NCBI GenBank assembly: GCA_021324685.1 | Contig: JAJPIQ010000044.1 | Coordinates: 81,066 to 121,795 of the forward strand | DNA from: Bacteroidota bacterium | GTDB lineage: Bacteria > Bacteroidota > Ignavibacteria > Palsa-1295 | DNA: 40,730 bases | Direction of reading: 5' to 3' | Part shown: positions 1-40,730 of the stretch, piece by piece | Position numbering within the stretch: the stretch's first letter is position 1 | Layout of the letters: each line of letters opens with the position of its first letter | The notes under the pieces: model-generated | What the model was told of the DNA's origin: nothing | Database searches by the model: none | Seen by the model: the letters and a program-made list of their open reading frames with translations, nothing else | Position numbers and translations under genes: made by a program

Positions 1-408
1 AATAACGTCGTTCCGACCATCCAGCAGCGCACTCGTGGCTTTCAGCCGCAGCCGGTCGATCTCATCGTTGACGGCAAAATCTTTTTCAATATAAGTATCG
101 GTCGTTGGGATGTAAGCTTCGGGCTGATAATAATCGTAATAGGAAATAAAAAACTCGACCGCATTATTTGGAAAAAATTGCTTGAACTCGCCGAAAAGCT
201 GAGCGGCAAGCGTTTTATTGTGGCTGATCACAAGCGTAGGCCGGCCGATGGATGCAATGACGTTCGACATGGTGAACGTTTTGCCAGATCCGGTCACGCC
301 AAGCAGTATCTGCGCGCGATCGCCCCTATTAATGCCTTCGATAAGCTGTGCGATCGCTTCGGGCTGATCGCCCGCAGGTTTGTAATCCGATACGAGTTGA
401 AATGACAA
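1..408 (-). CDS. uvrB: UvrABC system protein B, N-terminal part (runs off the window)
   Basis: The first 136 codons of the DNA-damage helicase subunit of nucleotide excision repair, which takes over the lesion from UvrA and holds it for UvrC. The translation shows the UvrB start ([17 protein letters not shown]), the Walker A motif [12 protein letters not shown] at about residues 36-47, and the beta-hairpin region with [16 protein letters not shown], both family hallmarks. The gene has no usable ATG: an in-frame TAA lies directly upstream of a TTG at 408-406, so TTG is the likely start, with an AAGGA Shine-Dalgarno-like stretch about 9-10 bases before it. It follows miaE by 18 bases on the same strand and is probably cotranscribed with it. 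The C-terminal part lies outside the window. Confidence 0.95.
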
Positions 409-426
409 TTAAAAATATCCTTAATA

Positions 427-1002
427 TTAACCGTGCATTACGGCGTCGTTTTGCAGTTGCTCCACGATCCGCGCTTCTACGATTTCCAATTCATGTAACC
501 GTTTTGAAACTTCGTCCGAAGCGAAATAGAGCCGTGCAAGCGAAAGAAAAGTAGTTCGGTGCCGTGCTTCGCTTTCCAGCAGGGAGTGATAAAACAGGCG
601 AAGGTCTTCGTCCGGCACCGCTTCGGAAAGCAGACGAAATCGCTCGCAGGAACGAGCTTCGATAAGAGAAGAAACGATGAGCGTGTCAAGTAACCGGCGG
701 GGTTCCTGCCGGCGAACGTGTTCATGCAGCTGTTGCGCATATCGGTCTCCGGGATCGCGAGTGAGTTCAATATTTCGCTCCTGCATCTTGGATAAGACCA
801 TTCGGAAATGGCCCATCTCTTCTTCTGCCAGCTCGGCCATACGCTCGACGAGTTTCGATTTTTCGGGATAGCGATTGAGCAGAGAGATTGCCATCGTCGC
901 TGCCTTCTTTTCACAATGCGCGTGATCGCGGAGCACCGAGGCAGTGTCGCTCACTGCCGCACGAGTCCATTTCTCGGAAGTCGAATTCTGAAGGCCCAGC
1001 AT
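427..1002 (-). CDS. miaE: tRNA-(ms[2]io[6]A)-hydroxylase MiaE
   Basis: A 191-residue non-haem diiron monooxygenase that hydroxylates the isopentenyl group of 2-methylthio-N6-isopentenyladenosine at position 37 of tRNAs reading UNN codons. The ferritin-like carboxylate/histidine ligand pattern is visible: DHAHCEKKAA near residues 26-35, EEEMGHF near 60-66, EARSCERF near 115-122, and ESEARH near 143-148. The start MLGL followed by a short lead to W12 matches the usual MiaE N-terminus, which supports the ATG at 1002, and the length is close to the normal of about 200. It lies 18 bases upstream of uvrB. The pairing with a repair gene has no obvious functional logic and may be simple cotranscription. 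The gene is divergent from the TauE/SafE gene at 1087. Confidence 0.9.
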   Translation of the reverse strand: MLGLQNSTSEKWTRAAVSDTASVLRDHAHCEKKAATMAISLLNRYPEKSKLVERMAELAEEEMGHFRMVLSKMQERNIELTRDPGDRYAQQLHEHVRRQEPRRLLDTLIVSSLIEARSCERFRLLSEAVPDEDLRLFYHSLLESEARHRTTFLSLARLYFASDEVSKRLHELEIVEARIVEQLQNDAVMHG

Positions 1003-1086
1003 TGCGTAGCCAAAATTCGCAGAAAATTAAATCCGTTCCTCGAATTATTGGACAAGAGTTGAATAAGAATTGTTACGTCGCGCTCA

Positions 1087-1929
1087 ATGCACCTTACACT
1101 TGGCGCTTTAGATGGGATTCTGTTCGCAGGCGCAGTCCTGGCGGGATTTCTCGGATCTCTCACCGGGCTGGGCGGCGGGATCGTGATCGTTCCATTGCTT
1201 ACCCTTGGATTCGGCGTCGATCTTCGCTATGCCATTGGGACTTCGCTGATCACGGTGATCGCAACATCCTCCGGTGCTGCTTCTGCCTACGTACGAGAAG
1301 GGTATTCGAACATACGGATCGGAATGTTCCTCGAGATCGCGACGACAATCGGTGCGTTGGTCGGAGCCTTTTTAGGCGGTATTCTTTCCCCCGGTATTAT
1401 TGCGATCGTATTCGGCCTCGCACTGATGTATTCCGCATGGATGTCGAGTCGGCCGCGGGCGGAACATGCCCCGGAACATACCTCCGACCCGATCGCGCGA
1501 AAACTTAAGCTGCCTTCGGAGTATCCGGTAAACGGCGAAATGGTGAAGTATGGAGTACAGAACGTGAGCGCGGGGTTTGGGCTGATGGGACTGGCGGGAA
1601 TTCTTTCCGGCCTGCTTGGGATCGGCTCCGGGGCCATGAAAGTCCTTGCGATGGACCATGCCATGAAGCTCCCGTTCAAAGTTTCGACGACGACCAGCAA
1701 TTTTATGATCGGCGTGACTGCGGCAGCCAGTGCCGGAATCTATTTGAGCCGTGGATATATCGATCCCGTGCTCGCCATGCCGGTTGTCCTCGGCGTTCTG
1801 CTCGGTTCGCTGGCCGGGGCGAAAGTGCTGGGCCGTTCGCAGCCCAAAACGCTGCGGCTTATTTTCAGTATTGTGATTTTTGTACTTGCAATAGAAATGA
1901 TCTATAATGGCGCCACGGGGAATATCTGA
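1087..1929 (+). CDS. Sulfite exporter TauE/SafE family membrane permease
   Basis: A 280-residue polytopic inner-membrane protein with about eight hydrophobic segments and two halves that each carry the glycine-rich TauE/SafE signature: GFLGSLTGLGGGIVIVPLL near residues 21-39 and GILSGLLGIGSGAMKVLAM near 175-193. Members of this family move sulfite, sulfoacetate or other small organic anions, and the substrate cannot be told from sequence. The last 23 bases overlap the start of the DUF1634 gene at 1907 in another frame, and these two families are commonly found side by side, so they probably form a two-gene unit. The ATG at 1087 has no strong Shine-Dalgarno sequence. Confidence 0.9.
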   Translation: MHLTLGALDGILFAGAVLAGFLGSLTGLGGGIVIVPLLTLGFGVDLRYAIGTSLITVIATSSGAASAYVREGYSNIRIGMFLEIATTIGALVGAFLGGILSPGIIAIVFGLALMYSAWMSSRPRAEHAPEHTSDPIARKLKLPSEYPVNGEMVKYGVQNVSAGFGLMGLAGILSGLLGIGSGAMKVLAMDHAMKLPFKVSTTTSNFMIGVTAAASAGIYLSRGYIDPVLAMPVVLGVLLGSLAGAKVLGRSQPKTLRLIFSIVIFVLAIEMIYNGATGNI

Positions 1930-2308
1930 AGCCGAGGAAGCTCGCGAATATCACAAGATCGAGCTCTTCATTGGGAACTTGCTTCGGGGCTGCGTTATCG
2001 CGACGGTCATCGTCGTGATCTTCGGGGCGGTCCTTTTTATACCATCGGCGTATTCCGTGCATCCCGCCTATCACACGTTCCGGGGCGAGCCCGCTGCATT
2101 TCGTTCGGTGGGCGGTGTTTTAGCGCTTGCTTTTACCGGAGATGCCAAGGCCATCATCGAAGCCGGCATGCTGCTGTTGATCCTTACTCCTATTTTGCGA
2201 GTGGCGGTCTCCGTCTTCGCGTTTCTGTATGAGAAAGATTACCTGTATGTCGTTCTTACGCTTATCGTTTTGGGATTACTCTTATTTTCCCTCAGCGGGG
2301 GCGCGTAA
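1907..2308 (+). CDS. DUF1634 family membrane protein
   Basis: A 133-residue protein with three hydrophobic segments (about residues 26-48, 84-106 and 111-129) separated by a short loop containing SVHPAYHTFRGEP. This layout is that of the DUF1634 family, which is habitually encoded next to a TauE/SafE permease. Here the two reading frames overlap by 23 bases, suggesting translational coupling and a shared complex or accessory role. The biochemical function is unknown. The gene ends only 3 bases before the stop codon of the convergent flavoprotein gene at 2312, leaving no room for a separate terminator. Confidence 0.85.
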   Translation: MAPRGISEAEEAREYHKIELFIGNLLRGCVIATVIVVIFGAVLFIPSAYSVHPAYHTFRGEPAAFRSVGGVLALAFTGDAKAIIEAGMLLLILTPILRVAVSVFAFLYEKDYLYVVLTLIVLGLLLFSLSGGA

Positions 2309-2311
2309 GCC

Positions 2312-3265
2312 TTATTTCGCCGACATTGTTTCTATTCGTATCAACGCACGGTTGTATTCAGCAACGAGTGTGCCCATCGTTTCCTCGACGGAACGAATTT
2401 CTTTGATCAAGCCCGAGGATTGACCCATTTCGAGTTCACCTTCCTCTACGTTTCCTTCGAAGATACCCTGCATTTCTCGTTTATGGCCCAGGAGCAAGCG
2501 TTCTTCCTCTTTCGTTGCTCCCGCTTGCTGGGCCTCGAAGGCCGATAACGCAAAACGATTTTTCTTTAGCCGGACCGGAGCTACCTTTTTTAATACGAGC
2601 ACGGTTGCCGCATCATCGGCATCCACGACGGCTTGCTTGTAGGCCTCATGGGAACTTGACTCGACCGTCGCGGCGAACCGCGTTCCGATCTGGACGGCCT
2701 GGGCTCCCAGGGCCAGACATGCCAGGATCTGGCGACCGTCTGCAATTCCACCCGCTGCAATGACGGGAATGTTCACCGCATCGACGACCTGCGGAACAAG
2801 ACAAAGCGTCGTGATCTCATCGATGCCATTATGTCCACCGGCCTCGAACCCTTCGGCGACCACCGCATCGCAGCCCGCTTGCGCTGCTTTGAGCGCATGC
2901 TTTACACTCGCGATCACATGAGCAACGAATGCGCCGCGTTCTTTAAGGCGACCGGTCTGTGCTTGTGGGTTCCCAGCGCTTGTGAAGAAGATACGGATGC
3001 CTTCCTCGAGAGACGTTTGAATGAGTGCATCGACATCGCCACGCAGGAGTGGAATGTTGACTCCTATCTGCGCGGCAACCTCCGTCGCATGGGCCTTTCG
3101 GATATGCTCTCGTAAAAGTTCCGGTTTCATCGAGCCCGCGCCGATGAGGCCCAGGGCACCTGCCCGCGCCGCTGCGACCGCGAGTTTCCATCCCGACGTC
3201 CAGACCATGCCGGCCTGGACGATTGGATACCGAAGGCCCAGGCGTCGAGAGAGTTCTGTCTGCAA
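2312..3265 (-). CDS. Nitronate monooxygenase-like NAD(P)H-dependent flavin oxidoreductase
   Basis: A TIM-barrel FMN protein of the 2-nitropropane dioxygenase/FabK-like family, which oxidises nitronates or acts as an enoyl-ACP reductase. Visible marks are the N-terminal RYPIVQAGM, the AEGFEAGGHNG segment with the conserved catalytic-type histidine near residue 145, the phosphate-binding AAGGIADGRQI near 170-180 and IGTRF. No ATG is available near the correct N-terminus. The best choice is TTG at 3265, 2 bases after the M16 peptidase stop (3268), giving 317 residues, normal for the family. An ATG at 3415 would add 50 residues lying wholly inside the upstream gene, and I reject it. Coupled expression with the peptidase is likely, though no functional link is obvious. 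Confidence 0.85.
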   Translation of the reverse strand: MQTELSRRLGLRYPIVQAGMVWTSGWKLAVAAARAGALGLIGAGSMKPELLREHIRKAHATEVAAQIGVNIPLLRGDVDALIQTSLEEGIRIFFTSAGNPQAQTGRLKERGAFVAHVIASVKHALKAAQAGCDAVVAEGFEAGGHNGIDEITTLCLVPQVVDAVNIPVIAAGGIADGRQILACLALGAQAVQIGTRFAATVESSSHEAYKQAVVDADDAATVLVLKKVAPVRLKKNRFALSAFEAQQAGATKEEERLLLGHKREMQGIFEGNVEEGELEMGQSSGLIKEIRSVEETMGTLVAEYNRALIRIETMSAK

Positions 3266-3267
3266 AC

Positions 3268-6084
3268 CTATGATTTCTTTTCTGGATAAAGAACAACTTG
3301 CACGTAGTTCGCCGGATCGAAATATTCCTTTGCCGTTTCGAAAACGCTTTGCGGCGTGATCCCCTGGATCAATGTTCCTCGGTCCGCGATCGCCGCAGGA
3401 TCGAGACCGTTCCAAAACGCGTCTTGCAGTTCCTGCATCCAGTATTTATTCTCTTTAAGGTTCACCTGCAATTCGTTCGCAAGAATATTATGGACACGAT
3501 CGATATAGGTTTGCTCCATGGGTTGTGAAGTGAGCGTATCGAGTTGGCGTCGGACCTCTGCGACGAGTTCATCGACGCGTGCCGGACTGCAGCCAAAGTT
3601 TATCGTGATCTCGTACTCGTCGTGCGGGTATTTCGTGAATGTTGGCTGGACTCGCACGTAGTATACACCGCTCTTATCTTCGCGGATGTCTTCTCGCAAT
3701 TTGATACCAAACGCTTGTGCCATCGCCGAAAGGCGGAAGCGGTCCTCGCGACTAAACTTTTTATGACCGGTATATATCATTGAGACAATACTCTTCGGTT
3801 CGCTGCCGCTATAGACATTCTTTACGACAACGCCTTTTGGTGGCTGAATGCCGACGTCACGCCAGGCTACATGATTTTCTGAAGAGGGAAGCGATGCAAG
3901 ATACTGCTCGACCAGCGGCCGGATCGTCTTGAGGTCGATATTGCCAACAAAGAAGAACGTAAATCCGCTGGCATCGCTAAAGAGCTCTTTATAATATTCA
4001 TAGGCTTTTGGCGAATTCACTTCGCTCATCGTTTCGGCAGTTTCGGGTTGTTCACGAATATGGTGCTGTGCCATCGTGACCTGCAGCGAATCGTAATACG
4101 TCACTTCCGGCATCTTGTGCATGTTCTGCAGCACCGCCTTCTGGCGTTCCACGAAGGCCGCAGCCGCGACGGAATCGTAGCGTGGCTGGGTCATATAGAG
4201 GTGCGAAAGCTGAAAAAGCGAAACAAGGTCTTTTTTCGTCGAATGTCCATCGAGTCCTTGTTGCAGCGAATAAATAAAAGGCGTAACCTCGACCTCCTTA
4301 CCTGCGAGCATCTTTTTCAGTGTCGTTTTGTCGAAATCTCCGATGCCGGAATTTTCGACGACATTATCACCTACTTCCGCAGAACGAAATTCTGCGTCCG
4401 GAGCAATGGAACTTCCGCCCGGAGCGGTGGCGTGAAACAAGATTTCATCGTCCTTGAAGTCGGTAGGCTTAAGGACGACGCGAGCGCCATTTGAAAGTGT
4501 CCAGATCGTAACGCCGATCGAGGGAATGGTTTGTTCGTTTACGATCGTACCCGCTTTGGGCGTCTTTGCAAGAAGTGGTTCGTTCGAAGTCTTATCGTTG
4601 TATGCAGCAAAGTGTTCATGCTGCGCTTTATCGAGCAACCCAAGAAGTTCCTCTTTCGAGGGTGGCGTGAACCCGCTCGTTTCGGGACCTTCAAATGTCA
4701 TGACCGGGCTGGCATGGTCGAGAAGCTTAGGTGTAAGAGCATTCACTTCATCGAGCGAAATGCTATTCAGGTATTGCTTATAGAGATCGTATTCGTAATC
4801 GATACCCGGAGAAGGCTCATTGTCGGTAAAATTGCTGATATACTCGCGGACAAAATCAGCCGATTTTGTTTTCGATCGTTCCTGCCACTGCCGTTCGACC
4901 TTGCTCATCAGTGTTTTCTTCGCTCGCTCGAGTTCTCCAGGCCCAAAGCCACCCTGCCGAGCGCGATAGACTTCGCCCAGGAGCGCGGAAATTCCTGCAT
5001 CGACGGAATCCTGGCGCAGCAAGGCGAACATGGTGAATGCACGCTGACGCCCTAAAAAGTTACCGTCCTGCGCACCGGCATAGGCAAACGGCGCTTCGCC
5101 TTTTTGGATCGCTTCCTCGATGCGCGCATTCAGCATCTCATTATATAGTGCAATCATCATGTGGGTCCGGTAATCACCGACCGTGACCTCATCCTGGGCC
5201 GGCCGTTCGAACAGCATCGAAAAGATCGTTTGGGGCATTTCCTTGTCGACATTGGTCGCAACAAAGGTCTCCGCATGAGATGGAATCGGGAACTGTGTCC
5301 TTGGCCGCTCATTCGGAGGGTTTGTAAGCGGTGTAAAAAGTGCCTTCACCTTTTCTTCCATTTGAGCGGCATCGAAATCGCCGACGACGATCACGGCCAT
5401 GAGGTCCGGGCGGTACCAGTCGTGGTAGAACCGCATGATCGTTGAACGATGGGCGGTATCGATAATGGGCTTTAAGCCGATTGGATTTCGTTTGGCGTAT
5501 TCGGACCCTGCAAAAATGACGGGGGCTTGCTTATTATAGATCCGCTCGAAAGCGCCACGGCCAAGCCGCCATTCTTCGCCAACAACCCCACGCTCTTTCT
5601 GCACCTCGATCGAGTCGAACGTGACGTTATGCGCCCATTCGGCCAGAATGTCAAGGCCGCTATCCAGGACCGCACCCTGATCGGTCGGCAATGTTTCCTT
5701 ATAGATCGTTTCGTCGAAGGAGGTCGAAGCATTCAGGTCCGCACCAAAACGGGCCCCATGTTCCTCCAGGAACGATTCCAGCGTGTTGTGGGGATACTTA
5801 ATGGTTCCATTGAAGCACATGTGCTCGTTCAAATGAGCGAGGCCTTGCTGGTCGTCATCTTCCAACACCGAACCGGCATGGACCACGAGCCTTAGTTCGG
5901 CGCGATGCTCCGGTTTGCCATTATGGCGAATGTAGTACTTGAGGCCGTTTGGCAAAGTACCCGTTCGGACCTGTGGATCGAAAGGCAGCGACGTCGATAA
6001 ATTTGTCGATGTCGACTGGCCGTTCGATACGAGCGGAAAAAGAATAAAAAAAAGCGCAACAAGAAGGGGCCGTGGTGACTTCAT
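3268..6084 (-). CDS. M16 family zinc metallopeptidase (pitrilysin/PqqL-like), exported
   Basis: A 938-residue insulinase-family protease with two M16 repeats. An N-terminal signal peptide (hydrophobic residues 7-18, ending near NGQ) sends it to the periplasm or cell surface. The inverted zinc motif HLNEH sits at residues 84-88, and the downstream acidic stretch ERGVVGEE at about 164-171 supplies the third ligand, so the N-terminal half looks active. The second half is the usual inactive-type M16_C repeat. Length and order match the large two-domain periplasmic M16 proteins of Gram-negative bacteria that degrade peptides. A TATATTTG element upstream (see 6115-6122) may be its -7 promoter box. 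The flavoprotein gene follows immediately. Confidence 0.92.
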   Translation of the reverse strand: MKSPRPLLVALFFILFPLVSNGQSTSTNLSTSLPFDPQVRTGTLPNGLKYYIRHNGKPEHRAELRLVVHAGSVLEDDDQQGLAHLNEHMCFNGTIKYPHNTLESFLEEHGARFGADLNASTSFDETIYKETLPTDQGAVLDSGLDILAEWAHNVTFDSIEVQKERGVVGEEWRLGRGAFERIYNKQAPVIFAGSEYAKRNPIGLKPIIDTAHRSTIMRFYHDWYRPDLMAVIVVGDFDAAQMEEKVKALFTPLTNPPNERPRTQFPIPSHAETFVATNVDKEMPQTIFSMLFERPAQDEVTVGDYRTHMMIALYNEMLNARIEEAIQKGEAPFAYAGAQDGNFLGRQRAFTMFALLRQDSVDAGISALLGEVYRARQGGFGPGELERAKKTLMSKVERQWQERSKTKSADFVREYISNFTDNEPSPGIDYEYDLYKQYLNSISLDEVNALTPKLLDHASPVMTFEGPETSGFTPPSKEELLGLLDKAQHEHFAAYNDKTSNEPLLAKTPKAGTIVNEQTIPSIGVTIWTLSNGARVVLKPTDFKDDEILFHATAPGGSSIAPDAEFRSAEVGDNVVENSGIGDFDKTTLKKMLAGKEVEVTPFIYSLQQGLDGHSTKKDLVSLFQLSHLYMTQPRYDSVAAAAFVERQKAVLQNMHKMPEVTYYDSLQVTMAQHHIREQPETAETMSEVNSPKAYEYYKELFSDASGFTFFFVGNIDLKTIRPLVEQYLASLPSSENHVAWRDVGIQPPKGVVVKNVYSGSEPKSIVSMIYTGHKKFSREDRFRLSAMAQAFGIKLREDIREDKSGVYYVRVQPTFTKYPHDEYEITINFGCSPARVDELVAEVRRQLDTLTSQPMEQTYIDRVHNILANELQVNLKENKYWMQELQDAFWNGLDPAAIADRGTLIQGITPQSVFETAKEYFDPANYVQVVLYPEKKS

Positions 6085-6095
6085 ATCAATAGGGG

Positions 6096-6122
6096 ATTAA
6101 ATGAATTATCCCTACAAATATA
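6096..6122 (-). promoter_or_regulatory. Candidate promoter -7 box and near-palindrome before the M16 peptidase gene
   Basis: On the minus strand, TATATTTG at 6122-6115 fits the Bacteroidota -7 consensus TAnnTTTG, about 30 bases before the ATG at 6084. No convincing -33 TTG was found at the expected distance. Directly downstream a near-palindrome reads TAGGGAT...ATCCCCTA, with one unpaired C (6096-6120), and could be an operator or 5'-UTR hairpin. The assignment is by pattern only. Confidence 0.35.
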
Positions 6123-6160
6123 GGACATCAGCCCGTTCCACGTGTGAGACGCGCCGCAAA

Positions 6161-6445
6161 TTAATATTTTGCACGAAGCGCCTCAGACAAGGCTTCGAGC
6201 CGATCCTGCAGCCGCCGGTCGGCCACCTGAAACGGCTCTCGCAGCGGATCGACTCGGCGGAACGTGATTTCACCGATCGTTGCCGTGCGAAAGTCCTGAC
6301 CGGGTCTTGATGAATATTGGCGTCCGAACCCGATAGCGATCTCTGCAATATCGTGTTGAGGACTGCTAATTTTTGCGGAAGCCGTGAGTGCGGCGTCGCT
6401 CAAAAACTCGCCTGTGAAAGCATTCTCGATCGTGGTTGTTTGCAT
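6161..6445 (-). CDS. Small hypothetical protein
   Basis: A 94-residue frame between lexA and the M16 peptidase gene, on the same strand as both. I do not recognise it. It has no signal peptide, membrane segment or cysteine. The composition is ordinary for a soluble protein, with a charged C-terminal helix-like stretch (ADRRLQDRLEALSEALRAKY). Being in the gap and following LexA at a distance of 83 bases, it could be part of the LexA transcription unit, but no SOS-type motif supports this. It could also be a chance frame. The ATG at 6445 has no clear Shine-Dalgarno sequence. Confidence 0.5.
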   Translation of the reverse strand: MQTTTIENAFTGEFLSDAALTASAKISSPQHDIAEIAIGFGRQYSSRPGQDFRTATIGEITFRRVDPLREPFQVADRRLQDRLEALSEALRAKY

Positions 6446-6528
6446 AACAGTACTTTGCTTTTTAATAAAAAGATCTCTTTCCAGCGTGCAAAGGCAGGCT
6501 GGGTCTTATAAACAAATCGCGTGAACGC

Positions 6529-7206
6529 TTACTGAAATTTTAGCTGAAAAACGCCCGGCCGTTTTTCGTCGAGCGAGCGAATAACGCTCGTGACTTTACC
6601 CAGAATCTGAAAATCGATGTCTGCGGTGATCGGGATTGGTTTGAAGCGGTCGTTGGCAGGTTCAAGGAAGGTCCCTTTTTTCGTTTGGCGAAATGTCTTC
6701 ACGGTCGCCGAGTCGTCAAGGCGAGCCACGATAATTTCACCGTCATTGGCCGTCGGCTGCTGCCTGACGATAACGAGATCGCCATCCATAATACCCTTGT
6801 TCTTCATACTTTCACCTTGTACGCGAAGTCCGAAGGTCTTCCGCGAAAGGTCCATGGGCTTGAAGGAAAGCCAGCCTTCGACGTTTTCAATCGCGAGGAT
6901 CGGCTCTCCCGCCGTGACTCGCCCAATAACGGGTATCGCGTTTGTATGACGCGTGCCCCCGATATTGACAGATGGTCGAGCGACCATAATTGCCCGTGAA
7001 AGCCCAGGGCCACCGCGCACCAAAAAGCCTTTTTTAAGCAGGGCGTCCAGGTGCTTGCGGACGCCGAACGTCGAATTAACGCCGAGAAAATCGGTAATTT
7101 CGGAAATCGACGGTGGATAGCCGGAGATTTCCAAGTATTCTTCAATATAGTCAAGGACACGACGCTGCTGCCTCGGTAGAGCGTCACGATCGAGTATGGC
7201 GGCCAT
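6529..7206 (-). CDS. lexA: LexA SOS repressor
   Basis: A 225-residue transcriptional repressor that self-cleaves when RecA is activated by single-stranded DNA. The N-terminal winged helix-turn-helix spans residues 10-65 (SISEITDFLGVNSTFGVRKH is the recognition region). The autolysis site is A99-G100 in RVTAGEP. The catalytic dyad is S133 in GESMKNKG and K170 in ATVKTF. The start at 7206 (MAAILDRD) is preferred over one 60 bases upstream because GAAAGGAAC precedes it as a Shine-Dalgarno and because the added residues are unlike the family. Region 7246-7362 upstream carries a consensus-type promoter and two palindromic elements that could mediate autoregulation. Confidence 0.95.
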   Translation of the reverse strand: MAAILDRDALPRQQRRVLDYIEEYLEISGYPPSISEITDFLGVNSTFGVRKHLDALLKKGFLVRGGPGLSRAIMVARPSVNIGGTRHTNAIPVIGRVTAGEPILAIENVEGWLSFKPMDLSRKTFGLRVQGESMKNKGIMDGDLVIVRQQPTANDGEIIVARLDDSATVKTFRQTKKGTFLEPANDRFKPIPITADIDFQILGKVTSVIRSLDEKRPGVFQLKFQ

Positions 7207-7245
7207 GATGTTCCTTTCAAAAAAGAAATTTATCTTCGATGAACC

Positions 7246-7271
7246 GTGCCATTTTAATCGAATCATGGCAC
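7246..7271. promoter_or_regulatory. Inverted repeat in the lexA leader
   Basis: A perfect 7-base inverted repeat, GTGCCAT (7246-7252) and ATGGCAC (7265-7271), separated by 12 A/T-rich bases. It lies between the lexA promoter and the start codon at 7206. The geometry suits either a dimeric repressor site or a weak hairpin in the 5' UTR. It is not obviously related in sequence to the other palindrome at 7282-7297 except for the GTGC/GCAC ends, which both share. Confidence 0.4.
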
Positions 7272-7281
7272 TTCTCCAATT

Positions 7282-7297
7282 GTGCTGTTTACAACAC
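7282..7297. promoter_or_regulatory. Candidate LexA operator (near-palindrome)
   Basis: The 16-base element GTGCTGTTTACAACAC is symmetric at 12 of 16 positions (mismatches only at the centre pair and one further pair), with half-sites GTGnTGT/ACAnCAC. It sits about 30-45 bases downstream of the predicted lexA transcription start. Self-regulation is the norm for lexA, so this is the best operator candidate here, but LexA boxes differ between phyla and the consensus for this lineage is not known to me. Confidence 0.45.
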
Positions 7298-7333
7298 TTG
7301 CTGGATGTAGCAGGTGCCCATCAAAGCATGGGC

Positions 7334-7362
7334 AATATACGAAACGAAAATCCGGATGTCAA
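7334..7362 (-). promoter_or_regulatory. Sigma-70-type promoter of lexA
   Basis: On the minus strand, TTGACA at 7362-7357 is followed by a 17-base spacer and TATATT at 7339-7334, which is an essentially consensus -35/-10 pair. Transcription would begin near 7327, giving a leader of about 120 bases that contains both palindromes described at 7282-7297 and 7246-7271. A canonical -35/-10 pair is unusual in core Bacteroidia. Confidence 0.65.
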
Positions 7363-7419
7363 GAGATTTTTAAAAAAAATTCGAAAAAATGCAAGGAAAG
7401 AATCTGAAAATTCGTTAAA

Positions 7420-8679
7420 ATGCCAAGAAATACGTTCACTCGTTCTATGATTTCCTGTATGAAGTCCTGTTTTTTCGCGGTGCTCGTTTATACCGCCATT
7501 CTTTATCACCCTCACAATGTGAAGGCCCAGGAAGTCGCTGGAAGTTGGGCCCATTTCTCGGCAAAAGGGTTTACACCGCGCGGTGCCTTTACGACGTGTG
7601 AAGTGGGAGGCAAAATTTACGTCATCGGCGGCTTCACAGGCACTTCTTATATCACAACAATCCAGGTGTACGACCCGGCGACCGATACGTGGGACTCCAT
7701 CGTGGCCAGCGGAAGCTACCGGCCACGGCGAGGACTTTGTTCGGTTGTGGTTGGTGGGAAAATTTACACATTCGGCGGTGTCGATACGACGGCACTGAAC
7801 ACATTTCAAATTTTCGACCCTTCGACCGCTTCCTGGTCTACGCCCCAAACAACGGGAACGTTTACTCCACGGTGGCGCGCGTCAGCTGTGCTTTATAACG
7901 GAAAAATCTATGTCTTTGGCGGTTATACAAATAATAAAGGTGCCCTGAATACGCTGGAAATCTATGATACATCGTCTCATACGTGGAGCACGCCGATCAC
8001 CACGGGAACTTTCACGGCGCGAAGCGATTTCGCTGCACAACTGATCGGTGGAAAAATCTACATTTGTGGAGGTCAGGGTGCGGGCACGTTACCTTCGCCC
8101 GAAATCTTCGACCCGGAGACGAATACGTGGTCGAATCCGAACCCGGCTGGAAGTTATTCACAACGGGCCGGACTTTGCGCGGCCGTCATAGGCAACAAAC
8201 TGTACGCGTTCGGCGGGCTCTCGGGAACATCTTATCTAAGTTCTATCGATGTGTACGATCCCGCGATGAATACCTGGGCGAACCCACCTGCCGCAGGTGA
8301 CCCCATGGGGCGTGCAGGCTGTTGCTGCTCGATCGTTAATGGAAAGGTCTATGTCATGGGCGGCCGTGGTACCGCCGGGCTGCTCGACACGAACGATGTC
8401 TTCACTCCGGCTTCCAGCAGCGTTAGCAATATCGAAGTAAACGAAGAGGTCCGTTGCTTCCCAAACCCTTCAATGGGAACGGTCATGCTGCAGGGTTTGC
8501 CAGAGGGAAATGCTGACATTGTTATTTCAAATGCCATCGGCGAAATGCTGATCAAAAAGGTGATAAGTATTCATTCTTCGGCCGTTTCGCTTGACCTTAC
8601 CTCGTTCGCATCCGGTATTTATTCCGTTCACGTGCGATCCGGGGATCGGATTCGGACGGTGAAAGTAGTAAAAAAATAA
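7420..8679 (+). CDS. Secreted Kelch-repeat beta-propeller protein with T9SS C-terminal sorting domain
   Basis: A 419-residue exported protein. A signal peptide (hydrophobic core FFAVLVYTAILY, ending near VKAQ at residue 36) is followed by six Kelch repeats of about 47-50 residues, each with the pattern GKIYVxGG...DPxTxTW, which should fold into a six-bladed beta-propeller. After a linker, residues from about 345 (RCFPNPSMGTV) form a type A T9SS sorting domain (PNP box, ExxI-like strand, final VKVVKK), so the protein is probably carried through the outer membrane and anchored or released. Internal ATGs at 7447 and 7459 are alternative starts, and MKSCFF at 7459 makes a more typical signal peptide. 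The stop TAA overlaps the ATG of the multicopper oxidase at 8679 (TAATG), so the two are translationally coupled. Confidence 0.88.
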   Translation: MPRNTFTRSMISCMKSCFFAVLVYTAILYHPHNVKAQEVAGSWAHFSAKGFTPRGAFTTCEVGGKIYVIGGFTGTSYITTIQVYDPATDTWDSIVASGSYRPRRGLCSVVVGGKIYTFGGVDTTALNTFQIFDPSTASWSTPQTTGTFTPRWRASAVLYNGKIYVFGGYTNNKGALNTLEIYDTSSHTWSTPITTGTFTARSDFAAQLIGGKIYICGGQGAGTLPSPEIFDPETNTWSNPNPAGSYSQRAGLCAAVIGNKLYAFGGLSGTSYLSSIDVYDPAMNTWANPPAAGDPMGRAGCCCSIVNGKVYVMGGRGTAGLLDTNDVFTPASSSVSNIEVNEEVRCFPNPSMGTVMLQGLPEGNADIVISNAIGEMLIKKVISIHSSAVSLDLTSFASGIYSVHVRSGDRIRTVKVVKK

Positions 8680-10367
8680 TGATCACACGGCGAACGTTCA
8701 TTAAAGGTGCAGCCACAGCCGGAGTGGCTGCAATTGGACTGCCGGAAATGCTGGCTTCCCGTGGGAAGCATTCCGAAGCAAAACCAGCAGATGCCATGCA
8801 GGCCCTTCGTATTCCTCCCATCATTACAGGCGGCGATCTCACCCTGGCCGCTGGGACATTCCAAGTCTATCCGGATGCTCCTACGAATCTCTTCATGGTA
8901 AACGGCCAATTCCCAGCCCCGACGATTAAGCTCAAAAAAGGGGATACCTTCCAGGCGACCGTTCATAATAATTTAACGGAGCATTCCGTGCTGCATTGGC
9001 ATGGCGTTTTTGCTCCGGCGGCGATGGGTGGCCATCCAGCCAGTGTCGTCGATCCGGGGACTTCGTACAGTGTGAATTTCCCGATCGTTCAGCGCGCAAG
9101 TATTAATTTTTATCATGCGCATCCCCACATGATGACGGGCGAACAGGTCTATCGGGGGCTGGCAGGGTTTTTTTTAATCGAAGACGATGTGGAGCAGGGC
9201 CTGGGCCTACCCTCCGGGGATTTCGACGTCCCGCTTCTCATTCAGGATAAACGGGTAGATGCTAACCGTCAGTTTATCTATTCACTCACCAATGCCGATA
9301 TGATGAGCGGCTGGCTCGGAGAGACCATTTTGATCAATGGTACTCCGAATCCTTATCTCGATGTTGCGCCAACACTCTACCGATTTCGCATCGTAAATGG
9401 ATCGAACGCACGCTTCTATACCGTTGCCTTATCGGACAACAGCGCGTTCACGGTCATTGGGAATGATGGGGGTTTCCTGGATGCACCGATTCGGCTGACA
9501 TCGGTTGGACTGGCTCCGGCCGAGCGGCTCGATCTGTTGGTCGATTTTTCTTCGCGTGCGCAGGGCGATACAATGACTCTGGTCTCGCAGCCTTTTACAA
9601 TGAGCGACCCGCCGGGGACCGGAACGGTTCCACAGGGAGCGGCCCTCGATCTTTTGCAATTTCGCGTTAATCGGACCGGTTCTTCCGGAGGTTCGATTCC
9701 AACATCGCTTCCTGCGATCCCAGTGCTCAAGGCGTCCGATGCAAAACGTACGAGGCTTTGGACCTTTTCTGCAATGCATTATATTAACGATCTCTCGTAT
9801 GATCTTGCGCGTGTCGATGCGACCGTTCCGTTTGGAGACCTCGAAGAGTGGACGTTTCAGAGCGTCGGTAATACGCACCCGGTCCACATTCATGGCGCAC
9901 AATTCCAGGTGCTCGACCGAAACGGGAACCTGCCGGAACCGTACGAACGCGGCTGGAAGGACGTCATTCGTCTCGATCCACAGGGCACGGTACACGTGCT
10001 TGTTCCTTTTAATATGTATCCCGGCCTGTTCGTTATCCACTGTCATAAACTCGAACATGCGGATGAGGGCATGATGTCGAATTTCGCAATTGGCGAAAGC
10101 TCAGTGGCGGAATCGACCACCGACGAGGTAGGCATTCAGATTGTGCCAAATCCGGCTTCGGACCATACGTTGATTTCTTTTCCTTCGCTTAAAAGAAAAG
10201 AAATGATAGAAATTCAAGATGAAAAAGGAGCGATCATTTTTTCCAAAGTTCTTCCCCTCGGAACAACCCAAATCACAGTTCAAACCAATGCGTTTGCCGA
10301 TGGCAATTATATGATTATGATAGGAAATCGGATGGCCGCACTTACGATCCTGCGAGCTTCGAAATAG
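8679..10367 (+). CDS. Multicopper oxidase with Tat signal and T9SS C-terminal domain
   Basis: A 562-residue laccase-type oxidase. All copper-binding motifs are present: HWHG at 106-109, HAHPH at 146-150, HPVHIHG at 400-406, and HCHKLEHADEGM at 454-465, with the type 1 copper cysteine C455 and an axial methionine near 465. It should therefore oxidise a phenolic, metal or similar substrate and reduce oxygen to water outside the cytoplasm. The N-terminus TRRTFIKGAATAG is a twin-arginine signal, as expected for export after folding with cofactor. The C-terminus from about 488 (IVPNPASDHTLISF) is a T9SS type A sorting domain. It is translated from an ATG overlapping the Kelch stop codon, suggesting a joint surface role. 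The substrate cannot be told from sequence. Confidence 0.9.
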   Translation: MITRRTFIKGAATAGVAAIGLPEMLASRGKHSEAKPADAMQALRIPPIITGGDLTLAAGTFQVYPDAPTNLFMVNGQFPAPTIKLKKGDTFQATVHNNLTEHSVLHWHGVFAPAAMGGHPASVVDPGTSYSVNFPIVQRASINFYHAHPHMMTGEQVYRGLAGFFLIEDDVEQGLGLPSGDFDVPLLIQDKRVDANRQFIYSLTNADMMSGWLGETILINGTPNPYLDVAPTLYRFRIVNGSNARFYTVALSDNSAFTVIGNDGGFLDAPIRLTSVGLAPAERLDLLVDFSSRAQGDTMTLVSQPFTMSDPPGTGTVPQGAALDLLQFRVNRTGSSGGSIPTSLPAIPVLKASDAKRTRLWTFSAMHYINDLSYDLARVDATVPFGDLEEWTFQSVGNTHPVHIHGAQFQVLDRNGNLPEPYERGWKDVIRLDPQGTVHVLVPFNMYPGLFVIHCHKLEHADEGMMSNFAIGESSVAESTTDEVGIQIVPNPASDHTLISFPSLKRKEMIEIQDEKGAIIFSKVLPLGTTQITVQTNAFADGNYMIMIGNRMAALTILRASK

Positions 10368-10428
10368 CCCTTTCGCGTAAATTTGTTCATTTGGCAACGT
10401 AGGGGCGTCCCTGTCTTGGATTTGTCCG

Positions 10429-10459
10429 GCTCGAAGTGTGGTTTATTTCGAGCGTTTTT
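10429..10459 (+). terminator. Terminator-like hairpin just before the first TIR gene
   Basis: A perfect 7-base stem, GCTCGAA (10429-10435) and TTCGAGC (10447-10453), with an 11-base loop, followed by GTTTTT. It can end transcription of the multicopper oxidase (stop at 10367). The run of T ends only 7 bases before the ATG at 10466, so it leaves little space for a promoter or ribosome site of the TIR gene and could act as an attenuator. Confidence 0.5.
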
Positions 10460-10465
10460 CATCCT

Positions 10466-12178
10466 ATGCCGCACGATATCTTTCTTTCCTACTCTCGAAA
10501 AGACGCCGCCCATGCCGACGATTTGACCGCACGTTTGCGGGACAAAGGATTGGACGTGTGGATTGACCGACAAGGGATCGAAGGCGCCGAACGATGGGCA
10601 ACGGAGATCGTCGAAGGAATTCGCGCCTGTTCGACTTTCATGGTGTTGTTATCTCCGAACAGTATCGAGTCTGAACATGTTTTAAAGGAACTTTCGTTGG
10701 CGTCGGAAAAACGCAAGCGGCTGCTCCCGGTCGATCTTGCGCCAACAGAGTTGCCGTCCTCGTTCGAATATGCGCTCGCGGGTTTGCAGCGCGTGCCGAT
10801 TTCCGATTTCGAAGGAATTCTTCGTGCTCATCAACATGGAGTCGAGCGACAAAAGACCAAGGACGATCGAAAATCGCTCATCATTTTGCCATTTGAAGAT
10901 TTATCGCCGGCCATTGAGGACAATACCTGGTTTGCCGACGGTCTTACCGGCGAACTCATTAGTGCGCTCTCGAAAATTAAGAGCCTTCGCATTCCGGACC
11001 TCAAAACATCGATGGACCTCAAACGCTATCATGGAAGGACGACGGATATCGCTCGAGAACTTAGCGTCCGGTATTTTATTCAAGGGACGGTTCGCAAATT
11101 CGGGCCGCAGATCAAAGTAGGGTTGGAACTTTTGGATATCGAGACCGGCGATTATCTCTGGCAGCATTCATATCGGGGCGAGTTCAAGGATATTTTCGAT
11201 ATTCAGGAGGCTATCGCCAATGAAGTGGCCATTGGGCTTAAGCTTCACTTAACGAAAGAAGAATCGGAACGAGTGGGAGATCGGCGCACTGCGAACGCCG
11301 AGGCATACGAACTTTTTTTACGTGCCGGACAGTATTCGCGGCTTAATACGAAGGAGAATTATGAGTACGCCTTAAAACTCTATCTGGAAGCGATTCAGCT
11401 TGATCCGCAATTTGTCGATGCCCTTGCGTGGGCTGCCAATGCCCATATGGCCCTCTATCGTGCCTATGATCGCAATCGGCTGCGACTGGAGACCGCCGAG
11501 ACCTTAATATTTCGTGCACTGGAATTCGATCCCGATTTCGATGAAGCATTGATTATGTTAAGCCGTCTTCGAATGTATCAGGAACGTCTCGAAGAGGCGG
11601 AACGTCATGCGCTTCAAAGCGTGGAACTCAGTCCCGGCAATCAAAATGCGCATTTTGCGCTCGGTTTTTTTTATTACAATACGGGTCGACCCGAAAAAGC
11701 AATTTCCCCTTATGAAAAAACGATTGCGCTCATGCCAGGTTATCATACGGCGCATTGGAATTTGGTCGCTGCATTCGAACGGATTGGGAATAAAGAAGCC
11801 GCACGAGAAGCTGCGCTACGTGCCATTCCGCTCTTCGAATCACGATTACGGTTGGCCCCGGACGATGAGCATGCCCATGTCTATCTCGCGAACCTTTATT
11901 ACATAGCCGGTCAAATGCAAAACGCTTCGCGCGCGTTGCGCGAACTTAGTGACGCACATGATGGAGATTCGTTGTACAACCTTGGCTGTCTTGCATCCCG
12001 ATTGGGCCAGTTCGACCTTGCGCTGGATTTTCTCGTTAAAGCCCGTGACGCCGGCTTTGTGCGCCTCGAAACATTCCTCCAGGATCCGGATCTCGATCCA
12101 TTACGCACATTGCCGGCGTTCGAGAATCTTATCGAATCGCTGAGATCGTCCCCCCAGCCCAATTCTGCCCATGCCTGA
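10466..12178 (+). CDS. TIR domain / TolB-N-like domain / TPR protein, copy 1
   Basis: A 570-residue soluble protein of three parts. Residues 1-120 are a TIR domain (DIFLSYSRKD, WIDRQGIEG, then VLLSPNSIESEHVLKEL with the Glu at position 75 that is the catalytic position in NAD-cleaving TIRs). Residues 136-270 are the TolB N-terminal-like/FlgO-like domain (COG5616) with LPFEDLSP, WFADGLTGELISAL and LDIETGDYLWQ, often seen fused to signalling domains. From about 280 onward are tetratricopeptide repeats ending in a Sel1/TPR-like tail. There is no signal peptide or membrane segment. The start is the ATG at 10466; an upstream GTG-type start at 10436 would lie in the hairpin loop. It overlaps copy 2 by 8 bases. 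The role is unknown: an NADase or a scaffold, possibly in stress or defence signalling. Confidence 0.88.
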   Translation: MPHDIFLSYSRKDAAHADDLTARLRDKGLDVWIDRQGIEGAERWATEIVEGIRACSTFMVLLSPNSIESEHVLKELSLASEKRKRLLPVDLAPTELPSSFEYALAGLQRVPISDFEGILRAHQHGVERQKTKDDRKSLIILPFEDLSPAIEDNTWFADGLTGELISALSKIKSLRIPDLKTSMDLKRYHGRTTDIARELSVRYFIQGTVRKFGPQIKVGLELLDIETGDYLWQHSYRGEFKDIFDIQEAIANEVAIGLKLHLTKEESERVGDRRTANAEAYELFLRAGQYSRLNTKENYEYALKLYLEAIQLDPQFVDALAWAANAHMALYRAYDRNRLRLETAETLIFRALEFDPDFDEALIMLSRLRMYQERLEEAERHALQSVELSPGNQNAHFALGFFYYNTGRPEKAISPYEKTIALMPGYHTAHWNLVAAFERIGNKEAAREAALRAIPLFESRLRLAPDDEHAHVYLANLYYIAGQMQNASRALRELSDAHDGDSLYNLGCLASRLGQFDLALDFLVKARDAGFVRLETFLQDPDLDPLRTLPAFENLIESLRSSPQPNSAHA

Positions 12179-13895
12179 TATTTTTATCTCCTATTCGCGA
12201 AAAGATTCGGAACCCGCGCTCGTCCTTGCCGAGCGTTTGCGGAGTCAGGGGCTCGATTGTTGGATCGATCAGCGCGGGATCGAAGGTGCGGAGCGATGGG
12301 CAACAGAAATCGTCGAAGGAATTCGAGCGTGTCCGACGTTCCTGGTCCTGCTTTCACCGAATAGCGTCGCTTCCGAGCATGTGCTAAGGGAACTATCGAT
12401 CGCCTCCGAAAAGCGGAAGCGGTTGTTGCCAGTCGATCTTTTGGCAACGGAACTCCCAGCGTCGTTCGAATATGCTCTTGCCGGATTACAACGCGTTGCC
12501 ATCGGCGATTTCGAAGGTATTGTTCGAGCGCATGCCCACGGCGTGGAACATGTCAATATTCGGGACGACCGAAAATCGCTCATGATCCTTCCCTTTGAAG
12601 ATCTGTCTCCGGCGGAGGAAGATAACACGTGGTTTGCAGATGGAATTACCGGAGAACTGATCAGCGCACTTTCTAACATCAAGAGCCTGCGTATTCCGGA
12701 CCGGAAAACGTCCATGGAATTGAAAGGCTTTCGCGGAAGGACCAGTGAAATTGCACGAGAGCTCGATGTCCGCTATTTTATCGAAGGCAATGTCCGAAAA
12801 TTCGGCGAGCAGATCAAGATTAGCCTGGAGCTCTTAGATATCGAGACCGGCGATTATCTCTGGCAGCATTCGTTCCGTGGGGAATTTAAAGATATTTTCG
12901 ACATCCAGGAACAAGTCGCGAACGAAGTGGTCCATGGCCTCAAACTGCACTTAACGCATGAGGAAGAACGCAAAATAAACGATCACGGGACCGAAAATGC
13001 CGAGGCCTATGAGCTCTATGTAAAGGGAAAAGAATATCTGGTTCGCCAGACGAAACAGGGCTTCCTGCTCGGAATCCAATTGTTTACCGAAGCCATCGGC
13101 CTCGACCCGAAGTTCGCCGATGCCTATCGACAAAAAGCGAGTGCACTCACCATTCAATACCGAAATTACGACCGCAATCCTCACCTGCTGAATGAAGCCG
13201 AACGACTCGCCAAAGAGTCGCTTCGCTTAAGGCCGGACCTCTATTCTGCGTATTTCGCTCTCATGTCCATCTATCTTTACCGAGGAAAGCTCGAGGAAGC
13301 GGAATTGATGGCAAAAAAGTTTGTCGAGAAAGATCCCGAAAACTTTTTAAGCCATTTCTCGCTCGGATTTTTCTATGGGGAGATCGGTCAGCATGCCAAA
13401 GCCATTGCGCCGTTCGAAGAGACGGTTCGGCTGCGTCCGGATTATCTGGAATGTATTGTCAATCTGGCGATGGCCTGTGATGAAGCTGGCGAAAAAGCAA
13501 AGTGCGCCGAGTGGGCGGAGTTCGCTCTGCCACAACTGGAACATTACCTGAAACTTCATCCCGACGATGAAGCGAAGCGTGTTGAGTATGTGACGCTGTT
13601 ATTCTGGAGCGGCAGGAAACAGGAAGCGCACCGCCTTCTGATGGAACTGAAGGATGTGGCCCGGGATGGATTTTCGCTGTATATGATCGCTTCTCTCTTT
13701 GGCGATCTGGACGATGGTTCTCGGGCTTTGGAATCGTTCCGCCGTTCGCTCGACGCCGGCCTTCAGGATATTCGTCCTCTGCAGTCGTTTCTCGCGCATC
13801 CGGTTTTCAAGCCGTTTCATGGAACTCCCGAATTCGATAACCTTGTGAAGAGCGTCGAGCATATAGCCAAAACTTCCGGCCAGGAGACTCTGTAA
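12171..13895 (+). CDS. TIR domain / TolB-N-like domain / TPR protein, copy 2
   Basis: A 574-residue paralogue of the preceding protein with the same three-part plan. Its TIR domain begins DIFISYSRKD and retains the candidate catalytic Glu at 74 (SEHVLREL). The TolB-N-like domain follows at about 133-268 and TPRs from about 278. The first 270 residues align with copy 1 almost without gaps and with most positions identical, and a 35-base stretch is identical at DNA level (11135-11169 and 12837-12871). The TPR halves are only loosely similar. Its ATG lies within the end of copy 1 (ATGCCTGA overlap), so the two are translated as a coupled pair and may work as a heteromer. The gene arose by tandem duplication. 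Confidence 0.88.
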   Translation: MPDIFISYSRKDSEPALVLAERLRSQGLDCWIDQRGIEGAERWATEIVEGIRACPTFLVLLSPNSVASEHVLRELSIASEKRKRLLPVDLLATELPASFEYALAGLQRVAIGDFEGIVRAHAHGVEHVNIRDDRKSLMILPFEDLSPAEEDNTWFADGITGELISALSNIKSLRIPDRKTSMELKGFRGRTSEIARELDVRYFIEGNVRKFGEQIKISLELLDIETGDYLWQHSFRGEFKDIFDIQEQVANEVVHGLKLHLTHEEERKINDHGTENAEAYELYVKGKEYLVRQTKQGFLLGIQLFTEAIGLDPKFADAYRQKASALTIQYRNYDRNPHLLNEAERLAKESLRLRPDLYSAYFALMSIYLYRGKLEEAELMAKKFVEKDPENFLSHFSLGFFYGEIGQHAKAIAPFEETVRLRPDYLECIVNLAMACDEAGEKAKCAEWAEFALPQLEHYLKLHPDDEAKRVEYVTLLFWSGRKQEAHRLLMELKDVARDGFSLYMIASLFGDLDDGSRALESFRRSLDAGLQDIRPLQSFLAHPVFKPFHGTPEFDNLVKSVEHIAKTSGQETL

Positions 13896-13961
13896 CGATT
13901 AAGTTGCAACGGTTGAGTATTCCTAACCCGAAAAGGCACGCAGATTGCGCGACTTTGGGGT

Positions 13962-15023
13962 ATGAAGGTCATTGTGATCACCGGTGCCTCAGCCGGAGTC
14001 GGACGCGCCGCCGCGAAAGAATTTGCAAAACTTGGATGTAAGATTGCGCTTCTTGCGCGTGGTCGAGAAGGGCTTAGGGCGGCAAAGCGAGAAGTTGAAG
14101 ATCTCGGCGGTCGCGCGATCGCCGTGCTGTGCGATGTCAGCGATGCCAATGCCATCGAGGTAGCTGCGAATCGGATCGAGAGGGAATTAGGCCCCATCGA
14201 TGTTTGGGTGAACAATGCCATGGCGAGCGTCTATGGACCGGTTTTCAAAATATCGAACGAGGATTTTCATCGAGTGACTGAGGTAACGTACCTCGGAACG
14301 GTATATGGAACGAAAGCGGCGCTCCGGCGCATGCTCCCTCGCAATCGCGGAGCGATTGTCCAAGTCTCGAGCGCGCTCGGATTCCGTTCCATTCCTTTAC
14401 AGGCTGCATATTGTGGCGCGAAGCACGCCATCGAAGGATTTTCAGAATCGTTGCGCACAGAGCTTTTTCATCTCCACAGCAACGTCCATATTACCACCCT
14501 TGCTCTTCCCGGCGTGAATACGCCGCAGTTCGAATGGACGAAAACGTTACTGGGCAAGAAAGGCCGTCCGGTAGGAAAGGTCTACCAGCCGGAAGTTCCG
14601 GCGCGTGCGATCGTCTGGGCCGCGCAGCATAAACGTAAGCGGATCGTCATTGGCTATCCCACGCTCGAATCGCTCATTGGCGAACGCCTCATGAGCAGTC
14701 TTTTCGATCATTATATCGCGGACGTGGCCTGGAATGGAAGCATCGATCGGGAACCGCTACCAAAGGATTACAAGCCTAACCTTTATGAGCCGGCGGACGA
14801 TTTTAGCGACTATGGTACTCATGGGCGTTTCGATAAAGAATCCGCGGGCTACAGTATTCAATTATGGCTAAACCTCCACCGCGGACTTGTGACCGGAGCA
14901 GGAATGCTGCTGATTGCCGGGGCTTATTACATTGCAAAGGTTGCGAACGAAAAAGGCGACAACCGCCGCAGTATCAGTCCGCTCATTGCTGTAAAGCGCG
15001 AGCTTGAACGAGTGTTAAGCTGA
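13962..15023 (+). CDS. SDR-family NAD(P)-dependent oxidoreductase with C-terminal membrane segment
   Basis: A 353-residue classical-type short-chain dehydrogenase. The cofactor loop TGASAGVG is at residues 7-14, NNAM at 84-87, the catalytic serine in QVSSALG near 136-137, and YCGAK (Y150, K154) completes the active site. A C-terminal extension of about 100 residues ends with a hydrophobic segment (about 314-329) that could anchor it to the membrane, as seen in a common SDR subgroup. The substrate is unknown. The stop codon TGA overlaps the ATG of the next gene by one base (TGATG), so it is coupled to the M24 protein. The preceding 66 bases separate it from the TIR pair, and no terminator was recognised there. 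Confidence 0.88.
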   Translation: MKVIVITGASAGVGRAAAKEFAKLGCKIALLARGREGLRAAKREVEDLGGRAIAVLCDVSDANAIEVAANRIERELGPIDVWVNNAMASVYGPVFKISNEDFHRVTEVTYLGTVYGTKAALRRMLPRNRGAIVQVSSALGFRSIPLQAAYCGAKHAIEGFSESLRTELFHLHSNVHITTLALPGVNTPQFEWTKTLLGKKGRPVGKVYQPEVPARAIVWAAQHKRKRIVIGYPTLESLIGERLMSSLFDHYIADVAWNGSIDREPLPKDYKPNLYEPADDFSDYGTHGRFDKESAGYSIQLWLNLHRGLVTGAGMLLIAGAYYIAKVANEKGDNRRSISPLIAVKRELERVLS

Positions 15024-16201
15024 TGGCGAAGCGCGATCCCGAACGGGCCACTCGGCTTACGCGGGCGATCGTAGCAAATGAGCTCGATGCAATTGTCTGC
15101 GTGCATCCGAAAAGCGTCCTGTTGCTTACCGGGTATTGGCCGATCATTGGGAACTCCGTTGCCATAGCCGAGCGCGATGGAACGGTCACGCTTCTGGTCC
15201 CTCAGGACGAAGTAGCGTATATTGGCAAATCGAATGCGGATGAGATCGTACCGTTCGAGGCAAAAAAAAGTCCACTCGAAAATATCAGGCCTGCGCTCGA
15301 AAAAAAACTCGGATCGTTTCCTTTTCGGACGATAGGCATTGAACGTGAGCCCATTTCGGAGGAAGCAACCTATATTGCGACGACTCAATACGGTTGCGGT
15401 CTTGAAGATCTCATCCAAGAGATCGCTCCCCGCAGTTCATTGGCAGAAGCCGATGAACTCCTCAGGGCAGAGCGTGCTATTCTTACGATGGTCGAACTCG
15501 AACGAGTGAGAGCAGCCGTAGCGATTGCACGCGAGGCATTTGAGATCGGCTCCAGACACGTTCAGCCAGGAACAACCGAGTACGAAATCGCCATGCACTT
15601 CGAAATGCCGCTTACAACGCTTGCTGCAAAATATCCCGACATTACACGCGCTCGAGGAATGGTCTCGTGCATGTCCGGCGAGCGATCCGGTACGGCCTAT
15701 GGAGCATTTGCGATGAGTTCTCGACGAAGGCTTAAGAGCGGGGAAGTGGCCCTTATCCACTGTAATTCGCATGCCGATGGATTCTGGACGGATATTACGA
15801 GGACCTATATCGTTGGAACGCCGTCAGAACTATACCAAAGGATGTATGAAGCAACATTCGCTGCAAGCGAAGCTGGGCTCGGTATGATTCGACCTGGCAT
15901 AAAGGCTGGATCCGTTGATGCGGCTGTTCGCAACGTGCTTTCACGTTATGGTTTTGAAAAGGAAATAAAACATGATGCGGGACATCGTGTTGGGTTTACG
16001 GCGATCGACCATAATGCATCCCCCCAATTGAAAAAAGGCTCCAGCGACGTGCTGGAAGCAGGGATGGTCATCAATCTCGAACCGGGAATTTATTTTGAGG
16101 GCATTGCCGGTATGCGCCTTTGCGACATGGTACTCGTAACGAGCGCGGGCGCCGAACTCCTGACGCCGTTCGAACGGAGTGAGGAAGCATTGGTACGGTA
16201 A
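15023..16201 (+). CDS. M24 (Xaa-Pro peptidase/creatinase) family protein with altered metal site
   Basis: A 392-residue pita-bread-fold protein with the creatinase-type N-terminal domain (1-150) and the C-terminal M24 domain (155-390). The family's five metal ligands are Asp, Asp, His, Glu, Glu. Here DITRT supplies D257, HDAGHRVGF supplies H321, and NLEPGIY supplies E353. The first Asp position, 11 residues before D257, is H246, and the last Glu position in MRLCDMV is C367. The site is thus non-canonical, which might mean a different metal, a changed reaction such as creatinase-like chemistry, or loss of activity. It overlaps the SDR gene by one base. It may belong to a known divergent M24 subgroup. 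Confidence 0.85.
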   Translation: MAKRDPERATRLTRAIVANELDAIVCVHPKSVLLLTGYWPIIGNSVAIAERDGTVTLLVPQDEVAYIGKSNADEIVPFEAKKSPLENIRPALEKKLGSFPFRTIGIEREPISEEATYIATTQYGCGLEDLIQEIAPRSSLAEADELLRAERAILTMVELERVRAAVAIAREAFEIGSRHVQPGTTEYEIAMHFEMPLTTLAAKYPDITRARGMVSCMSGERSGTAYGAFAMSSRRRLKSGEVALIHCNSHADGFWTDITRTYIVGTPSELYQRMYEATFAASEAGLGMIRPGIKAGSVDAAVRNVLSRYGFEKEIKHDAGHRVGFTAIDHNASPQLKKGSSDVLEAGMVINLEPGIYFEGIAGMRLCDMVLVTSAGAELLTPFERSEEALVR

Positions 16202-16251
16202 CATTACTCTGCCATGGCCGATTCTCGCCTATTTCGTGTTACAAAAACACC

Positions 16252-19191
16252 ATGAAACGAACAGCCTCACCGCCATTCGATACGACCGCATTGCAGTCGA
16301 AACTCCAACAGCGCATTTCGGGAGAAGTCCGTTTTGATAAAGGTTCGCGAGCGCTTTATACGAGCGACGCTTCGAACTACCGACAAGTGCCGATCGGTGT
16401 CGTGATCCCGCGGACGCTCGACGATATCATTGCAACGGTTGCTACCGCGCGCGAGTATGGGGCGCCGATTCTCAGCCGTGGTGGAGGGACCAGTATTCCC
16501 GGCCAGTGTTGCAATGAAGCGATCGTGATGGACTTCACAAAGTATCTTCATCATGTGATCGAGATCGATCCCAACACGAGAACGGCTCGCGTACAGCCAG
16601 GTCTTGTGCTGGACGATCTTCGCGATGCCGCCAAAGCGTATGGTCTGACCTTTGGTCCCGACCCAGCGACCCATAAATGGTGCACGTTGGGAGGGATGAT
16701 TGGGAACAATTCCTGTGGTGTTCATTCGATCATGGCCGGCCGCACCGTCGATAACCTCAAAGCGCTGAAGGTCCTGCTCTACGATGGTACCGTGATGACG
16801 GTCGGGCAGGACTATCTCGAGGGCACAGGACGGCCGGAGCTTCGCGAGCATCTGCAATTGATCGCGGCCACGTATGGCGAGGAAATCAGGAGAAAATTTC
16901 CAAACATTCCACGTCGCGTGTCTGGATATTCGATCGACCAGCTATTGCCGGAGAATGGATTCCATGTGGCTCGGTCGTTGGCTGGGTCCGAGGGGACATT
17001 GGTAACGATTTTGGAAGCCACGGTGGAATTGATACCGAACCCTGCGGAGCGGGTCCTCATCGTAGCCGGTTATGACGATATTGCGACCGCCGGAGATCAT
17101 GTTACCGTCCTTCTCCCATTCCGGAACGGTTCCGAAGGCCGGCTCGTCGGACTGGAAGGGCTCGACCGGAAGTTCATTCGAGATATGAAAAAGAAGCACC
17201 TGCATGAGGCGCAACTTCGGCACATGCCGGCGGGGGAAGGTTGGCTCATTGCAGAGTTTGGAGCCGAAACGAAAGCTGCTGCGAAAGCCGTAGCCGATGC
17301 CGCTCTGAAGCAGCTTAAAGCGAACGGTAAGGTCGTCGATTCTCGCCTGTACGATGGTGATAAAGAGCAAAAAGATATCTGGACCGTCCGCGATTCAGGG
17401 CTTGGCGCGACCGCTCGTATTCCCGATCAAAAGGACAATTGGGAAGGTTGGGAGGATTCTGCCGTCCCACCGGAACGCGTTGGAGATTACCTGCGCGATT
17501 TTCGGACGTTGATGGAGAAATATCATTATACCGGTTCCGTCTATGGGCACATTGGCGACGGTTGCGTGCATACGCGGCTCGATTGGGAACCGAAAACAAA
17601 AGAGGGTATCGAACAGTGGGTGAAATTTACACACGAAGCGGCCGATCTGGTCCTTCACTACGGTGGCTCGCTCTCCGGAGAACATGGTGATGGACAGGCG
17701 CGCGGAGAACTCCTGCCAAAAATGTTCGGTCCGCGGATCATGCAGGCCTTCGAGGAATTTAAGACGATCTGGGATCCGGATTGGAAAATGAATCCGGGAA
17801 AACTGATTCGGCCATATAAGATCGATCAGAACTTGCGATATGGCGCGGACTACAACCCGCCGATCCTCCCGACCATTTTCCAGTTCCCGGACGACGAGGG
17901 TAGTTTTGCGCGCGCGACCGAACGGTGCGTTGGAGCAGGCGTCTGCCGACGAGAGCACGATGGCGTCATGTGTCCAAGCTACCGGGCGACGCGTGAAGAA
18001 GCGCATGTCACCCGAGGCCGAACGCACCTGCTTTGGGAGATGCTGCACGGTGACGTGATTACTGACGGCTGGAAGAGCGATGAAGTTCGCGAAGCACTTG
18101 ATCTTTGCCTGGCGTGTAAAGGGTGCAAAAGCGATTGCCCGGTCCGTGTGGATGTTGCGACCTATAAATCGGAATTCCTTGCGCACTATTATCATGGGCG
18201 CGTGCGACCGCGGACCGCGTATTCAATGGGAATGATTCATAGTGTGGCCCGCGTCGCTTCGAAATTTCCATCGCTTGTCAATGGACTGACACACGCCCCG
18301 CTCACTGGCCGCTTCATTAAGTGGCTTGGTGGAATTCACCAGAAACGGGACATCCCAAAGTTTGCCAAACAAACCTTCAAGAAGTGGTTCATGGACCGGC
18401 CGCTCCTCGATGTTCGGGAACCAATAATCCATCCCAATCCGAAGGAGCCGACTCCGCTCATTACGAAACAGGTTGTGGTTTGGGCAGACACGTTCAACAA
18501 TTATTTTCGAGTTGAGACGGCGAAAGCGGCCGTTCGAGTCATTGAAGAAGCAGGCTTTACGGTCAAGGTCTATCGACAGGACCTGTGTTGCGGCCGGCCG
18601 CTCTATGACTGGGGAATGCTCGCGCGTGCTCGGAACTATCTGGAAGAAATCCTTCATGTGGTCGGTCCGGATATTTCTGCCGGTATTCCGATGGTCGTCC
18701 TTGAACCGAGTTGTGCCTCGGTCTTTCGCGATGAACTTCATGGTCTCATGCCCGAGCGGGAGGATGCCAAGCGCCTCGCCGAGAATACATATCTTCTGAG
18801 CGAATTTCTGCAAAAGTTCGCTCCCAATTTTAAGGTGCGAACGCAGGGGTCAGCACCGGAAGGTATCGTCCAGCTTCACTGCCACCATCATGCTGTTTTC
18901 GGGAAGGATTCGGAGCGCGATACCATTGCTCAGGCGAGGGTTGAAGCGGAACTGCTGGATATCGGTTGTTGTGGCATGGCCGGCGCTTTTGGATTTGAAC
19001 AGGATAAGTATGACGTTTCGATGGCGATTGCAGGACAAAAATTGCTTCCTAAGATCCAGGAAACACCCGAAGATCATCTCATTATTGCTGATGGGTTTAG
19101 CTGCCGGGAGCAGATCGAGCAGGCGACCGGCAGGAAAACCTATCATATTGCCGAAGTTCTGTTTCAGCAGTTCGCCAGGGAAGAAAAATAA
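16252..19191 (+). CDS. FAD-linked oxidase / 4Fe-4S dehydrogenase fusion (YdiJ / D-lactate dehydrogenase type)
   Basis: A 979-residue single-chain 2-hydroxyacid dehydrogenase. Residues 45-260 are a FAD_binding_4 domain (SRGGGTSIPGQC, NNSCGVHS). Residues 280-530 are the FAD-oxidase C-terminal domain (GHIGDGCVH, SGEHGDGQARGEL). Then come two ferredoxin-like cysteine clusters, CVGAGVC...CPSYR near 559-575 and CLACKGCKSDCPV near 619-631, and two CCG domains (DLCCGRPL near 777, IGCCGMAG near 905). This is the architecture of E. coli YdiJ and of D-lactate/D-2-hydroxyglutarate/glycolate oxidases that pass electrons to quinone or an external acceptor. The exact substrate is not decidable. It lies 50 bases after the M24 gene, and a hairpin ends the unit at 19196-19227. 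Confidence 0.9.
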   Translation: MKRTASPPFDTTALQSKLQQRISGEVRFDKGSRALYTSDASNYRQVPIGVVIPRTLDDIIATVATAREYGAPILSRGGGTSIPGQCCNEAIVMDFTKYLHHVIEIDPNTRTARVQPGLVLDDLRDAAKAYGLTFGPDPATHKWCTLGGMIGNNSCGVHSIMAGRTVDNLKALKVLLYDGTVMTVGQDYLEGTGRPELREHLQLIAATYGEEIRRKFPNIPRRVSGYSIDQLLPENGFHVARSLAGSEGTLVTILEATVELIPNPAERVLIVAGYDDIATAGDHVTVLLPFRNGSEGRLVGLEGLDRKFIRDMKKKHLHEAQLRHMPAGEGWLIAEFGAETKAAAKAVADAALKQLKANGKVVDSRLYDGDKEQKDIWTVRDSGLGATARIPDQKDNWEGWEDSAVPPERVGDYLRDFRTLMEKYHYTGSVYGHIGDGCVHTRLDWEPKTKEGIEQWVKFTHEAADLVLHYGGSLSGEHGDGQARGELLPKMFGPRIMQAFEEFKTIWDPDWKMNPGKLIRPYKIDQNLRYGADYNPPILPTIFQFPDDEGSFARATERCVGAGVCRREHDGVMCPSYRATREEAHVTRGRTHLLWEMLHGDVITDGWKSDEVREALDLCLACKGCKSDCPVRVDVATYKSEFLAHYYHGRVRPRTAYSMGMIHSVARVASKFPSLVNGLTHAPLTGRFIKWLGGIHQKRDIPKFAKQTFKKWFMDRPLLDVREPIIHPNPKEPTPLITKQVVVWADTFNNYFRVETAKAAVRVIEEAGFTVKVYRQDLCCGRPLYDWGMLARARNYLEEILHVVGPDISAGIPMVVLEPSCASVFRDELHGLMPEREDAKRLAENTYLLSEFLQKFAPNFKVRTQGSAPEGIVQLHCHHHAVFGKDSERDTIAQARVEAELLDIGCCGMAGAFGFEQDKYDVSMAIAGQKLLPKIQETPEDHLIIADGFSCREQIEQATGRKTYHIAEVLFQQFAREEK

Positions 19192-19195
19192 ACTA

Positions 19196-19227
19196 TTACG
19201 CCGATCGAGGATCCCCGATCGGCGTAA
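19196..19227. terminator. Bidirectional terminator hairpin between convergent genes
   Basis: A perfect 12-base stem, TTACGCCGATCG (19196-19207) with CGATCGGCGTAA (19216-19227), and an 8-base loop. It lies 5 bases after the dehydrogenase stop and 20 bases after the end of the convergent cytochrome gene at 19248. In the minus direction it is followed by TAGTTTATTTTTC, a fair U-tract. In the plus direction the following bases are A-rich, so termination that way is less classical. Confidence 0.7.
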
Positions 19228-19247
19228 AAAGAATAAAGTTCAACGAC

Positions 19248-19937
19248 TCACTTGTGGTGGTGTGGCGGAGGAGCGGGCGGTGCGCCGGGTGGCATGCCGG
19301 GTTGGCCGGGCATGGGTGGAGCGCCAGGCCCTCCCATCATTCCGGTCTGAGGCGGCACGGGATCCGGCACCTGGTTTGAAATGGCAGGTATTGTGCGAAG
19401 ATACATAAAAATACTCGCAAGGTCATTGTCATTCAATTCCTTGATCCAGTTCCAGGGCATCGGTGGGAGTATGGGACGGCCCTTACCCATATGTTTACCC
19501 GAACGAATGGCATTAACGAAGACATCCTGTGACCAGGCACCGATTCCGGTCACAGAATCGGGTGTCAGGTTCGCGGAGTAGCTTACGCCCCACGGTCCCT
19601 GAAAGGCGGTCATGGTCATATCTCCGGCCCACACCCACGGTTGCGGAAGAGGCGTCGGCATCAGTTTCATTCCAGCCGGATGGCCTGAAAGCATTTTCGT
19701 CATATCGGGTCCAGGCTGGCCATTGGGGCCCATTGTCCAAGGAGTATGGCAATCGTTACATCCGATCGCCGTCACCAGATATTTGCCTCGGTCGGCGCTG
19801 GGCGGACCGGAGGTCGTCGCGGTTCCGCTGACCGTTCCAGTCGAGTCGGACGTAGCCGCCCCCTGATTTTTCGCCATACACCCGGCCAAAAACGCGGTAA
19901 TGGTCAATAGCGTAACGTTCAAAATCGATTTCTTCAT
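19248..19937 (-). CDS. Monohaem cytochrome c lipoprotein with proline/histidine-rich tail
   Basis: A 229-residue lipoprotein: signal peptide MKKSILNVTLL... with lipobox LAGC (Cys20), then a Ser/Thr/Gly linker and a class I-like cytochrome c domain with the haem site CNDCH at 60-64 and a probable distal methionine in LPPMPWNW. The C-terminal ~35 residues are a Pro/Gly/Met tail ending in HHHK, which may bind metal. It probably shuttles electrons at the periplasmic face of a membrane. The start is taken as the ATG at 19937 because it opens a typical lipoprotein signal; an ATG 27 bases further upstream would only add residues. The preceding region contains a TATTTTTG element at 20018-20011. It is convergent with the FAD/Fe-S dehydrogenase. 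Confidence 0.85.
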   Translation of the reverse strand: MKKSILNVTLLTITAFLAGCMAKNQGAATSDSTGTVSGTATTSGPPSADRGKYLVTAIGCNDCHTPWTMGPNGQPGPDMTKMLSGHPAGMKLMPTPLPQPWVWAGDMTMTAFQGPWGVSYSANLTPDSVTGIGAWSQDVFVNAIRSGKHMGKGRPILPPMPWNWIKELNDNDLASIFMYLRTIPAISNQVPDPVPPQTGMMGGPGAPPMPGQPGMPPGAPPAPPPHHHK

Positions 19938-20010
19938 ATAAGGATGAATGAAATGGTGAAGCACAAAAGCCAGAAACTTCTAAAAAGAAGCATTGGCGAC
20001 AAGTAACACT

Positions 20011-20018
20011 CAAAAATA
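20011..20018 (-). promoter_or_regulatory. Candidate -7 promoter box for the cytochrome c gene
   Basis: On the minus strand TATTTTTG fits the Bacteroidota -7 consensus TAnnTTTG and lies about 75 bases before the ATG at 19937. No good -33 TTG was found at the expected spacing, so the call is weak. Confidence 0.25.
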
Positions 20019-20237
20019 ACACATTTTTTTGTGCAATCTTAAATTTCTGGTCAACAGAATTTCCGAGGCCCTCAAACATGTGTTTATATATGTGAAATGA
20101 GGCCTTTGTTGGTAATGCGAGTGTCAACACCCGCTTTTAAAACCGCGATACGGCCTTTTGGCCGATTTAACGCGCGAATTAATCTTCTCTCCTCCCTTGC
20201 TCGGAATTTGTTATAAGTTCTTAAACTTTTAAGATCC

Positions 20238-20768
20238 ATGCTCAAGCGCCTGAAGCGGCTATCGACCGAGATCCTGCATAAAAATCCCTGGTGGGAATAC
20301 CGGCGGGACGAATACCTTCATCCGGACGATTCGAAAGGGCAGTTTTTCTACGCACATACGAAAGGAGCGGTATTCGTGATTGTTGAACGGCAAGGCCGGA
20401 TTTTGCTGCTTCGACAGTTCCGGTACCTGAACCAACGCGAAAGTCTCGAATTCGTGGGCGGCGGCATGAAGGAAGGCATGACGCACGAACAAGCCGCTCG
20501 CGAAGAATTGCTCGAAGAGGCAGGATTTCAATCTGCCCGCTTAATTCCGATCGGATGGTTTAATCCGATGAACGGAGCAAGTGATGAAGAGTGTTACGTC
20601 TTCATAGCGCAGGAGCTTTCTGCGGCGGAAGCCCGCCCGGAGGTGAGCGAAGAGTTCGAGCCGGCCTGGGTCACACCGGAAGAACTCGATCTTCTCATCG
20701 CCCGCGGTGAGATTTGGGACGGGATGACGCTCGCCGCTTATGCGCTCTATAAAAACTACTCTCGTTAA
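20238..20768 (+). CDS. Nudix hydrolase (ADP-ribose pyrophosphatase-like)
   Basis: A 176-residue Nudix protein that would hydrolyse a nucleoside diphosphate linked to another group, such as ADP-ribose. The Nudix helix is visible as GGGMKEGMTHEQAAREELLEEAGF, near residues 75-98, keeping the metal-binding EExxEE glutamates. At the first conserved Glu of the box the residue is Met, and Glu stands in the Arg position, the latter being common in this group. An ADPR-type pattern precedes the box (KGAVFVIVERQGRILLLRQFRY). It is the first gene of a short plus-strand run; the exported protein gene begins 7 bases after its stop. The substrate is not certain. Confidence 0.87.
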   Translation: MLKRLKRLSTEILHKNPWWEYRRDEYLHPDDSKGQFFYAHTKGAVFVIVERQGRILLLRQFRYLNQRESLEFVGGGMKEGMTHEQAAREELLEEAGFQSARLIPIGWFNPMNGASDEECYVFIAQELSAAEARPEVSEEFEPAWVTPEELDLLIARGEIWDGMTLAAYALYKNYSR

Positions 20769-20775
20769 TGGCATT

Positions 20776-21873
20776 ATGAACCGATTTCTTTCCGGGAGTC
20801 GCACGCTCCCAGCTATCGCTATATTGTTTTTTGTCGTTTTTCGCGGACCATTGTTCGCGCAGCCGGCGCACGTCCTAAAACTCGATTTCAAACCAGGCGA
20901 CGTGCACCATGTTGTCATCACCGAAGTCTTGCGGCTTGCGATGCATTTCCCGCAGGTTGATGAGCACGATGCTCGGCCGAGCATACGCACCTCCGTGTAT
21001 TCGTTTACCGAGACGATTGACAGCCTGAGTCCAAACGGCTTTGCGTACGTTTCGGCCTCGCTCGATTCCTTTCGGACCGGGATTAACTTCGGCGAAGGCC
21101 CGAACGCCGAGAACTTTTTCCGATTCAACTCTGCACAGGACTACGATATTCAGCATGAGCTGCACGATATTAAAGTCTTGCCTCGTGCCCAGTTCCTCGG
21201 GCATATCCTGCGTTTTGTGATGCGGCCGGATGGAACCATTGCGCGTTTTATCAATCTGCAGGATTTTCACGACGATGCTGTCGGTAAAGGGTATGATTAT
21301 GATATGGTCCACGCGATGCTTTCGCTTACGGATTCGCTGCGAATGGGCCAGCTCCTGGAACTCGGTTTCGGCGGTCTTGCAGCCCAGGCATCTCCCTACA
21401 CTTCGCCATCGACGGCGACCGAAATTCCGATCACACGCACCGTATCTGCAACGCCGGGAAAGAATGGCTCGCTTGAATTTCATGTGACCTATTTCGATCC
21501 TCCCAAGCACGTCGATTATCTCGAGGGCATTGCCACGCCGCTCGGCATTAATCGTTTCTACGGCGCCGGACATGGAGCACTCCTCATGAGAGATGGGTTT
21601 CTCAAACATTCGTTGTATAAGGACACTGCGCTGGTGCAGTTGCAGGTCGATATCGACACGGTACCAGAGCAGATCACAAGGACAGTGACGACCGATGTTT
21701 ACCCCGTCAAAGTGCTGCACGGCATCATTACGCTGAAAGAAGTAAAAGTTCACAAAGGCGTCTGGAAAGACCCGAATGACGATGGTTCCTCCAGCGATGG
21801 TACTTCCGACATGGGAACCGATTCGAAACCGGTTCCTGCTCCCGATTCAACCGGGACCAACGATTCGCATTAA
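20776..21873 (+). CDS. Exported protein of unknown function
   Basis: A 365-residue protein starting at the ATG at 20776 (MNRFLSGSR), which gives a clear signal peptide (LPAIAILFFVVF, cleavage near FAQ). A start 36 bases upstream would lie inside the Nudix gene. The mature part is rich in beta-strand-like alternation, has no cysteine and no recognised catalytic motif, and ends in a low-complexity Asp/Ser/Gly/Pro tail. Its opening LKLDFKPGDVHHVVIT resembles the start of the mature lipoprotein encoded next (FHPKVGSVQRYHII), so the two may be distant paralogues of the DUF6263-like type. The family name is only a suggestion. It is probably cotranscribed with both neighbours. Confidence 0.75.
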   Translation: MNRFLSGSRTLPAIAILFFVVFRGPLFAQPAHVLKLDFKPGDVHHVVITEVLRLAMHFPQVDEHDARPSIRTSVYSFTETIDSLSPNGFAYVSASLDSFRTGINFGEGPNAENFFRFNSAQDYDIQHELHDIKVLPRAQFLGHILRFVMRPDGTIARFINLQDFHDDAVGKGYDYDMVHAMLSLTDSLRMGQLLELGFGGLAAQASPYTSPSTATEIPITRTVSATPGKNGSLEFHVTYFDPPKHVDYLEGIATPLGINRFYGAGHGALLMRDGFLKHSLYKDTALVQLQVDIDTVPEQITRTVTTDVYPVKVLHGIITLKEVKVHKGVWKDPNDDGSSSDGTSDMGTDSKPVPAPDSTGTNDSH

Positions 21874-21913
21874 ATTTAACCGTTCTTATTAACGATAGAC
21901 TCTTATCCTTTTC

Positions 21914-22963
21914 ATGCACCTTCACCGCACCGTTCTATTTTTGCTTTTCGCAGGGATCCTCGCTTCCTGCAGTAAAAAAGAGACTACCGCCACGAGTTCG
22001 ACCACGGGAACACTGGATACGACACAAAAAGCGGAATCAGTCGCTATCACCGATACCAACCACCACTTAATGTTTCATCCAAAGGTCGGCTCGGTGCAGC
22101 GGTATCATATTATCGATAAAATGTCGATGTCCGCCAGCGATGCCGGGTCCGGCGGTACCCCGATGAAGCATTCGGCCTCCAGTACTACCGAATTTTATTT
22201 GCACCATACGGTAAAAAGTATCGGCAAAGATAGTTCCGTCGATCTCGTCTTTCAGGTCGATTCGATTCAAATGACCTCTCAGCGGGACACCGAGACCGTT
22301 CATTATTCGAGTACGAACCCGAATGATGCAAAGAACGATGAGTACCGTGAATTCAATATTTTGCTCGGAAAGAATTTTACGATTCGGACCAACAAATATG
22401 GCGATCTCGATTCCATGCTGGACGTTAGTTCGATCGTGAATGAACTGCTCGTGAAAGTTCCAGATACAGACCGCACAAAACCGATTGTCCGTCAATATGC
22501 GACGGAGCAGGCAGAGGAAGTAGCCAATGCGTACGTGATGCGTGTCCTGGTGCACGATCCCATCCATGCCCTCAAGGCGGATACGACCTGGCGAGATTCT
22601 ACGGATATGAATTTAGATGTCGCTCCCGGACTCTCATTTCCGGTGCATATTGACGGTTCGGAAACGGTTCGAGGGCTGGAAAAACGCGGAGATCGCGTGC
22701 TTGCTGTGCTGGAGGACAACCGGTCCACGACGCCGCGTCAGCGCGTGCTCGATCAGGGACCGGCCAAAGCCACGATAGATAATTTCGTTGCGACCTCCCA
22801 CAGTGTCGTCCGTATCGAGGATGGAACCGGCCTTCTTGTTCAGCGTCTGATGCAGGAGAAGCGGAATTTCACCCTGGTCGTCGAAAGTAAGCAACATCCC
22901 GGTGAGAAGCGGAGCATTACGCAAACAGGTTCGGAAGAGCTTATGACGGAACTTCTGCCCTGA
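21914..22963 (+). CDS. Lipoprotein of unknown function (DUF6263-like)
   Basis: A 349-residue lipoprotein: hydrophobic signal RTVLFLLFAGI with lipobox LASC (Cys19), then a Thr/Ser linker and a beta-rich domain. No enzyme motif is visible. The layout (a short N-terminal segment about tracking a periplasmic ligand, TTEF, repeated D/T strands, a C-terminal ITQTGSEELMTELLP) resembles lipoproteins of the DUF6263 group in Bacteroidota, but I hold this loosely. It lies 40 bases after the related exported protein and 164 bases before the GAF/GGDEF gene. Its job is unknown. Confidence 0.75.
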   Translation: MHLHRTVLFLLFAGILASCSKKETTATSSTTGTLDTTQKAESVAITDTNHHLMFHPKVGSVQRYHIIDKMSMSASDAGSGGTPMKHSASSTTEFYLHHTVKSIGKDSSVDLVFQVDSIQMTSQRDTETVHYSSTNPNDAKNDEYREFNILLGKNFTIRTNKYGDLDSMLDVSSIVNELLVKVPDTDRTKPIVRQYATEQAEEVANAYVMRVLVHDPIHALKADTTWRDSTDMNLDVAPGLSFPVHIDGSETVRGLEKRGDRVLAVLEDNRSTTPRQRVLDQGPAKATIDNFVATSHSVVRIEDGTGLLVQRLMQEKRNFTLVVESKQHPGEKRSITQTGSEELMTELLP

Positions 22964-23048
22964 CGTTCGACAAAAAAAAATTAGAAATTGGTCATAAGCG
23001 CGGAATCCCTCACGGGTTTGTAAGGTTCGCACTATAGACGTTTGCACG

Positions 23049-23070
23049 TGCAGATCGCACGCGGTCTGCA
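23049..23070. promoter_or_regulatory. Short palindrome upstream of the GAF/GGDEF gene
   Basis: TGCAGA (23049-23054) and TCTGCA (23065-23070) form a perfect 6-base inverted repeat with a 10-base centre, about 60 bases before the ATG at 23128. It could be an operator or a weak hairpin. Nothing else in the 164-base gap (22964-23127) was recognised beyond a run of nine A's after the previous stop. Confidence 0.25.
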
Positions 23071-23127
23071 TGAAAATTCCCTGTACCGTTGGATTGACCG
23101 CCCCGCTGGTCCTTCGGTGAGAGTAGC

Positions 23128-25491
23128 ATGAGCGACGAACGCGACGACCTTACGATGCCTGGCCCTGATGCGGATTTTCATCCGTCCGACGAATATTTGT
23201 CCAATCGCAACGCTGGACGTTCGCGCGAGTCCCGCTCGGACGACGAGCACTCCCGCGATGGCCGCCCTCTAAAAAGGGTTACCTTCGACGATTTCCAAAT
23301 TACGCGTGCTCAGCAGGAAGCGCAGGTGGAAGAGGAACGTAAAGCCTGGCGCGAACGCGAAGAGCGGATGGAAAAAGAAAAGCCAGCACTGTTTCGTTTT
23401 GCGGTGCCTCGGCTTAAATCGCTTCGAGACGAGATGATCGGAGGCCAGAGCAAATTGCCGTTCTTCCGAAAGCCGCATTCGGAACCGGTGGCGCATGGTC
23501 CGTCCGAAGAGCCTGGTACAAACGGTGCCTATTTCGCCGAGCATGAGCGAGCCATCGTTCGTGTTACGAAAGCCCATCACGAAGAGGAAGCGGGCCGCCA
23601 AGGAGCGCCCGCGCGGAATGTTTCTACGGAACCGGCGCCATTGATAGAAGTTCCGGAACCGATCGATTCTGCCATCGAAGAGACGCTCGAAGAAGCGCTG
23701 GCGGCTGACCCGGCCGGATACCTCGGAAATATTCTGGCGCAGGAAAGTTTCGAAGCGAATGAAGTTCCTAATGAAGAAATTCAAGAGTGCGATGACGTTG
23801 AAGACGCAATTTTAGAAGAAGAAATTTTGGAGGGAGTATCTCTGCACGCGGTTCAGGCGCCGCAGGAAAACGAAGGGTTCGTCACGCAACCGATCGCGCT
23901 CGAGCCACGTGTTGACCGAGCCATGTTGTCATTTCTGGATGCGCTTCGCTCGTTCGATTCCCATCCTCGACGTGCCCATGAGTCTCGCGATCCCCGCGCC
24001 GATTTCGTGGTCCTCTTAGGGGAGTTGCTCGATATTTTGAGGGACCAGCTCGGCGCCACGAGCGCAATGTTTTTCTGGGTCAACGCGAAAAAGCAGCAAC
24101 TCGTCCTCGAAAGTGCAGCACTGGACGATCGCGCCTATCAATTCCTCGCTGGCGATAAACGATTTCCGATCGAGCTCGATGCCGTGAGCCGCATCGTTTC
24201 CAAGCAGCGGCCGGAGCTTCATACTTCAATTTCTCATCAGGCCGAGCGCGATCTTATTCCGTATTACCGCGATGCGATCGGCATTGCTTCGTTCGCGGGA
24301 ATGCCCGTGCTCTTTGCCGAAGGGCTCGTGGCCGTGCTCACTGTGGATTCGACGACGCCAGAACACTTCAGCGCAGAAACACTTCGAATTCTGACCGAGC
24401 ATTCGAAGCTGATTGCAGGTCTCATTCGCTCGTACATTGAAAAATACGATCTGCTGGCATCCGCTCGAACGCTCGATGCCGCCCGAAAACTGTACGAGAT
24501 TGTCAGCCCCGATTCTTCCCTGCGTGTTCTCCGCGATCAAAGAAAAAATCCCGAATATGTTCTTCGCGCGCTTACAGAAGCAGCCGGAGAAATCATTGAC
24601 TGGGACTGGCTCGCGACGGCATCGTTCGATGAAGGGCGGCGCCTTTGGAGCCTGATGAGCCTGCAGTCAAAACGGGGCGGGGCTTATGTAACGCCCATGA
24701 CGCCGGTTTCCATGGAGGAAAGTTTGGTTGGCAAGTGCCTTACATCTGGCCGCAGCATGTGTACGGAGGCATTATCTCCACAAAGCGTTCGGTTCAATCT
24801 GGAAGAGGACCGACAGAATGCCATTGGGCATTCGTTTCTCGTCATACCGATACGTACGGCGACCAAAAATTACGGCGCCCTGGCGCTCGAACATAGCGAC
24901 CGAGCGCGCTATACGGAAGCGGACGTAGAAACGCTGGAGCATCTTGCCCGCAGTGCCGCAAGCGCGCTCGAGATCATTGCGTTAAGCGAAATGGTCGGAG
25001 AGCGTGCCCTTACCGATCTTCTTACTGGGGTTCTTAACCAACATGGAATGATCGAGCGTACCGGTCAGGAACTTACGCGCGCGATGCAATTCGACGAACC
25101 GCTCACATTTGTACTCTTCGAGATCGATGGCGCTCATGAATTCAGTTCCAGATTTTCGCAGGAAGATTCCGACACGATCGTGCTGGCGATCACGCGTCTG
25201 CTCCGATTCGGAGCGAGGGCCTTCGATGTGGTAGCACGGACCGGGGAACATACGTTTGCCGTGCTGCTCATAAAGATGAGCGATGAAGAGGGCTATCTCT
25301 GGAGTGAAAAAATGCGAAAGATGATTGTGAGCGAAGTCATCGCCATTGGAAAACGCAGCTATTCCGTGACGGCTTCGATTGGCGTTTCCGGTGCCAGAAG
25401 GGACGGCAACGTCGAAGAACTGATGGAAGGCGCCGAACTTGCGCTGGAACGCGCAAGGGAACTCGGCGGAAATAATGTGATCGTCTATTGA
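23128..25491 (+). CDS. GAF-GAF sensor protein with degenerate GGDEF domain
   Basis: A 787-residue cytoplasmic protein. The first 280 residues are charged and low in complexity, with acidic stretches (EEEILEG, HHEEEAGR) and no membrane segment. Two GAF domains follow at about 294-437 and 480-620, likely ligand or redox sensors. Residues 625-787 align with a diguanylate cyclase domain (LTDLLTGVLNQHG, VLFEIDGAHEFS, TASIGVSGA), but the signature GGDEF is replaced by GEHTF at about 706-710. The catalytic Asp/Glu are gone, so it is predicted not to make c-di-GMP and may instead bind or sense a nucleotide or partner. A weak GAGAG precedes the ATG. It is followed by the rpoD gene after a 363-base gap. 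Confidence 0.85.
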   Translation: MSDERDDLTMPGPDADFHPSDEYLSNRNAGRSRESRSDDEHSRDGRPLKRVTFDDFQITRAQQEAQVEEERKAWREREERMEKEKPALFRFAVPRLKSLRDEMIGGQSKLPFFRKPHSEPVAHGPSEEPGTNGAYFAEHERAIVRVTKAHHEEEAGRQGAPARNVSTEPAPLIEVPEPIDSAIEETLEEALAADPAGYLGNILAQESFEANEVPNEEIQECDDVEDAILEEEILEGVSLHAVQAPQENEGFVTQPIALEPRVDRAMLSFLDALRSFDSHPRRAHESRDPRADFVVLLGELLDILRDQLGATSAMFFWVNAKKQQLVLESAALDDRAYQFLAGDKRFPIELDAVSRIVSKQRPELHTSISHQAERDLIPYYRDAIGIASFAGMPVLFAEGLVAVLTVDSTTPEHFSAETLRILTEHSKLIAGLIRSYIEKYDLLASARTLDAARKLYEIVSPDSSLRVLRDQRKNPEYVLRALTEAAGEIIDWDWLATASFDEGRRLWSLMSLQSKRGGAYVTPMTPVSMEESLVGKCLTSGRSMCTEALSPQSVRFNLEEDRQNAIGHSFLVIPIRTATKNYGALALEHSDRARYTEADVETLEHLARSAASALEIIALSEMVGERALTDLLTGVLNQHGMIERTGQELTRAMQFDEPLTFVLFEIDGAHEFSSRFSQEDSDTIVLAITRLLRFGARAFDVVARTGEHTFAVLLIKMSDEEGYLWSEKMRKMIVSEVIAIGKRSYSVTASIGVSGARRDGNVEELMEGAELALERARELGGNNVIVY

Positions 25492-25854
25492 TGTCGGCTG
25501 ACTTGCTGGCCTCCGAAAAGTGGCGGGAATATACGATATTTTTTCGTTAAATCCAAATGGAATTCGGAACGAACGAAAATTACGGCTCGTTCATGGATGC
25601 AACTTCATCGAAAAGTGGCGAAAGCAATCTGAATTCGAAGGAAATCAGAGCATTCCGGTGAAGGACCGTGCGCGCTGCACGTCAGGAGAAGTAATCGATA
25701 TTACCCGTTGATACTGCACAAGCATTCATTCTCCGTCCCCCCCAAGGCCGCCTCGAATGAGCGGCCGGTTGCCGCGAAACCCGCCTGCGTACCCGCGGCC
25801 GGTCGTCATTCACGTCGTTAACCGTCATCATTTCTTTCCGAATTTCCGAACCTC
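25492..25854. other. Non-coding leader of rpoD with short repeats
   Basis: A 363-base gap with no convincing gene. It contains a 12-base direct repeat CGAAAAGTGGCG (25514-25525 and 25609-25620, 95 bases apart), a GGCCGC/GCGGCC hairpin with a 9-base loop (25746-25766), and a second GCGGCCGGT at 25795-25803. It must hold the rpoD promoter, but I cannot name -35/-10 or -33/-7 boxes with confidence. A 63-codon open frame at 25520-25711 looks like chance. Confidence 0.5.
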
Positions 25855-26718
25855 ATGCGCATCTCAAAGCAATACACGAACCGCGAAAGTGAATCGCTGG
25901 ACATGTACCTTCAGGAGATCGGCCGTGTCGATCTTCTGAACTCCGAGATGGAAATCGAGCTCGCACGAAAGATCAAAGAAAATGCGCCGGGCTCCCAACG
26001 TGCACTCGAAATTCTCGTCAAGGCGAATCTCCGGTTCGTCGTTTCCGTCGCCAAGCAATACCAGAACCAGGGACTTTCCTTAGGCGACCTCATTAATGAA
26101 GGGAACTTGGGCCTGATCAAGGCCGCCCGACGGTTCGACGAGACCCGTGGCTTTAAGTTCATTTCCTATGCGGTATGGTGGATTCGCCAGTCGATCCTCC
26201 AGGCGCTTGCAGAACAATCGCGTATCGTGCGGCTGCCGCTCAATCGCGTCGGTGCGCTGAATAAGATTTCGAAAAAATTTTCTCAGCTCGAACAGGAATT
26301 CGAGCGCGAGCCAACGGCGAACGAGCTTGCCGATAAACTCGATATGACCCCTGGGGAAGTCGCCGAGACGCTGAAGATCTCCGGCCGTCATCTTTCCGTC
26401 GATCAGCCGTTCTCTGTCGGGGAAGATAACCGCCTGCTCGATATCCTTCAGGACATGCAGCAGTCGCCGCCGGACTCGGTGCTCATGAGCGATTCCCTGA
26501 AGCTCGAAGTGTCTCGCGCACTGACGGCGCTTTCCACCCGCGAGCGGGAAGTGATCGAGCTCTATTATGGACTTAACGATATTCATCCGCTTACGCTCGA
26601 AGAGATCGGTGAAAAATTTGCGCTGACTCGCGAACGCGTCCGTCAAATAAAAGAAAAAGCGATCCGACGCCTGCGCCACACACCCAAGACGAAGCCGCTG
26701 CAGAGCTACCTGGGATAA
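25855..26718 (+). CDS. rpoD: Primary RNA polymerase sigma factor RpoD (short, sigma-70 group)
   Basis: A 287-residue sigma factor with regions 1.2 ([15 protein letters not shown]), 2 ([44 protein letters not shown] for -10 recognition), 3 ([17 protein letters not shown]) and 4 ([22 protein letters not shown], the -35 helix-turn-helix). Region 1.1 and the non-conserved insert are missing, the typical size for Bacteroidota/Chlorobiota housekeeping sigma. Conserved region 2.4 and 4.2 residues look intact. A rho-independent terminator follows at 26759. It is preceded by a long non-coding leader. Confidence 0.95.
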
Positions 26719-26758
26719 AGCGTCACACAGATCCTTCCAATTCATTCGTTATTCCGAT

Positions 26759-26792
26759 CGCCTTGCTTTTACGAGCAAGGCGGTTTTGCTTT
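26759..26792 (+). terminator. Rho-independent terminator after rpoD
   Basis: A perfect 9-base stem CGCCTTGCT (26759-26767) and AGCAAGGCG (26774-26782) with a 6-base loop, followed by GTTTTGCTTT. It lies 40 bases after the rpoD stop and ends 36 bases before the next start codon at 26829. Confidence 0.85.
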
Positions 26793-26828
26793 CCTGGGTC
26801 GATATTCCCTGGTTGCGTATCTTTGCGC

Positions 26829-27857
26829 ATGACCGTTCGCCCAAACGTCCCTTCGTTCCAGGCTGCATTGCGGAATCGTCGTTTTCTCATCGCCCTTGGG
26901 CTGCTCTTCATAAACGACTTCTTTTTTAAGCCTGCATCCCCTAATTGGATTACGGGTAAACTTTCAGATTTCGCCGGACTCTATGCCTTCGCGATTTTTT
27001 GTGTTTCTGTTTATCCACAACGACGAAGAGAGATCGTATCGCTGATCGGACTTTTCTTTATTTGGTGGAAATCGCCTTTTTCGGAAAGTGCGATACGGAT
27101 GATAAATAGCTCCATGCCCTTCCACATTGCACGGGTGGTGGATCTGACAGACCTTTATGCGTTGATTGTACTACCGTTGGCAGCTCGACATATCTCTCTG
27201 AGCGCAATAGAACCGAAAAAATTTACCACCGTGGTGCTGGCATGTTTCAGCGTTTTTCTGTTTTGTGCGACTTCACAGAGCCAGCGCTCGGAGAAATTCG
27301 ATACCGGATACTATTTTCAACAAGACCTTCCAGTTCTTCGGGCAGAGTTCGATTCCTTAATTATTCGAGAGGATACCGTTCGTACGATATCCACAGATCG
27401 CCGATTTGTCATTTTAGGAAAAGGCGTCTTCACTTTTCCTGGCGATACCGTTGTATTCGATGAGACGTTCACAGCGGACCTTCATGCGGTTTCGAACGAC
27501 AACACGAGCCATTCCATGTTAGAATTACTCGGTGTCTCCGAGCGGTACAAGGCCGGAATCAGTTCGGATGACCTTCGAAATGAATTTGAATCGCAGGTCA
27601 TCAATCGATTACCCGGACTGGTCCGTTCAAAAAAGCTATGGCATTTGCCACAGTACCGAGCGAAGGACAGCATGGTCGATAGTCTGTTCCTCATGTTTAT
27701 CGGGATTCCGTCTATTGTTTTGATAGGAATAGCTGTCTGGCGAGTTCGAAGAAAAAAGCCGCCTACCTTCGCTACCTGGGTGCTGTATGGTGGTGCATCG
27801 CTTGGACTAATAATTTGGTTGCTGCATTTTGTCGCAGTCATTACCTTTTACGATTAG
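26829..27857 (+). CDS. Polytopic membrane protein of unknown function
   Basis: A 342-residue protein starting at the ATG at 26829 (MTVRPNVPSF); an in-frame start 66 bases upstream lies in the rpoD terminator. Hydrophobic segments occur near residues 20-34, 46-60, 70-85, 113-122 and 135-152. A soluble stretch of about 130 residues follows, and two more segments near the C-terminus (about 285-335). The motif NWITGKLSDFAGLYAF near residue 40 is shared, to my memory, with unannotated membrane proteins of Bacteroidota and myxobacteria (LTGKLSDFAGL). No catalytic motif is visible. It ends 14 bases from the convergent HAD gene. Confidence 0.75.
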   Translation: MTVRPNVPSFQAALRNRRFLIALGLLFINDFFFKPASPNWITGKLSDFAGLYAFAIFCVSVYPQRRREIVSLIGLFFIWWKSPFSESAIRMINSSMPFHIARVVDLTDLYALIVLPLAARHISLSAIEPKKFTTVVLACFSVFLFCATSQSQRSEKFDTGYYFQQDLPVLRAEFDSLIIREDTVRTISTDRRFVILGKGVFTFPGDTVVFDETFTADLHAVSNDNTSHSMLELLGVSERYKAGISSDDLRNEFESQVINRLPGLVRSKKLWHLPQYRAKDSMVDSLFLMFIGIPSIVLIGIAVWRVRRKKPPTFATWVLYGGASLGLIIWLLHFVAVITFYD

Positions 27858-27871
27858 GCAAAATCTAATTT

Positions 27872-28510
27872 TTACTCAAAAGAGATATCGAGAAGCTCTT
27901 TCAGTTCGCGGATTACGTAATCCGGCTTAAGCTCTAATAAGGTTCCACCGCCGAATCCATAAAGCGCGGCGGCTGTTTTCGTTCCAGCATTCTTCCCCGC
28001 AAGAATATCGGCGGAAGTGTCACCGACCATGATCGCTTCGTACGCGCGCATAGAAATGGCCTCCAGCGCTTTGATCAGTGGCTCGGGAGCAGGCTTGTGT
28101 TCGGAGACATCCTCAGCAGAAAGAACGATGTCGAAATACGTAGCAATGTGATTGACTTCGAGGGAACGGACCGACGTTCGCCGCGATCGAGTGGTAATCG
28201 CGGCTAATTTGATATTCCTGCGTGCCAGTTCGTCGAGTGTGAAAACCGTATCCGGAAATAATTTTATGAGGTCGAGGTGCGTTTCCTGAAACTGGCGATG
28301 TGCCTCGGTCATGGATGCAGCATCGCACCCGGGGACCATCGCCGCATAGACCTGTTCGAGCGGTGGGCCGATGTAACTCCGCATTTCATTGCGCGGCATT
28401 CGAGCAATGCCGTGCATATCAAAGGCATGTTCGAAAGCGCCATACAAAAATTCGAACGAGTCGAGGAGCGTACCATCGATGTCGAACAGCACCGATCGGA
28501 TCTTAGGCAT
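27872..28510 (-). CDS. HAD-family hydrolase (phosphoglycolate phosphatase-like)
   Basis: A 212-residue HAD phosphatase with motif I VLFDIDGTLLDS (nucleophile D10, D12), a helical cap (about 18-85), motif II in LAAITTRSRRT, motif III lysine in EHKPAPEPL, and motif IV MVGDTSADI. This is the Gph/beta-phosphoglucomutase-type layout, so a small phosphorylated metabolite is the substrate, unidentified. The ATG at 28510 is preferred over TTG at 28522. It overlaps the GNAT stop by 8 bases and so is the last gene of the long minus-strand unit. It ends 14 bases from the convergent membrane protein gene. Confidence 0.85.
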   Translation of the reverse strand: MPKIRSVLFDIDGTLLDSFEFLYGAFEHAFDMHGIARMPRNEMRSYIGPPLEQVYAAMVPGCDAASMTEAHRQFQETHLDLIKLFPDTVFTLDELARRNIKLAAITTRSRRTSVRSLEVNHIATYFDIVLSAEDVSEHKPAPEPLIKALEAISMRAYEAIMVGDTSADILAGKNAGTKTAAALYGFGGGTLLELKPDYVIRELKELLDISFE

Positions 28511-29006
28511 ACTCGGCACCAATCGTTCGTTCCATCGTGAAGCAAGGAATCACTCCCATGCCGAGCGTTTTGCCAAGCTCGATAAATCCATTACGTCGGT
28601 AAAAATCACGCGCGCTCCGTGTGCTTTCGAGCCGAATTTTTTTGAGGCCAAGCGTCCGTGCGTTGCGAAGCAAATCGGTGAGTAATGCGTTGCCGATGCC
28701 TCGATGGACATATTCCGGCAGGACGTAACAGAGGAGAATCTCTCCTTCGGGAGTCATAAGCGCCGTGCCCGCGATGGTATTTTGGTCGAGGGCTACGGTC
28801 CAATAATTTTGCCCATTTTCCATCCCATGCCTTATTTGTTCCGGTGTTTTATTAGCGCACCACCGCGAGAGGATCGTTTCATCATTATTGTAGTCCGGGC
28901 CACAGAGTTCTCGAATAGATCGCACGAGGAGAGCAGCGACGGCTTCTGCGTCCTCCGGCGTTGCGCGGCGGATGAGAACGGCTTCCGGACCGAGAGTCCT
29001 ATCCAT
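28503..29006 (-). CDS. GNAT-family N-acetyltransferase
   Basis: A 167-residue GCN5-type acetyltransferase. Motif A, which binds acetyl-CoA, reads VLPEYVHRGIGNALLTDLL (about residues 92-110), preceded by EGEILLCY, and motif B follows with RLESTRSARDFYRRNGF, a typical end of the fold. The acceptor substrate is not predictable. It lies between the CcmD-like gene (its ATG overlaps that stop by one base) and the HAD gene, so it is part of the same transcript, but its connection with cytochrome maturation is unclear. Confidence 0.85.
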   Translation of the reverse strand: MDRTLGPEAVLIRRATPEDAEAVAALLVRSIRELCGPDYNNDETILSRWCANKTPEQIRHGMENGQNYWTVALDQNTIAGTALMTPEGEILLCYVLPEYVHRGIGNALLTDLLRNARTLGLKKIRLESTRSARDFYRRNGFIELGKTLGMGVIPCFTMERTIGAEYA

Positions 29007-29131
29007 TACGGCTCGCGTTCGAGCTTTCGCACGCGCCGCTCGACGCCAAACATAAAAAGAAATAATCCGAACCAGATCACCGCCGAGATAATACCGACGA
29101 CATACAGAGCGTTATGTTCCAGAAAATCCAT
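29006..29131 (-). CDS. CcmD-like small membrane protein (41 residues)
   Basis: A 41-residue frame too short for usual gene calls. It starts at the ATG at 29131, 5 bases after the CcmC stop, and its TAA overlaps the GNAT ATG (TAATG). It begins MDFLEHNALYVVGI, has a single membrane segment (about residues 9-29, YVVGIISAVIWFGLFLFMFG) and ends in a basic tail (VERRVRKLEREP). Size, topology and position directly after ccmB and ccmC match CcmD, the small protein that stabilises the haem-exporting complex in the inner membrane. The assignment rests on context and topology because CcmD sequences diverge. Confidence 0.7.
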   Translation of the reverse strand: MDFLEHNALYVVGIISAVIWFGLFLFMFGVERRVRKLEREP

Positions 29132-29136
29132 AAGAA

Positions 29137-30102
29137 TTAAAGTGCTTCGGCCCGCTTATCATGGATACGAAGGATGCGGGTGACAAGGTCTTTCATCCAA
29201 AGAAATACGATAAAGAATAAAAGCGTGGAAATCTCGAACATGATCCCGAGCGAGGGTGCCGTATGCGTTTTTCCGGAGAGATTGAGAAGCGGCGCCTCGG
29301 TGCCCCCGCCGCCGGGGTGCAGGCTGTTCGTAATGCGAGGAACGACGAACATGAGAAACGGGACGCTTACGAACGCGATGATATTATAGACGGCTGCGAT
29401 CCGTGCCTTTTTATCTTCGCTCTCTTCGAGCAGCGAGCGTAGCATAAAATAGGCGGCATAGATCAGGAGCAAAATGAAAATGGAGGTCTCACGCGGGTCC
29501 CAGTTCCAGAATGTTCCCCAGCTAAATCGAGCCCAAATCGAGCCGGTGACCGTCGCAAGCGCCGTAAAGAGAAATCCTCCGGCCGATGATGCCCGGGCCC
29601 GGCGGTCGTAATCGTGATTCTTTTTGACGAGATAAAGGACCGAATAGATCGTCCCCAACAGAAATGCAAGGAACGCTACCATCGACATCGGCACGTGAAA
29701 GAGCATGTTCCGTCCCAGTTCGCCAAGCCCCTGGATCATTGGGAAGGTGATTGCCGGGTTCTCGCGAATTATTTCGACAAGATCGAAGCCTTTCGCTGAG
29801 CGATCGTATGCCACGCTCATCACCAATACGTCTCCCGGCCGGGAGGATTTATAGGTCCCATACGACCGATCGGTCACATACACCCTTCCTGAATCTCCGT
29901 AGAGGTCGCTGAACCTGGCAAATCCAGAGTCCACCGAAACGAGCGTTGCTTTCACCGGCGTTACATCCTGCACGCCGCTCATCGAAAGCATGGCCGCATC
30001 GCCAAAACTTCCCGCAACCGGAATTTCGAATGAGAGATAGACCTGGACCGCGAGAACGATTCCAAGACACCAGAGAAATATATTCGAGCGAAAAAGCCTC
30101 AT
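29137..30102 (-). CDS. ccmC: Haem exporter/cytochrome c biogenesis protein CcmC, with N-terminal extension
   Basis: A 321-residue polytopic protein that presents haem to the CcmE chaperone on the outer face of the inner membrane. It carries the tryptophan-rich motif WGTFWNWDPRET (about residues 195-206), the flanking haem-ligand histidines in FHVPMSM and NSLHPGG, and six core membrane segments. Ordinary CcmC is about 230-250 residues; this one has an extra ~110 residues at the N-terminus, consisting of a membrane segment (8-27) and a soluble region with many beta-type residues (VKATLVSVDSGFARFSDLY...). The stop of CcmB overlaps its start by one base and ccmD follows 5 bases later. Confidence 0.88.
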   Translation of the reverse strand: MRLFRSNIFLWCLGIVLAVQVYLSFEIPVAGSFGDAAMLSMSGVQDVTPVKATLVSVDSGFARFSDLYGDSGRVYVTDRSYGTYKSSRPGDVLVMSVAYDRSAKGFDLVEIIRENPAITFPMIQGLGELGRNMLFHVPMSMVAFLAFLLGTIYSVLYLVKKNHDYDRRARASSAGGFLFTALATVTGSIWARFSWGTFWNWDPRETSIFILLLIYAAYFMLRSLLEESEDKKARIAAVYNIIAFVSVPFLMFVVPRITNSLHPGGGGTEAPLLNLSGKTHTAPSLGIMFEISTLLFFIVFLWMKDLVTRILRIHDKRAEAL

Positions 30103-30770
30103 TAGTCGCGCCAGATTACGTCAAAAAGAACGTAACTTACGAGCACCATTGCGACATCGAACGAAAATAATATCAAAAGGTCTCCCTGAGCATTTGCGAC
30201 CGCATTGGGCACTTCGAGTGCAATGCGCGTGGCGTCGGTCGTTGCAATCACGAGTGGCATCAGCACCGGAAGAGCGAGGATGGGAAGGAGGGCTCCTTTT
30301 TGGGACGCACGACTGATAAGCGCAGAGAGTATCGTTGAAACGGCCGCGATCCCGATCGCGCCAAGAACAAGTTGAAGAACAAAGGCCGACCAGTCCCGAA
30401 CGTGAAAATCTTTAGTAAAAAAAAATTCGAAAAAAATGAGAGCCGAGATCGCAAGCGAGATCATCAGCAGGAGATTATAAACGAACTTTCCGATGAAGAC
30501 ACTTTCCCCATTCGCATAAAGCCGTAGCATGAGCGAGGTCCCCCGTTCTTCTTCGGAAACAAACGAACGGGAAAGCCCTGTCATCGCGCCAAAGAACAGG
30601 GAGATCCACAAGAGCGCGCTAAGAATGCTCGGTTGTAATCGTTCGCCCGGAGTGGAGTATAGGATGACGGCCACCGTGGTAAGCAAGAACATGATTACGG
30701 CGCTTACACCGTAGCGCGTCCGAAACTCGACGCGCAGATCTTTGCGGAGAACCGCTTGCCACGAAGACAT
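30102..30770 (-). CDS. ccmB: Haem exporter subunit CcmB
   Basis: A 222-residue protein with six hydrophobic segments and the CcmB hallmarks of an N-terminal LRKDLRVEFRTRYG, FFGAMTGLSRSFVSEEERG in the second helix region, and SRASQKGALLPILALPVLMPL near 155-175. It is the membrane subunit paired with the ATPase CcmA, which is not in the window. Its ATG overlaps the nnr stop by one base, its own stop overlaps the ccmC ATG by one base, and so nnr-ccmB-ccmC are translated in tight succession. Confidence 0.9.
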   Translation of the reverse strand: MSSWQAVLRKDLRVEFRTRYGVSAVIMFLLTTVAVILYSTPGERLQPSILSALLWISLFFGAMTGLSRSFVSEEERGTSLMLRLYANGESVFIGKFVYNLLLMISLAISALIFFEFFFTKDFHVRDWSAFVLQLVLGAIGIAAVSTILSALISRASQKGALLPILALPVLMPLVIATTDATRIALEVPNAVANAQGDLLILFSFDVAMVLVSYVLFDVIWRD

Positions 30771-32380
30771 TATTTAATTCCTAATGCTTTGAATGCCCGA
30801 GGAATGTGTTCGATGACGTCCGTTGCGGTCATTCCATGAGTCGTTTTTTCTTCGGCTGCAAAGTCCCCGGCAAGCCCATGGAGATAGACGGCCGTTCGCG
30901 TCGCTTCGAGCGGATCGTCCGGCATTTGCGCGAGCAGGCTTACGATCATTCCGGCGAGCACATCGCCCGTTCCTCCGGTAGCAAGGCCAACATTGCCGGT
31001 CGTATTGATAAAGGCAGTGCCGTCCGGGCCAATGGTCTGGACCGGTTCGCCTTTTACGACGACGATCGCACGGCATGCCCTGGCGACCTGGCGGCCATAC
31101 TCCAGACGGTGACGATCGGCTTCCTGCCACGTTTTATCGACGAGCCGGGAAAGTTCGCCAACGTGAGGCGTCAGAATGGTCGGAGCTTTCCTGTTCCTCA
31201 AAATCTCTAAATGTCCCTGAAGCGTGCTGAGTGCACCGGCATCGATCACCATCGGCTTATCCACTTCCGAAACGATGCGAAGGATAAGAGCCGTAGTTCC
31301 AAGAATAACAGGCAATCCGCATCCGATAAGCACCGCATCGCATTTTTTGAATTGCGATTGGAGTTCGTCCCACGCCGGAAGATCGGGACTTCCGTTGGTC
31401 TCGCTTTCAATGCCGACGGTCATCAGTTCCGGCATCGCTTGTGCCACAATAGTACGCTGCGATTCTGGAATTCCAACCGTGACCAGTCCACACCCGGTCC
31501 TGAGCGCCGCCATTGCCGACATAATGGCTGCGCCGGTCATTCCGCGTGAGCCACAGATGGTGAGTACACGCCCTCGATCCAACTTCGATGCGGTGTATCG
31601 AAACGTCCGGATTCCCTGCCGAGCAACATCGGCATCGATCAGGAATGCTTTATTTTCGGTGTCGTTTGGGAATGAAAATTCCGCTCCCAGACTCGCGACC
31701 TGGACATCGCCGGTATAGAGCTTTGAATCGGCCTGATAAAACCCGATCTTTGGAGCAGCCATCGTTGCGGTCCGGTCGGCGCCCACGATCGTCTGGGAAG
31801 ATTCATCGTTTTCGAATGCGCCATTATTGGCATCGAGGCCGGAAGGAATATCGATCGCCAGCACCTTAGCGCCACTCGACTCTTTAAGCAATTGTATGGC
31901 TTTTATTCCTTCGGCGATAGCCCCGCGTGGCGCGCCGTTCGATCCGGTACCAAGCAACGCATCGATAATAATATCGGGCGGTTCTGCCATTTCCAGAATG
32001 TCCTCCGCCTTCTCGAAGGAGTAAATTTCGTCCGGCTCGATCAGCTTCGAAAGTATTTCGTATTGAACTTTCGCATCGGCGGAAAGTTTGGAACGGTCTC
32101 CGGCAAGAAAAACAGTTACATTATGTCCGCGCTCGACGAGGAGCCGTGCGACGGCCATACCATCGCCGCCATTGTTTCCCGTCCCGCAACCGACAAGAAT
32201 TTCGAGTTCTCCGTCCTTCTCAGGGAAGAGGCGGGAGACGGTCAGCCAATCCTTTATTGCTTCGACAGAACCCTGTGCAGCGTTTTCCATCAGCGTGAGC
32301 GATGGAATGCCGACCTCCTCGATGAGATGTTTATCGAATGTGCGGGACTGCTCGGAGGTAAGAACGGGCTGCATTGCCAC
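30770..32380 (-). CDS. nnr: Bifunctional NAD(P)H-hydrate epimerase / ADP-dependent NAD(P)H-hydrate dehydratase
   Basis: A 536-residue fusion that repairs NADHX and NADPHX, hydrated side-products of NAD(P)H. The N-terminal YjeF_N epimerase domain (residues 1-230) has the GCGTGNNGGDGMAVARLL motif near 65-82. The C-terminal YjeF_C/ribokinase-type dehydratase domain (245-525) has the GSRGMTGAA, TPHVGELSR and NVGLATGGTGDVLAGM motifs near 460-475. The ATG at 32380 lies directly next to the nuoN end at 32381. Sitting between complex I and haem export genes, it may serve NADH quality control for respiration, though location alone does not prove this. Confidence 0.92.
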   Translation of the reverse strand: MAMQPVLTSEQSRTFDKHLIEEVGIPSLTLMENAAQGSVEAIKDWLTVSRLFPEKDGELEILVGCGTGNNGGDGMAVARLLVERGHNVTVFLAGDRSKLSADAKVQYEILSKLIEPDEIYSFEKAEDILEMAEPPDIIIDALLGTGSNGAPRGAIAEGIKAIQLLKESSGAKVLAIDIPSGLDANNGAFENDESSQTIVGADRTATMAAPKIGFYQADSKLYTGDVQVASLGAEFSFPNDTENKAFLIDADVARQGIRTFRYTASKLDRGRVLTICGSRGMTGAAIMSAMAALRTGCGLVTVGIPESQRTIVAQAMPELMTVGIESETNGSPDLPAWDELQSQFKKCDAVLIGCGLPVILGTTALILRIVSEVDKPMVIDAGALSTLQGHLEILRNRKAPTILTPHVGELSRLVDKTWQEADRHRLEYGRQVARACRAIVVVKGEPVQTIGPDGTAFINTTGNVGLATGGTGDVLAGMIVSLLAQMPDDPLEATRTAVYLHGLAGDFAAEEKTTHGMTATDVIEHIPRAFKALGIK

Positions 32381-33889
32381 TTAGGGCAGATAGAAGGTCT
32401 TCGCAATATCCGTCAGGATCATCGGAAGAATTCCCAGGATAAAGATGCCGATCGAAACGATGGCGAGTGCGGCCCAGGCGCTGATCGTATCGCCTTGTAC
32501 CGCAACGGCACCACTGGAAGAGACTACAAGTTCACCGCCTTCTTCCGGCTCGCGGAAGTACATGACGACCATCACGCGAAGATAGAAATAGACCGAGATG
32601 ACGGTTGCGATCATACCGAGGATTGCATATACCGTCAGGCCACTGCGGATCGCGGCAGCAAAAACATAATACTTCGCGAAAAACCCTCCGAACGGAGGAA
32701 TCCCGGTGAGCGAAAGCATCATGATGGACATGACGAATGCCAGCCAGGGCCGGCGGCGGCCAAGGCCCGCATAATCGGAAAGTTCTAATCCGCGCCCGCT
32801 CTCTTTTTCGAGCAACGCCACGACGCCGAACGCACCCATTTGCATCAGGGTGTAGACCGTAAGGTAAATCGTTACCGCACTTGCACCTTCTTTATTCATC
32901 GCTGCAACGCCAAGCAGCATGTACCCGGCATGGGCGATGCTCGAATAAGCGAGCATACGCTTAATATTGACCTGCGCAAGGGCCGTGATATTGCCATAGA
33001 ACATCGAGGCGAGCGCGAGCACACCAAGCAAAATTTGCATCTTCTGAAGAGCGGCTGCATCTAAGGCGAGCGGCCCCATGGCAATATTGAACACGAGCAC
33101 CAGGGCCGCAAATGCTCCGGCTTTTCCCGCCGTCGAGAAAAATCCCGCTACGACCGTTGGCGCCCCATCGTACACGTCCGGTGCCCATTGATGGAATGGG
33201 AATGCCGCGATCTTGAACGCAAAACCGACCAACAGCATCGCCGCGCCCATCCAGAACATCGGGCTCGTTAAGATCGCGTGCGATGTCATCGGATTGTCGA
33301 GTGCTTTCGTGATGGCGTCGAGGTTCGTCGATGCGAACGTTCCATAGAGCAGCGCGATACCATAGAGAAAAAAGCCGGTCGAAAACGCTCCGAGTAAAAA
33401 ATACTTTACCGCGGCTTCGTTCGATTCGCGCCGTGTTCGGAAAAGACCCGCCAATACATAAAATGCGATCGACATCGTTTCGAGGCCGAGGAATGTGACG
33501 ATGAGATCGTTTCCCGATGCCAGCATGATCATTCCACAGGCCGAAAAAAGGATGAGGCCGGCAAACTCGCCGACCAGCACGCCTTCATCGCGCAGGTAGC
33601 GCTCGGATAGTAGAACCGCGATAATCACGCCGAGTGAAAAGAGGATTGAATAATAATTTGCAAAGCTATTATTCAGGATCATGCCGTTGAAGATCCGACC
33701 CGTATTGTCCAAGTTCACATAACCGGTTACCCCGGCAGCGATTGCGCCGAGTACGGTGAGAAAAAGTGGAATGCGCGAGGGAATTTTCTCGAACGCGTCC
33801 CACATCAGGACGACCAGGCCCGTCCCGGCTAAAATCAGCAGGGGCATGATGCCGTATATGTCGCGGGCGGAGATGCTAAAAACTGTCAT
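32381..33889 (-). CDS. nuoN: NADH-quinone oxidoreductase subunit N
   Basis: A 502-residue antiporter-like membrane subunit of complex I, with about 14 predicted helices. Family motifs include VKYFLLGAFSTGFFLYG, the proton-channel KIAAFPFHQWAPDVYDGAPT (with the conserved Lys and His), AYSSIAHAGYMLLG and LTGIPPFGGFFAKYY. The length is normal. The ATG at 33889 follows nuoM with 1 intervening base, and the stop adjoins the nnr start. It moves protons, coupled to quinone reduction by NADH. It is the last of the five nuo genes present here. Confidence 0.95.
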   Translation of the reverse strand: MTVFSISARDIYGIMPLLILAGTGLVVLMWDAFEKIPSRIPLFLTVLGAIAAGVTGYVNLDNTGRIFNGMILNNSFANYYSILFSLGVIIAVLLSERYLRDEGVLVGEFAGLILFSACGMIMLASGNDLIVTFLGLETMSIAFYVLAGLFRTRRESNEAAVKYFLLGAFSTGFFLYGIALLYGTFASTNLDAITKALDNPMTSHAILTSPMFWMGAAMLLVGFAFKIAAFPFHQWAPDVYDGAPTVVAGFFSTAGKAGAFAALVLVFNIAMGPLALDAAALQKMQILLGVLALASMFYGNITALAQVNIKRMLAYSSIAHAGYMLLGVAAMNKEGASAVTIYLTVYTLMQMGAFGVVALLEKESGRGLELSDYAGLGRRRPWLAFVMSIMMLSLTGIPPFGGFFAKYYVFAAAIRSGLTVYAILGMIATVISVYFYLRVMVVMYFREPEEGGELVVSSSGAVAVQGDTISAWAALAIVSIGIFILGILPMILTDIAKTFYLP

Positions 33890-33890
33890 A

Positions 33891-35531
33891 TTATTTCTTC
33901 ACCCCGTTCGGCATGTTCTGAACAAATAATTTCGAATGTGAAGTGTTGACGGCCGTGACAGAAGCGCCTTGTTTCAACTTCAGCAGGTCGTCCGACATTT
34001 GGTTCATCGTTTTCTCGCTCGTCTTCATAAAATTCATCGGCTGAATGCCGATCCAGATCATGAAGATCACCATGGGGACCACTGCAACGAGTTCGCGCCA
34101 GTTGAGATCCGGTGTTGCGTGACCATGGTCTTCATGCGTTACGTGTGCATCGTGACCGTGCGAATCATGTCCATGAGCTCCGGCGGGCTTAGCGCCCTTT
34201 GGCATCCCGAATACGAACCGCTGATACATCCAGAGCAGATAGACCGCGGCGAGAATCACGCCGGTTGCGCTCCAGATCGCATAGCTCCACGTATTCAGCA
34301 CCGGCGAATAATAGGCTCCCATCATTGTGAGATATTCACCGATGAATCCGTTAAGACCGGGAAGCCCGACGCTCGAAAAGACTGCGATGCCGAAGAACAC
34401 TGCAAAGAGTGGGACGATCTTCGCAAGGCCGCCGTACTCTGAAATTTCGCGCGTGTGGCGGCGGTCGTACATCATGCCGAACATCATGAAGAGCATTCCG
34501 GTCGACAGCCCATGATTGATCATTTGGATGACCGCCCCCTGCAAGCCCTCGCGGGTCATCGAAAAAATTCCAAGCACAATAAAGCCCATATGGGCGACAG
34601 AGGAATAGGCGATCAGCCGCTTTACATCGGTCTGCACCATCGAAACAAGCGCGCCATAAATAATTCCGATCACTCCGAGCACGGAAAAGAGTCCGGAATA
34701 ATCGAATGCCGCTTGCGGGAACATGCCGAGGCAAAAGCGGATAAGCCCGTACGTCCCCATCTTGAGCAGCACGCCGGCAAGAATAACGGAACCCGCCGTG
34801 GGGGCTTCGGTATGCGCATCCGGAAGCCAGGTATGAAGCGGGAAGATCGGAACTTTAATTGCGAAGCTCAGTGCAAATCCGAAAAAGAGTAAATGCTGCA
34901 CGTCGATCGGAAGCTGCCGTGAGATGACCATCAGCTTCGTGAGATCGGTCGTGAAATGTCCGGTGATGTGCCCCGCCTGAATGCCCAGCCAGATAATCGC
35001 GACGAGCATAATGAGCGAACCGGCCATCGTATAGATAAAGAACTTGATCGCCGAATAAATACGCCGCTTACCGCCCCAGACGCCGATGATGAAATACATC
35101 GGAATGAGGATCACTTCCCAGAAGATGTAGAAAAGGAATAGGTCGAGCGAGCAAAACACGCCGAGCATTCCCGTTTCGAGCACCAGAAGTAATGCCATGA
35201 ACCCGGGAACCGATTTCTGGATCGAGTTCCACGTGCCGAAGATCGTTACGATCGTGAGGAAGGTCGTAAGCAGGATGAGCAGCATGGACATTCCATCGAT
35301 GCCCACGAAATAGGTAAACGAAAGGCCGGGCAGGACCACCCACGGCATCTGCTCCGTGAGCTGGTAGCCGCTCCCAGCGGAGTTGAATTGTGCATACACG
35401 CCGAGCGAGATCGCGAAGGTGACGATGCTCGTGATGAGCGCGACCCATTTTGCGGCTTCCGCCCTGCGGACCGCCAGTGCCATGACCGCGCCCAGGAGCG
35501 GGATAAAAATCAGGAGTGATAGAATACCCAT
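33891..35531 (-). CDS. nuoM: NADH-quinone oxidoreductase subunit M with histidine-rich loop
   Basis: A 546-residue antiporter-like subunit of complex I with the expected motifs: FWEVILIPMYFIIGVWGG (the key membrane Glu), KVPIFPLHTWLPDAHTEAPT (key Lys), YSSVAHMGFIVLG, and GLPGLNGFIGEY. Compared with an ordinary ~500-residue NuoM it has a histidine/aspartate-rich insert at about residues 449-471 (HGHDSHGHDAHVTHEDHGHA), presumably exposed between helices and able to bind metal. The gene starts 40 bases after the small accessory gene (35572) rather than after nuoL, because of the insert at 35572-37221. Confidence 0.95.
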   Translation of the reverse strand: MGILSLLIFIPLLGAVMALAVRRAEAAKWVALITSIVTFAISLGVYAQFNSAGSGYQLTEQMPWVVLPGLSFTYFVGIDGMSMLLILLTTFLTIVTIFGTWNSIQKSVPGFMALLLVLETGMLGVFCSLDLFLFYIFWEVILIPMYFIIGVWGGKRRIYSAIKFFIYTMAGSLIMLVAIIWLGIQAGHITGHFTTDLTKLMVISRQLPIDVQHLLFFGFALSFAIKVPIFPLHTWLPDAHTEAPTAGSVILAGVLLKMGTYGLIRFCLGMFPQAAFDYSGLFSVLGVIGIIYGALVSMVQTDVKRLIAYSSVAHMGFIVLGIFSMTREGLQGAVIQMINHGLSTGMLFMMFGMMYDRRHTREISEYGGLAKIVPLFAVFFGIAVFSSVGLPGLNGFIGEYLTMMGAYYSPVLNTWSYAIWSATGVILAAVYLLWMYQRFVFGMPKGAKPAGAHGHDSHGHDAHVTHEDHGHATPDLNWRELVAVVPMVIFMIWIGIQPMNFMKTSEKTMNQMSDDLLKLKQGASVTAVNTSHSKLFVQNMPNGVKK

Positions 35532-35571
35532 GTTAAATTTGTGAACCCTGCAAAATTACGGATTTTCTATA

Positions 35572-35751
35572 TTATTTATTACGATTCTGTTGTTTTTCTT
35601 TAAATTTTTGCGCGAGACGAGTTTTTTCCGCTTCGTCGTGAATTTTTTTCATATACTCCTTCATCGGAAGATGTCCCCACTTCCGGTAATGTTCGTCGCG
35701 AACGCCTCGCACAAAAGCAACCGCATCAAATTCCTTCTTCTTCTTTTCCAT
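35572..35751 (-). CDS. Small protein downstream of the PIN gene, possible antitoxin
   Basis: A 59-residue frame, too short for most gene callers: ATG at 35751, TAA at 35572. It begins MEKKKKEFDAVAFVRGV, is strongly charged and ends KEKQQNRNK. Its start overlaps the end of the PIN-domain gene by 26 bases in a different frame. In PIN systems of this kind (toxin with a short charged partner), the small protein often binds the toxin, but usual order is antitoxin first; here it is second. It may therefore be the antitoxin in reversed order or an unrelated small protein. It lies 40 bases before nuoM. Confidence 0.6.
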   Translation of the reverse strand: MEKKKKEFDAVAFVRGVRDEHYRKWGHLPMKEYMKKIHDEAEKTRLAQKFKEKQQNRNK

Positions 35752-36202
35752 AAATTAAGTCCTTTGGGCTTCGAATTTCAATATGTTCGTACCCTTCGCG
35801 CCGATTCACCTTGTTGAATTCTTCAATTCGCGCAAAATTAACAATATGCTTAAAATTCCAGCTTACAAGCACGTCCGCTTGAAAAACAGTTGCAAAAGCG
35901 ATATGGGTTGCATCGTCCTTGGATGAAGCAGGTAGAGACCCAGCCTCTAAGTATTTCGAGGCGAGTTCAGGAACTAACGGCGATTCCGGTAGGCGCTCGA
36001 TTTGGTCGTCATCATAATCCTCAAGAAGATTTCTAACTTCATCCGGAGCGGGTTCTAATTCGGTAAGGGTCGTTGAAGAAATGAGGCCTTGGTAAATTCC
36101 AACCCGAATGCATTCGAAAAGTTTTCGAGATTCATCGCGGAATTCCTCATCGAAACAACCGCCAATGACCGAAGTATCGAGATAAACGCGGAGTTTTCTC
36201 AT
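35726..36202 (-). CDS. PIN-domain (VapC-like) protein
   Basis: A 158-residue PIN ribonuclease-type protein. Conserved acidic residues are visible: D9 in VYLDTSVIGG, E48/E50 in LTELEPA, D96/D97 in SKDDATHIAF, and the final motif LVSWNFKHI, where Asn replaces the common fourth Asp, a known variant in this subgroup. Such proteins cleave RNA and are often toxins paired with a small antitoxin; the 59-residue gene at 35572 is the candidate partner and overlaps its end by 26 bases. It lies 74 bases downstream of the zinc-finger gene in the AT-rich insert between nuoL and nuoM. The target RNA is unknown. Confidence 0.85.
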   Translation of the reverse strand: MRKLRVYLDTSVIGGCFDEEFRDESRKLFECIRVGIYQGLISSTTLTELEPAPDEVRNLLEDYDDDQIERLPESPLVPELASKYLEAGSLPASSKDDATHIAFATVFQADVLVSWNFKHIVNFARIEEFNKVNRREGYEHIEIRSPKDLIYGKEEEGI

Positions 36203-36276
36203 CAGCTATTGGTGGAACTGTTACGCTATTTGGGCTGCGTAATGCTGGATGGAATCGAGGGGAATCATCGTGTTTA

Positions 36277-37221
36277 CTATTTGCCTTTCTTCTGTCTCGG
36301 ATAAAGAGCTTCAATTCTGGCTTTTAGTTTCGATTCAAAGTCGGATGCATCATTCCAAACAATATGACTAAAATGATTCGTGTCAAAATGAACAGCATTC
36401 ATATCAGTGTCACGGCAAGTCCAAATTACAGGAATTTTTAATCCCATTGCAAAGCCTGCTTCAAAATAGACTCCAGGTTTATTTTGAGTGAAATCTGCAA
36501 TTAAAATTCCACTTTTTCGAATCTCAGAAATTATCATATCATCAACTTTTCCACTAAAATGCTGTCGATCGATTCGGTACGGATTAAAATTACAAGATTT
36601 CAATGCCAAATAAATAGCATTGTCATAAATAAAATTAAGTGTGGAATCAAATGACATCGCGACAAAAGCCTGATCCGATATTATTCGCCGATCCTTTATA
36701 TCCCTTATACGCTGCCATCCACTTCTGGTTAGTTGACAGTCCACACGTTTTTCAGCATATGGCATCTCATCTCCGACCTCCAAATACCCTTCTTCCTTAG
36801 CAGAATCAATAACATACTTAAATTCCTCACCATCGTGAGTAGCTGCAATGGGATAGTCATTATCCGGGGTAAATGTAATAACTGAACTATATCGATTTGA
36901 ATTATCAGCAAAATGCCAAAGAATCAAATCAATCGCATCAATAAGGTCATTGGGGATGGGGATGCTTCTAATTAACTCGTCTCCGTTGTCGTGCTCAAGC
37001 AATACTGATGTTTTATGGAAGCTATGATAGCGAAGTGCCGCGGAGAGTAAATAAAGTTGATGAGAGTCCTTTAAAAGACTCGTTGCTGTTAAAGCTGGAT
37101 AAGTAAGCCGATACGTTCCACAGCGTTCACATTCAATTTGAAATGGTCCGTAACTAGGCCCGGTCGATTTCGCGGGGGATTTACAAACCGGACATGTGAG
37201 GTCTTCTGGAAATGTTGTCAT
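36277..37221 (-). CDS. Zinc-finger protein with C-terminal nucleoside-deoxyribosyltransferase-like domain
   Basis: A 314-residue protein. The N-terminus has a four-cysteine zinc-ribbon (C10, C13, C31, C34: CPVC...CERC). The middle (about 60-180) is unassigned, with a winged-helix-like stretch ending LTRSGWQRI. Residues 185-310 show the nucleoside 2-deoxyribosyltransferase-like fold: FVAMSFDS at 186-193, IADFTQNKPGVYFEAGFAMGL at 241-261 with the candidate catalytic Glu254, a Rossmann-like TIR/DRT relative. The start ATG at 37221 is used, not a longer upstream one inside nuoL. It begins 5 bases after the nuoL stop, so it is read as part of the nuo transcript, but its DNA is much poorer in G+C than nuoL. 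The function is unknown; DRT-type effectors occur in defence proteins. Confidence 0.75.
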   Translation of the reverse strand: MTTFPEDLTCPVCKSPAKSTGPSYGPFQIECERCGTYRLTYPALTATSLLKDSHQLYLLSAALRYHSFHKTSVLLEHDNGDELIRSIPIPNDLIDAIDLILWHFADNSNRYSSVITFTPDNDYPIAATHDGEEFKYVIDSAKEEGYLEVGDEMPYAEKRVDCQLTRSGWQRIRDIKDRRIISDQAFVAMSFDSTLNFIYDNAIYLALKSCNFNPYRIDRQHFSGKVDDMIISEIRKSGILIADFTQNKPGVYFEAGFAMGLKIPVIWTCRDTDMNAVHFDTNHFSHIVWNDASDFESKLKARIEALYPRQKKGK

Positions 37222-37226
37222 CACTC

Positions 37227-39185
37227 TTAAAACATCACCAACCACCCCACGACAATGGCTAATCCCACGACGATCAGGACGGCATAATTCTGTGCGATGC
37301 CCGTCTGGATGCGGCGGATGGAACCGGAACCAATTTCGGCAATGTGTGCAAATCCGTTGATAATGCCGTCGATGATCCTGACATCGACGATTTTCCACAA
37401 AAAGCTTTCGCTGATATTATAGATGGGCTGGACAATGCCAGCATTGTAAATCTCATCCACGTAGTACTTGTTGTGGACCAACTGGTAGATCCCGCCAAGT
37501 TTCGCTTCGTCAGCAGCGAGTGTCCGTTTGCGCTCGTAAATGCGAACGGCGATTAAAATTCCGGCGAGGGCGATCGCAACGGAGACGGCCATCATCGCCC
37601 ATTCGAGGCCGGTATTTTCGGCGCCAGTACCCATGGCAAGCGAAATATGCTCGCCCTGTCCCACGATCGGCTCGAGCCAGCTTTCGATCGCGTTCCCGGC
37701 GCCGAAAACAGAGGGCATTCCAAGGAATCCGCCCACGATAGAAAGCGCCGCCAGCACTACCAGGGGCAGCCACATTTTCCAATCGACCTCGTGCGGCGTG
37801 TGATGGTGCTCATCGAAGCGTGGCTTCCCGTAGAAGGTCAGAAATACTGCGCGGAACATGTAGAATGCGGTCATGAGCGCTGCAATAGCGCCGATGAGCC
37901 ATAGCAAGACGGAACCCCGACTGAACGCCTGCCACAGGATTTCATCCTTTGAGAAAAATCCGGCGAAAGGTGGAATTCCGGCAATGGCAAGTGTCGCAAA
38001 GAAGAATGTCCAGAATGTTATGGGAAGATATTTTTTAAGTCCTCCCATTTTCTGCATGTCCTGTTCGTGGTGCATGGCATGGATCACTGCGCCGGAGCCT
38101 AAAAAGAGACATGCTTTGAAAAATGCGTGTGTGACTACGTGAAACACGCCTGCAGTAAACGCACCGACTCCCAATGCGAGGAACATGTATCCCAACTGCG
38201 AGACCGTCGAATAAGCAAGAACTTTTTTAATGTCGTTCTGGAAAATTCCAATCGATGCCGCAAAGATCGCCGTCACGGCGCCGACCGCGGCAACGACGCC
38301 AAGCGTCGTCGGTGAAAGCGCGAACAGAATATTGGACCGGGCGACAAGAAAAATTCCGCTCGTGACCATGGTCGCGGCATGGATGAGTGCGCTGACCGGT
38401 GTCGGACCTGCCATGGCGTCGGGGAGCCAAACATAGAGCGGTATCTGTGCGCTCTTGCCGGTGCATCCCAGGAATAGCATCAGCGTGATGATGGTCAGGA
38501 TCGGTGCGCCGGCCGCGAGACCCATCGCCATCCCGGCGTGGCGAACGCCATCGACCATATTACCGCCGGAACCTAAAATATCGAGATAATTCAGGGAGCC
38601 GAACTGGTAGAGCATTGCTCCCATCGCGACGAGAAATCCGAAATCGCCAATGCGGTTGACGACAAATGCTTTCTTCGCCGCATCGTTATTTTTATTCTCG
38701 TCGTACCAGAATCCGATCAGGAGATAGCTGCACAGCCCTACGCCTTCCCATCCGAGGAATGTCCATAAATAGTTATCGGCCATGACGAGCTGGAGCATCA
38801 TGACGATAAAAAGGTTGAGGTAAACGAAGAACCGCCAGAAACCACGATCGCCCTTCATGTAGGCAATGCTGTAGAGATGGATAAGCGTCCCGACTCCCGT
38901 GATGACGAGCATGAATACGATCGAAAGCTGGTCGATGAGGTACGCGATATTGACCTGTACTCGTCCGACGTGGATCCAGTCAAGCATCGTGTAGTGAATG
39001 GCGCGCTCTTCGGGCGCGCGGCCCATCATTTGGATGAAAAGTCCGGCGGTAATGATAAAGCTGATGAATACTGCAAATGTCGCGATCCAGCCCGCCAGTT
39101 GGCCCTTCATCCGCGAGCCGAAAAACGTATTGATCGCAAACGCCGCAAGCGGCGCAAGCACGATATAGGGTATGAGTTGAGTCAC
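37227..39185 (-). CDS. nuoL: NADH-quinone oxidoreductase subunit L
   Basis: A 652-residue subunit, the distal antiporter-like part of complex I. It shows the motifs WTFLGWEGVGLCSYLLIGFW, NRIGDFGFLVA, GKSAQIPLYVWLPDAMAGPTPVSALIHAATMV and YSTVSQLGYMFLALG, and the long C-terminal lateral helix with a final membrane segment (AQNYAVLIVVGLAIVVGWLVMF). Length is normal. It starts 4 bases after nuoK and is followed 5 bases later by the zinc-finger accessory gene instead of nuoM. Confidence 0.96.
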   Translation of the reverse strand: MTQLIPYIVLAPLAAFAINTFFGSRMKGQLAGWIATFAVFISFIITAGLFIQMMGRAPEERAIHYTMLDWIHVGRVQVNIAYLIDQLSIVFMLVITGVGTLIHLYSIAYMKGDRGFWRFFVYLNLFIVMMLQLVMADNYLWTFLGWEGVGLCSYLLIGFWYDENKNNDAAKKAFVVNRIGDFGFLVAMGAMLYQFGSLNYLDILGSGGNMVDGVRHAGMAMGLAAGAPILTIITLMLFLGCTGKSAQIPLYVWLPDAMAGPTPVSALIHAATMVTSGIFLVARSNILFALSPTTLGVVAAVGAVTAIFAASIGIFQNDIKKVLAYSTVSQLGYMFLALGVGAFTAGVFHVVTHAFFKACLFLGSGAVIHAMHHEQDMQKMGGLKKYLPITFWTFFFATLAIAGIPPFAGFFSKDEILWQAFSRGSVLLWLIGAIAALMTAFYMFRAVFLTFYGKPRFDEHHHTPHEVDWKMWLPLVVLAALSIVGGFLGMPSVFGAGNAIESWLEPIVGQGEHISLAMGTGAENTGLEWAMMAVSVAIALAGILIAVRIYERKRTLAADEAKLGGIYQLVHNKYYVDEIYNAGIVQPIYNISESFLWKIVDVRIIDGIINGFAHIAEIGSGSIRRIQTGIAQNYAVLIVVGLAIVVGWLVMF

Positions 39186-39189
39186 GGTG

Positions 39190-39492
39190 TTACCACTTCA
39201 AAATATTCATCTTCGTCACATCGACGGTCTGCTTGTTGCGGAAAAGAGCAATGATGATCGCGAGTCCCACGGCGGCTTCGGCAGCGGCGACGGTCATAAC
39301 GAAAAAGACGAGGATCTGGCCGGTCTGGTCTCCGAGGAATTGTGCAAACGCAATGAGCGTGAGGTTCACGGCATTGAGCATCAACTCGACGCACATGAAG
39401 ATGATAATTGCGTTTCGGCGAAAGAGAACGCCGACGGTCCCGATCACGAAAAGGATCGCAGAAACGGCGAGGTAATGACTAAGAGGTGCCAC
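39190..39492 (-). CDS. nuoK: NADH-quinone oxidoreductase subunit K
   Basis: A 100-residue membrane subunit of complex I with three helices. Conserved intramembrane glutamates are in [12 protein letters not shown] and [11 protein letters not shown], and both take part in the proton path. The length is standard. It is encoded 4 bases before nuoL on the same strand, and 136 bases after nuoJ, a gap that holds a 39-codon frame. Confidence 0.95.
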
Positions 39493-39512
39493 GTATTAAT
39501 TAGAAAATTTTT

Positions 39513-39632
39513 TTAGAATCTCGTGGGCGCGACAGTGGAGATAATGATCGAAGTGGTTTCCATCGGACGACCGCCGGTTTCCGGATTTCCCGGGCATGAC
39601 ACGCAAAGGTCGCCTTCAAAATTATCCGTCAT
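39513..39632 (-). CDS. Possible 39-residue protein between nuoJ and nuoK
   Basis: A small frame whose ATG (39632-39630) overlaps the nuoJ stop in the ATGA manner and which ends at 39513, 20 bases before the nuoK start. It begins MTDNFEGDLCVSCPGNPETG and has a CxxC pair and no membrane segment. The overlap is what an operon-coupled gene would show, but the frame is short, has no recognisable family and could be chance. Confidence 0.25.
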   Translation of the reverse strand: MTDNFEGDLCVSCPGNPETGGRPMETTSIIISTVAPTRF

Positions 39633-40138
39633 ACCAATTTCTTTTTAGCGAGAATGATCGCTCCCACAGCGGCGGAGATCAGAATAAGCGAAGCCATTTC
39701 AAATGGGAACGAATATCCGGTATAGAGCGCACGCCCGACCGATTCCGTCGTCCCCAGGACCGCGGCCGCAGGATTGATCGACTTCGGAAGCTTGTCCTGC
39801 GAAAGGAAGATCATGGCGAGGATTTGTGCCAGGACGCCCAGGGCAGCCAGGATCCCAACGATTGCTTTCCAGTTATTCGTAACGCGGATGTCCTCACTTT
39901 CAAGGTTCAACAGCATGATCACGAAGAGTACGAGGACCATGATCGCCCCGGCGTAGACCGCGACCTGTACGACCGCGAGGAATTGCGCCTGCAGCGTAAG
40001 ATAAATTGCCGCGAGAAAGCAAAACGTCAGCACCAGCATCAGCGCACTCACCACGGCCGATTTTCTCGTGATGGTCAGCAGTGCGCAAACGATAGCACCG
40101 GCGCTGAATACATAAAAAGCGATTTCAGAAAGTGGCAT
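39629..40138 (-). CDS. nuoJ: NADH-quinone oxidoreductase subunit J
   Basis: A 169-residue membrane subunit of complex I with five hydrophobic segments. The conserved third helix is recognised in FLAVVQVAVYAGAIMVLVLFVIMLLNL, the family signature with a helix break near YAGAI. It is the first nuo gene in the transcript direction; no nuoI or nuoH lies upstream. Instead asnS precedes it with a 43-base gap. The remaining subunits must be encoded elsewhere, so the membrane-arm genes JKLMN are separated from the hydrophilic arm in this genome. Confidence 0.93.
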   Translation of the reverse strand: MPLSEIAFYVFSAGAIVCALLTITRKSAVVSALMLVLTFCFLAAIYLTLQAQFLAVVQVAVYAGAIMVLVLFVIMLLNLESEDIRVTNNWKAIVGILAALGVLAQILAMIFLSQDKLPKSINPAAAVLGTTESVGRALYTGYSFPFEMASLILISAAVGAIILAKKKLV

Positions 40139-40181
40139 TATGAAGCAAAGACTTGTGCAAATTTACGAAACTTACTGCACG

Positions 40182-40730
40182 TTACGGCCAGATTCGTGTC
40201 AGCGTTCTCGGAAAGGGAATGGCTTCTCGAATATGCTCCAAACCGCACACCCACATGACGAGGCGTTCGAGGCCAAGTCCGAAGCCGGCATGGGGAACGC
40301 TTCCGAAGCGGCGAAGGTCGAGATACCACTCGAAGACCGATTGCGGCAATTTGTGCTCTTCAAGCCGGCTCAAAAGTTCGTCTAAGTTATCTTCGCGCTG
40401 GGAACCGCCGATGATTTCGCCAAATTCGGGGAAAAGAACGTCCATTGCGAGCGCTTTGTCCGGCTCATTCGGATCGCGCTTCATATAAAACGCTTTTACC
40501 GATGCGGGATAATGATGAACGATCATGGGCTGATCGTAGAGCGACGTCAGAGCCACTTCATCGTACGCTCCAAAATCGTCGCCATACTCGAATCGCTTGA
40601 ACGTGGGGGGAAGCTCTTCGCCGGAAGCGAGCTTTTCTTCCCAATAGCGATCGAGGATCTTTGCCGCTTCATCGTAGTGCATTCGTTTAAACGGCTGGAG
40701 CACCTTTTCGCAGCGAGCTTTTAAGGTCCC
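40182..40730 (-). CDS. asnS: Asparaginyl-tRNA synthetase, C-terminal part (runs off the window)
   Basis: The last 182 residues of a class II synthetase that charges tRNA-Asn. The frame is open at the window edge (GTLKARCEKVLQPFKR, then a helical stretch). The class II motif 3 with the ATP-binding arginine reads GFGLGLERLVMWVCG, and the ends IREAIPFPRTLTRIWP and GEIIGGSQRE are those of AsnS rather than AspS, which has the additional insertion domain. It lies 43 bases upstream of nuoJ on the same strand, with no terminator seen, so they could be cotranscribed. The N-terminal OB-fold anticodon-binding domain lies outside. Confidence 0.9.
   Translation of the reverse strand, partial: GTLKARCEKVLQPFKRMHYDEAAKILDRYWEEKLASGEELPPTFKRFEYGDDFGAYDEVALTSLYDQPMIVHHYPASVKAFYMKRDPNEPDKALAMDVLFPEFGEIIGGSQREDNLDELLSRLEEHKLPQSVFEWYLDLRRFGSVPHAGFGLGLERLVMWVCGLEHIREAIPFPRTLTRIWP

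What the first reader, a model, noticed from the sequence alone, without database searches (positions are those of the whole stretch)
10466..13895. Tandem, overlapping pair of TIR / TolB-N-like / TPR proteins
Two genes that overlap by 8 bases encode proteins of the same three-domain plan: a TIR domain with the putative NADase glutamate retained (SEHVLKEL and SEHVLREL), a COG5616-type TolB-N-like domain, and TPRs. Bacterial TIR domains are known to cleave NAD or make NAD-derived signals in defence systems such as Thoeris. I know of no described system made of two such paralogues side by side. They may act as a heteromeric sensor-effector, with the TPR halves detecting something. The function is inference.
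Basis: partly seen in the sequence, partly recalled or inferred. Interest (0 to 1): 0.7.

Follow-up and report, generated by a model that had tools for sequence, protein, structure and literature searches.

The report
Recombining tandem TIR receptor gene family
The two neighbouring genes are real, but they are one small cluster of a fast-changing bacterial family (up to about two dozen copies per genome, often head to tail) in which a conserved TIR 'output' domain is repeatedly re-joined to different repeat 'sensor' domains, so the pair looks like one signal on two different sensors rather than a two-part machine.

Summary
Genes 10466-12178 and 12171-13895 overlap by 8 nt (ATGCCTGA), are 58% identical, and each encodes a TIR domain with the catalytic-type Glu, a TolB-N-like domain and TPRs. 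The 'pair' is not the unit. All 12 sampled relatives from the same (Kapabacteria-like) family also carry the family, up to 24-25 copies per genome; half lie in head-to-tail clusters of 2 to about 10, half are single. The 8-nt overlap recurs at 15 junctions. The TIR Glu is kept in 85/85 full-length copies. TIR, middle and TPR trees conflict about tenfold more than a split-half control. In the window pair, residues 1-268 are homogenised while the TPR halves belong to different lineages. Sister families carry similar tandem arrays with a Ser/Thr-kinase head on the same module. No constant partner gene, defence island, phage carriage or ThsA-type effector was found. Best reading: modular cytosolic TIR receptors diversified by recombination, probably NAD-consuming. 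An immune role is plausible but unproven; a fixed heteromeric pair is not supported.

The parts
10466..12178 (+). gene 1: TIR / TolB-N-like / TPR protein, 570 aa
   Evidence: ORF; Pfam; AF2 model pLDDT 90, pTM 0.70
12171..13895 (+). gene 2: paralogue, 574 aa, 58% identical to gene 1
12171..12178 (+). 8-nt overlap ATGCCTGA: stop TGA of gene 1 lies inside codons 1-3 (M-P-D) of gene 2; same junction type at 15 places in the family
10466..10840 (+). gene 1 TIR domain (aa 1-125)
10688..10690 (+). gene 1 Glu75, catalytic-type TIR glutamate, invariant in 85/85 full-length family members
10865..11275 (+). gene 1 TolB-N-like alpha/beta domain (aa 134-270)
11297..12148 (+). gene 1 TPR superhelix (aa 278-561); nearest relative G005_C1_156, not gene 2
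12171..12542 (+). gene 2 TIR domain (aa 1-124)
   Evidence: boundaries by alignment
12390..12392 (+). gene 2 Glu74, catalytic-type TIR glutamate
12567..12977 (+). gene 2 TolB-N-like domain (aa 133-269)
   Evidence: by alignment to gene 1
12999..13859 (+). gene 2 TPR region (aa 277-563); nearest relatives G002_C99_33377/35118
10466..11269 (+). segment (aa 1-268) homogenised with gene 2 (12171-12971): likely gene conversion or recombination tract
6529..7266 (-). lexA; a TIR-TolB-N-TPR gene lies next to lexA in six relatives, and the pair lies 3.2 kb away here
7312..7329 (+). motif AGGTGCCCATCAAAGCAT conserved upstream of lexA in relatives; not found near the pair

Best explanation
The pair is a two-gene cluster of a lineage-specific multigene family of soluble cytosolic TIR receptors. 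Each protein is a modular one-component switch. The C-terminal TPR superhelix senses something (probably a protein or peptide); the TolB-N-like domain, as in CadC, links sensing to the output; and the N-terminal TIR domain, when clustered, cleaves NAD+ (depleting it or making an ADP-ribose-type signal). The genes multiply by tandem duplication, often joined by the ATGNCTGA stop/start overlap so that translation is probably coupled. They diversify by intragenic recombination, which re-joins TIR and TolB-N fronts to different TPR halves; in this pair a similar front is attached to two TPR sensors of different lineages. The most likely role is a varied repertoire for detecting biological threats such as phage, ending in NAD loss or a stress response. 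Shown: architecture, arrays, overlap, conserved Glu, mosaicism, kinase-headed counterparts. Inferred: cytosolic sensing, NAD cleavage (about 0.75), translational coupling (about 0.6), immune role (about 0.5).
For: Architecture and fold. Glu invariant 85/85, together with F6, S8, Y9, W32, D34, W44, I48, S69, P88 and Y102. Closest solved TIR folds include the NADases SARM1, SPARTA TIR-APAZ and AbTir (VIA Z 16.6, 16.5, 14.3). Middle domain plus TPR resembles the CadC sensor (TMt about 0.65). Expansion and arrays. Mosaicism: delta lnL 1723-1752 for TIR data on a TPR tree against 117-179 in the split-half control; window pair Fisher p 1.4e-6, max-descent p <= 1e-4; AU test rejects the pair as a TPR clade, p 1.8e-4. 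Same sensor module with other outputs: Ser/Thr kinase arrays in sister families, cyclases in rhizobia.
Against: No defence neighbours, constant partner, phage copies or STALD effector (the STALD search had a silent control). dN/dS is below 1 in every domain (TPR mostly about 0.2-0.5), so no direct sign of diversifying selection. The Trp of the WxxxE motif of many TIRs is replaced by His or Asn. Kinase-headed arrays in sister lineages suggest that the sensor module serves general signalling, not only immunity. In TIR data alone, the alternative grouping of gene 1 with G005_C1_156 is not rejected (p 0.32).
Confidence: 0.55

Rival explanations
1. General (non-immune) signalling family: TIR is simply an alternative output on a common TolB-N/TPR regulatory module, sensing envelope, metabolic or stress cues, like kinase- and cyclase-headed relatives.
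For: Same module on kinases in tandem arrays, on cyclases in rhizobia and in CadC; no defence context; purifying selection.
Against: Copy number varies from a few to about 25 in one family with turnover, fragments and domain swapping, which is unusual for a housekeeping sensor.
Confidence: 0.3
2. Obligate two-gene heteromeric sensor-effector system.
For: Adjacent, overlapping, co-directional, both with intact Glu; a second pair in the same genome.
Against: Half of copies single, clusters 1 to about 10; TPR halves not sisters and partners not conserved; single gene at the equivalent lexA locus in G005.
Confidence: 0.07
3. Catalytically inert TIR scaffold: the TIR domains only drive oligomerisation.
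For: Trp of the WxxxE motif lost; several solved matches are scaffold TIRs such as MyD88 and MAL.
Against: Glu and other conserved TIR residues invariant in 85/85; best matches include NADase TIRs.
Confidence: 0.12
4. Largely neutral duplication: arrays grow and decay without selected function.
For: Fragments and frameshifted copies exist.
Against: dN/dS well below 1 in all domains; most copies are full length with an intact TIR.
Confidence: 0.04

Closest known systems
Thoeris with several ThsB TIR sensors (type I)
   Same: TIR proteins; several diverged TIR sensors side by side (ThsB1/ThsB2 in S. aureus, PMC12578639; B. cereus copies 18% identical, PMC7272460)
   Different: No ThsA or other fixed effector found beside the genes; sensors here are TolB-N/TPR fusions; clusters up to about 10; PADLOC ThsB models match only the TIR part, weakly
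Ser/Thr kinase-TolB-N-TPR proteins in other families of the same class
   Same: Collinear TolB-N + TPR module (426 aa, 32% identity, E 3.7e-58) and tandem arrays of up to four
   Different: Kinase head in place of TIR; no such kinase found in the window's genome
Rhizobial adenylate/guanylate cyclase-TolB-N-TPR proteins
   Same: Same C-terminal module, 27-32% identity
   Different: Cyclase head
CadC
   Same: TolB-N-like plus helical sensor (3ly7-3lya, TMt about 0.65)
   Different: Winged-helix DNA-binding output and periplasmic sensor (own knowledge); here TIR output and no membrane helix
SARM1 / SPARTA TIR-APAZ / AbTir
   Same: TIR fold and Glu
   Different: Different sensors (ARM, Argonaute; own knowledge) and no multigene arrays
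Plant TIR-NLR clusters (analogy, own knowledge)
   Same: TIR output with a variable repeat sensor, tandem clusters, recombination between paralogues
   Different: No NTPase (NB-ARC/STAND) domain in these proteins

Membership tests
TIR domain (TIR_2, PF13676) | profile match over the curated cut-off and TIR fold | tested here: met
   80.5 and 77.7 bits against cut-off 28; VIA Z 16 to SARM1 and SPARTA TIRs
TIR NADase | catalytic Glu at the conserved position | tested here: met
   85/85; aligned with PdTIR Glu
TIR NADase | NAD+ cleavage | not testable with these tools
   needs an enzyme assay
Thoeris | ThsB TIR next to a ThsA effector (SIR2/TM with SLOG/STALD or macro) | tested here: inconclusive
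   no STALD in 12 family genomes, but the control genomes were silent; no constant neighbour gene; macro-type ThsA was not searched genome-wide
Thoeris | full-length match to ThsB models | tested here: not met
   PADLOC ThsB and NCBIfam ThcB4 match only TIR residues, weakly; ThcB4 below cut-off
TolB-N/CadC-like sensor module (COG5616-type) | TolB-N fold followed by TPR | tested here: met
   Foldseek TolB top hits, CadC, collinear kinase homologues; COG5616 itself was not searched
STAND/NLR receptor | NTPase (NB-ARC/STAND) domain | tested here: not met
   no NTPase family in Pfam; the middle domain is TolB-N-like
Defence-island system | enrichment near known defence genes | tested here: not met
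   91 neighbouring ORFs: only generic matches; no formal background rate was computed

The most novel reading that the evidence does not exclude
A bacterial counterpart of plant R-gene clusters: tandem arrays in which TIR output domains and TPR recognition domains are continually re-paired by recombination, giving each species its own repertoire of NAD-consuming intracellular receptors for phage or rival molecules.
Probability: 0.35. Interest if true: 0.82.

Novelty: new variant of a known kind. Interest (0 to 1): 0.58.

Why it matters
Bacterial TIR defence is usually described as small operons with one or two sensors. A family with up to about 25 paralogues in one genome, tandem arrays and domain re-pairing would be a rare example of a large, recombining repertoire of receptor-like proteins in bacteria. 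The natural experiment in this class (same sensor module, kinase head in one lineage, TIR head in another) also gives a direct way to ask what the TolB-N/TPR module senses and how it transmits.

Tried and rejected
SOS control: lexA lies next to a family member in six relatives, and a motif (AGGTGCYCRTNAAAGCAY) is conserved upstream of lexA. It also occurs upstream of lexA where no TIR gene is adjacent, is absent at the other arrays, and in the window's genome only the lexA copy matches without mismatches; looser matches (28) do not exceed the reversed-pattern control (54). So a TIR regulon under LexA is not supported. One clade of lexA-linked genes: rejected (AU p 4e-7), so the locus changes occupants. 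Positive selection: pairwise dN/dS below 1. ThsA-like STALD effector: none, control silent. Phage carriage: none. Rfam or tRNA features in the window: none. Within-genome homogenisation of TIR as a general rule: the mean TIR-minus-TPR identity difference is the same within and between genomes (0.17 and 0.16), so homogenisation is local.

Full report
What is there. The two ORFs are as described: 10466-12178 and 12171-13895, same strand, overlapping by ATGCCTGA. They are 58% identical. Both have TIR_2 and TPR matches. A model of gene 1 (pLDDT 90, pTM 0.70) shows TIR (1-125), a short low-confidence linker (128-132), an alpha/beta domain (134-270) and a TPR superhelix (278-561). Structure searches place the TIR with SARM1, SPARTA TIR-APAZ, ThsB and AbTir, the middle domain with TolB, and middle plus TPR with the CadC periplasmic sensor.

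It is a family, not a pair. The genome has 6-7 copies, among them a second tandem pair with the same 8-nt overlap. All 12 sampled relatives of the same taxonomic family have members: about 108 copies in the 12 genomes examined in detail (the window's own included), 54 in head-to-tail clusters and 54 single. The longest run is about ten genes (G004, contig C5; the script counts nine up to a 217-nt gap). In 149 genomes of the class, full TIR-TolB-N-TPR matches occur only in this family. Single or few copies occur in Rhodanobacter, Qipengyuania, Caulobacter and others, and three in a row in a gammaproteobacterial MAG.

The overlap. Proteins start M-[P/A/S]-D-IFISYS; the DNA ATG-NCT-GA(T/C) carries a TGA in another frame, which serves as the stop of the preceding gene. 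It recurs at 15 junctions; another 12 junctions are -4 to +4 nt. Coupled translation is an inference.

Conservation. The catalytic-type Glu is present in 85/85 full-length copies, with Phe6, Ser8, Tyr9, Trp32, Asp34, Trp44, Ile48, Ser69, Pro88 and Tyr102; it aligns with the Glu of PdTIR. Pairwise dN/dS is below 1 everywhere, usually lowest in the middle domain and higher in TPRs.

Mosaicism. Domain trees conflict: TIR data on a TPR tree lose 1723-1752 log units, while two halves of the TPR columns lose 117-179 against each other; shared splits are 9 of 76 against 27 of 76. Pairs show sharp changes of identity at domain boundaries, e.g. TIR 96% with TPR 52%, or TIR 54% with TPR 78%. In the window pair, gene 1 agrees with gene 2 over residues 1-268 (37 versus 12 informative sites) but with G005_C1_156 over the TPR part (81 versus 43; Fisher p 1.4e-6). 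TPR data reject the pair as a clade (p 1.8e-4). TIR data group them (SH-aLRT 85), although the alternative is not rejected. So one front end, two sensors.

Surroundings. Neighbours are housekeeping or T9SS-type secreted proteins; PADLOC gives only generic matches. A notable exception is lexA: in six relatives a family member is its immediate neighbour, and here the pair is 3.2 kb away behind a Kelch and a multicopper oxidase gene. The window locus is syntenic with G005 (M16 peptidase, lexA, TIR, FAD oxidase). The occupants are not one clade, so the place is conserved but the content turns over. LexA control is not supported.

Other outputs on the same module. In sister families, ~709-aa Ser/Thr kinases in arrays of up to four carry a collinear TolB-N/TPR region; rhizobial cyclases do too. 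The window's genome has no such kinase. The output head has therefore been exchanged on a shared sensor module; the direction of the exchange was not tested.

How it works (inference). TPRs bind a trigger, TolB-N relays, TIRs cluster and cleave NAD+. Immunity is favoured by the copy-number turnover and re-pairing, and opposed by the lack of defence context, the purifying selection and the kinase-headed relatives. I put immune or conflict use at about 0.5, non-immune signalling at about 0.3.

Limits. Most genomes are MAGs, so cluster lengths at contig ends are minima and copy counts approximate (differ by one or two for some genomes). Arrays were seen in an assembly of few contigs too (G007, about 10 contigs). 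The tree-conflict measure uses short-search trees; the split-half control was run the same way.

Noticed in passing
L011:8693-10168 (-) (G000:C69) and relatives in L154, L175, L182, L170: A separate single-copy clade (five genomes, support 100) has a membrane helix between TIR and TolB-N/TPR, i.e. a receptor with cytosolic TIR and probably periplasmic sensor; never in arrays.
   Followed up: partly
L214, L215, L216, L217: Tandem arrays of Ser/Thr kinase-TolB-N-TPR genes in sister families of the class, seemingly the counterpart of the TIR arrays.
   Followed up: partly
window:6529-7329 and L143, L147, L150, L152, L163, L171: lexA is flanked by non-orthologous members of the TIR family in several genomes; a palindrome-like motif GTGCYC-N6-AGCAY is conserved upstream of lexA.
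   Followed up: yes
L152:7746-8126: A 126-aa ORF that joins a degenerate TIR start (MVDILVYSSNNDAGQ...) to what looks like a T9SS-type C-terminal sorting tail; possibly a recombination scar.
   Followed up: no
L139:5923-6474, L136:4196-4717, L189:5022-5480: TIR-only short genes next to or near arrays (about 150-180 aa); truncated remnants or stand-alone TIR proteins.
   Followed up: no
L094, L096, L101, L102, L105: Tandem TIR(-TPR) genes without TolB-N in rumen Bacteroidales and a Chloroflexi MAG.
   Followed up: no
window:7420-10367: Kelch-repeat and multicopper oxidase genes, both with T9SS-type tails, overlapping by one base and lying between lexA and the pair only in this genome among those examined.
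   Followed up: partly
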